Shown piece by piece: positions 1-64,000 of a DNA stretch of 64,000 bases. Source of the DNA: Pseudoduganella albidiflava. Its GTDB lineage: Bacteria > Pseudomonadota > Gammaproteobacteria > Burkholderiales > Burkholderiaceae_D. Within the stretch, counting starts at the first letter, position 1; each line of letters begins with the position of its first letter. The translations under genes were made by a program, and so were the position numbers. The stretch spans positions 4,526,001 through 4,590,000 of the forward strand of contig NZ_CP036401.1 in NCBI RefSeq assembly GCF_004322755.1, given 5' to 3'. The notes under the pieces were generated by a model, which saw only the letters and a list, made by a program, of their open reading frames with translations, did no database searches and had not been told where the DNA came from.

Positions 1-749
1 CTTCCTCGTACATGTTCCGCGCACTGATCCCGCAACTGGCCGGCCGCTACCACGTGATCGCGCCGGACCTGCCGGGCTTCGGGCAGACCAGCGTGCCGGA
101 GGGATTTGCCTGGACATTCGACAACCTGGCCGCGGTGATCGACGCGTTCACCCGCGCCAGGGGCCTGGAGCGCTACGCCATCTACGTGTTCGACTACGGC
201 GCCCCGGTCGGCTGGCGCCTGGCGGTGAGCAACCCGGAACGGATCACCGCGATCGTGAGCCAGAACGGCAATGGCTATGAGGAGGGACTGAGCAAGGGCT
301 GGGCGCCCATGCGCCGGGCCTGGGCCGAGCCGACGCCGGCCAACCGCGAAGCCCTGCGCGCTTTCAACACGCTGGACCTGCTGCGCTGGCAGTACGTGGA
401 GGGAGTGAAGGATGTGTCGCTGGTCGCGCCGGAAACCTGGCAACTGGCCCACGCGGCGATCGAGCGCATCGGCGTCGACGCGCAGATGGACTTGCTGGTC
501 GACTATGGCAGCAACATCGCGCACTACCCGCAGCTGCACGCCTTCCTGCGGCGCTACCAGCCGCCCATGCTGGCGATCTGGGGCCGCAACGATCCGTTCT
601 TCCTCCCGGCCGGCGCCGAAGCATTCCGGCGCGATAACGGCAAAGCCGAGGTGCGCTTCGTCGATTCGGGCCACTTCGCCATCGAGACGCATGGCGCGGA
701 GATCGGCGCGGCCATGCTGGCGTTCCTGGACCGCAGTATCGCGCGCTGA
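1..749 (+). CDS. Alpha/beta hydrolase, haloalkane dehalogenase/epoxide hydrolase type (5' end outside window)
   Basis: The reading frame is open from the first bases, and an in-frame SSY precedes the first visible Met (position 12), so the true start lies upstream. The PDLPGFGQT segment and the nucleophile elbow FDYGAPVG (Asp about residue 61 counting from the first Met) are typical of alpha/beta hydrolases that use Asp as nucleophile, as in haloalkane dehalogenases and epoxide hydrolases. The DSGHFAIE segment near the C-terminus supplies the likely catalytic His (about 221). The C-terminal half is complete and ends in a normal stop. Substrate cannot be told from sequence. The next gene converges on it 19 bases away. 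Confidence 0.85.
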   Translation, partial: SSYMFRALIPQLAGRYHVIAPDLPGFGQTSVPEGFAWTFDNLAAVIDAFTRARGLERYAIYVFDYGAPVGWRLAVSNPERITAIVSQNGNGYEEGLSKGWAPMRRAWAEPTPANREALRAFNTLDLLRWQYVEGVKDVSLVAPETWQLAHAAIERIGVDAQMDLLVDYGSNIAHYPQLHAFLRRYQPPMLAIWGRNDPFFLPAGAEAFRRDNGKAEVRFVDSGHFAIETHGAEIGAAMLAFLDRSIAR

Positions 750-768
750 GGTAGCGGGGCCGAACCGG

Positions 769-2487
769 TCAGTGCGCCAGCAGCAGGTCGCGCTGACCGG
801 CTCCCCTCGGGCGCGCCGCAGGGATCTCGCGCAGCTGGAAGCTGCCGACCGCCTGCGACAGGCCGGCCGCCTGCTGGCGCAGGCTTTCGGCGGCGGCCGC
901 GGCCTGTTCGACGAGGGCTGCGTTCTGCTGGGTGATATCGTCCATCATCGTGACGGCGCGGCTGATTTCCTGGATGCCCGTGCTCTGCTCGGCGCTGGCG
1001 CTGGTGATGCCGGCCATGATGCTTTCCAGCTGGCGCACCGCATCAACCACCTGCCCCATCGTCTTGCCCGCCTCGTCGACCATGCGCGCGCCCTGCTCCA
1101 CCGTGCCCGCCGAATCGCCGATCAGTTCCTTGATCTCGCGCGCCGCCGCGGCGCTGCGCTGCGCCAGGTTGCGCACTTCGGAGGCCACCACGGCGAAACC
1201 GCGGCCCTGTTCGCCCGCGCGGGCCGCTTCCACCGCCGCATTCAGCGCCAGGATATTGGTCTGGAAGGCAATGCCGTCGATCACGCTGGTGATGTTGCCG
1301 ATGCGCGTGGAGCTTTCGCGGATCGCGCCCATCGTGCCGACCACCTTCGACACCACCTCGCCACCTTGTGCGGCAATGGCCGAGGCGTTGGCGGCAAGCC
1401 GGTTCGCCTCGCCGGCGTCGTTGGCGTTGCGCTGCACCGCGTGGGTCAGCGATTCCATCGAGCTGGCGGTTTCCTGCAGCGAGCTGGCCTGCGATTCGGT
1501 ACGGGCCGACAGGTCGGCATTGCCGCGCGCGATCTCGCCGGTGGCCACCGCCATTTCATCGGTGCTGGCGTGGATCTGGCCGATCATGCCGGCCAGGTTG
1601 CCGTTGATGGTGGCGATGGCGCGCATCAGGATACCCACTTCATCGTCGTGCGCGACGGGGATCTCCTCGGTCAGGTCGCCCTGCGCGATCCGCGCGGCGG
1701 TGGCCGTGGCGCTGGCCAGGTTGCGTGCGATATAGCGGTACACCAGCAGCAGGCACAGCACGGTGCCGCCCACCGACAGGGCCAGCAGCACCACCGCCAT
1801 GGCGAAAGCGGTGCGCGTTTCGCTTTCCGCCTGGGCCACCGATGCCGACGTGCGGGCATCGAGCATGGCCAGGAATTCATTCAGGGGCTGCATGATGCGC
1901 GCCTTGTTCTGGTGGTAGGTGGTGTCGTGCATGATGCGGCGCGCCATCTCCATGTCCGGCTCGCCTTCGCGCGTGAAACCGCCCTTGCCATCGTCGAAGC
2001 GGCCCTTCACGGCATTCATCGCGATCACTTCGGTCTTGACCAGGCCATCGGAATTGGCCTGGGCTTGCCGCAGCTTGCCGAACTCCTGCTCGGTGAAGCC
2101 GGCCTGCTTCATCAGGTCCTGCAGCGAGACGGTCTTCCCTGACGTCGGCGGAACCGGCAGGCCGCCGGCCACGAAGTCCCAGTAGATGCGCTCGTAGTTT
2201 TCCGGCCGCGGCTTGCTGCCGTTGCGGATGTCGAGGATCTCCATGTATTGCCGCTCGTACGACGCATCGCCGGACACCACGTAGGTGCGCGCCAGGCGCG
2301 TCAGGTCGTCGGAGCTTTGCCGCAGTTCGTCGGCCAGCAGGTAGGACTGGTAGCGGGCCTGGCTGGCCGCCGTGGCCGAGGCCTGTTTGTCGGAAACGCG
2401 CAGCAGCGCCCACAGCGTCGCAGCCGCCAGCAACAGGGTCAGAAGGAAGGTTGCTATGAAGGCTTGCTTGATGGATAAGTGGCGCAT
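769..2487 (-). CDS. Methyl-accepting chemotaxis protein
   Basis: A 572-residue inner-membrane chemoreceptor that passes ligand signals to CheA/CheW. TM1 is at about residues 9-29, a periplasmic domain (about 31-226) contains the [10 protein letters not shown] stretch, TM2 is at about 227-250, and a HAMP linker (about 251-303) contains the GDLTEEI turn. The cytoplasmic signalling domain carries the hairpin tip region with [20 protein letters not shown]. There is no C-terminal CheR/CheB-binding pentapeptide; the protein ends DLLLAH. The frame stays open up to 2850, but I start at the ATG giving [10 protein letters not shown] because it begins directly before TM1. Ligand unknown. Confidence 0.93.
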
Positions 2488-2749
2488 GACGGGCTCGCTA
2501 GATAGGAAGTGACGCAAGGCAACAGTACCGTTACTTGCAAAAGCGTGTCCAGCAATTGGTGAGAATTCGCGTATTTTTACCCCGGTTTGTAGGCTGCATC
2601 TCACACAGTTGGCAAGCGGGCATGGCGAATATGCACACTTGGTTGTGTGTCTAACAAACAAGGCATGCGGCTGGCGGTAGGCTTGTGTTTTCTGGCGTAC
2701 AAAGCGGATTTCGGCCGCCGCGGCGCCGCTCAACCAGGTGGCGACTGAC

Positions 2750-4774
2750 ATGAAAAAAAACTCCAGGGCCGTCAAGATCGGCGGCGCCATTCTCGCGGCA
2801 ATCGTGGGATTGCTGATCCTGTTCGCCTTGTTCGACTGGAACATGCTCAAGCCCTACATCAACCGCAAGGTGTCCGAGACCACGGGGCGCGAATTCGCCA
2901 TCCAGGGCAACCTGGACGTGAAATTCCATCGCGGCCTCGACAGCGAAACGGGCTGGCGCCGCTATGTGCCGCGGCCGTATGTGAGCGCCGAGGATATCCG
3001 CATGCGCAACCCGGCGTGGAGCACGGTGGGCAGGCAGATGGCCAGCGCAAAAAGGGTGGACATGGGCTTCCGCATCCTGCCGCTGCTGGGCAAGGAATTC
3101 GTCATCACCGACCTGCGCCTGGCCGAGCCGAACGTGGCGCTGCAGCGCCGCAAGGATGGCAGCAATTCCTGGACGCTGAAGGATAACGGCCCGTCCGAGT
3201 GGGAAGTCGACATCCAGCGCCTGGCCTTCGCCAGCGGCACGCTGCGCTACCTGGATGAAGCGATCGGCCTCGACCTGAACGCGCAAGCGAAATCCATCAA
3301 CGGGAATACCACGCCCGCCGCGCCTGGGGCCCAGCCGTATGGCCTGGCCTTCACGCTGGGCGGCCGCTACAACAAGGCGCCGGTGACGGGCGGCGGCAAG
3401 GCCGGCGCGGTGCTGACGCTGACGGGTTCGGACATCACCTTCCCGGTCGAGGCGAACGCCGATCTCGGCGGCAACCGGATTTCCGTGAAAGGCACGCTGA
3501 GCGATCCGAAATCGCTGTCCGGCCTGGACCTGCAACTGAAACTGGCCGGCCCCAGCATGGCCGACCTGTATCCGCTGACTGGCGTGCTGCTGCCGTCGAC
3601 GCCGCCCTATGAAACCCACGGCCGGCTGCTGGGCGAGAAGAACGACGCCAATGCGTGGACCTTCACGTACCAGAAGTTTTCCGGCAAGGTGGGCGCCAGC
3701 GATATCGCCGGCACGCTGGCCTACTCGCAGCGCAAGCCGCGCCCGCTGCTGCGCGGCGAGCTGACGTCGCAACAACTGCGGCTGGCGGACCTGGGCCCTT
3801 CCGTGGGCGCAGACACGGGCGCCGGCACGAAACAGGCCGGCAAGGTGAAGGCGCCGCCGGCCGGCAAGGCCCTGCCCGTCAATGAGTTCAATACCGCGAA
3901 GTGGGGCGCGCTCGATGCGGACGTGAAATTCACCGGCAAGCGCATCGTGCGCACCAACGACATCCCGCTGGAAAACCTGGTCGCCGACCTGCACATGAAG
4001 GACAAGGTCCTGAAGCTCACGCCGCTCAGTTTCGGCATGGCGGGCGGCAAGGTCACGTCCAACATCTCGCTCGACGGGCGCGACAAGGCCATCGATGCGC
4101 AGGCCCGCGTGGCGGCGCGGCACCTGAAGATCAACCGGCTGTTCCCGAAACTGGAATCCATGCGCGGCAGCTTCGGCGAGATCAACGGCGACGCGGCGCT
4201 GGCCGGCAGGGGCAACACGGTCGCTTCGATGCTGGCGACCTCGAACGGCGAACTGAACGCCGTGGTGACGGAAGGCTCGGTCAGCCAGTTCATCCTGGAG
4301 CTGGCCGGCCTGAACGTGGCCAACGCGGTGTTCGTGAAGGTGTTCGGCGACAAGCAGATCAACATGAATTGCCTGGCCGCCGAGGCGGCGGTGCGCAATG
4401 GCCGCGCCAACGTGCAGCGCTTCGTGCTCGACACGGATGAAGCGGTGGTCGACGTGAGCGGCTACGTGGACCTGGCCCAGGAACAGCTGAACCTCGACGT
4501 GCGCCCGAAAACCAAGGGCACCCGCATCTTCTCGCTGCGCACGCCGCTGTATGCGAAAGGCACGTTCGCCAACCCGGACGTGGGGCCGTACAAGGGCCCG
4601 CTGGCGCTGAAGGCCGGCGCGGCCATCGCGCTGGGCGCCGTATCGCCGCTGGCGGCCGTGCTGCCGCTGGTGAACGTGTCGAAGGTGCCGGACACGAACT
4701 GCAAGGCGGCGATCGCCGAGGCGGAGAAAGCCCCGCAGGTGCGCGAGCTGCCGAAATCGGTTGGGAAGAAGTGA
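2750..4774 (+). CDS. AsmA family protein
   Basis: A 674-residue protein with a single N-terminal membrane anchor (about residues 8-30) followed by a long beta-rich periplasmic domain with a C-terminal AsmA_2-type region. AsmA-like proteins are bridge-type proteins implicated in phospholipid transport to the outer membrane and in outer-membrane assembly. The ATG at 2750 is preferred over the in-frame GTG at 2738 because an AGGTGG ribosome site (2736-2741) sits 8 bases before it. It is divergent from the chemoreceptor across about 260 bases. No partner gene adjoins, so its exact role is not shown by context. Confidence 0.85.
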
Positions 4775-4816
4775 GGCCGGGCGAAACGATCCGCGCGGAC
4801 TTCGCACGTTGCAAGC

Positions 4817-4891
4817 GCATGCGTTCACCCCAAAAGCGAAGGGCTGGGGTCAGACCCGGCGGGTCTGACCCCGGAATTTGCTTCTGGGGTG
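4817..4891. repeat. REP-like palindromic intergenic element, copy 1
   Basis: The core GGGTCAGACCC-GG-CGGGTCTGACCC forms a long hairpin at about 4847-4872, with outer arms GCATGCGTTCACCCC on the left and TTCTGGGGTG on the right. A near-identical element lies at 59836-59921 and a disrupted one at 43165-43297. It sits in the gap between the AsmA gene and bluB. It resembles REP elements mobilised by REP-associated tyrosine transposases; no such transposase is in the window. Confidence 0.75.
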
Positions 4892-4971
4892 GACTCGCGC
4901 CGTACCGCCCTTTCCCGCCGCGATGACCACATGCTAGAGTCGCCATTTCCGCCAGTTGCGATGTTCTTCCG

Positions 4972-5640
4972 ATGACCAACCCCCACCAGTACGACAGCGA
5001 CGCCATCGACGCGGTCTACCGCGCCATCCGCGAACGCCGCGACATGCGCCATTTCCTCCCCGACCCGATCGACCCGGAGCAGCTGGCGCGCTTCATCGCC
5101 GCCGCGCACAGCGCCCCGAGCGTGGGCTACATGCAGCCGTGGCGCTTCCTGCGCATCACCGATGCCGCGTTGCGGCGCCGGCTGCATGCCCACGTGGACG
5201 CCGAGCGCGTGCTCACCGCCGAGGCACTGGGCGAGCGCTCCGGGGAATTCATGCGCCTGAAGGTGGAAGGCATCCTGGCGTGCGGAGAATTGCTCGTGGT
5301 GGGACTCGTGGAAGGCCGCGAAAGATACGTGTTCGGCCGGCGCACCATGCCGGACATGGACCTGGCATCGGCCTCCTGCGCGATCCAGAACTTCTGGCTC
5401 GCCGCACGCGCCGAGGGCATCGGCGTCGGCTGGGTATCGCTGTTCGATCCGGAGCACGTGCGCGCGCTGTGCGGGATGCCCGACGGCAGCCGCCCCATCG
5501 CGCTGCTGTGCGTGGGCCATGTCGACGAGTTCTATCCGGAACCGATGCTCCAGGCCGAGCGTTGGGACAGCCGCCGCGACCTGGGCGAGATCCTGTACGA
5601 AAACGCCTGGGGCGTGGCGGCGAAGCGGCCAGCGGCCTGA
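4972..5640 (+). CDS. bluB: 5,6-dimethylbenzimidazole synthase BluB
   Basis: A 222-residue nitroreductase-fold flavoprotein. BluB uses reduced FMN and oxygen to fragment FMN into 5,6-dimethylbenzimidazole, the lower ligand of cobalamin. The N-terminal YRAIRERRDMRHFLPDPI segment, the SAPSVGYMQPWRFL motif and the GWVSLFDPEHVRAL C-terminal region are family hallmarks. It converges with the cobalamin operon, one base separating its stop from the stop of the last operon gene. The requirement for oxygen suggests that the host makes cobalamin under aerobic conditions even though the operon opposite has CbiD/CbiG/CbiX genes. Confidence 0.95.
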   Translation: MTNPHQYDSDAIDAVYRAIRERRDMRHFLPDPIDPEQLARFIAAAHSAPSVGYMQPWRFLRITDAALRRRLHAHVDAERVLTAEALGERSGEFMRLKVEGILACGELLVVGLVEGRERYVFGRRTMPDMDLASASCAIQNFWLAARAEGIGVGWVSLFDPEHVRALCGMPDGSRPIALLCVGHVDEFYPEPMLQAERWDSRRDLGEILYENAWGVAAKRPAA

Positions 5641-5641
5641 A

Positions 5642-5989
5642 TCAATCTTCGCCCGCCTGGTGGAACACCAGGTCGTCGACGCGCCGCCCATTGCACAGGT
5701 GCTCGCCGATGATGCGGTCCATGTTCTCCGGCGTGACGTTGTAGTACCACGTGCCGTCCGGCTGCACGCACACGATCGGGCCGCCCTTGCAGGCGGCGAA
5801 GCAGCCGACGCGGCTGCGCTTGACGCGCAGCTCGCCGGTGGTCAGGCCGGCCTCCTTCAGCCGGTCGCCCAGGCTGTCGAACAGTGCCTGCGACGCGCCG
5901 TCCGCACTGCAGCGCGGGCCCGTGCACACCAGCAGGTGGCGCCGGTAGCTGCCGATCTTCGGTTTTACTACTTCACCGGCATCGCTCAT
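5642..5989 (-). CDS. (2Fe-2S) ferredoxin-like protein of the cobalamin operon
   Basis: A 115-residue thioredoxin-fold ferredoxin. Cysteines at 22, 27, 63 and 67 (LLVCTGPRC and VGCFAACKGGP) fit the 2Fe-2S site of this family, with a further Cys at 74. It is the last gene of the operon; its ATG overlaps the cobJ stop as ATGA. Related small ferredoxins are often found among cob genes. The electron acceptor is not known; a reductive ring-contraction or precorrin reduction step is the obvious guess. Confidence 0.88.
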   Translation of the reverse strand: MSDAGEVVKPKIGSYRRHLLVCTGPRCSADGASQALFDSLGDRLKEAGLTTGELRVKRSRVGCFAACKGGPIVCVQPDGTWYYNVTPENMDRIIGEHLCNGRRVDDLVFHQAGED

Positions 5990-7062
5990 GCTTCGCCCTC
6001 CCCGGCCGGCACGGCTTCGTCTTCCCACGGCTCGGCCAGCGTGGCGGCGATGTAGTCGGCCGGCAAACGGTGGCGTGCGGCCAGCGCCTCGATGGTGGCG
6101 CCCGCCGCATGCTCGGCCTGCAGCTGGTCGAGCCAGCCCAGCAAACCCGTCGACAGCGACCGGCCTGCCTTTTCGCCGGCACGGGTTGCGCCACCTTCTT
6201 CCATATCGTACTTGTTGGCATAGCCGCGCGGCGTGACCATCAGGCCGTCGCGCACGAACGTGTTGCTGTTGCCGATCAGGACGGTGCTGAGCATGCCGAT
6301 GTCCGCGTCGGCCATCCGGTCGAGCGTGGTGAACACGATGTTCTCGCGGCGCCGGTAGGCGCTCTTGACGATCGCCACCGGCGTATCGGCCCTGCGGTGG
6401 CGCAGGAACAGCCGCTGCGCCTCGACGATCTGGCGCGTGCGGCGGCCGCTCTTCGGGTTGTACAGCGCCACCACGAAGTCGGCCATGGCCACCGCGTCGA
6501 GGCGGCGCGCGATGGTCGGCCATGGCGTCAGCAGGTCCGACAGCGAGATGGCGCAGAAGTCGTGGGTCAGCGGCGCGCCCACCAGCGCGGCGCAGCTGTT
6601 CAGCGCCGACGCGCCGGGCACGATCTCCACCTGCACGGGATCGTCCGGCGTCCAGCCCGACTGGAACAGCACTTCGTAGGTGGGCCCGGCCATGCCGTAC
6701 ACGCCGGCGTCGCCCGACGAGATCAGTGCCACCTTCTTGCCGGCACGTGCCGACGCCAGCGCGCTGACGGCGCGGTCGAGTTCCTCGGTCATCGACTTGC
6801 GGATGATTTCCTTGCCGTCGAGGAGATCGGCGACCAGCTTGATGTAGGTGACGTAGCCGATCACCACGTCGGCTTCGGCGATGGCCGCGCGGGCCCGTGC
6901 GGTCATGTGGTCCACGCTGCCGGGGCCGATCCCCACCAGCATGATCTTGCCGGCGGCGGCCGGCGGCCGTATTCCGGACGACAAGGACGAGCCGGACGAT
7001 TCGGCCAACCCGGATAGTGTGGATACTGCGGATACTGCGGATACTGCGGATACATCGTTCAT
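5986..7062 (-). CDS. cobJ: Precorrin-3B C17-methyltransferase CobJ/CbiH
   Basis: A 358-residue SAM-dependent tetrapyrrole methylase that methylates C17 and drives ring contraction. The methylase core starts at KIMLVGIGPGSVDHMT (about residue 38), with ISSGDAGVYGMAGP and ALYNPKSGRR as further family motifs. It carries a roughly 35-residue Ser/Ala-rich N-terminal leader encoded by a 9-bp tandem repeat, and a roughly 75-residue C-terminal extension with no Cys. The extension is therefore not the Fe-S domain of long CbiH proteins. It is coupled to the neighbours on both sides by ATGA overlaps. Confidence 0.95.
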   Translation of the reverse strand: MNDVSAVSAVSAVSTLSGLAESSGSSLSSGIRPPAAAGKIMLVGIGPGSVDHMTARARAAIAEADVVIGYVTYIKLVADLLDGKEIIRKSMTEELDRAVSALASARAGKKVALISSGDAGVYGMAGPTYEVLFQSGWTPDDPVQVEIVPGASALNSCAALVGAPLTHDFCAISLSDLLTPWPTIARRLDAVAMADFVVALYNPKSGRRTRQIVEAQRLFLRHRRADTPVAIVKSAYRRRENIVFTTLDRMADADIGMLSTVLIGNSNTFVRDGLMVTPRGYANKYDMEEGGATRAGEKAGRSLSTGLLGWLDQLQAEHAAGATIEALAARHRLPADYIAATLAEPWEDEAVPAGEGEA

Positions 7063-7475
7063 GGTGTTCTCCTGGCGATCGAGACGGTGGCATGCCGGCC
7101 ATCGGCGCCCCGGTGTTTGTGTTTTTCGACGACCAGCGCCGTCATCGGCGTGCCCGCCCCGGCGGCCAGCAGCGCGGCCGCTTCGCTGACCGACGGCGTG
7201 CCCGTATGGCGCAGTACCGTGGCCGACGGATGCGGCACCGGCACGGCGGCCAATTCCGCGGCCGCATAGAAGTGCAGCGGCCAGCCGTATTCCCCGGCGA
7301 TGGCCAGCAGCGCGGCCTCGTCCCGCTTCAGCGTGATCGACGCCGCCGCCGTCACCTGCGCGGGCACCGCGCCGGCCGCGAGCAGCGCGGCCTGGACGGC
7401 TTCGCGCACGGTCTGCAACGCCACGCCGCGGTCGCAACCGAGGCCGACGGCATAGGTTTCCACGGTGCTGCTCAC
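7059..7475 (-). CDS. cobE: CbiG C-terminal domain / CobE-like protein
   Basis: A 138-residue stand-alone copy of the C-terminal domain of CbiG (CobE family). AVGLGCDRGV near the N-terminus and the later VVEKHKHRG segment are typical. The GTG at 7475 overlaps the preceding cbiG stop as GTGA, which fixes the start. In many bacteria this domain is fused to CbiG; here it is a separate, translationally coupled gene. Its precise reaction is unsettled; it is thought to assist the ring contraction/delactonisation stage. Confidence 0.88.
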   Translation of the reverse strand: MSSTVETYAVGLGCDRGVALQTVREAVQAALLAAGAVPAQVTAAASITLKRDEAALLAIAGEYGWPLHFYAAAELAAVPVPHPSATVLRHTGTPSVSEAAALLAAGAGTPMTALVVEKHKHRGADGRHATVSIARRTP

Positions 7476-8251
7476 GGCGCGCCGTCCACGGGCGGGCGGT
7501 ACACGACGAGGCGCTCGTGCAGCGCTTCCCACTGGCCGGGCGGCACTTCGGCATGGGTCACCCACAGCAGCGCCGCGTAGCGCTCCAGCGGCACGTCGGC
7601 AAAGGAGGTGAAGCGGTGGATGTTGTCCGGCAGCGGCGTGGGCCGGGTCCACCAGTGCGGGCTGCCCGCTTCCTGCACGAAGGCGACCGGTTCGCCGTTG
7701 ACGACATGGGCGGAGACCCGCGTGACATTGATCTTCGGCGCTTCCACGCGCCAGCCCAGGTGGCGGCCGAGGATATCGACCGGGATCGTGCGGCCGACGT
7801 CGGAAGCGGTGGTCAGCACCGACACCGCGCCGAGCAGCGCGGCCACGCGCTCGCTCCATTCGTTGGCACCGCCCACGTGGCCGGACAGCACCGGGATCAC
7901 ATACTGGCCAGCGTCGTCGACCACGATCACGCCGGGGTCCTCGTCCTTGCTGCGCAGGTGCGGCGCGATCAGCCGCACCACCGCGCCCAGCGAAACAAAG
8001 AACACCAGCTGGTCGTAGCCGGCGAACAGCGGGCCGATCTCGTCGCGCAGCGCGCCGCCATACGGGTGGATGCGGTTCGGCAGGCCGGCGAAGGCGCCGG
8101 CGAACTTCGCTGCCGCGCAGATGTCGGCTTCGGGCAGGTCGGCGGCCAGGCGCGCGGCCTGCGCGGCGCCGTGCTTGGTGATCGCCACCAGGCAAAGGCG
8201 AGGTGCGACGTCGTTGCTGGCATTGCTCTCGGTACTGGCAAAATCGGTCAT
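7472..8251 (-). CDS. cbiG: Cobalt-precorrin-5A hydrolase CbiG (N-terminal and central domains)
   Basis: A 259-residue protein that opens the lactone of cobalt-precorrin-5A and releases the C2 fragment as acetaldehyde. LVAITKHGAAQA begins the N-terminal domain, and VFFVSLGAVVRLIAPHLRSK and VIPVLSGHVGGANE are signature stretches. It lacks the C-terminal domain, which is encoded by the next gene. Its ATG overlaps the cobI stop as ATGA. Confidence 0.92.
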   Translation of the reverse strand: MTDFASTESNASNDVAPRLCLVAITKHGAAQAARLAADLPEADICAAAKFAGAFAGLPNRIHPYGGALRDEIGPLFAGYDQLVFFVSLGAVVRLIAPHLRSKDEDPGVIVVDDAGQYVIPVLSGHVGGANEWSERVAALLGAVSVLTTASDVGRTIPVDILGRHLGWRVEAPKINVTRVSAHVVNGEPVAFVQEAGSPHWWTRPTPLPDNIHRFTSFADVPLERYAALLWVTHAEVPPGQWEALHERLVVYRPPVDGAP

Positions 8252-9039
8252 GCGTTCTCCATGTGTGGGACTGGCGGGCCGTCCTTCCTCAGGCAGCCCT
8301 TGATGCGTTCGCCGCGGATGCGGTGCGGGTGTTTCACGATCAGCAGCGACAGGTAGCTGACCTTCGTGCCGCGCAGGTCCAGGATGGCGTCGCCGCTGAA
8401 GCGCCGCTCGTCCGGCGCGCCCACCCGTTCGATGAAATGGGCGCCGGCCAGCAGCTCGCGCCGCTCCAGCCAGTCGACCAGTTCATCGAGGATCGGCTTC
8501 ACCTTCATCAGCACCAGCGTGTCGAAGTCCGGCAGCAGCCGGTCCACCGCGCTGACGCCATAGGCGGCCGGCACGATCGCCACCGTGTCGTCCTGCTCGG
8601 CGAACGGCACATCGGCCAGCGCGCAGGCGGCCGTGAAGGCATTCACGCCGGCGATGATCTCGACCGGTACGCGCGGGTCCAACGCACGCACGGTGCGCGC
8701 CAGGTGGCCGAACGTGGCATAGGTGCTGGCGTCGCCTTCGACCAGGAACAGCACGTCGCGCCCGGCCCGCAGCCAGGGCAGCACGGTCTCGGCGGCGCGC
8801 AGCCACGCGCGCGCCAGCTTCTCGCCATCGTGCGTCATCGGGAACAGCAGCAGCGCGTGCTCGTCCGGCGGCGCCAGGCCGGCACGGTGCACGATATCGA
8901 GCGCATAGCTGGGCGTCTTGCCGCTGCGCGCCGGGTAGACCCAGACCGCGTCGCGCCGCTCCAACGCGGCCCACGCGGCGCGGGTGATCAGGCCCGGATC
9001 GCCGGGGCCCAGCGAGATGCCGAACAGCGTTCCGCTCAT
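8248..9039 (-). CDS. cobI: Precorrin-2 C20-methyltransferase CobI/CbiL
   Basis: A 263-residue SAM-dependent methylase acting on (cobalt-)precorrin-2. FGISLGPGDPGLITRAAW is the N-terminal glycine-rich motif and FLVEGDASTYATFGHL the second SAM-site motif. I start at the ATG giving MSGTLFGIS because it forms an ATGA overlap with the cobL stop; the upstream in-frame extension is cobL in another frame. Normal family length. Confidence 0.95.
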   Translation of the reverse strand: MSGTLFGISLGPGDPGLITRAAWAALERRDAVWVYPARSGKTPSYALDIVHRAGLAPPDEHALLLFPMTHDGEKLARAWLRAAETVLPWLRAGRDVLFLVEGDASTYATFGHLARTVRALDPRVPVEIIAGVNAFTAACALADVPFAEQDDTVAIVPAAYGVSAVDRLLPDFDTLVLMKVKPILDELVDWLERRELLAGAHFIERVGAPDERRFSGDAILDLRGTKVSYLSLLIVKHPHRIRGERIKGCLRKDGPPVPHMENA

Positions 9040-10376
9040 GCCGCGCTCCCGGCCCGCTGCGCGCACACGATCCATACCGGGTTCTCGGCCGCCATGCGGT
9101 GCATGTGCAGGATCGGCTTGCTGCGCGCGGCCTGCAACTGCACCACGTCCCATGCGAAGTCATTCCCTGCGCCGCCCTCTTCCAGGGCGGCCAGTGCCGC
9201 GGTGGCCGTGGCCAGGTTCTCCAGCGTGACGAAATTCATCACCAGCGTGCCGCCGGGGCGCAGCCGCGTCATCACACCCCCGATCAGGCCGGCCAGTTCG
9301 CCGCCCGATCCGCCGATGAACACGGCATCCGGGTCGGGCCAGGCATCCAGCCCCTCCGGCGCCTTGCCGTGGTGCAGGCTGTAGTTGGCCACGCCGAAGG
9401 CAGCGTGGTTCTGCGCGGCGATCGCATGGTCGGCCTCGTTCTTCTCGATGGCGTACACGTGGCCGTGGGGGCACAGGCGCGCCGCCTCCAGGCCCACCGA
9501 GCCCGAGCCGGCGCCGATGTCCCACACCACGCTGTCCGCGCGCAGCTGCAGGCGCGCCAGGCTGACGGCGCGTACTTCCTGCTTGGTGATCAGGCCCTTC
9601 TCCGGCTGGCGCTGGACGTACGCCGTGTCCGGCAGGCCGAAGCGCACCGGCCGCGGCGCCGGCGCCACGCGCCACAGCAGCACCACGTTCAGCGGGGCGA
9701 AGCGCATGCCGGCCGCATCGGCCATCGGCAGCTCGGCCAGTACGCGTTCTTCCGGCTGCAGCAGGTTTTCCGCCACCGCCATCAGGAAATCGTCGCCCAG
9801 GCCCTCGGCCAGCAGCAGCCGGGCGATGCGGTCCGGGCTGTTGTCGGGGCTCGTCAGCACCAGCAGCCGCGCATGGGTGCGCAGCGCCTGCGCCAGCCCG
9901 TACAGGCCGTGCTCCGGCGTGGCCCCGCGCCGCCACTCGCCGGCATCCTTCGCATGCACCGAGACGATGGCGGCATCGTGCCAGGCCAGCCCGATGCGCG
10001 CGCAGGCCAGCTGCAGCGTCGACAGGTTGGGCAGGATATCGAGCGCCTGCACGCACAGGTGCTGCGCCAGGTACGGGGCGATGCCGTGGCACAGCGGGTC
10101 GCCGGTGGCGAGCACCACGCACTGCAGGTGGTCGGCGCGCGCGGCACGCACCCACGCCGGCACGTCCTTCAGGCGGCCGGTCAGGTCGTGGCACACGGTG
10201 CCGGCTTTCAGCTCGGGCGCCAAGAGCGCCAGCGTGCGGGCGCCGCCGATCACCACGTCGGCGCTGCGCAGGTGCGCCAGCGCCGTGGCGTTCAGGCTGG
10301 CGACGCCATCGTCGAGCACGCCGATCACGCGGCAGGGGTTGGGGTCTTTGTCGTCGGTGTCGATGCGGTTGTCCAT
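9036..10376 (-). CDS. cobL: Precorrin-6Y C5,15-methyltransferase (decarboxylating) CobL (CbiE-CbiT fusion)
   Basis: A 446-residue two-domain enzyme. Residues about 15-210 are the CbiE methylase (VVLATGDPLCHGIAPYL), and about 245-446 are CbiT with a class I SAM site (VWDIGAGSGSVGLEAAR). It methylates C5 and C15 and decarboxylates the ring C acetate chain. The start is the ATG giving MDNRIDTDDKD, 17 bases after the cbiD stop. This is one of only two junctions in the operon that are not 4-base overlaps. Confidence 0.95.
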   Translation of the reverse strand: MDNRIDTDDKDPNPCRVIGVLDDGVASLNATALAHLRSADVVIGGARTLALLAPELKAGTVCHDLTGRLKDVPAWVRAARADHLQCVVLATGDPLCHGIAPYLAQHLCVQALDILPNLSTLQLACARIGLAWHDAAIVSVHAKDAGEWRRGATPEHGLYGLAQALRTHARLLVLTSPDNSPDRIARLLLAEGLGDDFLMAVAENLLQPEERVLAELPMADAAGMRFAPLNVVLLWRVAPAPRPVRFGLPDTAYVQRQPEKGLITKQEVRAVSLARLQLRADSVVWDIGAGSGSVGLEAARLCPHGHVYAIEKNEADHAIAAQNHAAFGVANYSLHHGKAPEGLDAWPDPDAVFIGGSGGELAGLIGGVMTRLRPGGTLVMNFVTLENLATATAALAALEEGGAGNDFAWDVVQLQAARSKPILHMHRMAAENPVWIVCAQRAGSAA

Positions 10377-10393
10377 GAATGAGGTCCCGGAGT

Positions 10394-11590
10394 TCAGGTT
10401 TCGGTATCGGCGATGTGGGCGACGCCGGTGCGGCCGGCGCTGGCGGGGCGTTCGCGCGGCAATGCCGGGGCCGACCATACGTCCGCCACCAGTTCGCCCG
10501 TGAAGTCGCACACCAGCACGCGCAGTTGAAAGGCGCGGCCATAGCGGTCCGGCGCCGTCAGCGTATCGATGGCGGCCTGCGCGAGCGCGCGGTGGAATGC
10601 CTCGCCCAGGCCCCTTTCGACCATCAGCTCGGCGCCGAAGCGCGCCGTTTCGGCGGCCGCCATGGCGGCGCAATCTTCCGCGCTGGCGCCGATGCGCCGG
10701 CCGATCTCCGCCACCAGGTCGGTGTCGACTTCGCTGCGGTTGGCGTGGGTGATCGTTTCGCCCTGGGCGATCTTGGTCAGCTTGCCCACCATGACGGCCA
10801 GCACCACGAGGCCGATGCCCTGCGCCACGGCTTCGTCGAGCGCATAGCGGAGGAAGTCGCCCATCTGCACGAAGCAGGCGGCCGGCAGCGCCGGCCGCTC
10901 GCCGCGCAGCGTGGCCATCGCGAACGTTTCGGTGCGCCCGCCCGTCGTCAGCGCCACCATGCCATGGCCGGCGGTGGACGCCACCTGCACGCCCTGCACC
11001 ACGCTGGCGCGCCAGGCCGCCGTGGAATACGGCTTGACGATGCCGGTGGTGCCCAGGATGCTGATGCCGCCCAGGATGCCCAGGCGCGCATTGGTGGTCT
11101 TCTTCGCCATGACCTGGCCGTCGGGCACGCTGATCGTCACCTCGATGCCGTGTTCGGCCAGCAGGCCGGGCGCCGCTTCGCGCAGGTTGTCGGCGATATT
11201 TTTGCGCGGCACGGGATTGATGGCCGGCCCGCCCACTTCCAGGCCCAGGCCCTTCATCGTCACCGTGCCGACACCGTCGCCGGCCACCCATGTCACGGCA
11301 CCGGCCTGGCCCGGCAGCAGGCGCAGGTCGACCGTCAGGTGCGCGCCATCCGTGCAATCCGGATCGTCGCCGGCGAACTTGATCACCATCGCGTGGGCGC
11401 GGCCATCGCCGCAGCGGCCGTCGTGCACCGCGAACACCACCCGGCTGCCGTTCGGCAGCAAGGCCTCGACCTCTTCCGGCACGCGGCCGGTGGCCAGGCC
11501 CAGCATCGCCGCGCGCGCGGCCGCGGCGGCACAGGCACCGGTGGTGAAGCCGGTACGGGTCCCCCGTTCGGTTGCCGCCTTTTCCTTCAC
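10394..11590 (-). CDS. cbiD: Cobalt-precorrin-5B C1-methyltransferase CbiD
   Basis: A 398-residue enzyme of the cobalt-early route that methylates C1 using SAM. RTGFTTGACAAAAARAA near the N-terminus and GGISILGTTGIVKPYS in the middle are family signatures. The GTG at 11590 overlaps the cobH stop as GTGA, setting the start. CbiD belongs to the oxygen-independent branch and, with CbiG and CbiX, argues for early cobalt insertion. Confidence 0.95.
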   Translation of the reverse strand: MKEKAATERGTRTGFTTGACAAAAARAAMLGLATGRVPEEVEALLPNGSRVVFAVHDGRCGDGRAHAMVIKFAGDDPDCTDGAHLTVDLRLLPGQAGAVTWVAGDGVGTVTMKGLGLEVGGPAINPVPRKNIADNLREAAPGLLAEHGIEVTISVPDGQVMAKKTTNARLGILGGISILGTTGIVKPYSTAAWRASVVQGVQVASTAGHGMVALTTGGRTETFAMATLRGERPALPAACFVQMGDFLRYALDEAVAQGIGLVVLAVMVGKLTKIAQGETITHANRSEVDTDLVAEIGRRIGASAEDCAAMAAAETARFGAELMVERGLGEAFHRALAQAAIDTLTAPDRYGRAFQLRVLVCDFTGELVADVWSAPALPRERPASAGRTGVAHIADTET

Positions 11591-12276
11591 GGGCGCGCCA
11601 CCGCGGGATTCTTCTGGCGTTCCTCGGCCAGCGCCAGCAGCGCGTGCAGCGCCGCCACCACCAGCGTGGAGCCACCCTTGCGGCCGCGGATCACGATCCA
11701 CGGCACGTCGCCCACCTGCGCCATCATGTCCTTCGACTCGGCGGCCGACACGAAGCCGACCGGCATGCCCACCACCAGCGCCGGCCGCACGCTTTCCTCG
11801 CGGATCAGCCGTACCAGTTCGATCAACGCGGTGGGCGCGTTGCCGATGCCGACGATGGCGCCGTCCAGCAAGCCCAGGCGGTGGGCCTTGCGCATCGCCT
11901 GCACGGCGCGCGTGGTGTCCTCGGCCCTGGCCAGCTCGATCACGTCGCCATCGCTGATGAACTGGTGCGTGGCCATGCCGAAGTGCGCCAGGCGCGGCTG
12001 CGACAGGCCCGAGCAGATCATCTCCACGTCGGCCACGACCGGTGTGGCGCCCCCCAGCATGGCGCGGATGCCCGCTTCCACGGCGTCGGGATGAAAGTCC
12101 GTGAGGCCGTTGAAATCGAAGTCGGCATTCGCGTGGATCATGCGCCGCACAATCGGCCACTGCGCGGCCGTGTAAGCGTGCGGGCCCGTTTCGGCATCGA
12201 TGATGGCGAAGCTGTCATGCTCGATCACCTGGCCGGCACGGGTCAGCTGCTCGGTGACGGTGTTCACGCTGCTCAT
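11587..12276 (-). CDS. cobH: Precorrin-8X methylmutase CobH/CbiC
   Basis: A 229-residue enzyme that moves the C11 methyl to C12 to make hydrogenobyrinate or cobyrinate. The IIDAETGPHAYTAAQWPIVRRMIHANADFD region contains the conserved His of the active site. VGMPVGFVSAAESK is another family motif. Its ATG overlaps the cbiX stop as ATGA. Confidence 0.94.
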   Translation of the reverse strand: MSSVNTVTEQLTRAGQVIEHDSFAIIDAETGPHAYTAAQWPIVRRMIHANADFDFNGLTDFHPDAVEAGIRAMLGGATPVVADVEMICSGLSQPRLAHFGMATHQFISDGDVIELARAEDTTRAVQAMRKAHRLGLLDGAIVGIGNAPTALIELVRLIREESVRPALVVGMPVGFVSAAESKDMMAQVGDVPWIVIRGRKGGSTLVVAALHALLALAEERQKNPAVARP

Positions 12277-13367
12277 GCGGGCACCCCTGCCTTGCCGTGG
12301 TCGTGGCCGTGGTGATGTTCGTGGCCGTGCTCATGCTCATGGCCATGACCGTGGTCGTGGCCATGCTCATGCCCATGCTCATGCCCGTGTGCGTGTCCAT
12401 GATCGTGGCCATCGCCGGCCCCGTGGGCATGGCCATGGTCGGGCCCGGGCGCGTGCGTATGCGCATGCGAATGCCCGTGTCCCAGGTCATGGGCGATCTC
12501 GCGGTAGCTGCATCCGTCGCATGGCAGGCGGCTGTCCGGCACGCCGGCGCGCAGGTTCTCCACCCGCTCTTCCATCAGCGCGAAGATTTCCGCCTCGAAG
12601 CCGAAATGCTCGGTACACGCGAAGCGCACCTGCGGATACTGCGCGCGCAGGTGCTCGACCTGGCGGTGGATGCGCTGCATCAGCGTGCCCGTGTACAGGT
12701 AATAAGGCAGCACGACGACCTGCCGCATGCCCAGCAGCACCTGGCGCTGCACCACCTTTTCCAGGCGCGGCCACGTGATGCCCGTAAAGGCCAGGTCGAC
12801 CAGCTCATGGTCGCCCTCTTCCAGCAGCCAGCGCGCCATCTTCGCCATGTCGCCATTGGCGCCGCGGTCCGAGGAACCGCGGCCCAGCAGCACCACGCCG
12901 GTGGTGGTGGGATCGGGCATGTCGAGCGTGGCCATGGCGCCCCGCAGGCGGCGGCGCAGCACGGTAAGCACCGGGTCGCTGGCGCCCAGGTGCGGCGCCA
13001 GCAGGATCTCCGCCTGCGGGCAGGCCGCACGCGCCGCCTCGATCGCCTCGGGAATTTCCATCTTCACGTGCCCTGCGGCATTCAGGATCAGCGGCACCAC
13101 CAGCACCCGCCGCGCAGCGCGGCCAGCGGCCAGCAGCGCGGCGTTCAGTTCCGGCGGCGCGAACTCGATGAAGCACAGTTCGATGCGCCAGCCAGGCTGG
13201 CGGGCACGCCACTGCTCGGTGAACTCGCGGATCTCGCGGTTGCCGGAATCCTCGCGCGAGCCGTGTCCGACGATGAGGATAATCTCGCTTACCTGCGGGG
13301 ACACCTGCGCGGTCAGCGGCGCGGCCGCCGCGGGCGGCGCCGGCTGCATCATGATGGGTCCGTTCAT
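12273..13367 (-). CDS. cbiX: Sirohydrochlorin cobaltochelatase CbiX, long form with His-rich tail
   Basis: A 364-residue class II chelatase with two tandem CbiX halves. The first contains LIVGHGSREDSG (about residues 31-42) with the catalytic-type His; the second contains VVLLGRGSSDRG. After the catalytic region comes a Cys-x-x-Cys (LPCDGCSYRE) and then about 65 residues dominated by His-Gly and His-Asp pairs. The long CbiX of Bacillus megaterium also has a CxxC Fe-S motif and a His-rich stretch, so this layout is known. The tail probably binds cobalt or buffers metal. Its ATG overlaps the cobM stop. Confidence 0.93.
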   Translation of the reverse strand: MNGPIMMQPAPPAAAAPLTAQVSPQVSEIILIVGHGSREDSGNREIREFTEQWRARQPGWRIELCFIEFAPPELNAALLAAGRAARRVLVVPLILNAAGHVKMEIPEAIEAARAACPQAEILLAPHLGASDPVLTVLRRRLRGAMATLDMPDPTTTGVVLLGRGSSDRGANGDMAKMARWLLEEGDHELVDLAFTGITWPRLEKVVQRQVLLGMRQVVVLPYYLYTGTLMQRIHRQVEHLRAQYPQVRFACTEHFGFEAEIFALMEERVENLRAGVPDSRLPCDGCSYREIAHDLGHGHSHAHTHAPGPDHGHAHGAGDGHDHGHAHGHEHGHEHGHDHGHGHEHEHGHEHHHGHDHGKAGVPA

Positions 13368-14155
13368 GCGCTTGCCTTTCTATAACGATGGGTAAAGGTC
13401 GGGTCGTACAATTTCGAGCGGGCCAGCGTTTCCCAGTGCAGCGCGCCGAGCGTGGGGCTGGCCACGATCATGGCCTGGCTGGCCACGCCGGCCTCGCGGC
13501 AGCGCGCCTTGATGTCGGCCAGCGTGCCGCGCAGGATCTTTTCCTCGCCGGGCCAGCTGGCCTTGTGCACCACCAGCACCGGCGAATCTTCCGGCCAGCC
13601 AGCCGCGCGCAGCGCCGTTTCCACCTTGTGCAGCAGCGTGATCGACAGGAAGATGCACAGCGTGGTGCGGTGCGCGGCCAGGCTGGCCAGGTCTTCGCCT
13701 TCCGGCATCGGCGTGCGCCCCGCCACGCGCGTGAGGATCACGGTCTGCGTGACTTCGGGCAGCGTCAGCGATTCGCCGGCGGCGGCCATCGAGGCCATCG
13801 CCGATGACACACCAGGCACGACGGCCCACTCGATACCGGCCGCGCCCAGCGGGCGGGCCAGTTCGATCAGCGCGCCGTACAGGCCCGGATCGCCCGTCTG
13901 CAGGCGCACCACCGTGCGGTGCAGGGCCGCCTGTTCGACCAGCCAGGCCGTCATCTCTTCGAGCGTCATGTCCTTCGAATCGCGGATCGTGCAGTCCGCC
14001 GGCGCGTACAGCGTCACGGCGCGGTCGACCAGCGAGCCGGCGAACAGCACGGCGCCCGCTTCGCCGAGCAGCCGGCGGCCCTTGACGGTGACGAGTTCCG
14101 GATCGCCCGGGCCGGCGCCGACGAACCACACTTTGCCGGGGTTTTCAATGGTCAT
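13364..14155 (-). CDS. cobM: Precorrin-4 C11-methyltransferase CobM/CbiF
   Basis: A 263-residue SAM-dependent tetrapyrrole methylase. KVWFVGAGPGDPELVTVKG is the N-terminal glycine-rich loop, VRLQTGDPGLYGAL the second motif, and VPGVSSAMAS follows. I use the ATG giving MTIENPGK, which overlaps the cbiO stop as ATGA; longer in-frame extensions are shadows of cbiO. Normal length. Confidence 0.96.
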   Translation of the reverse strand: MTIENPGKVWFVGAGPGDPELVTVKGRRLLGEAGAVLFAGSLVDRAVTLYAPADCTIRDSKDMTLEEMTAWLVEQAALHRTVVRLQTGDPGLYGALIELARPLGAAGIEWAVVPGVSSAMASMAAAGESLTLPEVTQTVILTRVAGRTPMPEGEDLASLAAHRTTLCIFLSITLLHKVETALRAAGWPEDSPVLVVHKASWPGEEKILRGTLADIKARCREAGVASQAMIVASPTLGALHWETLARSKLYDPTFTHRYRKASA

Positions 14156-15021
14156 GCGGTGTTCTCCAGGATGGTCGAGGTGGCCGGCAGCGCGCGTAGC
14201 GCTTCCAGCAGCGCCGGCAGGCTGCGCGGCGCCGGGGCCGGCGGCAGCACGCCGCGCGCCGCCAGTTGCGCATGCAGCGCGAAGGCCAGCGGCACGCGAT
14301 GGCCGGCGGCCTGCAGCAGGTCGGCACGCGCGGCCAGCTGCCCCGCTGGTGCGGAGGCGATGCAGCGGCCGGCGGCCAGCAAATGGATATCGTCGGCCCA
14401 CGCGAAGGCGAAATCGACGTCGTGGGTGGTGAGCAGTACCGTTACGCCGCGCGCGACAAGCCGGTCCAGCAGCGCGGCCAGGCTGGCCTGCATCGGCGCA
14501 TCGAGCCCCGCCATCGGTTCGTCGAGCAGCAGCACTTCCGGCTCCATCGCCAGCACGCCGGCGATGCACACGCGCTTCTTCTGGCCGAAACTCAGGTGAT
14601 GCACGGCGCGGCCGGCGTAGTCGCGCAAGCCGACGGCATCGAGCGCGGCATCGACACGGGCCGCCACGGTGGCGGCGTCGAGGCCCAGGTTGAGCGCACC
14701 GAACGAGACGTCTTCGCCGACGTGGGCGGCGAACAGCTGGCGCTCGGGGTCCTGGAAGACCAGGCCTACACGGCGCCGCAGCCCGGCCAGTGCGGCGCGG
14801 CTGTAGCCGACGGGCTGGCCGTCGCAGCGCAGTTCCCCGGCACACGGCCGCAGCAGGCCGTTCAGGTGCCGCAGCACGGTCGACTTGCCGGCACCGTTCG
14901 CGCCCAGCAGCACGTGGCGGCGGCCGCGGCCGAGCGCCAGCGTGCAGCCGCGCAGGCCGGTGCCGCCATCCGGATAGACGTGATCCACGCCGGCCAGTTC
15001 GAGCACGGGATGGTCCGTCAC
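14152..15021 (-). CDS. cbiO: Cobalt ECF transporter ATPase CbiO
   Basis: A 289-residue ABC ATPase. Walker A is LLGANGAGKSTVL, the Q-loop is LVFQDPERQLF, the signature HLSFGQKKRVCIAG, Walker B VLLLDEPMAGLD, and a switch His is in LLTTHDVDFAF. VFQDPERQLF and FGQKKR are typical of CbiO/EcfA. It powers cobalt uptake with CbiM, CbiN and CbiQ. The GTG at 15021 overlaps the cbiQ stop as GTGA. Confidence 0.95.
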   Translation of the reverse strand: MTDHPVLELAGVDHVYPDGGTGLRGCTLALGRGRRHVLLGANGAGKSTVLRHLNGLLRPCAGELRCDGQPVGYSRAALAGLRRRVGLVFQDPERQLFAAHVGEDVSFGALNLGLDAATVAARVDAALDAVGLRDYAGRAVHHLSFGQKKRVCIAGVLAMEPEVLLLDEPMAGLDAPMQASLAALLDRLVARGVTVLLTTHDVDFAFAWADDIHLLAAGRCIASAPAGQLAARADLLQAAGHRVPLAFALHAQLAARGVLPPAPAPRSLPALLEALRALPATSTILENTA

Positions 15022-15764
15022 CAGCGGTCTCCCAGCGCCAGCGCGACGAGCAGCGCACCGGCCAGCAGCGCCAGCGCGTTCTGGCGCCGCGCCCGGGGGA
15101 ATGCGGCGGGCAGGAAACGCAGTGTGCCGGTATAGGAACGGGCATCCGCGGCCACCTGCAGCGCAGCCGCCCGCAGCCAGACCTGCTGGGCGACATGGCC
15201 GGCCAGCAGGCCGGTCGAACGCCATGTTTGTACCCATCCATGGCGCCAGCCGGGATAGCCCAGGCGCGCGCGCTGCGCCTCCACACCGTCGTCCCAGGCG
15301 CGGCGCAGCACGAACAGCATGCGGTAGCACAGCGCCATCAGGTCGAGCAGCACCTCCGGCGTGCGCAGGCGGCGCAGCAGCGACAGCAGGTCGGGCAGCG
15401 GCGTGGTCAGCACGAAGCCCAGCAGCGCCGCCAGCACGGCCAGCGCCCGCAAGCCCGCGTGCACCGCCACCGGCACCATCGCGCCATTCCACTGCCAGTT
15501 GCCATGCACGCCGGGGCCGACCGGCAAGGTGGCGCAGGCCAGCAGCAGGAAACCGAGCGGTGCCCGTGCCACCGCCAGCCAGGTGCGCAGCGGCACGCGT
15601 GCGCCGAGCAGCGCAGCGAGCATCGGCAGCAGCGCCAGGACCGCCAGCGTGGCGGGCCGGCAGGCGATCCATGCGGCAGCGATGCCCGCCAGCGCGAACA
15701 ATGCCTTGGCCGATGGCGCAACGCCGCGCCAGCGGCTCGCGTAAGCTGCTGTTTCAACCAGCAT
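15018..15764 (-). CDS. cbiQ: Cobalt ECF transporter transmembrane subunit CbiQ
   Basis: A 248-residue membrane protein with several hydrophobic helices between residues about 20 and 130 and one near the C-terminus (about 228-245). The cytoplasmic part has the Ala-Arg-rich coupling segment (VEAQRARLGYPGW and ALQVAADARSY) that contacts the ATPase. It overlaps the end of cbiN by 11 bases. Confidence 0.92.
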   Translation of the reverse strand: MLVETAAYASRWRGVAPSAKALFALAGIAAAWIACRPATLAVLALLPMLAALLGARVPLRTWLAVARAPLGFLLLACATLPVGPGVHGNWQWNGAMVPVAVHAGLRALAVLAALLGFVLTTPLPDLLSLLRRLRTPEVLLDLMALCYRMLFVLRRAWDDGVEAQRARLGYPGWRHGWVQTWRSTGLLAGHVAQQVWLRAAALQVAADARSYTGTLRFLPAAFPRARRQNALALLAGALLVALALGDRW

Positions 15765-16080
15765 CGGATTTTCCCGCGGCCGCGCGGGCCCGCTCGCGCC
15801 CGACCGACAGGCCCAGCCAGTAGCCGATCACGCCCGCGCCCAGTGCAGCCTGCAATGCGAACAGCAGCGAGGCGATCTCGCCGCTGGCCGGCTCGAACAC
15901 GGGAGAGAACCACGGCGCATAGCCCGGCGCGATGGTGCCGATGGCTTCGCGCGCCAGGTCATCGGCGCCGCCGAACGCGGCCCCGCCGGCCAGCCACAAG
16001 GGCAGTACCGTCAGCAGCACGATCGCGATCCAGGCCAGCCAGGTGCGCGCCTTTATCTTCAACCTCATCTGTCGCCTCAT
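15754..16080 (-). CDS. cbiN: Cobalt transport protein CbiN
   Basis: A 108-residue protein with two membrane segments (about residues 13-34 and 66-92) joined by a periplasmic loop containing [20 protein letters not shown]. This is the usual CbiN plan: it loads or stimulates the CbiM substrate-binding subunit. The start ATG overlaps the cbiM stop as ATGA; a second Met is four codons in. Confidence 0.9.
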
Positions 16081-16757
16081 GTGCGCTCCCTGCCACGGTG
16101 CGCGAACACCGGCGCGGCCTGCTGTTCATGGCCGTGGAAACGGGCGATGGCGTTCACCACCAGCACCGTCAGCAACCCTTCGCTGATGGCGATAGGCACC
16201 TGGGTCAGGGCGAAGATGCCGGCGAACCTGGCCAGCGAAGCGGCCATGCCGCCCACCGGATCGGGAAACGCCCAGGCCAGTTGCAGCGAGGTGGTGGCGT
16301 ACGTGGCCAGGTCGCCCAGGCACGCCGCGGCGAACACGGCGGCGGAACGCGACATGCCCAGCGCGGCGGCGGCGCGGAACACGCCGTAAGCCACGAACGG
16401 GCCGACGACGGCCATCGAGAAGATGTTGGCGCCCAGCGTCGTCACGCCGCCATGGGCCAGCAGCAGGGCCTGGAACAGGAGCACCACGAAGCCGACCGGC
16501 ACCATCGCGGCGGGGCCGAACAGCAATGCGCCGAGCCCCACGCCGGTGGGATGCGAACAGCTGCCCGTGACGGATGGCAGCTTCAGTGCCGAGAGCAGGA
16601 ACGCGAATGCCGCGGCGACGCCGAACAGCATGCGCCGTTCGGGATGCTGGCGCAGGTCGCGCGCCATCGCGCGCAGGCCCGCGGCCAGGAAACAGGCGGA
16701 GACGGCCGACCAGCCCAGCGCGTGCGCGGGCGGCAGGAAACCTTCCATGATATGCAT
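16077..16757 (-). CDS. cbiM: Cobalt-specific substrate-binding membrane subunit CbiM
   Basis: A 226-residue polytopic protein, first gene of the operon. The N-terminus [10 protein letters not shown] is the conserved cobalt-binding end of CbiM: the amino group, His2 and a later His ligate the metal. [14 protein letters not shown] is another signature. A GGGAGG ribosome site lies just before the ATG. The leader upstream contains a cobalamin riboswitch, so cobalt uptake and corrin synthesis should be switched off together when B12 is plentiful. Confidence 0.95.
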
Positions 16758-16884
16758 TCGAATCCTCCCGTCGAATGGTCCATAAGAGCACCGGCGGGAG
16801 GATGAAAAGACGGTCGAGGCGGGGCCGGGACGGCAGGCCGCTTCGACAGCGGCTTCCCGTCACCCCGGGGAATGGTGCTGACTT

Positions 16885-17045
16885 GCTTGGGCCGGTATTC
16901 TGGCTCGCCGTCATTCTTCATCCGCGCCTTCCCGCGAGCGATCGCAGTGGCTAACAGGCGGAATCCGTCAGGCTTACAGCAGCGGGGGCTGCACCGGAAT
17001 GGCCGCGCGTGGCGGCTTCACCGGTTTCCCGTTTAACGCTTTCCC
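16885..17045 (-). promoter_or_regulatory. Cobalamin (B12) riboswitch
   Basis: Read on the minus strand, the region begins with GGGAAACCGGTGAAGCCGCC, continues with CAGCCCCCGCTGCTGTAA, has the B12-box core GCCACTG (16945-16951), and ends with GAGCCAGAATACCGGCC (16891-16907). These are the conserved blocks of the cobalamin riboswitch in the right order. It occupies most of the 402-base leader of cbiM, ending about 130 bases before its start codon. Binding of adenosylcobalamin should repress the whole 13-gene operon. Confidence 0.93.
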
Positions 17046-17159
17046 CGGAACGGGAAGAGCGCACCCAAGCGCGCATGGTAACCGAAATGCAATGCCGTGG
17101 CATAGCAATTTTGCTGCGTCGCCATGCCGGCCCGGTGATTGGCCGGGGGCGCCATGGCG

Positions 17160-17870
17160 TCAGATCGAAGTCGGCAGCCTGGCCACTTCGCGCTCGCCGA
17201 CGATGGTGAAATCATCCAGCGCGATGGTGGCTTGCCAGAGTGCGGTACCGCGCTGGAACAGGACGGTGACGCGCCGCTCGGCGGTCACGCGATGGGACAA
17301 TACCCGCGTGATGTCCTTCAGTACGACGGTCATGCCGGTACCGTCGGGCCTGGCCAGTCCGAAGTTCAACACCGGCCTTCTACCGTCCGGAACCGCATCG
17401 GCTGGCCGGGGCGTGGTGTATTCGATGTAGAGCGCCAGCGCGGGCGAGCCAGCGCGGTGCTCGCTTTCCTGCAACTGCCGCAGGACCGTCACCGTGTTCC
17501 CGTGCTCCTTGAACAGCCAGTGCGATGGCTGGCCGGCACCGTGGATGAACAGCACATTGCGTGTTCCGTCGCTGCGCTCGTACGAGTAATCGCGCTCCCG
17601 GTCCATCACGACGAGCCGGACCATGTCGATATCGGCGCCATGGACCTTTTCCACTGCCGCGAAACCGAGGACGACGCGCTTGCCGGCTTCCGCGGTTTTT
17701 TCCTCGGCCTTGACCATCCCCGGCCCCTTCACCGGGCCGCGCGCCAGCGACAGGTAGCCCAGCACCGCAGCGCCTGCGAGCATGCCCAGCAGAGCGAGCA
17801 GGAGCAGCAGGCTGACCAGGCGGTTGATGATGACGAAGCAGCGATCGGTTCTGGAGGCGGGGACGGTCAT
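17160..17870 (-). CDS. Hypothetical membrane-anchored protein
   Basis: A 236-residue protein that I do not recognise. It has one strong membrane segment near the N-terminus (about residues 16-42, leucine-rich) and then a soluble, beta-rich domain with RERDYSYERSDGTRNVLFIHGAGQ and a C-terminal half with many short beta-type stretches. The in-frame ORF reaches 17933 only through a TTG, so I start at the ATG. No clear ribosome site precedes it. It lies between the riboswitch leader and the Tad genes and need not belong to either. Confidence 0.6.
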   Translation of the reverse strand: MTVPASRTDRCFVIINRLVSLLLLLALLGMLAGAAVLGYLSLARGPVKGPGMVKAEEKTAEAGKRVVLGFAAVEKVHGADIDMVRLVVMDRERDYSYERSDGTRNVLFIHGAGQPSHWLFKEHGNTVTVLRQLQESEHRAGSPALALYIEYTTPRPADAVPDGRRPVLNFGLARPDGTGMTVVLKDITRVLSHRVTAERRVTVLFQRGTALWQATIALDDFTIVGEREVARLPTSI

Positions 17871-17957
17871 GGCGGGCACGCGGGCTGGTGGAAAACCAGC
17901 CGAAGCATAGCGAACATGACCGGATTCACACAAGCGTCAAGCGGAAGCCGCCGGAAT

Positions 17958-19283
17958 CTATTTGGAAATGCGCAGGATCGCCGAGGCCAGCTTCGAGAAG
18001 CACGGCGTCAGGTCGGCATCCGTGGCCGCATAGCAGTACATGCCGACCGGCTTGCTGGCGTCGTAGCAGCGCGATGGGCCGTCGGCCACGTTGGCCATGC
18101 ATTTCAGGATGGATTCGCCGGTTTCGTTGTCGGCGTTCTTTTCCTTCAGCGAGGAGCCCATGCCCAGCGTGAAGACGAAGATGCCGTCCTTGCGCGCCCT
18201 GGCGGCCATGGCTTCGGCAAGGTTGCGCGCGGCGCGGCTGACGTTCTGCTTGTACATCGACTCGGAGCCGATATCCTCGGTCACCGGGCGCGGCAGCGTC
18301 GCCGTCGGCGTGGACACGATCGGGAACTCGGTTGCCGCGGGATCGACCGCGTTATAGAACTTCGGCAGCTTCTTCATCGTCTTCCACGCTTCGCTTTCCA
18401 CCTTGCAGGCGGTGCTGACGAACTCGTACTCGGTGTCCAGCCTGAGCAGGCCCTGCCCGACCGCATCGAGCGCGCCGGGCCTGGCGCATGCGCCGAACGG
18501 CAGATTGACACCGAACGACGTGGGCGCGCCGTCGGAGAAGAAGACGATCACGCGCAGGCTGGAGCGGCTCAGGGTCGGGATCGCGTTGAGCTCGTCGCGC
18601 GCCCGCCGCATCCCTTCGAACGACGAGGTGCCGCCCGAGAATGCGTAGCCCGAAATCGACGACAGCATCGCATCGCGCTTGAAACCCCGGCCGGAGGTGG
18701 CGATCGGCTGGTCCACTTCCACGCCCGACGCGAAGTGCAGCAGCGCGACCCGGTCCTGCGTGACATTGAATTTGTTCAGGAAGCTTTTGGCCGACGTCCT
18801 GACCGTCGCGGCCGAAGGCTGCAGCGATCCCGAGGTATCGACCACGAACGCCATGTCCAGGTCCTTGCGCACCGTCTGCGCGGCGGCGGTCGGCATCAGC
18901 GACGTGGTGTCCAGCGTCTGCATCAGCGACACGGCCATCGGCGCCTGGGCCTTCACGTCGATGGTGACCGTGCCGGCATTGAACGTCACCGTGGTGCCCA
19001 GCAGGGCCGGTTTCGACATCAGGTAGCTGGCGGGCATGTTCGCCGCGAAGAACTGCCTTGCCGCGGCCTGCGCGCTGGCCGTCTGTTCCGTCTGGTTATT
19101 CCCGGACGTCACGGCGCGCGCCGCGGCCAGCGCCGCCGAGTCCACCGCGGCGTTGAGCCTTGCCTTGACGAGGTAAGCCATGCCGGCGTCGACCACGAGG
19201 CCCGTCACGGCAAGCAGCACGAGCATCGACAGCGCGACCATGATGGCAACGGCGCCGCGTTGCCGGTTGAGGAATGGAGTCAT
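17958..19283 (-). CDS. tadG: TadG-like pseudopilin with von Willebrand factor A domain
   Basis: A 441-residue protein with a TadE/G-type N-terminus: RQRGAVAIMVALSML precedes a hydrophobic helix (about residues 12-32), and DAGMAYLVKARLNAAVDSAALAAARA follows. A vWA domain starts about residue 140 with the metal site DTSGS, and GGTSSFEGMRRAR is a second MIDAS region. The Cys-rich C-terminal part ends SKLASAILRISK. It is the last of three overlapping minor-pilin genes; its ATG shares one base with the previous stop. Confidence 0.85.
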   Translation of the reverse strand: MTPFLNRQRGAVAIMVALSMLVLLAVTGLVVDAGMAYLVKARLNAAVDSAALAAARAVTSGNNQTEQTASAQAAARQFFAANMPASYLMSKPALLGTTVTFNAGTVTIDVKAQAPMAVSLMQTLDTTSLMPTAAAQTVRKDLDMAFVVDTSGSLQPSAATVRTSAKSFLNKFNVTQDRVALLHFASGVEVDQPIATSGRGFKRDAMLSSISGYAFSGGTSSFEGMRRARDELNAIPTLSRSSLRVIVFFSDGAPTSFGVNLPFGACARPGALDAVGQGLLRLDTEYEFVSTACKVESEAWKTMKKLPKFYNAVDPAATEFPIVSTPTATLPRPVTEDIGSESMYKQNVSRAARNLAEAMAARARKDGIFVFTLGMGSSLKEKNADNETGESILKCMANVADGPSRCYDASKPVGMYCYAATDADLTPCFSKLASAILRISK

Positions 19284-19888
19284 CAGAAGATCGTCATCGA
19301 GTACAGGTCCGGCCCGAAGGCGGACACGTTGAATTTGTCGGCCACCAGCATGTCGAAGTCGTAGAACGTCTCCACCACGTGCACGACCTCGCCATCGGCC
19401 AGCTTGCCGCTCATGATCGTGGTGGCCGGGCGGGTCTTGCTGCTGATGCTGGTGCACGCGGCCGCGTTCCACGCGGTGCAGCCATACACCTTGCTGGCCG
19501 GTTCGTACTTGCTGAAGCGGTAGCCCAGCCCGCGCGCCGCGTCGTCCCAGCGGTACTGGTCGAGCACCACGCTGCGCGATACGCCGCCGCTGGTCACGCC
19601 CATCACCCGGGTGATGTAGACCATGCCGCGCTTGTTGACGTCCAGCGGCGGGGCACTGGCCATCAGCATGTAGATGATGTCCTGGCTGCCCGTTTCCAGC
19701 GGCGTGTTGCCGCGGGCGACCATGTTGGCGCCCTCCCGGCCGATATTGACCATGATGATGTTGGCCTGCAGCGCACGGCCGGCGTCGATCATGCCGAACA
19801 ACAGCATCAGCAGGATCGGCAGGATCAGGGCGAATTCGACGGCGGCGATGCCGCGCTGGCGGGTGGCGTACCGCATGGGCCGGGTCAT
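19283..19888 (-). CDS. TadE/TadF-like minor pseudopilin
   Basis: A 201-residue protein with the pattern RQRGIAAVEFALILPILLMLLF near the N-terminus, a positively charged leader followed by a Glu-containing hydrophobic helix as in TadE-family minor pseudopilins. These are processed by the prepilin peptidase and may prime or tune Flp pili. Its ATG overlaps the preceding tadE-like stop as ATGA, and its stop shares a base with the tadG start. Confidence 0.82.
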   Translation of the reverse strand: MTRPMRYATRQRGIAAVEFALILPILLMLLFGMIDAGRALQANIIMVNIGREGANMVARGNTPLETGSQDIIYMLMASAPPLDVNKRGMVYITRVMGVTSGGVSRSVVLDQYRWDDAARGLGYRFSKYEPASKVYGCTAWNAAACTSISSKTRPATTIMSGKLADGEVVHVVETFYDFDMLVADKFNVSAFGPDLYSMTIF

Positions 19889-20349
19889 TGGAAGAACTCG
19901 TTGCGCATGGTCGCCGCCACGGCGAACTTGTATTTGCCGTCGGTGAAGGCGCGGGAAACGAACGGCGTCGTCACGGTCCACGAACAATCGATCTTCAGCA
20001 CGATGACGCTGCCGGCGCCGCCGAACATCGCATTGCCGTAGGCGGCCGGCTTGTACGACGTGCCATTGACGGAGATGGCGGGCGCCAGCCTGTCGTACAT
20101 GCCGAAGGAGCTGTCGCGGATCTTCTGGATCACCGCCGCGTGGCGCTGCTGGCTGGCCTTGTTCGGGTCGAGGTCGGCCTGCCCCGTGATCGCATAGCGT
20201 GCGCCCTCGCGTACCGCGTACTGCATCGTCAGCGTGACGAAAAACATCATGCCGAACTCGACCAATGCCAGCAAGACAAGAAGAAAGACCGGCATGACGA
20301 TCGCCATTTCAACGACTGTGGCGCCAGATTGACGACTTTTGATGGACAT
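19885..20349 (-). CDS. tadE: TadE-like minor pseudopilin
   Basis: A 154-residue protein starting MSIKSRQSGATVVEMAIVMP, the TadE motif with the conserved Glu five residues into the hydrophobic helix. EFGMMFFVTLTMQYAVREGARYA is typical of the segment after the helix. It is the first of three leftward minor-pilin genes and diverges from the sensor kinase. The shared intergenic region carries a perfect 11-bp inverted repeat. Confidence 0.87.
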   Translation of the reverse strand: MSIKSRQSGATVVEMAIVMPVFLLVLLALVEFGMMFFVTLTMQYAVREGARYAITGQADLDPNKASQQRHAAVIQKIRDSSFGMYDRLAPAISVNGTSYKPAAYGNAMFGGAGSVIVLKIDCSWTVTTPFVSRAFTDGKYKFAVAATMRNEFFQ

Positions 20350-20410
20350 GAGGGATTTTGGCGGATCGGAAGCGTTGAATGCAGTAAGCTTGCGATTCTA
20401 CAATGCAAGT

Positions 20411-20436
20411 TTACTTTCGATATGGATCGAAAGTAA
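20411..20436. promoter_or_regulatory. Perfect 11-bp inverted repeat, candidate operator of the Tad locus
   Basis: The arms are TTACTTTCGAT (20411-20421) and its exact reverse complement (20426-20436), with a 4-base centre ATGG. It lies in the divergent region between the tadE-like gene and the sensor kinase gene, so a bound regulator could control both directions. It is A/T-rich against a GC-rich background. No T-run follows, so it is not an obvious terminator. The neighbouring response regulator is a candidate binder; that is inference. Confidence 0.5.
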
Positions 20437-20484
20437 TCAGCAACGCCGCTGTCGGGCCAGAACAACAAAGAGTGAATTAAAAGC

Positions 20485-22158
20485 ATGTACGACCAGACAT
20501 TGCAGGACCAGGCCTTGCAGGGACAGGCATCGCAGGAACCGCGCCGGAGCGCCGCCGCCCCCGATGCCGAAGCATGGATGGTGTTCGGCATGCGCGTGCT
20601 GCTGGCCATCTCCGCACTGCTGACGCTGTATATCGGGCAGGCCGACCTGATCGTGACGGGCCGCTGGACCTGGCTGTTCTTCCTGGCCTACGTGGTGCAC
20701 AGCGCGATCCTGCTGGGCGTGGCGCGGGTACGGGCCGGCTTCTGGCACGGCCCGATGATCTACTGGGTCGACATCGGCTGGTACGGCCTGATGGTGTATG
20801 CCACGGGCGGCGCGCCCAGCCCGTTCTTCTCGTTCTTCTTCTTCGCCATCCTGGCCGCCTCGTTCCGGCGCGGCTTCGACGACGGCGCCCGCCTGACGCT
20901 GGGCGCCGCCTTCATGGTGACGGTCGCGGTGGTGGCCGCGCAGGGGCTGGCATCGATCCAGCTGTTGCTGCTGCGCGCCACCTTCGTGCTGGCGCTGGGC
21001 TACATGATCGCCTATTGGGGCGGCCTGGCCGTCGACCAGCGGCGCCGCCTGTCGCTGCTGCGCGACGTGAGCCGCCTGTCGAATCCCCGCTTCGGCGTGC
21101 AGCACACGCTCGATTCGCTGATGGAGAAGATCCTGCGCTTCTACGGCGGCACCACCTGCGTGCTGCTGATGCAGGACGCCACGGGCCGCTGGACGCTGAA
21201 CACGGTGCACCACCCCAGCGCCGGGCGCGCGGTCAGCCGCAGCACGATGCGAGAAGATGCCGTGCAGCCGCTGCTGGCACTGGGCGACGCCGCCACGGTG
21301 CTGTTCCGCGCCGCGCCGGCCCGCGCCGGACAGCTGGCGGCCGGCGAGCGCTGGAGCGACCTGGCGCCGGATGCCTGTGCCGGCATCGCCGACCTGCTCG
21401 ATACGGCGTTCTTCATCAGTGCCGCGCTGCCCCTGCGCAAGGGCTCCGGGCGCATCTTCGTCACGGCCCCGCACGCGCTGCGCCGCGCCGATGCGACCTT
21501 CCTGAACCATATCCTGCAGCAGGCCTTTCCCGTCATCGAAACCATCGACCTGCTGGACCGGCTGGCATCGGAAGCCGCGTTTCGCGAGCGCCAGACCATC
21601 GCGCGCGACTTGCACGACAGCACGATCCAGCCGTACATCGGCCTGCGCAACGCGGTCTCCGCGATCCGCAACGGTGCCGGCGACGACAACGCCGTCACCC
21701 CGGAACTCGACCATCTGCTGGCGATGTGCACCGAGGTGATCGGCGACATGCGGCAGTTCGCGCACCGCTTCCGCAACGGCCGGCAGGAAGAGCCGGAGCT
21801 GCTGATCGCGCTGCGGCGGCACCTGGCCAAGGTGCGCTCGTTCTTCGACGTGGACGTGACACTGGATGCGCAGCACGCGCCGCTGATCAGCGACCGCATG
21901 GCCGCCGAGGTGTTCCAGGTCGTCAGCGAAGGCATCAGCAATATCTGCAAGCACACCCGCGCGCGCACCGCCCATGTGCACATGGCGGCCGAAGACGGCC
22001 ACCTGGCGATCGATATCGCCAATCCGGCCGATGGCGCCACGCCATGCCAGCCGTTCCTGCCGGTGTCGCTGGCGGAACGGGTCTACGCGCTGGGCGGCCG
22101 CCTTGCCGTGGAGCCGGGCGCGGGCCACACCGTGATCCGCGTGCGCATGCCGCTGTGA
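20485..22158 (+). CDS. Sensor histidine kinase, NarL-partner (HisKA_3) type
   Basis: A 557-residue kinase. Residues about 30-180 hold five or six hydrophobic helices. A GAF-like region (about 200-360) follows. The dimerisation/phosphoacceptor motif is ARDLHDSTIQPYIGL with His377. The ATPase domain contains VFQVVSEGISNICKHTRA (N box), but its glycine-rich part is short (GGRLAVEPGAGHT). It is followed by a LuxR-type response regulator gene after 31 bases and probably controls the Tad genes on either side. Signal unknown. Confidence 0.9.
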   Translation: MYDQTLQDQALQGQASQEPRRSAAAPDAEAWMVFGMRVLLAISALLTLYIGQADLIVTGRWTWLFFLAYVVHSAILLGVARVRAGFWHGPMIYWVDIGWYGLMVYATGGAPSPFFSFFFFAILAASFRRGFDDGARLTLGAAFMVTVAVVAAQGLASIQLLLLRATFVLALGYMIAYWGGLAVDQRRRLSLLRDVSRLSNPRFGVQHTLDSLMEKILRFYGGTTCVLLMQDATGRWTLNTVHHPSAGRAVSRSTMREDAVQPLLALGDAATVLFRAAPARAGQLAAGERWSDLAPDACAGIADLLDTAFFISAALPLRKGSGRIFVTAPHALRRADATFLNHILQQAFPVIETIDLLDRLASEAAFRERQTIARDLHDSTIQPYIGLRNAVSAIRNGAGDDNAVTPELDHLLAMCTEVIGDMRQFAHRFRNGRQEEPELLIALRRHLAKVRSFFDVDVTLDAQHAPLISDRMAAEVFQVVSEGISNICKHTRARTAHVHMAAEDGHLAIDIANPADGATPCQPFLPVSLAERVYALGGRLAVEPGAGHTVIRVRMPL

Positions 22159-22189
22159 CATCCGAACCAACAAGAAAACGGGGGGAATC

Positions 22190-22843
22190 ATGACGATCCG
22201 CATCATGCTGGTCGATGACCACAAGACCATGCTGTGGGGCCTGGAGCGCCTGATCCAGGCCGAGGCACCGGCGTTCACGCTGGTGGCCAGCGCCAGCGAC
22301 GCGGCCGAAGCGGTCGCGCTGTGCGCGCTGCACGCGCCCGACATCGTGCTGCTCGACCTGGACCTGAAGGGCAGCAGTTCGCTCGACATCCTGCCCGCGC
22401 TGGTGGCCAATGGCGCGACCCGCGTGGTGATCCTGTCCGCCAACCGCGACCACGCCACGCTGGCCAGTGCCGTCAAGCTGGGCGCGCGCGGCGTGGTCAG
22501 CAAGGAGTCGCCCACCGAGGATGTGCTGGCCGCGGTGCGCAAGGTGCATGGCGGCGAGCTGTGGCTCGACCAGCCGCTGATGCAGGCGCTGCTCGGCCAG
22601 CTGGTGGCGCCGGCACCGGCCGCCAATCCCGAAGCGCAGCGCATCGCCTCGCTGACCTCGCGCGAACGCGAGGTGATCGGCATGATCGTGCAGGGCAACG
22701 GCGCGCTGAACAAGGAGCTGGCCGAGCGCGCCTTCATCTCCGAGCGCACGCTGCGTAATCACCTGACGGCCATCTACGGCAAGCTGAACGTGGCCAACCG
22801 CCTCGAGCTGTACATGTACGCCACCCGCCACGGGCTGGGCTGA
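22190..22843 (+). CDS. LuxR/NarL-family response regulator
   Basis: A 217-residue two-domain regulator. The receiver has Asp9-Asp10, the phosphorylated Asp56 in VLLDLDLKG, and the conserved Lys in VVSKESP. The C-terminal helix-turn-helix starts LTSREREVIGMIVQGN and includes NKELAERAFISERTLRNHLTAIYGKL. It is paired with the kinase gene just upstream. A 12-bp palindrome lies 25 bases after its stop. Confidence 0.93.
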   Translation: MTIRIMLVDDHKTMLWGLERLIQAEAPAFTLVASASDAAEAVALCALHAPDIVLLDLDLKGSSSLDILPALVANGATRVVILSANRDHATLASAVKLGARGVVSKESPTEDVLAAVRKVHGGELWLDQPLMQALLGQLVAPAPAANPEAQRIASLTSREREVIGMIVQGNGALNKELAERAFISERTLRNHLTAIYGKLNVANRLELYMYATRHGLG

Positions 22844-22867
22844 GGGCGCGCAGCGGCACGGGGCGTA

Positions 22868-22879
22868 GGACATATGTCC
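22868..22879. promoter_or_regulatory. 12-bp perfect palindrome GGACATATGTCC
   Basis: This palindrome lies in the 170-base gap between the response regulator gene and the small membrane protein gene, about 300 bases before the pilin start. It could be a dimeric regulator site for the pilin transcript. There is only one copy and no second line of evidence. Confidence 0.3.
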
Positions 22880-23013
22880 CATGCCGGGGCGTCGCAAGGT
22901 CCCATGCAAAAGGGGAGCTTTGACGGATGTGCGGCGGGAAGTGGCCCGGTACGATGCTGTTCATGCGCTGCGCCTGATTCGAGCGGCGCGACGGCAACCG
23001 AACTGGAGCGAAC

Positions 23014-23148
23014 GTGCACGACAAGGAAGAATTCCCGGAACAGCACTACGAACGTACCGAGGATTCCACCATGCCCTACGTGGTGCTTTCGGTTCTCGTT
23101 GCGGTCGTCGGTCTGATCGCGGTCTTGGCCGCCTGGACTGGCGCATAG
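23014..23148 (+). CDS. Small single-pass membrane protein upstream of flp
   Basis: A 44-residue ORF with a GTG start and a GGAG ribosome site (23005-23008) five bases before it. The N-terminal 19 residues are charged (HDKEEFPEQHYERTEDS). Residues about 21-41 form one hydrophobic helix (YVVLSVLVAVVGLIAVLAAW). It ends 32 bases before the pilin ATG. I do not recognise a family. Its position suggests a pilus-associated role; an internal Met at residue 20 could also start a shorter form. Confidence 0.55.
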   Translation: MHDKEEFPEQHYERTEDSTMPYVVLSVLVAVVGLIAVLAAWTGA

Positions 23149-23180
23149 GCACCGACCAACACTTCATTAAAGGACACACC

Positions 23181-23354
23181 ATGCAATTCATCAAGAACTT
23201 CATCCAGGAAGAAGACGGCGTCACCGCCATCGAGTACGCACTGATCGCCGCTGTCGTGGCCGGCATCATCGCCGCCGCTTTCGGCACCCTGAAGGGCGGC
23301 ATCGACGGCGTGTTCTCGACGATCGCCGCAAAGCTGCAGGCCGCCACCGCCTGA
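23181..23354 (+). CDS. flp: Flp/Fap-type major pilin
   Basis: A 57-residue prepilin. MQFIKNFIQEEDGVTAIEYALIA has the Flp cleavage site after the Gly, with the mature N-terminus VTAIEYALIA and its Glu and Tyr at positions 5 and 6. A hydrophobic helix follows. AAAGGA lies before the ATG. A strong terminator follows immediately, which would give an abundant short pilin transcript separate from the assembly genes. The prepilin peptidase gene is next. Confidence 0.95.
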   Translation: MQFIKNFIQEEDGVTAIEYALIAAVVAGIIAAAFGTLKGGIDGVFSTIAAKLQAATA

Positions 23355-23369
23355 TTCCGGTGTGCCCGT

Positions 23370-23406
23370 AAAAAATCCGGAACGGGTCGCCCGTTCCGGA
23401 TTTTTA
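23370..23406 (+). terminator. Rho-independent terminator after flp
   Basis: The sequence AAAAAATCCGGAACGGG, a TCG loop and CCCGTTCCGGATTTTTA form a long stem with a T-run. It lies 15 bases after the pilin stop codon and before the cpaA start, so it probably limits read-through from the pilin gene. Confidence 0.9.
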
Positions 23407-23442
23407 TTTGTACCGCGCTGTTTCCAGACAATCAGACCGACA

Positions 23443-24009
23443 ATGCTCCCATCCTGGCTCCCGCTCCTGCTGCTGCTCGCCCTGCTCGCCCTCGCCGTCT
23501 GGCACGACGTGCGCGCGCGCCGCATTCCGAACGCCCTCGTATTCCCGGGCGCGCTGCTGGGACTGGCGCTGCATGCGCTGCTGCCCGCCGGAGCCGGCCT
23601 GTTCAGCACGCCGATGGGCGGCCTGGGCATCGCCTCCGCGCTGGGCGGGCTCGCCATCGGCCTGGCCATCCTGCTGCCGAAGTACGCGTTCGGCCTGATG
23701 GGCGCGGGTGACGCGAAGATGCTGGCGATGGTCGGCGCCTTCATGGGTGCCGGCGACATCGCGGCGGTGGGCATCGCCACGCTGCTGGCCGGCGGCGTGC
23801 TCGCGCTGGCCGTGGCGGCGCGGCAGGGTATCCTGCGCCGGGTCCTGGACAGTACTTACCAGACCGTGCTGCAGGCCGGCCTGTCGCGGATGAAGGATGG
23901 CCTGGACCTGCCCGCGCCGAGCGGCCGCCTGCCGTATGCCGTGGCGATCGCCAGCGGCACCGTGGCGTGCCTGGCGTGGCTGCGCCTCCATGGGGAGCTG
24001 CCGCTGTGA
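23443..24009 (+). CDS. cpaA: Prepilin peptidase CpaA/TadV (A24 family)
   Basis: A 188-residue polytopic aspartic protease that cleaves Flp-type prepilins. The two catalytic Asp are in VWHDVRARRIPN and in MGAGDAKMLA (the GxGD motif). Four or more hydrophobic segments alternate with these. The start is the ATG giving MLPSWLPLLL; the upstream extension overlaps the terminator. Its stop overlaps the GTG of the next gene as GTGA. Confidence 0.92.
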   Translation: MLPSWLPLLLLLALLALAVWHDVRARRIPNALVFPGALLGLALHALLPAGAGLFSTPMGGLGIASALGGLAIGLAILLPKYAFGLMGAGDAKMLAMVGAFMGAGDIAAVGIATLLAGGVLALAVAARQGILRRVLDSTYQTVLQAGLSRMKDGLDLPAPSGRLPYAVAIASGTVACLAWLRLHGELPL

Positions 24010-25382
24010 GCGCGCCGGCACCGGCGCCGGCCGAGGCGCGCGCTCCCCGCACGGTGGAAGAAACCGGCCTGCCCTTCCTGTTCCTCGCCGAGCTGGTGGC
24101 GAAAGTGCTGCACCAGCGCGGCCAGCTGCGCCTGCCCGAACTGGGCTCGCACCTGAAGCTGGGTGTCGGCGTGATCGATCCGCTGATGCATTTCCTGCGC
24201 GCCGAAAAGCTGTGCGAAGTGGCACGTACCGGCAACAGCGGCACCGATGCCGACATCTCCTACCTGCTGACGGAAGGCGGCCGGCAGCGCGCCGCGGCGG
24301 CGCTGGGCCGCAATGCCTATGCCGGCCCGGCCCCCGTGACGCTGGCGGCCTACACGGCCCAGGTGCAGGCGCAGAGCGTGGCCGGCGTGCAGGTCACGCG
24401 TGCCCACATGGCGGCCGCGTTCGACGGCATCGTCGCCAACCAGCGCGTGCTGGCGCAACTGGGCTCGGCCATGAATTCCGGGCGCGCCCTGTTCCTGCAC
24501 GGGCAGGCCGGCAGCGGCAAGACCTACCTGGCCGAACGCCTGCGCGACCTGCTGACCGGCACCATCGCGGTGCCGTATGCGCTGATGGTGGACGGCGAAA
24601 CCATCCCGTTCTTCGACAGCGTGCAGCACCTGCCGGCGGCCGACGCCGTGGCCGCCAGCACGGGCATCGACCGCGGCACGGCGCCCGACGCGCGCTGGGT
24701 GCGCGGCGTGCGCCGCCCGGCGGCACTGGCCGGCGGCGAACTGACGCTGGACATGCTGGACCTGCGCTTCGATGCGCACACCCGGCTGTACCAGGCGCCG
24801 CCGCACCTGAAATCGAACAACGGCATCTTCATCATCGACGACCTGGGCCGCCAGCGCTGCTCGCCGGAAGCGCTGATGAACCGGTGGATCGTGCCGATGG
24901 ACCGCAACGTCGACTACCTCACGCTGCACACCGGCCACACCTTCCAGGTGCCGTTCGACGTGATCGTGGTGTTCTCGTCGAACTTCGTGCCGCACCGCCT
25001 GAGCGATGGCGCCTTCCTGCGCCGGCTGGGCTACAAGATCGAAGTGCCGCCGGCGTCCAGCGACGAATACGCCCTGCTGTTCCGCCAGGCTTGCGCGCAG
25101 GCCGGCATCGAAGCCGACGGCGAGCGCTTCGCCGACACCTTCGGCTACCTGCTGGAATGCCACCGGCAGCGCGGCGTACCGCTGCTGGCGTGCTACCCGC
25201 GCGACCTGGTGCGGCAGCTGCGCGACCTGGCCCGCTACGAGGACCGCGCGCCGGAACTGAGCCGCCACACCCTGGACTGGGCGTGGGACAACTACTTTGC
25301 CGCGGGCAGCCAGCAGGGCTGCGCGCTGGAGCTCGAGCGCCGCGACCGTGGCACGCAGGACAACCGATTGGAGAATGACTGA
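24006..25382 (+). CDS. AAA-type ATPase of the Tad locus
   Basis: A 458-residue soluble ATPase. An N-terminal winged-helix-like region (about residues 25-100: LRLPELGSHLKLGVGVIDPLMHFL) precedes a P-loop domain with Walker A HGQAGSGKTYLAE (about 164-176), Walker B IFIIDDLGRQ and a sensor segment VVFSSNFVPHRL. It is not the pilus motor CpaF, which is encoded downstream, and it is not part of the classical Tad set. The GTG start overlaps the cpaA stop and its stop shares a base with cpaB, so it is firmly in the operon. Function unknown. Confidence 0.82.
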   Translation: MSAPAPAPAEARAPRTVEETGLPFLFLAELVAKVLHQRGQLRLPELGSHLKLGVGVIDPLMHFLRAEKLCEVARTGNSGTDADISYLLTEGGRQRAAAALGRNAYAGPAPVTLAAYTAQVQAQSVAGVQVTRAHMAAAFDGIVANQRVLAQLGSAMNSGRALFLHGQAGSGKTYLAERLRDLLTGTIAVPYALMVDGETIPFFDSVQHLPAADAVAASTGIDRGTAPDARWVRGVRRPAALAGGELTLDMLDLRFDAHTRLYQAPPHLKSNNGIFIIDDLGRQRCSPEALMNRWIVPMDRNVDYLTLHTGHTFQVPFDVIVVFSSNFVPHRLSDGAFLRRLGYKIEVPPASSDEYALLFRQACAQAGIEADGERFADTFGYLLECHRQRGVPLLACYPRDLVRQLRDLARYEDRAPELSRHTLDWAWDNYFAAGSQQGCALELERRDRGTQDNRLEND

Positions 25383-26236
25383 TGCGAAATTCCAGACCAC
25401 TGCTGATCATCGGCGTGGCGCTGTTCCTGGCGCTGGCCGCGGTGCTGGTGGCCGCCAAGTGGATGGGCGAACAGGGCACGGCCGGCACGCGCGTGGCGGT
25501 GGCCGCCGCCGACATCGGCCAGGGTTCCCGGCTCGAAGCGGCCAGCGTGCAGCTGGTCGACTGGCCTTCCGGCTCGGTGCCGCCCGGCGCCGTGACCGAT
25601 CCGAAGCTGCTGGCCGAGCGCGTCACCCGCACCGATATCGCCAAGGGCGAACCGGTGCTGGAATCGAAGCTGGCGCCGCCCGGCACCACGGGCGGCCTGT
25701 CCGCCGTGGTCGCCACCGGCAAGCGCGCCATGACGGTGCGCGTCAACGACGTGGTCGGCGTGGCCGGCTTCGCGCTGCCCGGCAATTATGTCGACATCCT
25801 CGTCAACATGCAGGGTTCGGCCGGCGACAACGGCAATGCCGAACAGCCGATCTCGAAGATCGTGCTGGAACGCATCCTCGTGCTGGCCGTGGCGCAGGAA
25901 TCGAACCGTGACGACACCAAGCCGCGCGTCGTCAATGCCGTGACGCTGGAACTGGCGCCGGACCAGGTGGAAAAACTCGACCTGGCGCGCAGCGTCGGTT
26001 CGCTGTCGCTGGTGCTGCGCAACCAGGTGGACCCGCAGCCCGCCAACACGGGCGGCGCCACGCGCGAATCCGTGCTCGGCCTGCCGCCGCTGAAAGCGGC
26101 CCGCGCCGCCGCCCCGGCCCCCGCGCCCGTGCGCGCCGAGGCACCGCAGCGCGCCGCCGCCCCCGCTCCCGTACGCCGGACCGAAGGTGTACTCGTGATC
26201 CGCGGCCTCGACGCCGCCCCGCAAGCCATCCAGTAA
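25382..26236 (+). CDS. cpaB: Flp pilus assembly protein CpaB/RcpC
   Basis: A 284-residue periplasmic protein with one N-terminal membrane segment (about residues 7-25). A SAF-type domain begins at VAVAAADIGQGSRLEAASVQ, followed by the RcpC region with MTVRVNDVVGVAGFALPGNYVDIL. The C-terminal tail is Ala/Pro-rich (about residues 235-270). CpaB works with the secretin in the outer membrane channel. The start overlaps the ATPase stop by one base. Confidence 0.93.
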   Translation: MRNSRPLLIIGVALFLALAAVLVAAKWMGEQGTAGTRVAVAAADIGQGSRLEAASVQLVDWPSGSVPPGAVTDPKLLAERVTRTDIAKGEPVLESKLAPPGTTGGLSAVVATGKRAMTVRVNDVVGVAGFALPGNYVDILVNMQGSAGDNGNAEQPISKIVLERILVLAVAQESNRDDTKPRVVNAVTLELAPDQVEKLDLARSVGSLSLVLRNQVDPQPANTGGATRESVLGLPPLKAARAAAPAPAPVRAEAPQRAAAPAPVRRTEGVLVIRGLDAAPQAIQ

Positions 26237-26246
26237 GAAGCCCGTC

Positions 26247-27698
26247 ATGACACACCTCCCGAACTTCCGCAACAAGACCCTGCTGGCCGGCGCCCTCGCG
26301 CTGGCGGCCGGCACCAGCCTGGCCGCGGCGCCGGACTGCATCGACCTCCATGGCCGCGGCGACGCGCAAACGCTGCAACTGGTGCGCGGCAAGTCGACGC
26401 TCAAGCGCTTCTGCAAGCCTGCCGCCCAGGTCACCGTGGGCGCGCCGGAGATCGCCAACGTGGTCGTGCCGAACGCCAGCGAAGTGGTGATCGTGGCGCG
26501 CAGCGTGGGCACCACGAACCTGATCGTGTCCGGCCGCGACGGCCGTTCCACCGTGTTCGACCTCGTCGTGGGGATCGATACCTCGCCGCTGCGCAGGCAG
26601 TTCGATACGCTGTTCCCGGCGGAGAAGGACATCCAGCTCGACAGCACCGGCAATGCGCTGGTGCTCTCCGGCATGGTCAGCGATTCCGCCGTGGCCAGCC
26701 AGGTCGTGGCACTGGCCACGGCGTACCAGGAAAGCGCGCAGGCATCCGCGGCCGGCGCACGCGCCGGCTCGGGCACTCCGCCCGCCAGCGGCGTGAGCGC
26801 GGCCGCCAGCGCGGCGCCCGCCGCGGCGCCCGCCGGCAATGCCGCCAGGGTGCTGAACATGCTGCAGGTGGCGGCACCGCAGCAGGTGCTGCTGGAAGTG
26901 AAGATCGCCGAAGTGTCGAAGTCGCTGGTCGACCAGCTGGGCGCCAACCTGGGCTTCACCAAGACCAATGGCAACTGGACCTACGGCATCGCCTCCAGCC
27001 TGCTGGCGGAAACCGGCAACGTGCTGGGGGCCGTGAAGAGCGCCACCACCCAGCTGGTGATCGACGGCCAGAAGCGCGACGGCCTGGTGAAGATCCTGGC
27101 CGAACCCACCGTGATGGCGATCAGCGGGCAGGAAGCCAGCTTCCTGGCCGGCGGCAAGATCTTCATTCCCGTCGCGCAGAACAACGGCATCGGCGGCAGC
27201 ACCATCACGCTGGAAGAAAAGGAATACGGCGTGGCCGTCAAGTTCACGCCGACCGTGCTGGCGGGCGGGCGCATCAACCTGCGCGTGGCACCCGAAGTGT
27301 CGGAGCTCAACCGCGAAGGCATCGGCATCAGCAGCGGTACCACGAACGCCACGGCGATCCTGCCCGCGTTCACCACGCGCCGCGCCAGCACCACCGTGCA
27401 GCTGCAGGATGGCCAGAGCTTCGCGATCGGTGGCCTGATCCGCAACAACGTGACCAGCAACATCAAGCGTTTCCCGTTCCTGGGCGAGGTTCCCGTGCTG
27501 GGCACGCTGTTCCGCAGCAGCGATTTCCAGAACGACCGCACCGAACTGGTGTTCATCGTCACGCCGCACCTGGCCAAGCCGCTGCCGGCGGCGCCACGCC
27601 TGCCGACGGACGACTACGTGCAGCCCAGCCGCGCGCAGTTCCTGATCGGCGGCCAGCACGAAGGCAAGGCAGGTCCCACTCCGAAAGAGCAGCCATGA
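26247..27698 (+). CDS. cpaC: Outer-membrane secretin CpaC/RcpA
   Basis: A 483-residue type II/III secretin. A signal peptide ends near SLAAAPDC. The pilus-assembly N-terminal domain (about 35-115) has the repeated VGTTNLIVSGRDG-type strands. An Ala/Ser/Pro-rich linker (about 165-205) follows, then the secretin domain (about 215-450) with PFLGEVPVLGTLFRS near its end. It forms the outer-membrane pore for the Flp pilus. The gap to cpaB is 10 bases. Confidence 0.94.
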   Translation: MTHLPNFRNKTLLAGALALAAGTSLAAAPDCIDLHGRGDAQTLQLVRGKSTLKRFCKPAAQVTVGAPEIANVVVPNASEVVIVARSVGTTNLIVSGRDGRSTVFDLVVGIDTSPLRRQFDTLFPAEKDIQLDSTGNALVLSGMVSDSAVASQVVALATAYQESAQASAAGARAGSGTPPASGVSAAASAAPAAAPAGNAARVLNMLQVAAPQQVLLEVKIAEVSKSLVDQLGANLGFTKTNGNWTYGIASSLLAETGNVLGAVKSATTQLVIDGQKRDGLVKILAEPTVMAISGQEASFLAGGKIFIPVAQNNGIGGSTITLEEKEYGVAVKFTPTVLAGGRINLRVAPEVSELNREGIGISSGTTNATAILPAFTTRRASTTVQLQDGQSFAIGGLIRNNVTSNIKRFPFLGEVPVLGTLFRSSDFQNDRTELVFIVTPHLAKPLPAAPRLPTDDYVQPSRAQFLIGGQHEGKAGPTPKEQP

Positions 27699-27967
27699 AC
27701 CATTTAGCGAATCACCTTCGTCTCACCGCCGTGACGGTAGCCATTGTCGCCACGCTGGGCGGCTGCGCCGCCCGGGATACGTCGGCCAACGGCGGCAGCG
27801 TGCGCGCCATCATGGCCAGCCAGGTCGTGCCGCCCCAGCCGCGCCCTGCCAGCGGCACCGATGCCGGTACCGCCGTGGCTGGCTATGCCAACTACGTGCG
27901 TTCCTACGTGACGCCGACGCCGCAGGGCGACAGCGCCATGGTCGGTTCCGGCATCGGCAACAAGTAA
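27695..27967 (+). CDS. Small lipoprotein of the Tad operon
   Basis: A 90-residue protein with a lipoprotein signal: hydrophobic stretch TAVTVAIVATLGGC with the lipobox LGGC (Cys about residue 26). The rest is short and low-complexity. It takes the place where CpaD is found in other Tad operons but is much shorter than CpaD, so homology is doubtful. ATGA overlap with cpaC; the gap to cpaE is 9 bases. Confidence 0.72.
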   Translation: MNHLANHLRLTAVTVAIVATLGGCAARDTSANGGSVRAIMASQVVPPQPRPASGTDAGTAVAGYANYVRSYVTPTPQGDSAMVGSGIGNK

Positions 27968-27976
27968 GGAGACACC

Positions 27977-29149
27977 ATGAAGATCGCAGTCCTGTCGCGC
28001 GACGACCGCCACCTGATCGAGGTGGCCCGCCAGCTGCGCAACCGCCCCGGCGCCGATGAAGTGGACATGATCGCCGGCACGCCGGCGCGCCTGACCACGC
28101 TGGCCGACGATGCCGTGCCCGACGTGCTGGTGGTGGACCAGCCGCGCGCCGAGGAAGGCGAGCTGGACCAGCTCGAACGCCTCGGCCACCTGTTCCCGCG
28201 CATGGCCTTCATCGTGCTCTCGGGCGACCTGTCGCAGGATTTCCTGCTGCGCGCCATGCGCGCCGGCGTGCGCGAAGTGCTGCCGGCCAGCCCGGCCGCC
28301 GCGGCGCTCGAGCAGGCGCTCGACCGCGTCGCCGAGAAGCTGGGCACCCAGGGCGGCAGCAACGGCAAGGTGCTGGCCTTCATTTCCTGCAAGGGCGGCA
28401 GCGGCTCCACGTTCCTGGCCACCAACCTGGCCTATGCGCTGTCCGCCGGCGGCACCAGGCGCGTGGCACTGATCGACATGAACCTGCAGTTCGGCGACGC
28501 TTCGCTGTTCGTTTCCGACATCAAGCCGCTGGCCACGCTGTCCGACGTGGCCAGCCAGATCCACCGCCTCGATCCCTCGTTCCTGGCATCGAGCATGGTC
28601 AGCGTGACGCCGAACTACAGCGTGCTGGCCGCGCCGTCCGACCCGGCGCACGCCAGCGACGTGAAGCCCGAGCACATCGACGCCATCGTCAAGCTGGCGC
28701 GCCGCCAGTACGACTTCATCGTGCTCGACGTGGGGCGCAGCCTGGACCCGGTCAGCATCCGCGCGCTCGACCATGCGGACACGATCTTCCCGGTGCTGCA
28801 GATGACCCTGCCCTACATCCGCGACGGCAAGCGGCTGCTCACCGTGTTCCGCAACCTGGACTACGGCAAGGACAAGATCGAGCTGATCGTCAACCGGCAC
28901 GACAAGAACAGCGATATCCGCCTGAAGGATCTCGAGGAAGCGTTCGAGACGAGCGTGCTGCGCACCATGCCGAACCATTACGACGCGGCGGCGAAATCGG
29001 TCAACCAGGGCGTGCCCATCACGCGCCTGGCGCCGGACAGCCCGCTGTCGGAAGCGCTGGTCGACATGGCCCGCGGCCTGACGGGCGACGCGGCGCCGAA
29101 GCAGGCCGCCGGCCTGATGTCGCGCCTGTTCAGCCGGCGCGCCGCCTGA
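27977..29149 (+). CDS. cpaE: Pilus assembly localisation ATPase CpaE/TadZ
   Basis: A 390-residue protein with a receiver-like N-terminal domain (about residues 1-115, VDMIAGTP and VLVVDQP) and a ParA/MinD-type ATPase domain. The deviant Walker A reads FISCKGGSGSTFLATNLAY: the signature Lys is kept but the second Lys of KGGxGK is Ser. LIDMNLQFGDASLF is the switch region. CpaE/TadZ places the pilus machine at the pole. Normal length. Confidence 0.9.
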   Translation: MKIAVLSRDDRHLIEVARQLRNRPGADEVDMIAGTPARLTTLADDAVPDVLVVDQPRAEEGELDQLERLGHLFPRMAFIVLSGDLSQDFLLRAMRAGVREVLPASPAAAALEQALDRVAEKLGTQGGSNGKVLAFISCKGGSGSTFLATNLAYALSAGGTRRVALIDMNLQFGDASLFVSDIKPLATLSDVASQIHRLDPSFLASSMVSVTPNYSVLAAPSDPAHASDVKPEHIDAIVKLARRQYDFIVLDVGRSLDPVSIRALDHADTIFPVLQMTLPYIRDGKRLLTVFRNLDYGKDKIELIVNRHDKNSDIRLKDLEEAFETSVLRTMPNHYDAAAKSVNQGVPITRLAPDSPLSEALVDMARGLTGDAAPKQAAGLMSRLFSRRAA

Positions 29150-29228
29150 ACCTCGCCCCGACCGAACCACGCCCCGGCCAACAACGGATTGACGGAATCA
29201 CGGATTGACGATTGACGGAAAGAACGCG

Positions 29229-30587
29229 ATGAACATGCCCTCCTCCTCCTTGCGCGAACGCCTCGGCAGCGGCGCGCCGCGCCCCACCGCGCAGCGCGGC
29301 CCCATCGACAACCGCGCCTATCACCAGCTGAAGAGCCGCATCCACGAAGCCCTGCTCGACCGGATCGACCTGGAAAGCATGCAGCGCCTGACGCCGGACC
29401 AGATCCGCCAGGAACTGCGCCTGCTGGTCGAGCGCCTGCTCGAGGAAGAGATGGTGGTCATCAACGATGCCGAGCGCAAGACCCTCACGCGCGACATCCA
29501 GAACGAGATGCTGGGCTTCGGCCCGCTGGAACCGCTGCTGGAAGATCCCACCGTGTCCGACATCCTTGTCAACACGCACAAGCAGGTGTACGTGGAACGG
29601 CGCGGCCGCCTGGAACTGACGGACGTGACGTTCACCGACGATGCGCACCTGATGAAGATCATCGACAAGATCGTCTCGCGCGTGGGCCGCCGGATCGACG
29701 AGTCGAGCCCGATGGTCGACGCGCGCCTGCCGGACGGTTCGCGCGTCAACGCCATCATCCCGCCGCTGGCGATCGACGGCCCCGTGATGTCGATCCGGCG
29801 CTTCTCGGCCGACCCGCTGCGCCTGGCCGACCTGGTGTCGTACGGCAGCGTGACGGCCGACATGGCCGAAGTGCTGCAGGGGCTGGGCAAGGCCAAGGTG
29901 AACATCCTGATCTCGGGCGGCACGGGCAGCGGCAAGACCACGATGCTGAACGTGATCTCCGGCTTCATCAACCAGACCGAGCGCATCGTGACGGTGGAAG
30001 ACGCCGCCGAACTGCAGCTGCAGCAGCCGCACGTGGTGCGCCTGGAAACCCGCCCGCCGAACATCGAGGGCAAGGGCGAAGTCACGCAGCGCGCGCTGGT
30101 GCGCAACGCGCTGCGGATGCGGCCCGACCGCATCATCCTGGGCGAGGTGCGCGGCGCCGAGGCGCTGGACATGCTGGGCGCGATGAACACGGGCCACGAA
30201 GGCTCGATGGCGACGATCCACGCCAACACGCCGCGCGATGCGCTGACGCGCCTGGAAAACATGGTCAGCATGGCGGCCGCCACGCTGCCGCCGCGGGCGA
30301 TGCGCCAGCAGATCAGTTCCGCCGTCGGCGTGGTGGTCCAGGTGTCGCGGCTGACCGACGGCAAGCGCAAGGTGCTGTCGATCTCCGAGGTGACGGGGAT
30401 GGAGGGCGACGTCATCACGATGCAGGAGATCTTCTCGTTCAAGCAGACCGGCGTGGCCGACGACGGCACCGTGCAGGGCCACTTCAGCGCCAGCGGCGTG
30501 CGGCCCCGCTTCGCCGAACGGCTGCGCACCTTCGGCGTCGCGCTGTCGCCGGGCGTGTTCGAGCCGCGCATGGAGCCGGCGCGATGA
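29229..30587 (+). CDS. cpaF: Pilus assembly/secretion ATPase CpaF/TadA
   Basis: A 452-residue secretion ATPase. Walker A is [13 protein letters not shown] (about residues 228-240), the Asp box includes [13 protein letters not shown], Walker [15 protein letters not shown], and the His box [18 protein letters not shown]. It powers polymerisation of Flp pilin. The ATG at 29229 is chosen because a GGAAAG ribosome site precedes it; the open frame begins upstream only at a TTG. Its stop overlaps tadB as ATGA. Confidence 0.96.
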
Positions 30588-31558
30588 ACACCACGTTCGC
30601 GCTGTTCGTGGTGCTGCTGTTCGCCGCCGTGATGCTGCTGGTATGGGGTGTCTACACGGGCTGGGCGGCACACCGCGATCCGGAAGCGGAGCGCGTGGCG
30701 CGCCGCCTGCGCGGCATCATCGGCGGTGAAACGCGGCAGTCGGAAGTCACCATCGTCAAGGAACGGCGGCTCAGCGAAAGCGCCGACATCGATGCGCTGC
30801 TGCGCCACCTGCCCGGCGTTCGCCGGCTCGACCGCATGCTGATGCAGGCCGGCGTGCGCTACCTGGCGGCCCGCCTGCTGGCGTTCTGCGCCGCGGGATT
30901 CACGGCCGGCCTGCTGCTGGCCGCCTGGCTGGCATTGCCGGCCCTGGCGTGGCCGCTCGCCGGCGCGGCCGCGGCAAGCCTGCCGCTGCTCTACCTCTCT
31001 CGCGCGCGCGACCGCCGCCTGGTGCGTTTCGAGCACCAGCTGCCCGACGCGCTGGACATGATGGGCCGCGCGATGCGCGCCGGCCACGCCTTTCCCACCG
31101 CGCTGAAGCTGGTCGGCGACGAGATGGCGGCACCGCTCGGCGAGGAATTCAAGGCGGCCTTCGACGAGGTCAACTTCGGCATCGGCATGGGCGATGCGCT
31201 GAACAACCTGGCCCAGCGCGTGCCCAGCATGGACTTGCAATACTTCGTCGTGGCCGTGCTGATCCAGCGCGAGACGGGCGGCAACCTGACCGAACTGCTG
31301 TCCTCGATCAGCGCCATCATCCGCGACCGCCACCGCCTGCTGGGACAGGTGCAGGTGCTGTCGGCCGAAGGCCGCATGTCGGCCTGGATCCTGTGCCTGC
31401 TGCCGTTCGGCGCCGGCGCCATGATGTATGCGGCGAATCCGGAATCGATGGGGGTGCTGGCCACCGACCCGGGCGGCCGCAAGCTGGTGGGCATCGCCGC
31501 TGCCATGATGGTCACCGGCGTGCTGGCCATCCGCAAGATCATCCGCATCCGCATCTGA
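30584..31558 (+). CDS. tadB: Inner-membrane platform protein TadB
   Basis: A 324-residue T2SSF-type membrane protein. Hydrophobic segments lie at about residues 5-25, 100-140 and 265-315, around a cytoplasmic core with the motif [20 protein letters not shown] and [15 protein letters not shown]. It forms the inner-membrane base with TadC and CpaF. Confidence 0.93.
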
Positions 31559-31574
31559 CCGGGCCGCACAATCC

Positions 31575-32513
31575 ATGAACCACGTACAGATCCTCATCCT
31601 GGCCGCCGTCTTCGTGCTGATCTTCGGCGCCGCGGCGCTGGCGATGCTCGTGCTTACGCGCGATCCGGTGAAACACCGCCTGTCCACCCTCGACGAGCGC
31701 GACACCCTGGCTGCGCCGCCGGCCCGGGACTGGCTGCAACGCCTGTCGCGCCTGGCCGAACCGCTGGCCCGGCTGTCGGTGCCGGCCGAAGGGTGGGAAA
31801 ACTCACCCGTGCGCCTGCGCTTCATCAACGCCGGCTGGCGCGCACCGTCGACGCCAGGCCTGTTCCATGCCGGGAAGACGGCGCTGGCGATCGGCTTGCC
31901 GCTGGCGACCTGGCTGCTGCTGGGCAGCGATCCGCAGCGTGCCGGCAGCACCACGTTCCTGTACCTGGCGATCGCCGCCGCCTGCGGGTACTACGCGCCG
32001 GACCTCGTGCTGAAGCGCCGTATCGCCCATCGCCAGCGCGAGATCTTCGAGTCGTTTCCCGATGCGCTCGACCTGATGACGGTGTGCGTGGAGGCGGGCC
32101 TGGCGATGGATGCCGCGCTGGCCCGCGTGGGCGCGGAGATCGGCCTGAAAAGCGCCGTGCTGTCGGAAGAACTGCAACTGGTCACGCTGGAACTGCGCGC
32201 CGGCAGCGCCAAGGACAAGGCCTTGCGCAACCTGGCGCTGCGCACCGGCGTGGAAGACGTGGACGCGCTGGTGAAGATGCTGATCCAGGCCGACCGTTTC
32301 GGCACCAGCATCGGCGTGGCGCTGCGCATCCAGTCGGAGCAGCTGCGCACCCGGCGCCGCCAGCTGGTGGAAGAGCGCGCCGCGAAGATCGCCACGAAGC
32401 TGCTGTTCCCGCTGATCTTCTTCATCTTCCCCAGCCTGCTGGTGGTGCTGCTGGGGCCATCGATGATCCAGATCATGAAGGCGATCGCACCGATGTCCGG
32501 AGGGGCGGGCTGA
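31575..32513 (+). CDS. tadC: Inner-membrane platform protein TadC
   Basis: A 312-residue T2SSF-type protein, sister of TadB. Membrane segments are at about 5-25, 98-140 and 272-300. The core motif is [25 protein letters not shown] and [18 protein letters not shown]. It is the last Tad gene; no tadD TPR gene follows in the window. Confidence 0.93.
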
Positions 32514-32651
32514 CCCTGCTCAGGGCATCGGCTCGCGCGCGACGAGCACGGACACCGGCCCCGGCAGGACGATACGATGGCTTGACATCCCCTACCGCTC
32601 CCATTGCAGAGACGAAGTGTGAGCACAGCGGGGAGTGAGCGAAATTGCCTG

Positions 32652-33440
32652 TCACCGGCCCGCCTCGACCTCCTTCGGACGTTCCCGCGAGCGCGAGTAG
32701 CTGCGGGTGGCCTCGACCAGGGTGCGCGTGTAGGCCACGCCGCCATTGCCGAGCTCGCTGGTGGGCAGCGTGTCGACGATGCGACCCTGCTGCATCACGG
32801 CCAGGCGGTCGCACAGGTGCACCACCACGCCCAGGTCGTGGGTGACGAGGATATAGGTGAGCCCCTCGCGCGCGCGCAGCTCGGCCAGCAGGTTGAGGAT
32901 CTCCGCCTGCACCGACACGTCCAGCGCGGAAGTCGGCTCGTCCAGCAGCAGGATGCGCGGCTCGAGGATCAGGGCGCGCGCGATGGCCACCCGCTGCCGC
33001 TGGCCGCCCGACAGCTGGTGCGGATAGCGCTGGCGGAACGATTCGTTCAGGCCCACCTTGGCCAGCATCTGTGCAACACGCTCGTGCGGCCGGTCCATCC
33101 GGTGGATCGTCAAGGGTTCCAGCAGCGCCGCGCCGACGGTATGGCGCGGATGCAGCGACCCGTAGGGATCCTGGAACACCATCTGCACCAGGCGGCAGCG
33201 TTCGCGCGTGAGCCTGCGGCCCAGCGCCTCGCCCCGGATCGCGATATCGCCGCGCCAGTGGCTGTACAGGCCGGCCAGGCAGCGCAGCACCGTGCTCTTG
33301 CCGGAGCCCGATTCGCCGACCAGCCCGAACGCCTCGCCCTCGGCCACCGTGAAGTCCACGTCGTGCAGCACCTGCTGGTATCCGCCGCCGCTGCCGCTAC
33401 TGTTACCGAATCCCAATTGCAAACTTTTTACCGTGATCAT
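32652..33440 (-). CDS. Peptide-type ABC transporter ATP-binding protein (DppF/OppF-like)
   Basis: A 262-residue ATPase with Walker [17 protein letters not shown]-loop [16 protein letters not shown], signature [17 protein letters not shown], Walker [13 protein letters not shown] and switch LVTHDLGVV. The PYGSLHPR stretch is typical of the Dpp/Opp subfamily. It is the last gene of the leftward uptake operon, 21 bases after its partner ATPase gene. Confidence 0.93.
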
Positions 33441-33461
33441 GCGTCGGTCTCCTGCTGAATT

Positions 33462-34301
33462 CTAGTGAGTGAGCCAGCCCGGATCGCGCTGCAGGACGGG
33501 CAGCACGGCGCGGCGATGGTCGATGTCCGGCAGGGCCGCCAGCAGGCTGCGCGTGTAGGGATGCTGCGCGCGGTCCAGGTCCGCCGCCGCGATCGATTCC
33601 ACCACCCGCCCCGCGTACATCACCAGCACCCGGTCGCAGAAGCTGCGCACCAGGTTCAGGTCGTGGCTGATGAACAGCAGCCCCAGGCCCCGTTCGTCCA
33701 CCAGGTCATCCAGCACGGACAGCACCTGCGAGCGGACCGATACGTCCAGCGCCGACGTCGGCTCGTCGGCGATGACCACCTGCGGGTTCGGAATCAGCAT
33801 CATGGCGATCATGATGCGCTGCCCCATGCCGCCCGAGATCTCGTGCGGATAGCGGTCGTAGACCCGCTGCGGCTCGCGGATGCGTACCTTCTCCAGCATG
33901 GCGATGGCCATCTCGCGCACCTGTGCGCGCGGCAGGCGCTGGTGGGCCAGCACCGCCTCGGCGATCTGGTCGCCCACGCGCATCACGGGATTGAGCGAGT
34001 ACTTCGGATCCTGCATGATCATCGACATGCGCCGCCCGCGGATCGCATGCATCGCCTTCTCGCCGGCGCGCAGCAGGTCGGTATCGCCGAAGCGCAGCAC
34101 GCGCGCGTCGATGCGGGCGCTGGCCGGGTGCAGCTTGAGCAGCGTGCGGCCCACGGTCGACTTGCCCGAGCCGGATTCGCCCACGATGGCCAGCTTTTCC
34201 CTGCCCAGTGTGAACGACACGCCGCGCACGGCATCCACCAGGCCGTCGCGCGTGGCGAACCGCACGCTCAGGTCTTCCACTTCCAGTTTGGTATCGGTCA
34301 T
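33462..34301 (-). CDS. Peptide-type ABC transporter ATP-binding protein (DppD/OppD-like)
   Basis: A 279-residue ATPase. Walker [33 protein letters not shown], signature EISGGMGQRIMIAM, Walker [22 protein letters not shown]. The signature is GGMGQ, as in DppD-type subunits. The start ATG at 34301 has a strong AAGGAAGG site; the longer frame upstream is a shadow of the permease gene. Confidence 0.93.
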   Translation of the reverse strand: MTDTKLEVEDLSVRFATRDGLVDAVRGVSFTLGREKLAIVGESGSGKSTVGRTLLKLHPASARIDARVLRFGDTDLLRAGEKAMHAIRGRRMSMIMQDPKYSLNPVMRVGDQIAEAVLAHQRLPRAQVREMAIAMLEKVRIREPQRVYDRYPHEISGGMGQRIMIAMMLIPNPQVVIADEPTSALDVSVRSQVLSVLDDLVDERGLGLLFISHDLNLVRSFCDRVLVMYAGRVVESIAAADLDRAQHPYTRSLLAALPDIDHRRAVLPVLQRDPGWLTH

Positions 34302-34312
34302 CGCCCTTCCTT

Positions 34313-35206
34313 TCAGCTGCGGGGATCGAACATGTCGCGCAGGCCATCGCCCAGCAGGTTGAAGGCGAGGCTGACCAGCATCACCGCGGCACCCGGCATG
34401 GCCACCAGCCACCAGCACTCCATCATGTAGCGCCGCCCGGCCGAGATCATGGCGCCCCATTCCGGCGACGGCGGCTGCGCGCCGAGCCCCAGGAAGCCCA
34501 GGCCGGCGGCGGTCAGGATGATGCTGGCCATGTTCATGGTCAGCCGCACCAGCACCGACGACAGGCACAGCGGCGCGATATGGCGCAGCAGGATGCGCAG
34601 CGGCGAGGCGCCCTGCAGCTGCACCGCCGCCACGAAGTCGGCCTTGCGCAGCGAGCGGGTCTCGGCCCGCGCCAGCCGCGCGATCGGTGGCCACGCGGTC
34701 AGGGCGATGGCGATCACCGCATGCTCCAGGCCCGGGCCCAGCGCCGCCACGAAGGCCAGCGCCAGCACCAGGCTGGGGAAGGAGATGAAGATGTCCGTCA
34801 CGCGCATGAACAGCGCATCGACCCAGCCGCCGAAGTAGCCGGATACGGTGCCGATGGCCAGGCCGACCGGGCCGACCACCACCGTCACCAGGCCCACGAT
34901 GTACAGCGTGGTGCGGGCGCCGTAGACCAGGCGGCTGAAGCAGTCGCGCCCGTACTCGTCGGTGCCGAACCAGTGCGCGGCACCCGGTGGCTGCAATGCC
35001 TGCGACAGGTCCTGCAGCAGGGGGTTGTGGGTGGCCAGCCACGGCGCGCCGCAGGCCACGGCCACCAGCAGCAGGATGACCACCACGCCGGCCAGCGTCA
35101 TCGGGTTGTGCAGCAGGTGGGCCATGGCGCGGCGCAGGACCTGGCGGCGGGCGGGCATGGGAGCGGTCATCAGCGCGGCGGAAGGCATCAGGGTGGAAGT
35201 GGTCAT
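34313..35206 (-). CDS. Peptide-type ABC transporter permease (DppC/OppC-like)
   Basis: A 297-residue permease. The N-terminal segment includes a membrane helix and HWFGTDEYGRDCFSRLVYGAR, the DppC hallmark. The EAA coupling loop is around VAAVQLQGASPLRILLRHIAP. Five to six membrane segments. Its ATG shares one base with the upstream permease stop (TGATG). Confidence 0.93.
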   Translation of the reverse strand: MTTSTLMPSAALMTAPMPARRQVLRRAMAHLLHNPMTLAGVVVILLLVAVACGAPWLATHNPLLQDLSQALQPPGAAHWFGTDEYGRDCFSRLVYGARTTLYIVGLVTVVVGPVGLAIGTVSGYFGGWVDALFMRVTDIFISFPSLVLALAFVAALGPGLEHAVIAIALTAWPPIARLARAETRSLRKADFVAAVQLQGASPLRILLRHIAPLCLSSVLVRLTMNMASIILTAAGLGFLGLGAQPPSPEWGAMISAGRRYMMECWWLVAMPGAAVMLVSLAFNLLGDGLRDMFDPRS

Positions 35207-36276
35207 CAGTGCATCCTCGGGTCGAAGACCTGGTACAGGAGGTCGGAAAGGAGATTGAGGCCGACGAAGATGATGCCGACCACCAGCACGCATCCCATCA
35301 CCGCGCTCATGTCGCCCAGCAGCATGCTGTTGGTCAGGTACTGGCCGAAGCCGGGCCAGGCGAACACGGTTTCGATCAGCACCGCGCCTTCGAGCAGGCC
35401 GCCGTAGGCCAGCGCCACGATGGTCAGCAGCTGCACCCGGATATTGCGGAAGGCATGGCCCCAGATGACGCGCGATTCCGGCAAGCCCTTGACGCGCGCC
35501 GTCAGGATGTATTCCTGCGACAGCTGCGCCAGCATGAAGCTGCGCGTCATGCGGCTGATGTACGCCATCGAATGCAGGCCCAGGATCCCGGCCGGCAGCA
35601 TCAGGTGGCGCACGCTGTTGCCGAACGCCTGCCAGTTGCCGGCCAGCGCGCTGTCGACCAGCATCAGCCCCGTGACGGGCGGCAGCACGCCATCGAATTC
35701 GAGGTCGATGCGCCCGGAACCGCCGGCCCAGCCCAGCCAGGCGTAGAACACCAGCAGCCCCATCATGCCGAACCAGAACACCGGGGTGGAATAGCCGGCC
35801 AGGCTCAGCACGCGCACCGCGTTGTCCTGCCAGCGGCCGCGGTGGCTGGCGGCCAGCACGCCCAGCGGCACGCCGGCCAGCGTGCCGAGCACGATGGCGA
35901 AGGTGGCCAGTTCCAGGGTGGCCGGGAACACGCGCGCGATATCGGCGCTGACGGCGTTCCCGGTCAGCAGCGAGGTGCCCAGGTTGCCGTGCGCCAGTTC
36001 GTTCAGGTAGCGGCCGAACTGCACCCACAGCGGCTGGTCGAGGCCCAGCTGGACCGCCACCTGCTGGTAGGTCGACGCGTCGGCATCCGGGCCGACGATG
36101 GACAGCACCGGGTCGATCGGCATCACGCGGCCGACGAAGAAGGTCAGCGCCAGCAGGCCGAACAGCGTGACCAGGGTACTCAGCAAGCGCGCCCGCTGGG
36201 AGTAGACGCGGGCCCATAAGGTTGCAAATGAACTTGACGAAGAGGTGACCAAAGAAGTTGCCGATGGGGTGGACAT
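35206..36276 (-). CDS. Peptide-type ABC transporter permease (DppB/OppB-like)
   Basis: A 356-residue permease. The N-terminal helix TLVTLFGLLALTFFVGRVMP and GLDQPLWVQFGRYLNELAHGNLGTSL are typical of DppB. The EAA loop is around YILTARVKGLPESRVIWGHAFRN. The start at 36276 has an AGGAGA site upstream and lies 22 bases after the binding-protein stop; the longer frame to 36351 would overlap that gene. Confidence 0.92.
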   Translation of the reverse strand: MSTPSATSLVTSSSSSFATLWARVYSQRARLLSTLVTLFGLLALTFFVGRVMPIDPVLSIVGPDADASTYQQVAVQLGLDQPLWVQFGRYLNELAHGNLGTSLLTGNAVSADIARVFPATLELATFAIVLGTLAGVPLGVLAASHRGRWQDNAVRVLSLAGYSTPVFWFGMMGLLVFYAWLGWAGGSGRIDLEFDGVLPPVTGLMLVDSALAGNWQAFGNSVRHLMLPAGILGLHSMAYISRMTRSFMLAQLSQEYILTARVKGLPESRVIWGHAFRNIRVQLLTIVALAYGGLLEGAVLIETVFAWPGFGQYLTNSMLLGDMSAVMGCVLVVGIIFVGLNLLSDLLYQVFDPRMH

Positions 36277-36298
36277 GCTATCTCCTGTCGGGCCGCGC

Positions 36299-37933
36299 TC
36301 AGTCCTTGTAGACATCGCGCAGGTGGGTGGTGGCGGATGGATGGCCGACATAGCCGTGCACGCGCTTGCTCAAGACGACGGTTTCCTGCATCTGCGCGAT
36401 GGGCTGGATGGCCCCCACTTCGCTGTCGTACAGCTGCTGCACTTCGCGGTACATCGCATTCTGCCGCGCTTCATCGGGTTCGCGCACGGCTTCCTCGATG
36501 AGCCGGTTGATGGCCGGGCTGTGGAAGCCGGTGCGCCAGCCCTGGAAGTTGGTGAGCCGGGCGGCATCGCTGTTGTCCGGGTTGTACACCAGGGCGCGCA
36601 GGTTGGCGTGCGGATGCGGCTCCACGCCGCCGCCGCCGCGGCCGACCACGATATCGAACTTGCGGTCGCGCATGGCGCCATATACCTGGTTGCCGGTACC
36701 GGACAGGATTTCGGCCTCGATGCCGGCCAGCGCCAGCGTGGCCTGCAGCGACGTGGCGATATTGATCAGCGGCGGATCGGACAACACCCGGATGGTGGTG
36801 CGGAAGCCTTGCGGGTAACCCGCTTCGGCCAGCAGCCGGCGGGCGCGCGGCACGTCGAGCCGGTAGCCGGGGTCGGGCAACGCCGCCGCCAGCCCGATCA
36901 TCACGGGCCGCTGGTGCGCCACGCCGTAGTTCGGCATGATGGCCTTGTTGATGCCGTCGTAGTCGATCAGGCTGCGCAGCGCCAGGCGCACGCGGCGGTC
37001 CGCGAAACGGGGGTTCTTCATGCTGAGCGCCACGTAGTACGAGGTACCGCGCAGCACCGGCTGCACCACCACGCTGGCGTCGTGCTTGAGCGCCTCGATA
37101 TCCGGCCCGGCCATGCCGGCGGCCAGGTCGACATCGCCGCGCGTGATCATGAAGCGCAGCGACAGCGATTCCGGCACATGGCGCATGACCACCCGGCGCA
37201 GCCTGGCCGGCCCGCGCCAGTAGCCGTTGAAACGGTCCAGCAGCATGGCGTCCTTGGCGCGCCATTCCGCCAGCGAGAACGGGCCCGAGCCCGCCGCGTG
37301 CGTGAGCAGCCAGGCGGCGCCCAGGTCGCCGTTGCGCTCGTGCGCCAGCACCGCCTGGCGGTCCAGGATGGCCGCGCTGACCGAGGTGGCCAGCGTGTAC
37401 AGCACCATCTTCGGATCGGTCGGCTCGGGGAAGTCGATGCGCAGCGTGCGCGCATCGAGCGCGCGGATCATGCGCGGCGCATTGGCGGCGCTGAAGCCGT
37501 AGCTCTTCCATGGCGAGGCCATGGCGAGATTGAGCTTCAGCACCCGGTGCAGCGACCATGCCGCGTCCTCCGCGGTCAGCGGGCGGCCGGACTGGAAGCG
37601 CACCCCCTGGCGCAGCGTCAGCGTCAGGCTGCGGCGGTCGTCGCCGAAGGCCCACGATTCGGCCAGCGCGGGCTTCACCCTGGCAAGGTCGCGCGGATCG
37701 AGTTCGACCAGGTAGTCGTACAGGTTGGCCACCACGCCCAGCACGTCGTTGCCGGTGGCGCCGGCCGGATCGATCGACAGCAGGTTGTTCATGTTCATGC
37801 CGATCACCAGCTGGTCGCGCGGCGTGGCGGCCCGCGCCGGCGGCGAGAACAGGAGCGCCAGCATCAGCGCCAGCATCAGCGCAAGCAGCCCCGCCAGCCG
37901 CCTGTGCAGGTAGGAGTTTCGTGCAAAGCTCAT
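36299..37933 (-). CDS. Periplasmic solute-binding protein, family 5 (peptide/nickel/sugar type)
   Basis: A 544-residue exported protein. The signal peptide (about residues 1-35) ends PPARA-AT. Mature motifs SIDPAGATGNDVLGVVANLYDYLVEL and LTLRQGVRFQSGRPLTAEDAAWS are typical of SBP_bac_5. Family members bind di- or oligopeptides, nickel, or oligosaccharides. It lies between the enolase-superfamily gene (9 bases) and the permease genes, so its ligand is probably the precursor of that enzyme's substrate. Confidence 0.92.
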   Translation of the reverse strand: MSFARNSYLHRRLAGLLALMLALMLALLFSPPARAATPRDQLVIGMNMNNLLSIDPAGATGNDVLGVVANLYDYLVELDPRDLARVKPALAESWAFGDDRRSLTLTLRQGVRFQSGRPLTAEDAAWSLHRVLKLNLAMASPWKSYGFSAANAPRMIRALDARTLRIDFPEPTDPKMVLYTLATSVSAAILDRQAVLAHERNGDLGAAWLLTHAAGSGPFSLAEWRAKDAMLLDRFNGYWRGPARLRRVVMRHVPESLSLRFMITRGDVDLAAGMAGPDIEALKHDASVVVQPVLRGTSYYVALSMKNPRFADRRVRLALRSLIDYDGINKAIMPNYGVAHQRPVMIGLAAALPDPGYRLDVPRARRLLAEAGYPQGFRTTIRVLSDPPLINIATSLQATLALAGIEAEILSGTGNQVYGAMRDRKFDIVVGRGGGGVEPHPHANLRALVYNPDNSDAARLTNFQGWRTGFHSPAINRLIEEAVREPDEARQNAMYREVQQLYDSEVGAIQPIAQMQETVVLSKRVHGYVGHPSATTHLRDVYKD

Positions 37934-37942
37934 GGGCGCGCC

Positions 37943-39097
37943 CTAGTAGGATTGCACGGTGTTGGCGGCGATGTACTCGAAGTCGATGTCCTCGCCCAGG
38001 CCCGGCTCCTGGGACAGGTGCACGAAGCCGTCGGCGTCCATCGGATCGGGCAGGCGGTGCAGGTAGGCCGGCGGCACATCGTAGTCGAGGAAGGGATGCA
38101 GCAGGCCGCGCTCGTACCAGCGGCAGTTCTTGATCGCCGCCACCACCGTCAGGTTGGCCGCGCCGTTGCCGTGCACTTCGCAGTCCATGCCGAAGGCGTC
38201 CGCCAGCGCCGCCACCTTCATGGTCGGCGTGATGCCCCCTACTCCCGGCACGCCGGCGCGCAGGATGTCGCAGGCGCCGGCCTGCACCCAGTCGGCGCGG
38301 CTGTGATGCTTGCCGGAGATGGTTTCCGGGCCGACGATCGGTATGTCGAGCTGGTTGGCCAGCCAGGCGTAGGATGCGATGCTCTGCTCGTTCATCATTT
38401 CCTCGAACCAGGCGTAATCGAGCTTTTCCAGGGCGCGGCCGATGGCCAGCGCTTCGCCGCGGCTGTACCAGTGATAGCCGTCCAGCATCAGCGCGATATC
38501 GGGGCCGACCGCCTCGCGCACCGCCGCGCAAGCCCTGATGTCCATGGCCGGGCTGGGCGCGAACGATACCGGTGGCATCCAGGTATGCACCTTGATCGCC
38601 TTGTAGCCGCGCGCCACCAGCTTTTCCGCGAAGGCGGCATATTCCTCGGGCGTGGACAGGCCGCCTTCCAGTTCGTCGCCGCACATCGTGCTGCCGTAGG
38701 CCGGCACCTTGTCGCGGTAGCCGCCCAGCAGCTTGTACACCGGCACGCCCAGCGCGCGGCCGGCCAGGTCCCACAGTGCCTGTTCCACCACCGCCAGTGC
38801 GCGGTCGGTCAGCTGCCCCGCGCTGCCGCGCTGCCAGTGCACCAGGTCCTGCCACAGGCGCTCGCGGTCGAACGGGTCCTGCCCGACCAGCACCTTGCGC
38901 ACATAGGCTTCCAGCACATGGGGACGGACCACCTCGACCGGGCCGAACGCGTAGCCGCGGGCGCCATTGTCGGCGGTGATCGTCAGCATGGCCATCTGCA
39001 CGTTCTTCTCGGGACCGGGATGCGCATGGCCGGCGCTGTCGACACTGCGCCTGCTCGGATAGTTGAAAATGGTGCCTTGTACACGTTCGATTTTCAT
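37943..39097 (-). CDS. Mandelate racemase/muconate lactonizing enzyme family protein (enolase superfamily)
   Basis: A 384-residue cytoplasmic enzyme. The KAIK motif gives Lys166 and Lys169. Metal ligands are likely Asp206 (MLDGYHW), Glu232 (FEEMMNE) and Glu258 (VGPETISG). His309 (CEVHGNG) with Asp277 would complete the His-Asp dyad of the mandelate racemase subgroup. All catalytic positions look intact. Such enzymes dehydrate or racemise sugar acids and related carboxylates. Substrate is not deducible. It is preceded by a 15-bp repeat array and followed closely by the binding-protein gene. Confidence 0.88.
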   Translation of the reverse strand: MKIERVQGTIFNYPSRRSVDSAGHAHPGPEKNVQMAMLTITADNGARGYAFGPVEVVRPHVLEAYVRKVLVGQDPFDRERLWQDLVHWQRGSAGQLTDRALAVVEQALWDLAGRALGVPVYKLLGGYRDKVPAYGSTMCGDELEGGLSTPEEYAAFAEKLVARGYKAIKVHTWMPPVSFAPSPAMDIRACAAVREAVGPDIALMLDGYHWYSRGEALAIGRALEKLDYAWFEEMMNEQSIASYAWLANQLDIPIVGPETISGKHHSRADWVQAGACDILRAGVPGVGGITPTMKVAALADAFGMDCEVHGNGAANLTVVAAIKNCRWYERGLLHPFLDYDVPPAYLHRLPDPMDADGFVHLSQEPGLGEDIDFEYIAANTVQSY

Positions 39098-39135
39098 GGA
39101 CTGCCTTTCTGGGAACTCGTATTGTGAATTCGTTG

Positions 39136-39300
39136 TTCAGGACTCGTACGTCTGGAACCCGTACTTTGAGCACTCGTACGTCTGGCACCCATGCTTTGAG
39201 CACTCGACCATCCGGAACCCCTGCATTCGGAACTCCTGCATTCAGAACTCCTGCGTTCAGAACTCATACATTCAGAACTCATATATTCAGAACTCGTACG
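39136..39300. repeat. Tandem array of eleven 15-bp units after the TonB receptor stop
   Basis: Eleven units in exact 15-base register run from 39136 to 39300, consensus on the plus strand TTCAGAACTCNTRCN. The four units nearest the receptor (39241-39300) are almost identical; those further away are degenerate. The stop codon of the TonB receptor (39287-39289) lies inside the first unit. Read on the minus strand each good unit spells Tyr/Gln-Glu-Phe-stop in the receptor's frame. The array therefore looks like repeated copying of the receptor's last codons. Confidence 0.9.
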
Positions 39301-42073
39301 TCAGGCGCGCGTTGTAGGCACGGCCGATCGGGCTGGCGATATTGTTGGCGTACGCGGTGGAATTCGAATTGGTGACGGGAGGATTCTCGTCGAACAGGTT
39401 GCTGATGCCCAGCGATACCTTGACGTGCTTGATCCCCTTGTAGTTGACGGTCATGTTCCACACCGAATAGGGCTCGATATCGCGGTGGAACTGCGCCGGC
39501 ACGTTGTTCAGGTCGTGATAGCCGGTGTTGTAGAACTGGGTCAGCTGGCTGAACCAGTCGCCACGCTCCCACGACAGGCGCAGCGTGTGCTTCCAGCGGA
39601 ACGTATACGTGGGGCTGGCACTGACATTGCCCGAGCCGACGGAACCGAAGCGGCCCAGGTTGGAGATCCACGGGCCATCCTTCTCGGTCTGGTTTTCAAA
39701 GCGGGTCACGTAGGTGCCGTCCAGCGCGGCCTTGAACTGCCCGTACGAAGCCTTCGGGAACGCATACGACAGCCCCACGTCGATGCCGGCGGTGCGCAGG
39801 TCGCCCAGGTTGTCGACCGTGTTCCTCACGTAGGCCAGCGAGCCGTCCGGATTGCGCACGAACAGGTCGGCGTACTTCGCGGTGTTGGTGAAGATGGCGT
39901 TCTGCGCCAGCTGGCCGATGCTGTCCTTCACGTGGATGTCGTAGTAGTCCAGCATCACCATCAGGTTGCGCACCGGCTCGATCACCACGCCCAGCGTGAG
40001 GTTGCGCGAGGTTTCCGGCTGCACTTCCGGATTGCTGCCCTGCTGGATCGGCAGGGCCGTGTTGCAGACCAGCAGCGGGTTGGCGCCGGGGACCGCCGTG
40101 CCGGTGCCGGCCATGCCCATGGTGCCCGGGCACAGCACCGGATCGTCCCACTTGCTGGTGGAGAGCGAGGTGGCGCCGGGCAGCCGGTAGCCATACCGGT
40201 CGAACAGCGTCGGCGCGCGGAAGCCCGTGCTGGCCGAGCCGCGGAACATCAGCTGCTTCATGGGCTGCCAGCGGAAGCTGGCCTTGGGATTGCTGGTGCC
40301 GCCGAAGTCGGAATAGCGATCGTGGCGCGCCGCCACGTTGAAGCTCAGGTCCGCCGTCACCGGCAGGTCGAGTTCGGCGAACACCGCCGAGATATCGCGG
40401 CTGCCCTCGGCATAGCTGGGCAGGCGGTTCTGGTACGGCACGTCGATCACGCCATCGAGCGCGCGGTCGTCGTTCGCGTCCCGGTGGTATTCGGCACCCA
40501 GCGCCAGCGTCATGGCGCCGCCGCCCAGCTGCATCAGCTCGCGCGTGAGCGTGAGGTCGGTGCCGTAGTAGCGGTTGGTGGTATGGCGGATCTGGCCGCC
40601 GTCCGCCGAGATGCTCTTCAGGTATTCCAGGCCGGCCGCGCTCTGCGTGCCGAACGGATTCAGTACGCCGTTCGCCACGCCGGCCTGCAGCCTGGCGCCG
40701 TTCAGGTAGCCCTGCACGAAATACGAATCGCGCTTGCCGCGGCCGTAGATGCCGCCCAGCCGGTAGTCCCACTGGCCGATGGTGCCTTCGCCGGTCACCA
40801 CCACGCGGGTGATCTTCTGCTCGTCCTTCGCGATGGCGGGGCCCAGTTCGGCCACGCTCCACGACACGTTCAGCGGCGAGCCGTTGATCCCCGCCATGGC
40901 CGGCACGCCGGCGCTGCCGCCCGGATAGTACGGGCTGTCGGGCGTGATGCGCGCCACGGCGCCGTTGAAGCCGACCGTGGTGGTGGGCGGCTTCTGGGTT
41001 TCGATGTGCTCCTTGGCATGCAGCAGTTCGGCCGTGACCAGGTGGTCGCCCGGCAGCTTGATGCTGCCCTTGGCGAAGAAGTGGGCCTGCGCGTTGGCCG
41101 GCAGGGCCAGCACGTAATTGGCATCCTGGATGCATGTGTTGCGGGTGGCCGGCACCGAGTACGGAGGCAGGCAGCCGCTCGCATAGTACGGATTGCCGGT
41201 AATGCCCGTGCTGGGCGAGAACACGTTGGCGGGCCAGGCATAGGTGCCGCTGGCGGCCTTCGGCGCGATGCCCAGGCTGGCCAGCAGTGCCGGGTTGGTC
41301 AGCTCCGGGCGGTCGGCCGATTCCAGCTTGCTGCGCTTGTGCACGTCCACCGTGGCATACACGTTCCAGCCATCCGCCGCCAGGTCGCCGATGCCGCCCA
41401 GCACGCTGACACGGTGTTCGCGGCCGCCGCCCGACGCTTCCGGCCGCACCACCTGCCCGGTCAGTTCCAGCCCCTTGTAGCTGCGCCGGGTCAGGAAGTT
41501 GACCACGCCGCCCATGGCATCGGTACCGTAGGTGGACGACGCGCCATCGCGCAGGACCTCGACCCGGTTCAGGGCGCTGATGGGAATCAGGTCGACGTTG
41601 ACGAAGCCATTGCTGAGCGGCTCGTTGACCATGCGCCGGCCGTTGAGCAGGACCAGCGTGCGGTTGATGCCGATGCCGCGCATGTTCATGTTGGTGCCCG
41701 CGCCGGCCGACGAAGGCGCGTTGGTGGCGCTCGACGGCAGCGACACCGCCAGGTCGGCCACGGTGGTCAGCGCCGCGCTGGCGATGTCGTCGGCCTTCAC
41801 GGACGAGACCGGCAGCGCCATTTCGCCAGCCACGCGCTTGATCGTGGAACCCGTGACTTCGACCTTGATGACTTCGCCCGTGGCTACCGGCGCTGCTTGC
41901 TGTGCCGCCGTGGCTCCTGTCGCTTGCTGCGTGGCTTGCGCTGACTCCTGCGTGGCTTGTGCGGCTTCCTGTACCGCTTCCTGCGCGGCGGCCTGGCCGG
42001 CAAGGGCCGCGACCGCCAGCGCGATCGCGCTCAAGGCAAGCCGGCGCGGAACCGGGTGATGGCTGTGATGCAT
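39287..42073 (-). CDS. TonB-dependent receptor (oar/BtuB-like, first gene of uptake operon)
   Basis: A 928-residue outer-membrane receptor. The signal peptide ends near AGQAAAQEAV. A Gln/Ala-rich stretch (about residues 30-62) is followed by the plug domain: VEVTGSTIKRV, then NMNMRGIGINRTLVLLNGRRM and VEVLRDGASSTYGTDAMGGVVNF. The rest is a beta-barrel ending in Phe (RLTYEF), the expected assembly signal. The start has an AGGAG site. Being first in an operon with an ABC importer and an enolase-family enzyme, it probably brings in the same unknown compound. Confidence 0.93.
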   Translation of the reverse strand: MHHSHHPVPRRLALSAIALAVAALAGQAAAQEAVQEAAQATQESAQATQQATGATAAQQAAPVATGEVIKVEVTGSTIKRVAGEMALPVSSVKADDIASAALTTVADLAVSLPSSATNAPSSAGAGTNMNMRGIGINRTLVLLNGRRMVNEPLSNGFVNVDLIPISALNRVEVLRDGASSTYGTDAMGGVVNFLTRRSYKGLELTGQVVRPEASGGGREHRVSVLGGIGDLAADGWNVYATVDVHKRSKLESADRPELTNPALLASLGIAPKAASGTYAWPANVFSPSTGITGNPYYASGCLPPYSVPATRNTCIQDANYVLALPANAQAHFFAKGSIKLPGDHLVTAELLHAKEHIETQKPPTTTVGFNGAVARITPDSPYYPGGSAGVPAMAGINGSPLNVSWSVAELGPAIAKDEQKITRVVVTGEGTIGQWDYRLGGIYGRGKRDSYFVQGYLNGARLQAGVANGVLNPFGTQSAAGLEYLKSISADGGQIRHTTNRYYGTDLTLTRELMQLGGGAMTLALGAEYHRDANDDRALDGVIDVPYQNRLPSYAEGSRDISAVFAELDLPVTADLSFNVAARHDRYSDFGGTSNPKASFRWQPMKQLMFRGSASTGFRAPTLFDRYGYRLPGATSLSTSKWDDPVLCPGTMGMAGTGTAVPGANPLLVCNTALPIQQGSNPEVQPETSRNLTLGVVIEPVRNLMVMLDYYDIHVKDSIGQLAQNAIFTNTAKYADLFVRNPDGSLAYVRNTVDNLGDLRTAGIDVGLSYAFPKASYGQFKAALDGTYVTRFENQTEKDGPWISNLGRFGSVGSGNVSASPTYTFRWKHTLRLSWERGDWFSQLTQFYNTGYHDLNNVPAQFHRDIEPYSVWNMTVNYKGIKHVKVSLGISNLFDENPPVTNSNSTAYANNIASPIGRAYNARLTYEF

Positions 42074-42161
42074 GGTGTCTCCTCCAAAGTTATACGATGG
42101 TTGGTCATGCGGCAGGCGCTGCCTGCGGGCGCTGTGCGCCTTGTTTTGTTCTCTACTCGGT

Positions 42162-42177
42162 TGTCGGTCATCTGACA
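42162..42177. promoter_or_regulatory. Candidate operator between the TonB receptor and the GntR regulator
   Basis: TGTC-GGTCATCT-GACA is an imperfect 16-bp inverted repeat in the 160-base divergent region. The inner 12 bases (42164-42175) match the perfect palindrome TCAGACGTCTGA at 43036-43047 at 9 of 12 positions. A TATAAT lies at 42191-42196, 36 bases before the regulator start. GntR/FadR-family regulators usually bind such short palindromes beside their own gene. Confidence 0.45.
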
Positions 42178-42233
42178 TCTTACGGCCAAGTATAATTACG
42201 GCATTCAAAAAACGCAATCATGTTTGGAACCCG

Positions 42234-42980
42234 ATGCCACCCATGGATAACCACCTGCCGCCACGCCACGCGAAACCCCGCAACCTGGCCCACGCCGTCA
42301 TCAGCTATGTCACCGACCTGATCCGCGACGGCAGGATCGTTCCCGGGGAAAAAGTGCCCTCGGAGGCGGAGATCATCCAGGCGCTGGGCGTGAGCCGGTC
42401 CGTGGTGAGGGAAGCCATGTCGCAGCTGCAGGCGACCGGCGTGGTGGAAACGCGGCAGGGCAAGGGCACCTTCGTGCTCGATCGCAGCGTGCAGCCGATG
42501 GGGCTGCAGGTGCCGGCGGAGATGCGCCAGCACGATGTGCTGGCCATCCTGGAACTGCGCCTCAGCCTGGAGACCGAGTCCGCCGGCCTGGCGGCGCGGC
42601 GCCGCAGCGAGCAGCAGCTGGCGCGCATCCGCGCAGCGTTGGACATCTTCCTGGCCCAATGCGACGAAGGCAGGAACAATGCCGCCAACGATACCGAGTT
42701 CCACCTTTCCATCGCCCAGGCCTCCGGCAACACGTATCTGTACGACGTGCTGAGCCACCTGAGCAAGGAATTGCTGCCGCGCGCGCGGGCCCTGCTCAGC
42801 GACCTGCCGCGCGATACGCCGGACGTGTTCATCGAACGCGTGCGGCGCGAACACGAAGATATCTATGGCGCGATCGCGCGCCAGGATGCCGAATCGGCGC
42901 GCGCTGCCATGCACACCCACCTGAACAACAGCCGCGAGCGGCTGCGGCGGGCGCTGGAGGCGCACGCGGCGCGGACGTAG
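42234..42980 (+). CDS. GntR-family (FadR subfamily) transcription regulator
   Basis: A 248-residue regulator. The winged helix covers about residues 15-80 (VPSEAEIIQALGVSRSVVREAMSQLQATGVVETRQGKGTFV). The C-terminal FCD all-helical ligand domain follows, with His/Asp positions in NDTEFHLSIAQASGN. It is divergent from the TonB receptor operon, and the usual arrangement is a local repressor released by the pathway's intermediate. Start at 42234 or three codons later; the ribosome site is weak. Confidence 0.9.
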   Translation: MPPMDNHLPPRHAKPRNLAHAVISYVTDLIRDGRIVPGEKVPSEAEIIQALGVSRSVVREAMSQLQATGVVETRQGKGTFVLDRSVQPMGLQVPAEMRQHDVLAILELRLSLETESAGLAARRRSEQQLARIRAALDIFLAQCDEGRNNAANDTEFHLSIAQASGNTYLYDVLSHLSKELLPRARALLSDLPRDTPDVFIERVRREHEDIYGAIARQDAESARAAMHTHLNNSRERLRRALEAHAART

Positions 42981-43035
42981 GGTGGCGGCCCGGCCGTTGG
43001 GCCGGGTCATTCCAGTCTCAGAAGAGTTTCACTTG

Positions 43036-43047
43036 TCAGACGTCTGA
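43036..43047. promoter_or_regulatory. Perfect 12-bp palindrome TCAGACGTCTGA, operator-like
   Basis: This lies 56 bases after the GntR gene stop, in DNA with no gene downstream for more than 1 kb on the plus strand. It matches the candidate operator at 42164-42175 at 9 of 12 positions. It may be a second site for the GntR regulator or the remains of a promoter. Confidence 0.4.
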
Positions 43048-43164
43048 TTATTTTGCTGATGTTTTTGCAGGATATCGACGCGCTAAGGCGGATACCATTT
43101 CGTCAGAAGTGGGAACGGCCGCCGCAGGGGTGGACGTCGTCAAAGCAAGCTCACCCCCGAGGCA

Positions 43165-43297
43165 AATTCCGGGGTCAGGAAGGAATACTGGCATGCATGC
43201 CAGCACCGTTGCGCAGGCGCGAAGCATGCTTCGCGAAACCCCTGCTACACCCCGGCGGGTCTGACCCCGGCCTTTCGCTGCTGGGGTGAATGCATGC
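43165..43297. repeat. REP-like palindromic element, copy 3, split by nested palindromes
   Basis: The left part AATTCCGGGGTCAGG (43165-43179) and right part GGCGGGTCTGACCCCGG (43254-43270) with the tail CTGGGGTGAATGCATGC (43281-43297) match the elements at 4817 and 59836. Between them lie about 75 extra bases carrying two perfect 16-bp palindromes, CTGGCATGCATGCCAG (43188-43203) and GCGAAGCATGCTTCGC (43219-43234). It appears to be one REP-like element invaded by, or fused with, another. Confidence 0.65.
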
Positions 43298-43339
43298 GCT
43301 TGCAATGTGCTGGATGACGCGCAACGCAACGGTACCGAC

Positions 43340-44007
43340 CCGCAGGGGTGGCCGTTTTCGTTTATTCATGGCGGAGAAATGCAGAAGTGAGCGAACGAGC
43401 GCCAGCGCGGAGCGCCGGCGAAGCCGCTGCGTAGCAGCGACAAATGGGCGATTCGGAGAGCCCCGCGCTGGTAAGCGCGGGTCTTCGAATCCCACCCTCT
43501 CCGTCCGAATAAACAAAAACGGCCTTCCGCAGGGAAGGCCGTTTTTATTGCACAGGGGGCGCGGAGCGCCAAGAATGGGCGATTCGGAGAGCCTAGCGCC
43601 TGCAGGCGCGTCGTCTTCGAATCCCACCCTCTCCGTCCGAATGAACAAAAACGGCCTTCCGCAGGGAAGGCCGTTTTCGTTTATTCATGGCGGAGAAATG
43701 CAGAAGTGAGCGAACGAGCGCCAGCGCGGAGCGCCGGCGAAGCCGCTGCGTAGCAGCGACAAATGGGCGATTCGGAGAGCCTAGCGCCTGCAGGCGCGTC
43801 GCCTTCGAATCCCACCCTCTCCGTCCGAATAAACAAAAACGGCCTTCCGCAGGGAAGGCCGTTTTTATTGCACAGGGGGCGCGGAGCGCCAAGAATGGGC
43901 GATTCGGAGAGCCTAGCGCCTGCAGGCGCGTCGTCTTCGAATCCCACCCTCTCCGTCCGAATAAACAAAAACGGCCTTCCGCAGGGAAGGCCGTTTTTGT
44001 TTATTCA
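43340..44007. repeat. Array 1 of tRNA-Ser-like fragments and hairpin terminators
   Basis: Four related 60-61 base units lie at 43451-43510, 43582-43642, 43770-43830 and 43902-43962. Each starts ATTCGGAGAG, has a GC hairpin in the middle, then TTCGAATCCCACCCTCTCCG and ends TCCGAAT. The outer parts match the acceptor stem and T-arm of tRNA-Ser; the D-arm and anticodon arm are missing. Units alternate with perfect hairpins of the type AAAAACGGCCTTCC-GCAG-GGAAGGCCGTTTTT. The whole set also forms a 319/320-base higher-order repeat (43361, 43680, 44000). Orientation is opposite to the intact tRNA that follows. No protein-coding gene lies here. Confidence 0.85.
43967..43998 (-). terminator. Bidirectional hairpin terminator after tRNA-Ser copy 1
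   Basis: Perfect 14-bp stem with loop GCAG and flanking A and T runs (AAAAACGGCCTTCC / GGAAGGCCGTTTTT). It lies 10 bases downstream of the tRNA 3' end on the minus strand and could act in both directions. Identical copies lie at 43515-43546 and 43835-43866, and a near copy at 43647-43676. Confidence 0.88.
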
Positions 44008-44097
44008 TGGCGGAGAGGGTGGGATTCGAACCCACGGATGGGTTGCCCCATCGCTTGATTTCGAGTCAAGTACATTCGACCACTCTGCCACCTCTCC
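44008..44097 (-). tRNA. tRNA-Ser (anticodon CGA), copy 1
   Basis: 90 bases with encoded CCA. Minus-strand acceptor stem GGAGAGG/CCTCTCC, D-arm GCAGAGTGGTCGAATGTAC, anticodon loop CTCGAAA within TTGA/TCAAG, a long variable arm around GATGGGGCAACCCATC, and T-arm GTGGGTTCGAATCCCAC. The long variable arm and CGA anticodon identify serine (UCG codons). It is identical to the second copy at 48031-48120. Confidence 0.97.
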
Positions 44098-44409
44098 TGG
44101 GTGGTACATGCAAAACGCTGACTCCGCGTTCGACATTCTTGAGCCACACAAGGCTTGCTGCAACTCGAGAGGCATGATTCTATATCAGCATCGATGTTGC
44201 GTCAAATCAAAGAGAGTGCCTGTGCTTGCGGCTGCAAAAGCAGCAGCCATCAATGCGAATACTTCTCATTGTTATTTGAACAAGGGCGGTTTACACTGCC
44301 GTCACCTGCTTCCACTACCCGCTCCAGCCACGGCCACCAACCAACGGTGCCCTCGCCAACGGCGCCACTCCTGCGCGCCACGGGCGAAGCCAGGCTCGAG
44401 GAGAAACGC
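44098..44409. other. Intergenic region before the ECF sigma gene
   Basis: 312 bases between tRNA-Ser copy 1 and the sigma factor gene. Apart from the Fur-box candidate at 44252-44270 I see no gene here. An in-frame extension of the sigma ORF runs through it, but it has no conserved-looking domain and is Cys/Ser-rich, so I treat it as untranslated. Confidence 0.6.
44252..44270. promoter_or_regulatory. Candidate Fur box upstream of the ECF sigma factor
   Basis: AATGCGAATACTTCTCATT is a 19-bp imperfect inverted repeat (AATGCG / CTCATT arms) close to the Fur consensus GATAATGATAATCATTATC in its spacing and AT-rich character. It lies about 140 bases before the sigma factor start. Iron-repressed control of a FecI-like sigma factor beside a siderophore receptor would be expected. 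Confidence 0.5.
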
Positions 44410-44919
44410 TTGGACCCCGAACCGCAGGCTGGCGCCTTGTCGGCTGTCTTCGTTGCGCATCGCGCTCAACTGCTCCGGGAGGCCACCAGGTTCCTGGGAG
44501 CGCCGGAGCTGGCCGACGATATCGTCCACGAAGCATTCATCAGGACGCTCGGCAAGGCAGGCGGCGGGGCGCGGCAGCCGCTGGCATATGCGCGCCAGGT
44601 CGTGCGCAACCTGGCGATCGACCACTGCCGGCTCACGGCCAGGGAAGCGCGGCTCTTCGCGGCCGATGGCGACACGCCGGCCGAGCACGCAGGGGCCGGC
44701 ACGCCCGAATGCATCGCCGCGGCGCGGCAGCACTTGAGCCGCGTGACGGGTGCGCTCGACATGCTGCCTGAACGGACCCGGCACGCCTTCGAGCTGCATC
44801 GCCTGGATGGACTCAGCCAGCGCGATGTCGGCTTGCGGCTGGGGATATCGGCCACGACCGTCAACTTCCTGGTGCGCGATGCGCACGCATCCTGCAGGAC
44901 GGCGCTCGGCCTCGCGTGA
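44410..44919 (+). CDS. ECF sigma factor, FecI-like
   Basis: A 169-residue sigma-70 family protein with regions 2 and 4 only. Region 2 is around FLGAPELADDIVHEAFIRTL; region 4 is around LPERTRHAFELHRLDGLSQRDVGLRLGISATTVNFLV. I start at the TTG at 44410 because a strong GAGGAG site (44398-44403) lies six bases before it and the protein then has normal FecI length; no ATG is well placed. It converges with a siderophore receptor gene 24 bases away. No FecR anti-sigma gene adjoins. Confidence 0.82.
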   Translation: MDPEPQAGALSAVFVAHRAQLLREATRFLGAPELADDIVHEAFIRTLGKAGGGARQPLAYARQVVRNLAIDHCRLTAREARLFAADGDTPAEHAGAGTPECIAAARQHLSRVTGALDMLPERTRHAFELHRLDGLSQRDVGLRLGISATTVNFLVRDAHASCRTALGLA

Positions 44920-44943
44920 GGCAGCACCGCGGCAGCGCTCACC

Positions 44944-47154
44944 TTACCAGCGATACTTCAATGCGCCGCGAACCGAACGCCCCAGGCCGATGTAGCAGCT
45001 GTGCGTCGCGAAGCAGGACGCAACGTAGTCCTTGTCGGCGAGGTTGCTCACATTGAGTTCGAGCGCCCAGTTGCCGTGGCCGGCCAATGCGCGCAGGTCG
45101 TAGCGAAGCGCGAAGTCGAACAGCGCGAGGCCCGGCACCGTGAACATGTTGGCCGCATCGCCCTGCGTCTTGCCCGTGTATCGCGCGCCCAGGCCGGTGC
45201 CCAGTCCGGCGAGCACGCCGCTGCGCACCGAATGGAATGCCCACACCGATGCGGCATGCGCGGGGATCTGCGCACGCCGCTTGCCAAGGTCGCTGCCGTT
45301 ACTGCGCGTGACCTTGTCATCCAGCCAGGTATAGGCCGCGGTCAGGTCCAGGTTGCGGCCGAGTTGCGTCTTCGCTTCCAGTTCGATGCCGCGCGTGCGC
45401 ACCTCGCCGGTCTGGATGCTGAAGCCCGTGTGTTCGGGGTCGCCGGTGGTCATGTTCCGCTGCGTCAGGTCGAACGCCGCCACCGTCGCCAGCAAGCCCG
45501 CGCCACGCGGCTGGTACTTCACGCCGACTTCGTATTGCCGGCCTTCCATCGGCTCGAACAGCGTGCCATCGAAAGCGCGCCCGCTGACCGGTTCGAACGA
45601 TTCCGCATAGCTGGCATATGGCGCGAAGCCGCTGGCCAGGTTGTAGATGATGCCGACCCGGCCAGTGAAGGCATCATCGTCCTGCTCCGTCCATGCACCC
45701 GCCAGGCGGTTCAGCAAGCGGCTGCGGGCATCGTCACGACGGCCGCCGACCAGCACGGACAGCGCCCCGAAGCGGATCTGGTCCTGCAGGTAGAGACCCA
45801 GCTGGCGCCCCGTGACCTCCTCGCTCTGGTAGACCGGCTGGACGGGAATGGCCTGGTGGTGGACCGGGGCAAACAGGTCGATCGCCGGCACGCCATTGGT
45901 GCCGAAGTGGCGCACGGCGTCGTTCGTGCGCCGCTGGTAATCCACGCCGGCAAGCAGGGTGTGGCGCGCCGCGCCCGTGTCGAAGCGCCACTCCACCTGG
46001 TTGTCGAGGGTCGCCGTGCGGGCATCCTCGAAGGCCGCGAAGGCGCTGCGGTTCAGGGTGCGCGCATCGGTAGCCAGCGCTCGCCGGTACACCCATTGTG
46101 AATCGAGCTCGTTGCGGCTGTAGCGGAGGTTCTGGCGGAAGGCCAGCGTGTCGCTCCAGGCATGGCTGAACAGGTAGCCGATCGCCATCGTCGTGCGATC
46201 CCAGTACTCGTAACCCGGCTCGCCGACGCGGATATCGCTGCGCACCCGGCCATGCGGGTTGCCGAACAGCCCGGCGGCGGGAACGATGTTCAGCAGCGTG
46301 GCGTCGATCTCGTCGCGCTGCCAGTGCGCCAGTGCGGTCAGCGATGTCCGGCCGTTCGACCAGGACAGCGCGGGGGCCAGCATCCGGCGCTCGCGCCCGC
46401 TGGGATCCTGCTGCAGGTCTTCCCGCAGCGCCAGCCCGGTCACGCGGAAGTGAAGCTGCGCACCCAGGCTGCCACCGGCATCGACGGCTCCCTCGGCGCG
46501 CGAACGGCTGCCGGCGCCGAGGCGCACTTCGTTGACCATGCCCGGACCGGGGCGCTTGCTGACCATGTTGACGATACCGCCAGGCTGCGTCTGGCCAAAC
46601 AGGACGGATGCCGGACCCTTCACCACCTCCACCCGCTCCAGCAGATAAGGATCGAGGTTGCCGCCGTCGTAGCCGGTGCCCTGGAGCTTCATGCCGTCCA
46701 GGTACTCGTTGAAGGAATAGCCGGCGGTGCCGCCGCCGCCGAAGCCGCGTACGCGAACGCTGTTGCCGCCGAAGAGCGCGGTTTCCCCGGTGGCCCCGAC
46801 CGAGGAGCCAGCCGTGTAGGCAACCGCCTCGCCAATGTCGCGGACGCCCCGCACGCTCATTTCCTCGCGCGTGATCACCGATACCGCCTGCGGCGTTTCA
46901 TGGATGGGCGTATCCGTCTTGGTTGCCGTGCCGCTTCGCGTGGCGACATAGCCCTGCACTGGCTCATCGCCAGGACTGGCGCCGGTGACGTAGACGGTGG
47001 GCAGGACCGTTTCGTGAGTGCCGGCGGCGGGTGGCTCTTGCGCGTTCGCGCCATTTGCCGAGAGCGATACGCAAACAAGCATGGCATGACCAGCGAGGCG
47101 GCTCGCGCAATGTCGTGGCCGGGATGGGAAGCGGATGTGATCTGGTTTTTTCAT
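44944..47154 (-). CDS. TonB-dependent siderophore receptor (FecA/FhuA/FoxA type)
   Basis: A 736-residue receptor. The signal peptide ends near GANA-QEP. VLPTVYVTGA is near the plug start; plug motifs TPIHETPQAVSVITREEM and VRVRGFGG, YLLERVEVVKGPASVLFGQTQPGGIVNMVSKRP are the siderophore-receptor signature. The barrel ends GALKYRW, an aromatic C-terminus. I see no extra N-terminal signalling (STN) domain: the plug begins about 50 residues after the start. The frame stays open far upstream through the repeat array; the ATG giving MKKPDHIRF is chosen for its signal peptide. Confidence 0.92.
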   Translation of the reverse strand: MKKPDHIRFPSRPRHCASRLAGHAMLVCVSLSANGANAQEPPAAGTHETVLPTVYVTGASPGDEPVQGYVATRSGTATKTDTPIHETPQAVSVITREEMSVRGVRDIGEAVAYTAGSSVGATGETALFGGNSVRVRGFGGGGTAGYSFNEYLDGMKLQGTGYDGGNLDPYLLERVEVVKGPASVLFGQTQPGGIVNMVSKRPGPGMVNEVRLGAGSRSRAEGAVDAGGSLGAQLHFRVTGLALREDLQQDPSGRERRMLAPALSWSNGRTSLTALAHWQRDEIDATLLNIVPAAGLFGNPHGRVRSDIRVGEPGYEYWDRTTMAIGYLFSHAWSDTLAFRQNLRYSRNELDSQWVYRRALATDARTLNRSAFAAFEDARTATLDNQVEWRFDTGAARHTLLAGVDYQRRTNDAVRHFGTNGVPAIDLFAPVHHQAIPVQPVYQSEEVTGRQLGLYLQDQIRFGALSVLVGGRRDDARSRLLNRLAGAWTEQDDDAFTGRVGIIYNLASGFAPYASYAESFEPVSGRAFDGTLFEPMEGRQYEVGVKYQPRGAGLLATVAAFDLTQRNMTTGDPEHTGFSIQTGEVRTRGIELEAKTQLGRNLDLTAAYTWLDDKVTRSNGSDLGKRRAQIPAHAASVWAFHSVRSGVLAGLGTGLGARYTGKTQGDAANMFTVPGLALFDFALRYDLRALAGHGNWALELNVSNLADKDYVASCFATHSCYIGLGRSVRGALKYRW

Positions 47155-47420
47155 GGTGGACAACTGCGGTCTGGACGGTAAGGCCGGCGCACAACGGGCG
47201 GCCGGCGTGCTCGCATGGGGAGCGGGAGCGCTACTGGCGGATGGCGGGCGCTTCGGATGGCTCCGGCTCTGGTCGGCCGGTGTGGCGCCCTCGCCTCCAG
47301 CCTTGTCATCGGGCGGTGGCGGAACGGCGCTTTGCCTGCCGCGCGGGTAGGCGAAGGCAGGCAGCTGATCATTAGACGAATGGGGAGGCGGTTTGTTTGG
47401 TGGGGGCTGCATGGAGGGGC
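47155..47420. other. Leader region of the siderophore receptor
   Basis: About 265 bases between the receptor start and the second repeat array. It should hold the receptor promoter. I see no clear Fur box or ECF promoter, and no gene; ORFs here are extensions of the receptor frame or shadows. Confidence 0.5.
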
Positions 47421-47421
47421 G

Positions 47422-48030
47422 ATTCGGAGAGCCTGGCACTGGTAAGCGCGGGTCTTCGAATCCCACCCTCTCCGTCCGAATAAAAAAAACGGCCTTCCGC
47501 AGGGAAGGCTGTTTTCGTTTATTCATGGCGGAGAGATGCAGAAGTGGGGAACGAGCGCTAGCGCGGAGCGCCGGCGAAGCCGCTGCGAAGCAGCGGCAAA
47601 TGGGCGATTCGGAGAGCCTAGCGCTGGTAAGCGCGGGTCTTCGAATCCCACCCTCTCCGTCCGAATAAAAAAAAACGGCCACCCGCAGCGGTGGCCGTTT
47701 TGATGGAGCAGGCGGCGCGGAGCGCCAAAGAATGGGCGATTCGGAGAGCCCCGCGCTGGTAAGCGCGGGTCTTCGAATCCCACCCTCTCCGTCCGAATAA
47801 AAAAAACGGCCACCCGCAGGGGTGGCCGTTTTACTTTATTCATGGCGGAGAGGGTGCAGAAGTCAGGGAACGAGCGCCAGCGCAAAGCGCCGGCGAAGCC
47901 GCTGCGAAGCAGCGGCAAATGGGCGATTCGGAGAGCCCCGCGCTGGTAAGCGCGGGTCTTCGAATCCCACCCTCTCCGTCCGAATAAAAAAAAACGGCCA
48001 CCCGCAGGGGTGGCCGTTTTTCTTTATTCA
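47422..48030. repeat. Array 2 of tRNA-Ser-like fragments and hairpin terminators
   Basis: Four units of the same family as array 1 lie at 47422-47481, 47607-47666, 47739-47798 and 47926-47985, each ATTCGGAGAG, a GC hairpin (mostly GCGCTGGTAAGCGCGGG), TTCGAATCCCACCCTCTCCG, TCCGAAT. They alternate with hairpins at about 47486-47516, 47670-47702, 47801-47833 and 47990-48021. Truncated 3' ends of tRNA-Ser (ATTCATGGCGGAGAG) lie at 47520 and 47839. The array precedes tRNA-Ser copy 2 in the same relation as array 1 precedes copy 1. Confidence 0.85.
47990..48021 (-). terminator. Bidirectional hairpin terminator after tRNA-Ser copy 2
   Basis: Perfect 14-bp stem with loop GCAG: AAAAACGGCCACCC / GGGTGGCCGTTTTT. 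It is the same hairpin as after tRNA copy 1 but with CACCC/GGGTG in place of CTTCC/GGAAG, so both arms have changed together. It lies 10 bases past the tRNA 3' end. Confidence 0.88.
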
Positions 48031-48120
48031 TGGCGGAGAGGGTGGGATTCGAACCCACGGATGGGTTGCCCCATCGCTTGATTTCGAGTCAAGTACATTC
48101 GACCACTCTGCCACCTCTCC
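48031..48120 (-). tRNA. tRNA-Ser (anticodon CGA), copy 2
   Basis: Identical over all 90 bases to the copy at 44008-44097, including encoded CCA, CGA anticodon and the long variable arm. It lies 85 bases downstream of the serS stop on the same strand, so synthetase and cognate tRNA genes are neighbours. This copy is probably the ancestral one, since serS is core; that is inference. Confidence 0.97.
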
Positions 48121-48205
48121 TTTCCCGCATCGCTGCGAGAAGGCAAGATTATAGCCACCCCAAAAAGAAAATGGAAGGGCTATTTTCACAAGCCGAGGTC
48201 AGGCT

Positions 48206-49564
<1,359 letters not shown>

Positions 49565-49602
49565 TTACGCCCTCGCGGCGCGGCCCTGCCGGGCCGGCCG
49601 CG

Positions 49603-49803
49603 TTACATCAGCTCGGCTTTTTCGGCGGCGGTCAGGCGCTTGGCGGCAACTGTCACGACCGGCATCTGCACGTCCGGATGGATGAACAGCGGACGGTCGG
49701 CGGCCACGACGAGCGGCTGGGTTTCGCTGGTGGCGATGGCGAAGCTGACGCCGACGGCGGCGACCGTGAAGAAGATGGCTTCCATGTGTTTCAGTGCGTT
49801 CAT
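49603..49803 (-). CDS. Small hypothetical protein (66 aa)
   Basis: MNALKHMEAIFFTVAAVGVSFAIATS begins a short protein with one hydrophobic segment (about residues 7-25) and a short polar tail ending TAAEKAELM. It could be a signal peptide or a membrane anchor. A GGAG lies 7 bases before the ATG. I do not recognise a family. Moderate confidence that it is real, from codon usage, ribosome site and the clear hydrophobic segment. Confidence 0.6.
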   Translation of the reverse strand: MNALKHMEAIFFTVAAVGVSFAIATSETQPLVVAADRPLFIHPDVQMPVVTVAAKRLTAAEKAELM

Positions 49804-50104
49804 GATGGGCTCCGATGGTGGTTGGTTTTTGGCGGGTTCCGGTTCGTGCCGCAGGACGTTCCGGTATGTTTGCACTGTACCTAAAGGCGTTCTGCGTCTC
49901 CATCGACGTGCGACGAAGCGTGAAAAACGCGGCATGAGATGCATGAAAACCGTGCCGGACCTGGCTTGACCAGGATCACAGCTTAGGCCGCCACGTGCCC
50001 CGCCGATTGCGCGAACGCAAGGAGGCAACTGAGAAAAATCAGGAAGGGGTTACTGCTGGGGAATTAATCAGGTGGCAAACGATTTCACCACCCGATGAGG
50101 GGCG
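49804..50104. other. Intergenic region without a recognised gene
   Basis: 301 bases between the 66-aa gene and the YciI gene. It probably holds the promoter of the 66-aa gene. I see no RNA gene, repeat or convincing ORF. Confidence 0.4.
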
Positions 50105-50401
50105 TTACCGGACCGGCGTGCTGGCCAGTTCACCCACGACGGTGTGCCATTTACGCACGGTCCAGCGCTTGACGAGGCCATGCTTCACATACGGATCGGC
50201 GGCCGCGAACGCTTCGGCGATATCCGGTGCGTCGATGGTAAAGACGAGCTGGGCAACGTCGATCGGCTCGCCGGCCGCCCCGGCCAGCAACAGTTCGCCC
50301 CGCTCGACGGCATCCCACGCCAGCTTCAGGTGTTCATCGCGGAACTCGCCGCGGCGCTGCAGGTAGTCGCCGGCCAGTTCATAAGTGAGCAGGTAGTGCA
50401 T
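50105..50401 (-). CDS. YciI family protein
   Basis: A 98-residue protein: MHYLLTYELAGDYLQRRGEFRDEHL begins the ferredoxin-like YciI fold, and VFTIDAPDIAEAFAAADPYVKHGLVKRWTVRKWHTV contains the conserved DPY region. YciI-like proteins are small possible enzymes with a His/Asp pocket; the reaction is unknown. It is divergent from the PEP-CTERM gene. Confidence 0.88.
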   Translation of the reverse strand: MHYLLTYELAGDYLQRRGEFRDEHLKLAWDAVERGELLLAGAAGEPIDVAQLVFTIDAPDIAEAFAAADPYVKHGLVKRWTVRKWHTVVGELASTPVR

Positions 50402-50650
50402 GAGTAGGTTCCTTGTGGTCGAAAACCCGGCGTTTACGGCACGGGTCGGTTGTGCAGCGGACGTGCGGGGCATCGGCATGGCGATCGGCCAGCGACCGTC
50501 GATTCGCGGCTTCGCTCTCCGGTTTGCCCGTCCAGGCGGAATGGTACAGGTAACGGTTACCTCGGCACAGAAAAGCCAAAGCCGTGGGCGACTTTCCCTT
50601 GGCGATGGACTAAGCTGGTTTGACCGGGTCGCCGGCCTGGCAAACGGGAG

Positions 50651-51709
50651 ATGGAAATGCGAAACTTGGCCACTGCACTTGCACTGTTGACGTTGTCCGC
50701 TTCCGCCCTGGCGGCCGGCACGCCGAAATATAAAGTCGTCATCCTCAGCATTACAGACTGGTACACCGCCGCCATCGGCAACAATGGCACGGTCCTGCTG
50801 TCGCAATCGAACTGGAACGACAGCCGCCCCATCGTAACGGACGGCGTGCAGCAAACGATGCTGGGCACGCTGGGTGGCCACGCCACTTACGGGCATGACA
50901 TCAACAGCAGCAATACGGTCGTTGGACGCTCCCAAGATGCGAGCAATCAGCTGCGGGCGTTCATATGGAAAGACAACGTCATGCGGGCAATCGGCGGTGC
51001 CCGCAGCATAGCTACCGGTATCAATGATGCCGGTACCGTGATCGGGCACCTCGGCACAGGAGAACGGTCCCAGCGCGGCTTCGTCTATACGGAAGCCGGT
51101 GGCATGGTCGTTATCGGCACGCTGGGCGGTGAAGGCAGCGCGGTAACGGCGATCCACGAGGACGGGCGCGTCCTGGGAAAGGCACAGGATATCGCCGGCA
51201 CGTGGAAGAACTTCGTTTATGAAAACGGCGCGATGACCGTCATCGACACCGATCTGGCCCTGACCGGATTCGCGCCAGATGGCGGATACTACGGCGTGCG
51301 TCTTTCGGGTACCGTGGCACATACCGAGGCAATCGTGTTCCGCGACGGCGTGGTCGAAACGTCCTATCGCCTGAGCGCAATCACGGACATGAACGCCACC
51401 GGACTGGCGACCGGGCTCGATCATCGCACCAATCAGGTCGGCATGCTGGGATTCCCCGACGGTAGTGCCTACAGCATCGAGCAGCTGGTCGACGACCCGC
51501 GCTGGTGGGTGGGGTGGAGTGCGCTTTCGGGAATCAACGACGCCGGCCAGATCATCGGCACCGGCTGCGTCGTGACGACCGGCTGCTATGCAATCCGCCT
51601 CGATCCGCTGGCCGCCGTTCCAGAACCGGCGACCTGGACCATGCTTGCCGCCGGCCTTGCATTCATAGGCTGGAAGTCCGGCCGGCGGCCAGGCAGGCAG
51701 CCAGCCTGA
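50651..51709 (+). CDS. PEP-CTERM sorting domain protein with HAF-type repeats
   Basis: A 352-residue exported protein. The signal peptide ends near SALAAGTPK. The body has repeated segments of the type LGTLGGHATYGHDINSSNTVVGRS, IGGARSIATGINDAGTVIGHLG and SGINDAGQIIGTG, as in HAF-repeat extracellular proteins. The C-terminus has AVPEPATWTMLAAGLAFIGWKSGRR, a PEP motif, membrane helix and basic end recognised by the exosortase system. No exosortase gene is in the window. GGAG-like AACGGGAGATGG precedes the start; a second Met is two codons in. Confidence 0.9.
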   Translation: MEMRNLATALALLTLSASALAAGTPKYKVVILSITDWYTAAIGNNGTVLLSQSNWNDSRPIVTDGVQQTMLGTLGGHATYGHDINSSNTVVGRSQDASNQLRAFIWKDNVMRAIGGARSIATGINDAGTVIGHLGTGERSQRGFVYTEAGGMVVIGTLGGEGSAVTAIHEDGRVLGKAQDIAGTWKNFVYENGAMTVIDTDLALTGFAPDGGYYGVRLSGTVAHTEAIVFRDGVVETSYRLSAITDMNATGLATGLDHRTNQVGMLGFPDGSAYSIEQLVDDPRWWVGWSALSGINDAGQIIGTGCVVTTGCYAIRLDPLAAVPEPATWTMLAAGLAFIGWKSGRRPGRQPA

Positions 51710-51739
51710 CCGCGTCAACCAGGCACTCCCGCCCGCGCT

Positions 51740-52552
51740 TCAGGACGCGGCTGCCGCGAGACCGGCAAGCGCATTCCCGCGCAGCCAGCCGATCACGATG
51801 TCGTTGAACTGCGCAGGCTGGCGCAGCATCGGCCAGTGATCGGTGTCCATCGCCACGACCTGGCAACCCGCCTTGGACTTCAGCTCGGCCGCCCACGCTG
51901 TCGAGTGGAACATGAACGGCTTGCGCGTGCCGTAGATGAACAGCATCGGGCACGCCGGCCGGAACGGCTTCATGCTCTTGTACTTGCCGGTCCAGGTCGA
52001 GTAGTACGGATAGTTCTTTTCCGGCGTGAGCGCCTCGGGCGCTACCGGCACGCCGGCCTTCTTCGCGAACGAGCGCGTCATCGATTCGCCGATGCCGCCG
52101 CCGATCTTCCAGGCCGCCGCCAGCCACAGCTGGTATGACACGATGCCGAGCTTGCCCTTCAGGCCGATCTCGTCCAGGTGCGCCTTCGAACCACCGTCGC
52201 CGATGTCCACGCCGATCACGCGCGCGACAAGGTCCGGGTGGCGCTGGGCGAACTGGTAGCCGAACACGCAACCCCAGTCGTGCACGAGCAGCGTCACCGG
52301 GCGATCCGGGCTGGTTTCGCGCACCACCCGCTCGCACAGGCCGAGCAGCTCATCGAGCGAATATTCCTTGCGCGCCGCGCCGGTTTCGAAACCAGGCCAG
52401 GTGAAGCGCACGCAACGGAAATATGGGCTCAGTGCCGCTACTTGCGGCTCCCACATGGCGGCCGTGTCGGGCCAGCCGTGGAGCATCAGGATGGTGTCGG
52501 GGCCGGTGCCGTCGACGAAGACCCGGGTATTGCCGATGAGTGTCGCTGCCAC
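51740..52552 (-). CDS. Alpha/beta hydrolase
   Basis: A 270-residue hydrolase. The oxyanion region is LMLHGWPDTAAMW, and the nucleophile elbow is VHDWGCVFG with Asp, as in epoxide hydrolases and dehalogenases. A late DTDHWPMLRQPAQF supplies the His. The GTG at 52552 has TGGAGGG before it; the longer frame upstream is a shadow of rarA. It starts 16 bases after the rarA stop and may be co-transcribed with it. Substrate unknown. Confidence 0.87.
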   Translation of the reverse strand: MAATLIGNTRVFVDGTGPDTILMLHGWPDTAAMWEPQVAALSPYFRCVRFTWPGFETGAARKEYSLDELLGLCERVVRETSPDRPVTLLVHDWGCVFGYQFAQRHPDLVARVIGVDIGDGGSKAHLDEIGLKGKLGIVSYQLWLAAAWKIGGGIGESMTRSFAKKAGVPVAPEALTPEKNYPYYSTWTGKYKSMKPFRPACPMLFIYGTRKPFMFHSTAWAAELKSKAGCQVVAMDTDHWPMLRQPAQFNDIVIGWLRGNALAGLAAAAS

Positions 52553-52568
52553 ATGCCCTCCACAGTTG

Positions 52569-53876
52569 TTATTCTTCGCCCGCCTGCCGGTCCAGCTCGC
52601 GCAGCCACGCGAGCTTTTCCGCGATCTTCGACTCCACGCCGCGCGGTACGGGCTTGTACCAGCGCGGCTCGGGAATCCCGTCCGGCAGGTACGTCTCGCC
52701 GGCCGCATAGGCATTCGGCTCGTCGTGGGCATAGCGGTACTCGTGCCCGTAGCCCAGTTCCTTCATCAGCTTGGTCGGCGCGTTGCGCAGGTGGACAGGC
52801 ACCTCGCGCGACTTGTCCTTCTTCACGAAGGCCATGGCGGCATTGAAGGCGTTGTAGCCGGCATTGCTCTTGGCGGCGATGGCCAGGTAGACCACGGCCT
52901 GCCCCAGCGCCAGCTCGCCCTCGGGTGAGCCCAGCCGTTCGTAGGTCTCGGCGGCATCGTTGACGATCGTCAGCGCGCGGGGATCGGCCAGGCCGATGTC
53001 TTCCCAGGCCATGCGGATGATGCGGCGCGCCAGGTAGCGCGGATCGGCGCCGCCGTCGATCATGCGGCAGAACCAGTACAGCGCCGCGTCGGGATGCGAG
53101 CCGCGCACGGACTTGTGCAGCGCCGAGATCTGGTCGTAGAAATTGTCGCCGCCCTTGTCGAAACGGCGTGCGTTCAGGGTCATCGCGTTTTCGACAAACT
53201 TCGCGTCGATATGCGTGATGCGCGCCGAGCGGGCCGCCGTGTCGGCCTGTTCGAGCAGGTTCAGGAAGCGGCGCGCATCGCCATCGGCAAAGCCGACCAG
53301 CGTGTCGATGGCCACGTCGTCGAAGGTCAGGCCCGGCAGCGCGGTCGAGCGAGCCTTCTCCAGCAGCTGGCGCATCTCGGCATCGGTCAGCGATTTCAGC
53401 ACGTAGACCTGGGCGCGCGACAGCAAGGCCGAGTTGACCTCGAAGCTGGGGTTTTCCGTGGTCGCGCCGATGAACGTCACCAGGCCCGATTCGACGAACG
53501 GCAGCAGCGCATCCTGCTGCGCCTTGTTGAAGCGGTGGATCTCGTCGACGAACAGGATCGTGTGGCGGCCGAACTGGTCCAGGTTCTGCTGCGCCTGTTC
53601 CATCGCGGCGCGGATGTCCTTGACGCCCGCGAACACCGCGGAGAGCGCGATGAAGGCCGAGTCGAAGGCATTGGCGGTGAGCCGCGCCAGCGTGGTCTTG
53701 CCCACGCCCGGCGGCCCCCACAGGATCATCGAATGCGGCTTGCCGGCCTGGAACGCCAGGCGCAGCGGCTTGCCTTCGCCCAGCAGGTGGCCCTGGCCGA
53801 TCACTTCGTCCAGCGTTTTCGGGCGCAGCGCCTCGGCCAGCGGCTGCCGGGGTTCGGTGGAAAAGAGATCGGCCAT
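52569..53876 (-). CDS. rarA: Replication-associated recombination protein A (RarA/MgsA)
   Basis: A 435-residue AAA+ ATPase of the clamp-loader family acting at stalled replication forks. Walker A is GPPGVGKTTLARL (54-66) and Walker B LFVDEIHRFNKAQQD. FIGATTENPSFEVNSALLSRAQVYVL holds sensor 1 and the arginine finger region. The C-terminal part has the RarA tetramerisation domain (PVHLRNAPTKLMKELGYG). It lies between lolA and serS as in related betaproteobacteria. Confidence 0.96.
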   Translation of the reverse strand: MADLFSTEPRQPLAEALRPKTLDEVIGQGHLLGEGKPLRLAFQAGKPHSMILWGPPGVGKTTLARLTANAFDSAFIALSAVFAGVKDIRAAMEQAQQNLDQFGRHTILFVDEIHRFNKAQQDALLPFVESGLVTFIGATTENPSFEVNSALLSRAQVYVLKSLTDAEMRQLLEKARSTALPGLTFDDVAIDTLVGFADGDARRFLNLLEQADTAARSARITHIDAKFVENAMTLNARRFDKGGDNFYDQISALHKSVRGSHPDAALYWFCRMIDGGADPRYLARRIIRMAWEDIGLADPRALTIVNDAAETYERLGSPEGELALGQAVVYLAIAAKSNAGYNAFNAAMAFVKKDKSREVPVHLRNAPTKLMKELGYGHEYRYAHDEPNAYAAGETYLPDGIPEPRWYKPVPRGVESKIAEKLAWLRELDRQAGEE

Positions 53877-53911
53877 GTTTTATTGTTTGACGACGTGACT
53901 GTTCGACGACG

Positions 53912-54547
53912 TTACTGTTTGACGACGTCGGCGCCCTTCGGCACGTCGAACTTGAACGCCGTGCCACCCAGGGCCGGATTCTTCTCGAACTTGCGGAACG
54001 CCAGCGTCGAGACCTGGCCGAAGTTATCCGTCAGCTCCATCGCTTCCGGCTGGCCGTTCTTCAGGCCGATGGCGATCAGCTCGAAACTGGTGTCCTTGGC
54101 TTTCGGCACGGCCTTCAGCCACTCCAGGCCGTTGCGCGTGCCGCCTTCGCTCAGCGTGAAGTTCTTTTCCAGGTCGTTGGAGCCGAACAGGATGGCCGCC
54201 GGCGAAGAGCCCAGCGCATCGCCCAGCTTCTTCACGGTGACCTGGTTCAGGTCCCGGTCGTAGATGAACAGCTGCTCGCCGTCGGCCTGCAGCACCTGTT
54301 CATACGGCTTCTGGTAGGTCCAGATGAACTTTCCCGGACGGGCGAACACGAAGGTGCCGGTCGATGGCGCCGAGGTCTTCTTCGCGCCGTCGACGTTCTT
54401 CGTCATGGTCTGCGTGAATTCGCCCCGTGCCGATTTGGTCGAACCCACGAACGATTTGAACTGGTCCAGTGCAGCGGCTTGCGCGGCACCGGCGAACGAC
54501 ACCGCCAGGGCGGCGGCGATGAAACGATTGATATGCTGGTTTGCCAT
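53912..54547 (-). CDS. lolA: Outer-membrane lipoprotein carrier protein LolA
   Basis: A 211-residue periplasmic chaperone that carries lipoproteins from LolCDE to LolB. The signal peptide ends near AGAAQAAAL. Family motifs include [50 protein letters not shown]. It ends in a Val-Lys-Gln. It sits 9 bases after ftsK. Confidence 0.95.
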
Positions 54548-54556
54548 TCTTGTCCT

Positions 54557-56968
54557 TTATTCCGCGGAGGCGGCCGGCACGAGGATATCCCGGTTGCCGT
54601 TCGATTGCATGGCCGAGACCACGCCGCTCTGTTCCATCTGTTCCAGCAGGCGCGCCGCGCGGTTGTAGCCGATGCGCAGGTGGCGCTGCACCAGCGAGAT
54701 CGAAGCGCGGCGGTTCTTCAGCACCACCTGCACGGCCTGGTCGTACATCGGGTCGGCCTCGCCGCCGCCCTCGCCGGCCATGGCGCCATCGGCACCGCCA
54801 CCCTCGCCTTCCAGCGTGCCGCCTTCGAGGATGCCATCCACGTAGTTCGGTTCGCCCTGTTCCTTCAGGTGCGCCACCACGCGGTGCACTTCCTCGTCGG
54901 AGACGAAGGCGCCGTGCACGCGGACCGGCAATCCTGTCCCGGGTGGCATGTACAGCATGTCGCCCATGCCCAGCAGCGTTTCGGCGCCCATCTGGTCCAG
55001 GATCGTGCGCGAGTCGATCTTCGACGACACCTGGAACGCGATACGCGTCGGGATGTTCGCCTTGATCAGGCCCGTGATCACGTCCACAGATGGGCGCTGC
55101 GTGGCCAGGATCAAGTGCAGGCCGGCGGCACGCGCCTTTTGCGCGATCCGCGCGATCAGCTCTTCCACCTTTTTACCCACCACCATCATCAGGTCGGCCA
55201 GCTCGTCGATGATGATGACGATGGTCGGCAGCTTCTCCAGCGGTTCCGGCGAATCCGGCGTCAGCGAGAACGGGTTCGGGATGTGCTGTTCCTTCTTTTT
55301 CGCATCGGCGATCTTGGCGTTGTAGCCGGCCAGGTTACGCACGCCCAGCTTCGACATCAGCTTGTAGCGGCGCTCCATCTCGTTGACAGCCCAGTTCAGC
55401 GCATGGCCGGCCTGGCGCATGTCCGTGACCACCGGCGCGAGGAGGTGCGGGATGCCTTCGTAGACGGACATTTCCAGCATCTTCGGGTCGATCAGGATCA
55501 TCCGCACATCGTGCGGATCGGCCTTGTACAGCAGCGACAGGATGGTGGCATTGATACCCACCGACTTACCGGAGCCGGTGGTACCGGCCACCAGCAGGTG
55601 CGGCATCTTCGCCAGGTCGGCCACCACCGGCTTGCCGGCGATGTCCTTGCCCAGTGCGACGGTGAGCGCCGAGGCGCTGTCGTTGTAGACCTTCGAGCCG
55701 AGGATCTCGGTCAGCCGCACGATCTGGCGCTTCAGGTTCGGCAGCTCGAGCGCCATGTAGTTCTTGCCCGGGATCGTTTCGACCACGCGGATCGACGTCA
55801 GCGACAGCGAGCGCGCCAGGTCGCGCGCCAGATTGACGATCTGGCTGCCCTTCACGCCGGTGGCGGGTTCGATTTCGTAGCGCGTGACCACCGGGCCGGG
55901 GTAGGCGGCGACGACCTTCGCTTCCACGCCGAAGTCGGACAGCTTCTTCTCGATCAGGCGGCTGGTGAATTCCAGCGTTTCGATGGACACCGTTTCCTGC
56001 GCGGGCGGCGGCTCGTCCAGCAGCGCCAGCGGCGGCAGGTCGGTGTTGTCGATATTCTGGAACAGCACCGGCCTTTCGCGCGGCAGTTCCGCCTCCGTGA
56101 ACAGCGACGGCTGCTTTTCCTTCGAGACCCGCTCGGGCTTCTCCACCGGCTCGGCCTTCGGCACCACCACCATCTGCGGCTCCACCTTCAGCGGCAGGAT
56201 CTCCGGGTGCTTTTCCTCGTGCTTGACGCGTTCCTTGACGACGACTTCCTCGCGCTTCATGGTGGCCGCCGCACCCTGCCGGCGGTCTTGCGCATCCTCG
56301 TAGCGCAGCATGATCCATTCGATCGCGGTCTCGATGCCGGCGCCGATGCGCTCGGCCACGGTCAGCCACGAGACGTGGAAGAACAGCGAAATGCCCATGC
56401 CCAGCAACAGCAGCAGGATCAGCGTGGCCCCCGTGAAGCCCAGCCCCACATGCGCCGCATGGCCGACCAGCTGGCCCAGCACGCCGCCGGGCGCGCGCGG
56501 CAGGTCGGCCGGCAGCGAATACATGCGCAGGTATTCCAGGCCCATGCTGCCCGTCAGCAGCAGCACGAAGCCGATCAGGCGGATGATGCCCTCATGGCTG
56601 TGCTCTTCGTCTTCTTCCTGCTCCAGCACGAACTTGTTGGTCAGCCGGCGATAGCCGCGCCACACGAAGCGCACCAGGTAGATGCAGAACCACCAGGCCG
56701 AGAAGCCGAAGATGTACAGCATCAGGTCGGACAGCCAGGCGCCGCCGCGGCCGCCCAGGTTCTTCACGTCCGGCACCACGCTGGCATGCGACCAGCCCGG
56801 ATCGCCTTCGTGGTAGCTGGCCAGGATCAGGACGAAATACAGGCAGGCGAACACCAGCGCCAGCCAGCGTGCCTCCGAAAGCAGGCGCACCAGCCGGCTC
56901 GGCAACGGTTGTCTTTCGGTTGCCGTACGCCGGTAGGAATTGCTCGTCTGTTGCGTGGTTTTGCTCAT
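54557..56968 (-). CDS. ftsK: DNA translocase FtsK
   Basis: An 803-residue divisome motor. Four or five N-terminal membrane helices (about residues 25-205) are followed by a charged linker (about 205-310), the alpha/beta RecA-type motor with Walker [16 protein letters not shown] and Walker [15 protein letters not shown], and the gamma winged helix at the C-terminus ([32 protein letters not shown]). It moves DNA toward dif and activates XerCD. Normal length for a betaproteobacterial FtsK. Confidence 0.97.
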
Positions 56969-57089
56969 TGCTGCTTCGATGAATGCTGTGCGGTGAGTGG
57001 GCGCAGGACGGTCAAGTCAGAAGTTGCGCCAGGGGAATTGTTTCTATTGCGCTTATTTTAAGGCATCCCGGCCTCTTCAGGCCTCCCGA

Positions 57090-57117
57090 TTCAAGAAAGT
57101 GGGGGTTCGCATATAAT
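57090..57117 (+). promoter_or_regulatory. Candidate sigma-70 promoter upstream of trxB
   Basis: TTCAAG (57090-57095) and a consensus TATAAT (57112-57117) are 16 bases apart. The start of transcription would be near 57124, leaving a leader of about 210 bases before the trxB ATG that includes a 14-bp tandem repeat. Confidence 0.5.
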
Positions 57118-57228
57118 CTCGCTTTTGTCGACCGGGCGACTGGACCGGACCACTTGTGCGATTCGGCAAGGCCTCCATATACGGTTGGTACCCTTATCCA
57201 GGACTGGTGTCCACAGTCGGCTTATTCA

Positions 57229-57298
57229 TTGGCTAACATCGGTCGGCTAACATTGATTGGCTGACATCGATCGGCTGACATCGACCGGCTTGCATGCA
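57229..57298. repeat. Five 14-bp tandem repeats upstream of trxB
   Basis: Units in exact register: TTGGCTAACATCGG (57229-57242), TCGGCTAACATTGA, TTGGCTGACATCGA, TCGGCTGACATCGA and CCGGCTTGCATGCA (57285-57298). A weaker unit may precede them at 57215. They end 34 bases before the trxB start, within its probable untranslated leader. Consensus TYGGCTRACATCGA. Confidence 0.85.
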
Positions 57299-57314
57299 TC
57301 GCCTTATTTCCTAA

Positions 57315-58283
<969 letters not shown>

Positions 58284-58291
58284 GAAGGAGA

Positions 58292-59005
58292 ATGCCCATG
58301 GCAGGCAGCCTGAAGGATTTCGCCGAGCTGAAGGCCCTGGCCCAGCAGCTGAAGGGCAAGGGCGAGGAGCGCGCCAGGCAGGAAGCCGAACGCGCGAAGG
58401 CCGAGGCCGAGCGCGTCGAGCGCGAAAAGCAGCGCGTAGCCGAGGCGAGCATCTTCCGCACCACGATGAAGGGCGTCAACAAGCTGCCCGAATCGAACCG
58501 CTACGTGCCGCAGTTGCCGAAACCGGTCATCACGCCGCCCGCGCCGCCCAAGCGCAAGCTGACGGCGTCCGAGCAGAAGGACGACGACGCGGCGGTGCTG
58601 CGCGAATCGCTGTCCGACCTGTTCGGCGTCGAGCACTACATGGAAGAAGAACCGTCGCTGAACTACCTCGCTCCCGGCGTGGGCAGCGACGTGATGAAGC
58701 GCCTGCGCAAGAACTACTGGCCGGTGCAGGATGAACTGGACCTGCACGGCCTGCGCCGGGACGACGCCCGTGAAACCCTGGCTTCCTTCCTGCACAAGGC
58801 GGTCCAGCGCAACCAGCGCTGCGTGTGCGTGATCCATGGCCGCGGCTTCGGCTCGCGCGGCGGCGAACCCGTCCTCAAGTCCATGGTGCACAGCTGGCTG
58901 GTGCAGACCGACGGCGTGATCGCCTTTTGCCAGGCCCAGGCTGCCGAGGGCGGCGAAGGCGCGCTGATCGTGCTGCTGCGGGCCGCGCTGCGGCCGGAAC
59001 GGTAA
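58292..59005 (+). CDS. Smr/MutS2-domain protein
   Basis: A 237-residue protein. Residues about 15-55 are highly charged and probably a coiled coil. A middle linker follows, and the C-terminal Smr domain has DELDLHGLRRDDARETL (the DLHG motif) and VCVIHGRGFGSRGGEPVLK (the HGxG motif). Smr domains are nucleases or nucleic acid binders. It lies 8 bases after trxB and is probably co-transcribed. A second Met two codons in is equally possible as start. Confidence 0.92.
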   Translation: MPMAGSLKDFAELKALAQQLKGKGEERARQEAERAKAEAERVEREKQRVAEASIFRTTMKGVNKLPESNRYVPQLPKPVITPPAPPKRKLTASEQKDDDAAVLRESLSDLFGVEHYMEEEPSLNYLAPGVGSDVMKRLRKNYWPVQDELDLHGLRRDDARETLASFLHKAVQRNQRCVCVIHGRGFGSRGGEPVLKSMVHSWLVQTDGVIAFCQAQAAEGGEGALIVLLRAALRPER

Positions 59006-59009
59006 GTCA

Positions 59010-59095
59010 GTGTTTCTCCAAAAATGGGGACGGACCCCATTTTTCAGGAAATGTTTCTTGAAAAATGGGGTACGTCCCCATTTTTTTGGCAATGT
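59010..59095. repeat. Palindromic element with paired AAATGGGG hairpins
   Basis: Two similar hairpins in tandem: AAAAATGGGGACGGACCCCATTTTT (59019-59043) and AAAAATGGGGTACGTCCCCATTTTT (59059-59084), each followed by a TGTTTCT tract. It fills the gap between the Smr gene and the channel gene, 40 bases before the latter. It may act as a terminator and looks like a mobile REP-type element. Confidence 0.75.
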
Positions 59096-59134
59096 TTCTG
59101 TTAACCTGTGGGCACCATCACTTCCCCTGCCCGC

Positions 59135-59761
59135 ATGAAAATCGTTCCTCACGTTTCCCTCGTCACCGTCATCGAAGTCATCGCGATCCTGGTCGGGGCG
59201 TTCTCCGGATTCGTCGAGGCGCGGCGCAAGCGGATGGATATCGTGGGGGTCATCATCGTGGCCTTCATCGCCGCGTTCGGCGGCGGCACGCTGCGCGACA
59301 TCCTCCTCGACAAAAGACCCCTGTTCTGGGTGCAGCACCAGGAATACACGATCCTGCTGTTCGTGCTGGCCCTGGCCGTGGCGCCGTTCATGAAGCACCT
59401 GCGGCACATCGTGTCGGAGCGCCTGATCGTGGTGGCCGACGCGATGGGGCTCGGCCTGTTCGCCGTGGCCGGCGTGTCGCAGGCGCTGGCAGCGGACATG
59501 CCGGTCTTCATCGCGGCGATGATGGGCGTGATCACGGGGATCTTCGGCGGCGTGCTGCGCGACATCGTCTGCAACGAGGTGCCGATGGTATTCAGGGATG
59601 GCAAGCCGTACGCGATCTGCGCATTCTTCGGCTGCTGGCTGTACATCCTGCTGCAGCAGGTGGGCGTGACGGAGGATATCGCGCTGTGGTCGTCCGCGGC
59701 GACGATCACCGTGCTGCGGCTGGTGACGTGGAAGTTCGACTTGCGGGTGGGGCGACCGTAG
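59135..59761 (+). CDS. TRIC/UPF0126 family membrane channel protein
   Basis: A 208-residue polytopic protein with about seven hydrophobic helices and two repeated halves: AFIAAFGGGTLRDILL and MMGVITGIFGGVLRDIVCNEVP. These GGGxLRD motifs are characteristic of the bacterial trimeric intracellular cation channel relatives (YicG type). A glycine in an anion channel has been proposed for the family; substrate is uncertain. The ATG at 59135 is used rather than the upstream GTG at 59108. Confidence 0.9.
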   Translation: MKIVPHVSLVTVIEVIAILVGAFSGFVEARRKRMDIVGVIIVAFIAAFGGGTLRDILLDKRPLFWVQHQEYTILLFVLALAVAPFMKHLRHIVSERLIVVADAMGLGLFAVAGVSQALAADMPVFIAAMMGVITGIFGGVLRDIVCNEVPMVFRDGKPYAICAFFGCWLYILLQQVGVTEDIALWSSAATITVLRLVTWKFDLRVGRP

Positions 59762-59835
59762 GGGACGGCCAGAATGCAAAAACCGGGGTCAGGCTCCAAT
59801 GCCGTTAAGCTAAGCTTTTCCCGGCATATTGAAAG

Positions 59836-59921
59836 TGCATGCATTTACCCCAACAGCTAAGGGCTGGGGTCAGACCCGCCGGGTCTGACCCCGGACTCTG
59901 CCGTTGGGGTGAACGCATGCA
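59836..59921. repeat. REP-like palindromic element, copy 2 (most complete)
   Basis: Outer arms TGCATGCATTTACCCCAAC and its imperfect complement GTTGGGGTGAACGCATGCA enclose the inner hairpin GGGGTCAGACCCGCCGGGTCTGACCCC. The whole 86-base element is one long inverted repeat. It lies between the convergent channel gene and P-II gene and could serve as a terminator for both. Related copies are at 4817-4891 and 43165-43297. Confidence 0.8.
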
Positions 59922-59941
59922 CACCCCTATCGGCAGCTACA

Positions 59942-60307
<366 letters not shown>

Positions 60308-60353
60308 TCAGGCGCCGGACCCGGCTCCCGGTACGGGCATCAGGCAGCCGGCA

Positions 60354-62405
60354 TCACGCATCCGGCACGGTCTTCAGGTTCTCCAGCCACACCACCGATT
60401 CCGCATCGCTCGGCGCGCGCCAGTCGCCCCGCGGCGACAGCGAACCGCCCGAGCCCACTTTCGGCGCGTTCGGCACGCAGGTGCGCTTGAACTGGCTCTG
60501 GAAGAAGCGGCGCAGGAAGATGCCGAGGTTGTGCTTGATGTCCTTCAGCGCATACTGGTTGCGCACCACGTGGGCGTCTTCCGGCCATGCGCCGGCCGAG
60601 CGGTCCTTCCACGCATGCAGCGCCAGGAATGCCACCTTGGCCGGCGCGAAGCCGAAGCGCAGCGTGTAGTACAGGTTGAAGTCCTGCAGTTCGTACGGGC
60701 CGATCACGCTCTGCGTGCTCTGTGCCGGCGCAGCGTCGTTGGCCTTGCCGGGCACCAGCTCCGGGCTGATCTCGGTATTGACCACGTCGAGCAGCACCTG
60801 CGAATCCGCTTCGCCGAACTGGCGGCTCTCGGCCACCCAGCGCACCAGGTGCGAGATCAGCGTCTTCGGCACGCTGGCGTTCACGTTGTAGTGCGACATA
60901 TGGTCGCCCACGCCATACGTGCACCAGCCCAGCGCCAGCTCGGACAGGTCGCCGGTACCGATCACGATGCCGTTGTGGTGGTTCGCCAGCCGGAACAGGT
61001 GGTTGGTGCGCTCGCCCGCCTGCACGTTCTCGAACGTGACGTCGTATTCTTCCTTGCCCTCCGAGTACGGGTGGCCGATATCCTTCAGCATCTGGATGCA
61101 GCTGGGCCGGATGTCGATCTCGTGCGCCGTGCAGCCCACGAAATCCATCAGCTTGCGCGCCTGCTCCAGCGTGCGCGTGCTGGTGGCGAAGCCGGGCATC
61201 GTGTACGCCAGGATATTCGTGCGCGGCAGGTTCAGCCGGTCCATCGCCTTGGCGCACACCAGCAGCGCGTGCGTGGAATCGAGGCCGCCGGAAACGCCGA
61301 TCACGACTTTCTTCATGCCGATGGCGCCCATCCGCTGCACCAGCGCCTGCACCTGGATGCTGTAGACCTCCATGCAGCGCTTGTCGCGCACGGCCGGATT
61401 GGCGGGCACGTACGGATAGCGCGCCACCGTGCGCTGCAGCGGCAGCGCATCCTGCACCGGCAGCTCGACGGCGAACTTGACGACGCGGAACGCCTCGACC
61501 TGCTGCGCATGGCGCCGCACCGAGTCGCCCCAGGTATTGGTGCGCATGCGGTCGCGCGACAGCCGCTCCAGGTCCACGTCCGCGAAGATCGTGTGCGAGT
61601 CGTCCTGGAAGCGCTCGGACTCGGCCAGCAGCTCGCCATTCTCGTAGATCAGCGCCTGGCCATCCCACGACAGGTCGGTGCTCGACTCGCCCCGCCCCGC
61701 CGACGAATACAGGTAGGCCGCCATGCACCGGCCGGACTGCTGGCCCACGAGCTGGTGGCGGTAATCCGATTTGCCCACCACGATGTTCGAGGCCGACAGG
61801 TTCACCAGCACCGTGGCGCCGGCCAGCGCCGCGTAGGACGATGGCGGGATCGGCACCCACACGTCCTCGCAGATCTCGGCGTGGAAGCGGAACAGCGGCA
61901 GGTTGGCGGCCTGGAACAGCAGGTCGGCGCCGAACGGCACGCGCTGGCCCAGCAGCTCGACTTCCGTGGCCACCGCATCGTCCGCGGAGCTGAACTGCCG
62001 CACCTCGTAGAACTCGTTATAGTTCGGCAGGTAGATCTTCGGCACCACGCCGAGGATGCGGCCGCCGTGCACCACCACCGCGCAATTGAACAGCCGGTGG
62101 TCGACCCGCAGCGGCATGCCGACGATCATCGTCACCGGGATCCGGATCGATGACTCGACGATCTTGCCCAGCGCGACCTGCACCGCGTCGAGCAGCGCGC
62201 GCTGGTGGAACAGGTCGTCGCACGTATAGGCCGACAGGCCCAGCTCGGGAAACGCCGCCAGCACGGCGCCCCTGGCGGCGACCTGCTCGGCCAGCGCGAT
62301 GGTCTGCTGGGCGTTGTAGAGCGGATCGGCCACGCGGCAGCGCGGCACGGCCACGGCTACGCGGACGAAATCATGGGTGTACAGGTTGTGGAAGGATTGC
62401 GGCAT
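60354..62405 (-). CDS. nadE: Glutamine-dependent NAD+ synthetase
   Basis: A 683-residue two-domain enzyme: the long, glutamine-hydrolysing form. The N-terminal nitrilase-type amidase has the triad Glu54 (FPELGLSAY), Lys123 (PKIYLPNY) and Cys179 (AEICEDVW). The C-terminal synthetase has the PP-loop [15 protein letters not shown] and [21 protein letters not shown]. It forms NAD+ from deamido-NAD+. The ATG giving MPQSFHNLY is chosen; the longer frame upstream is a shadow of the next gene. The P-II gene follows after 73 bases. Confidence 0.97.
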
Positions 62406-62585
62406 GGGGCTTGTCTTCGCGTCGAATGCCGAAGATTTTAACATTGACCCCTCGGCAATGCCGCCGCGGTCCCGCACCCCTGCCCCGGCCGCCATGCCAG
62501 GCACGGAAATCGGCATGCCGCGTGCGCCGGTTTGCACCCGTCCTCGCGGCCGGCAACGCCCGCCGAACTCCCGTACAATGCCCCG

Positions 62586-63728
62586 ATGAGCTTTCGAACC
62601 GCCGTCCTTTCTTCCCTGTCGCAGGCTGGCGAAGCCGCCTGGAACGCACTGCTCGCGCAACAGGACCCCGGCCGCGCGCCGAACCCTTTCCTGTCGTACG
62701 CCTTCCTCCATGCGCTGCACGAATCGGGCAGCGCCAGCGAGAAAACCGGCTGGCAGCCGCAATACCTGGCGCTGTGGGATGGCGACGAACTGGCCGCCGC
62801 GATGCCGCTGTACGTGAAATCCCATTCGTATGGCGAGTATGTGTTCGACTGGGCCTGGGCCGATGCGTATCACCGCAACGGCGTGGAGTACTACCCGAAG
62901 CTGCTGTCGGCGATTCCGTTTACGCCCGTGACGGGATCGCGGCTGATGGCGCGCACCGAGGAAGCCAGGGCGGCGCTCGTGGCGCTGCTGAGCGAGCAGC
63001 AGGAAGGCTCCGGCGTATCGTCTACCCACGTGCTGTACCCGCCGCAGGCGCAGGCCGATACGCTGCGCGACGCCGGCTTCCTGCTGCGCAGCGGCGTGCA
63101 ATTCCACTGGCTCAACGAGCACTATGCGGACTTCGATGCCTTCCTGGCCTCGCTGGAGCACAAGAAGCGCAAGAACATCCGCGCCGAGCGGCGCAAGGTG
63201 CGCGAGGCCGGCGTGACGATGCGCCGCGTGCGCGGAGTGGATGCGACCGATGCCGACTGGCGCTTCTTCCACCGCTGCTACCGCAACACCTACGCGGAAC
63301 ACCACTCGTCGCCCTACCTGAACCTGGACTTCTTCCAGCGCATCGGCGCGGCCATGCCGCACAATATCCTGCTGGTCATCGCGGAGCGGGACGGCAGGCC
63401 GATCGCGTCATCGCTGCTGATCCACACGGAAGACACGCTGTACGGCCGCTACTGGGGCGCGCTGGAGCACGTGCCCTGCCTGCATTTCGAGACCGCCTAT
63501 TACCAGCCGCTGGAATTCTGCATCGAACAGGGCATCGCCACCTTCGAGGGCGGCGCGCAGGGCGAGCACAAGATGGCGCGCGGCTTCCTGCCCACGCGCA
63601 CCTGGTCGGCGCACTGGCTCGCGCATCCGGCCTTCGCCGATGCCGTCGAGCGCTTCCTGGAACGGGAAAGCGGCGGGATCGAAGCCTACATGGATGAGCT
63701 GAACGAGCGCAATCCGTTCAAGCTGTGA
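62586..63728 (+). CDS. GNAT-fold protein of the COG3146 (peptidogalycan biosynthesis-like) family
   Basis: A 380-residue protein. [18 protein letters not shown] near the N-terminus, [29 protein letters not shown], and [36 protein letters not shown] near the C-terminus are the conserved blocks of this family, annotated as GNAT-like acyltransferases. Function is not established. It is divergent from nadE over 180 bases. Confidence 0.85.
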
Positions 63729-63774
63729 GGAGCACGCCGGTGCCCGCATTCGGGGCAGCATCCCTGTAGCGAGG

Positions 63775-63792
63775 CGCCGGTGCACCGGCGCG
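63775..63792. terminator. Possible hairpin between convergent genes
   Basis: GCGCCGGTGCACCGGCGC is a perfect 18-base palindrome in the 79-base gap between two convergent genes. There is no T-run, so it could end transcription only weakly. Confidence 0.35.
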
Positions 63793-63807
63793 GTGCCCCA
63801 CCGCGCC

Positions 63808-64000
63808 TCAGCGCAGCGAGACCTTGCGGTCGTCTACCCGTTCTTCGGGCACGGGCTGCGAGGCGGCTTGCCGGCTGGACCGCGCAACCGGCGCTGGCGT
63901 CTCTGGCGGCGGCTGGCGTGGCTCCACCGCCTTCACGGCCTTGCCATCGGCGCTGTCGGGCGCCGCCTCCGCCACGGCAAGCACGAACATCGACGGGGCG
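63808..64000 (-). CDS. C-terminal end of a gene extending past the right edge
   Basis: The frame is open to the last base; in-frame codons before the Met at 63990 read APS, so this Met need not be the start. The visible 60-odd residues are Pro/Ala/Lys-rich (VEPRQPPPETPAPVARSS) and end DDRKVSLR. This looks like a disordered tail. I cannot name the protein. Confidence 0.5.
   Translation of the reverse strand, partial: APSMFVLAVAEAAPDSADGKAVKAVEPRQPPPETPAPVARSSRQAASQPVPEERVDDRKVSLR

Follow-up and report, generated by a model that had tools for sequence, protein, structure and literature searches.

The four repeated units beside a tRNA-Ser(CGA) gene in the window (the whole stretch of DNA that was analysed, 64,000 nucleotides) are copies of a hairpin-rich module that is real and widespread at tRNA-Ser genes of related bacteria. 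On balance, the array probably arose by tandem amplification of a palindromic DNA module of Oxalobacteraceae tRNA-Ser genes, which is kept by template switching. Template switching would be the process that acts here, islands would be carriers of the modules, and the module's hairpins A–C would have no selected role, with a function at the DNA level being possible. A literature search found no paper describing the module.

On the + strand, the four units lie within positions 43450–43962 and have a length of 61–62 nt each, spanning GATTCGG to TCCGAAT (Table 1). The preliminary description had placed them beside the tRNA-Ser gene and inverted to it, which was confirmed with the tRNA on the - strand. 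Behind each unit, which consists of GATTCGGAG, a hairpin, CTTCGAATCCCACCCTCTCCG, and TCCGAAT, lies an extended palindrome with the capacity to act as a terminator. In the last unit, a stretch of 20 nt repeats the 3' end of the tRNA in inverted orientation without a mismatch (43936–43955 versus 44011–44030). Hairpins follow all units, as had been described; the last is 100% complementary over 22 bp, the arms of the other three are 91–94% complementary over 17–22 nt, and the T-run behind the second is short (TTTTCG). The outer pairing ATTCGG...CCGAAT also holds at this locus, but in a wider set of 119 units (see below) TTCGGA:TCCGAA is complete in just 35. The first array repeats in tandem as a composite of two units per ~320-bp period, and its head-to-tail copies (214 bp at 99% and 140 bp at 94% identity, spacing 319–320) have the high identity of a tandemly amplified repeat. 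Repeated duplication was, with this 320-bp period, among the closest of the earlier suggestions; debris private to the strain was rejected, as the same module occurs across related genera. A second array of four units, which lies within 47421–48030 and completes the eight units counted previously, adjoins a second tRNA-Ser(CGA) gene, and between the two tRNA genes lie this array, a sigma-70-like factor, and a TonB receptor. Open reading frames cross the arrays on both strands (43175–43968) and may be spurious repeat-protein predictions (e.g., RTERVGFED... peptides).

Table 1. Positions of the arrays, tRNA genes, and related features in the window, and loci of the sister module.
Feature	Position or locus	Strand	Remarks
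Array far end: half terminator palindrome and long spacer with hairpins A, B	43340–43449	+	
Unit 1	43450–43510	+	
Terminator palindrome after unit 1	43507–43549	.	94% complementary
Unit 2	43581–43642	+	
Terminator palindrome after unit 2	43639–43686	.	91% complementary
Long spacer: truncated tRNA 3'-end copy (TGGCGGAGA) and hairpins A, B	43687–43768	+	
Unit 3	43769–43830	+	
Terminator palindrome after unit 3	43827–43869	.	94% complementary
Short spacer, small hairpin CGGAGCGCC...AATGGGC	43870–43900	+	
Unit 4: GATTCGGAG, hairpin C, CTTCGAATC, inverted tRNA 3' end	43901–43962	+	
Terminator palindrome T, common to tRNA and unit 4	43959–44006	.	Arms 22 nt, 100% complementary; hairpin class with G.U bias on tRNA strand
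tRNA-Ser(CGA)	44008–44097	-	ARAGORN; Rfam RF00005, 60.1 bits; 3' end copied inverted in units
Second array, unit 1	47421–47481	+	
Second array, unit 2	47606–47666	+	
Second array, unit 3	47738–47798	+	
Second array, unit 4	47925–47985	+	
Second tRNA-Ser(CGA)	48031–48120	-	Downstream of serS (48206–49501, -)
Sister module	L193, L191 (behind tRNA-Asp, own genome); L246, L251, L260, L265, L273, L275; L034, L252, L253, L258		

The same genome carries three units beside tRNA-Ser(GCT) and one beside tRNA-Ser(GGA), and no unit was found at tRNA-Ser(TGA) by an inverted-copy score and inspection of the flank. With the fourth unit and its hairpin as query, 11 units in three arrays (query included) were matched with E-values of 1.1e-20 to 1.3e-55. 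All 11 covariance-model matches in this genome and 11 of the 13 exact core matches are units at tRNA-Ser genes; no T-loop half was found near the other two exact matches or near the 17 that were fetched from 35 one-mismatch matches. The inverted-copy score, calculated for 83 distinct tRNA loci (identical loci collapsed, and one locus with only 13 nt of flank), reached 18, 18, 18, and 14 of 20 at four of the five tRNA-Ser loci, 11 at tRNA-Ser(TGA), and at most 13 at every other tRNA. The value of 14 barely exceeds this background, but the unit concerned is nonetheless clear in the sequence. The score missed modules beside tRNA-Asp that are split by hairpin D (described below) and were found by inspection, and it can miss others.

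The preliminary description had proposed a search of related genomes for units beside tRNA-Ser and had argued that the units are not pure debris. Such units were found in five genera of the Oxalobacteraceae with arms that stay paired while their sequences change, which bears out the argument. A nucleotide search with the last unit and its terminator had matches in 33 of 60 genomes (31 of the 36 of the own genus, own genome included, and two of the 24 outside it), some of them merely to a tRNA 3' end and terminator. In a collection of 84,980 species with one genome apiece, 79 stretches matched the pattern GGGCGATTCGGA-N(18-45)-CTTCGAATC exactly; 76 of them were named Massilia, Duganella, Pseudoduganella, Rugamonas, Janthinobacterium, or Oxalobacteraceae, and the remaining three came from elsewhere and had no tRNA-Ser. 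For 67 of the 89 units in these stretches, a tRNA-Ser is encoded on the other strand no more than 300 nt away (27 GCT, 16 CGA, 15 TGA, and 9 GGA), and for none of the 89 is a non-Ser tRNA the nearest tRNA on that side. Inspection of thirteen loci with such units, together with this neighbour analysis, showed that the other 22 comprise chance matches, units inside arrays, units near the end of the fetched DNA, and units that adjoin a degenerate tRNA or the remnant of a tRNA-Ser. From the own genome and its relatives, 119 units remained after duplicates were removed; they had been collected with a text pattern in which most of the lower-stem sequence is predetermined. Units with N in the flanks or with short flanks and the chance loci L089, L108, and L125 were excluded from the unit sets. 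A tRNA-Ser lies within 800 nt of 100 of these units, 83 of which have it within 150 nt and mostly at 56–111 nt.

A covariance model built from 21 units detected modules in at least 18 of 116 genomes and 6 of 44 genera of the wider family, a lower bound given that 34 candidates per genome were scored with strict filters. Among 31 genomes (own included), the model found modules in 15, all of the own genus; 42 of its 52 matches there lie beside a tRNA-Ser, and the other 10, with the exception of L358, lie near a tRNA-Ser or tRNA-Ser remnant. The 99 tRNA-Ser genes of 19 own-genus genomes (the own genome and 18 of the 30 relatives searched with the model) comprise 30 with a module, three with a sister form of it, five with a partial one (the inverted copy alone by the pattern used, some being masked or diverged), and 61 with none, among which are upstream genes in tandem tRNA pairs as well as some apparent island insertions. 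The module therefore is dispensable. No adjoining module was found at 10 tRNA-Ser genes fetched from the genomes G002, G006, and G009, and G006 holds one elsewhere that is cut short. At the module-less loci L301, L313, L329, L339, L352, and L233 (behind tRNA-Ser(TGA)), another common palindrome, TTGCGGAA...TTCCGCAA, lies ~100–150 nt behind the tRNA. A known Rfam family was rejected for the units, as the 23 matches listed for 43280–44110 were all sub-threshold besides the tRNA (sX4 with 32 bits versus 70, ncS011 with 24.5 versus 48, and microRNA hairpin models on both strands). A viral origin was rejected as well: the three matching IMG/VR contigs each carry a module beside a tRNA-Ser remnant and were read as ends of integrated elements.

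Outward from the tRNA gene, the complete module consists of hairpin T, an inverted copy of the acceptor and T-arm 3' strand, hairpin C, a constant stretch with TGGGC and CARNT, hairpin B, and hairpin A. At many GGA and TGA loci, an extra hairpin D interrupts the inverted tRNA copy. Hairpin T is a palindrome with A/T runs at both ends and T-runs on both strands; hairpins A, B, C, and D were found by inspection to have no T-runs. Hairpin C is enclosed by the inverted T-loop octamers GATTCGGA...TTCGAATC as lower stem, in which the T-loop letters of the unit pair with the conserved GATTCGGA. This stem retains a single G.U in 111 of the 119 units, located on the unit strand, and its full pairing otherwise is no independent result because the rest of the stem is fixed by the search pattern. 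The arms of hairpins B and C vary between genomes yet remain complementary (87 and 81 distinct forms), and 1690 of 1812 positions (~93%) in 230 distinct A, B, and C hairpins are Watson–Crick pairs. TGGGC-GATTCGGA is conserved, while the adjoining hairpins B and A change freely.

The copied part of the module follows the gene beside it. In 91 of 100 units, the tetranucleotide behind TTCGAATC (CCAC, TCAC, or CCCC) is that of the isoacceptor next to the unit. A sister module is situated behind the last gene of two tRNA-Asp clusters of the own genome, and each follows the T-arm of its own gene (GAGTCCC with ACTCG:CGAGT, and GAGCCCC with GCTCG:CGAGC); in one cluster, a direct copy of the 3' end and another terminator extend the chain. 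The sister form, which has a GCRGGATGT hairpin, was also found behind tRNA-Asp(GTC) or tRNA-Ser(CGA) in some relatives. Fold-back template switching would be expected to give such alternating inverted and direct copies with turns at hairpins. In this process, the nascent strand would fold back at the terminator palindrome during replication, copy the tRNA 3' end in reverse, and switch back at the T-loop palindrome; repeats of such events would produce the alternating chain and keep its arms complementary. Template switching is reported to be able to create and maintain perfect hairpins (PMC8794818). The likeness to the cases described there lies in reverse-complement copies that create and repair perfect stems, but those cases concern RNA genes with reconstructed ancestral histories, whereas here a family of modules beside tRNA genes is involved. 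Hairpin C sequences of different isoacceptors in one genome resemble each other somewhat more (0.82, 26 pairs) than those of the same isoacceptor in different genomes (0.77, 870 pairs, a value that could be raised by genome records duplicating one genome), which points to exchange between loci. Recombination between modules would homogenise hairpin C within a genome and may also have amplified the array in this strain.

Several observations stand against this explanation. For hairpins A and B, likeness within genomes (0.62) does not exceed that between genomes (0.63). Repair of the arms should have removed the fixed G.U of the GATTCGGA:TTCGAATC stem, and thus some constraint acts on this stem; repair alone also gives no account of the conserved TGGGC-GATTCGGA. 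No template-switch event was observed directly, and the persistence of the module across genera is explained more simply by selection than by neutrality. A strict link to tRNA-Ser and tRNA-Asp does not fit one relative (L037), where a tmRNA gene (1687–2048, -) has as its neighbour a similar inverted unit at 1510 that carries GAATCGGAGAG instead of GATTCGGAGAG. A module whose arms seem to be rewritten from the adjoining tRNA offers a natural experiment on how template switching builds and maintains hairpins. Its Watson–Crick arms, having no strand preference, could by covariation analysis alone be misread as an RNA gene.

Tests of tRNA-likeness did not support the units as mini-tRNAs. A five-pair T-stem closing the T-loop, the mark of a tRNA-like acceptor-T domain, was present in none of the 119 units, which have at most three of the five pairs and only 0–1 pairs in 95 cases. 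Residue 53, a G in tRNA, is a C in 116 of the 119, and in 100 units it lies opposite the G of GATTCGGAG. The units went unrecognised by ARAGORN and by Rfam at its cut-off, which reported no tRNA in the window besides the two intact ones. An acceptor-like pairing with 6–7 of 7 pairs is possible in 51 of the 119 units by a lenient count (the best of several candidate 7-mers, with nine units lacking a candidate), and its 5' strand hardly tracks the isoacceptor. The 5' GGAGAG had been regarded as retained from the adjacent tRNA, but much the same letters occur beside isoacceptors with other acceptor stems. A tRNA-like decoy is not supported, on the grounds of the incomplete T-stem and the changed residue 53.

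A hairpin selected as RNA tolerates G.U on the transcribed strand, which is seen as A.C on the other strand. With a stem finder that treats G.U and A.C alike, and with each distinct hairpin counted once, T hairpins contain 24 A.C versus 4 G.U on the unit strand (p = 1.8e-4). Wobble thus is tolerated on the tRNA strand, and this A.C excess indicates that T acts on that strand. Hairpins A, B, and C together have 29 A.C and 24 G.U (p = 0.58) and no strand bias; as the units share descent, both p-values are guides only. Within the limits of this shared descent, T serves as a positive control, and the negative result for hairpins A–C is therefore informative, although the lower stem with its one fixed G.U stands against it. 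Judged from these substitutions, T is the only part with an RNA-level signature and is best explained as a hairpin that probably works as the terminator of the tRNA. In the query locus, a terminator consensus scan listed one of the four hairpins on the + strand and none on the - strand (2 sites versus 1.8 in shuffles), the T-runs there being paired with A-runs.

The palindrome T, with its T-runs on both strands and its selection on the tRNA strand, and the position of the module between tRNA and flank would agree with a selected role in insulating transcription, in which a series of hairpins behind a strongly expressed tRNA-Ser blocks read-through in either direction. This is improbable: hairpins A–D have no T-runs and A–C no strand bias, the tRNA 3'-end copy and the conserved GATTCGGA would be left unexplained, and among the 83 tRNA loci of the own genome modules were seen just at tRNA-Ser and, with few flanks inspected, at tRNA-Asp.

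Promoter-like sites within 120 nt upstream were found for 5 of 99 elements (shuffles 2.35) versus 58 of 129 tRNA-Ser genes (shuffles 4.2), the scan of the elements excluding the 58 nt that hold hairpins A and B. When ~270 nt upstream of the 99 elements were scanned, 9 had such a site on the unit strand (shuffles 5.5) and 14 on the opposite strand (shuffles 5.35); none was found on the + strand of the query locus. The upstream promoter signal is close to background. It is unlikely that the module is a convergent gene whose transcript ends at the common terminator and, as a small structured RNA made up of the three hairpins A–C and a tRNA-like 3' end, targets seryl-tRNA synthetase, mRNAs, or the processing of tRNA. 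Such a gene would fit the convergent orientation with a bidirectional hairpin in common, the G.U of the lower stem on the unit strand, and the slight excess of promoter-like sites over shuffles, as well as the two-sided changes in 8 of 20 predicted pairs of a 21-sequence alignment, which affect mainly hairpin B. The promoter signal is weak beside the tRNA-Ser genes as positive control, however, and the lack of wobble bias in A–C, the never complete T-stem, and the tRNA-Ser genes from which the module is missing (61 of 99, and all 10 fetched from the three genomes named above) also speak against it. The tRNA-like small RNA or decoy proposed in the preliminary description is not supported on these points either.

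Modules also occur at the borders of inserted genes. Two nearly identical modules flank three Lamassu genes (LmuA, LmuB, LmuC) at L353, two flank an rve-type transposase and Gabija genes at L354, and two flank an 11-kb stretch of oxidoreductase, ABC, two-component, and hydrolase genes at L355, where no defence system was detected in seven proteins tested, save generic ABC-ATPase matches of one of them. At L356, tRNA-Ser(TGA) and a displaced module are separated by an ietAS pair, and among the named and viral loci DRT3a/b (L110) and ietAS (L277) adjoin displaced modules; proteins tested from L095, L103, L146, and L276 had no defence match, and L083, L098, L101, and L104 were covered by one protein each and Pfam only. 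Tyrosine integrases are encoded beside displaced modules at L083 (the same place as L361) and L095. Truncated modules near tRNA-Ser are broken at different places (L357 and L360), and at L358 the module is cut short and no tRNA was seen. A short piece of a tRNA forms the end of several displaced modules, of a tRNA-Ser in the case of L361 (two units) and L359 (one unit), which is the outcome expected if elements integrate in the ordinary way into tRNA 3' ends or anticodon loops. These arrangements were read as islands that bring modules or push them aside; by integrating in tRNA-Ser genes, islands would displace, and perhaps duplicate, the module. Of the mobile tRNA-derived elements considered in the preliminary description, the tRNA derivation comes closest, but mobility seems to stem from integrated islands and not from the unit. 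As the repeat marks the tRNA-Ser genes of a large bacterial group, it is a handle for finding defence islands.

The same loci could be taken to mean that a recombinase recognises the folded module and that tRNA-Ser with modules is a hotspot for (often defence) cassettes, loosely like attC arrays. The module–cargo–module intervals at L353 and L354, the ietAS and DRT3 genes near displaced modules, the existence of cargo-free arrays, and two unpaired bases often present after GATTCGGA in hairpin C by inspection are compatible with such a site, which is nevertheless distinctly unlikely. Displaced modules with tRNA remnants and tyrosine integrases at two such loci resemble ordinary integration, the L355 interval is devoid of a defence system in the proteins tested, no crossover inside hairpin C was seen, and the breaks at L357 and L360 do not coincide. 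Moreover, tRNA loci are already known hotspots for defence islands (PMC10121019). The extended form of this idea, in which the modules are a fold-back, structure-recognised docking system with compact defence cassettes gained and lost between them and the arrays in the window are emptied sites, is decidedly improbable.

The module resembles several known systems in part. Integron attC sites are likewise structured, sequence-variable hairpins with unpaired bases in arrays, but the units are tied to tRNA-Ser, and only generic phage-integrase domains were found beside two displaced modules. The attB/attP sites of islands also involve tRNA 3' ends, and islands at the same places displace modules; att copies are direct repeats of the tRNA end, whereas the module copy is inverted and lies beside an intact tRNA also where no island is seen. 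Like REP and BIME elements, the module is non-coding, hairpin-rich, and repeated, and with a hairpin C homogenised within genomes it might be regarded as an extragenic palindrome moved by a dedicated transposase. This is highly unlikely: the module is bound to tRNA-Ser (the sister form to tRNA-Asp) and partly copied from the adjoining tRNA, and instead of being dispersed over many intergenic sites, its model matches cluster at tRNA-Ser (11 of 11 in the own genome, 42 of 52 in the 31 genomes). The tyrT repeat of Escherichia coli, or rtT RNA (RF00391), consists of tandem repeats behind a tRNA gene that each contain ~20 nt of the tRNA 3' end near a terminator, have the orientation of the tRNA, and are part of its transcript. 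The module shares the tandem repetition behind a tRNA and the 3'-end copy near a terminator. Its copies, however, are not direct copies in the tRNA transcript but inverted, hairpin-enclosed, and located beside all four tRNA-Ser isoacceptors, and rtT had no match in the window at the cut-off nor up to an E-value of 1 in 43280–44110. Apart from the arrays, the window contains a cobalamin riboswitch at 16873–17083 on the - strand (122 bits).
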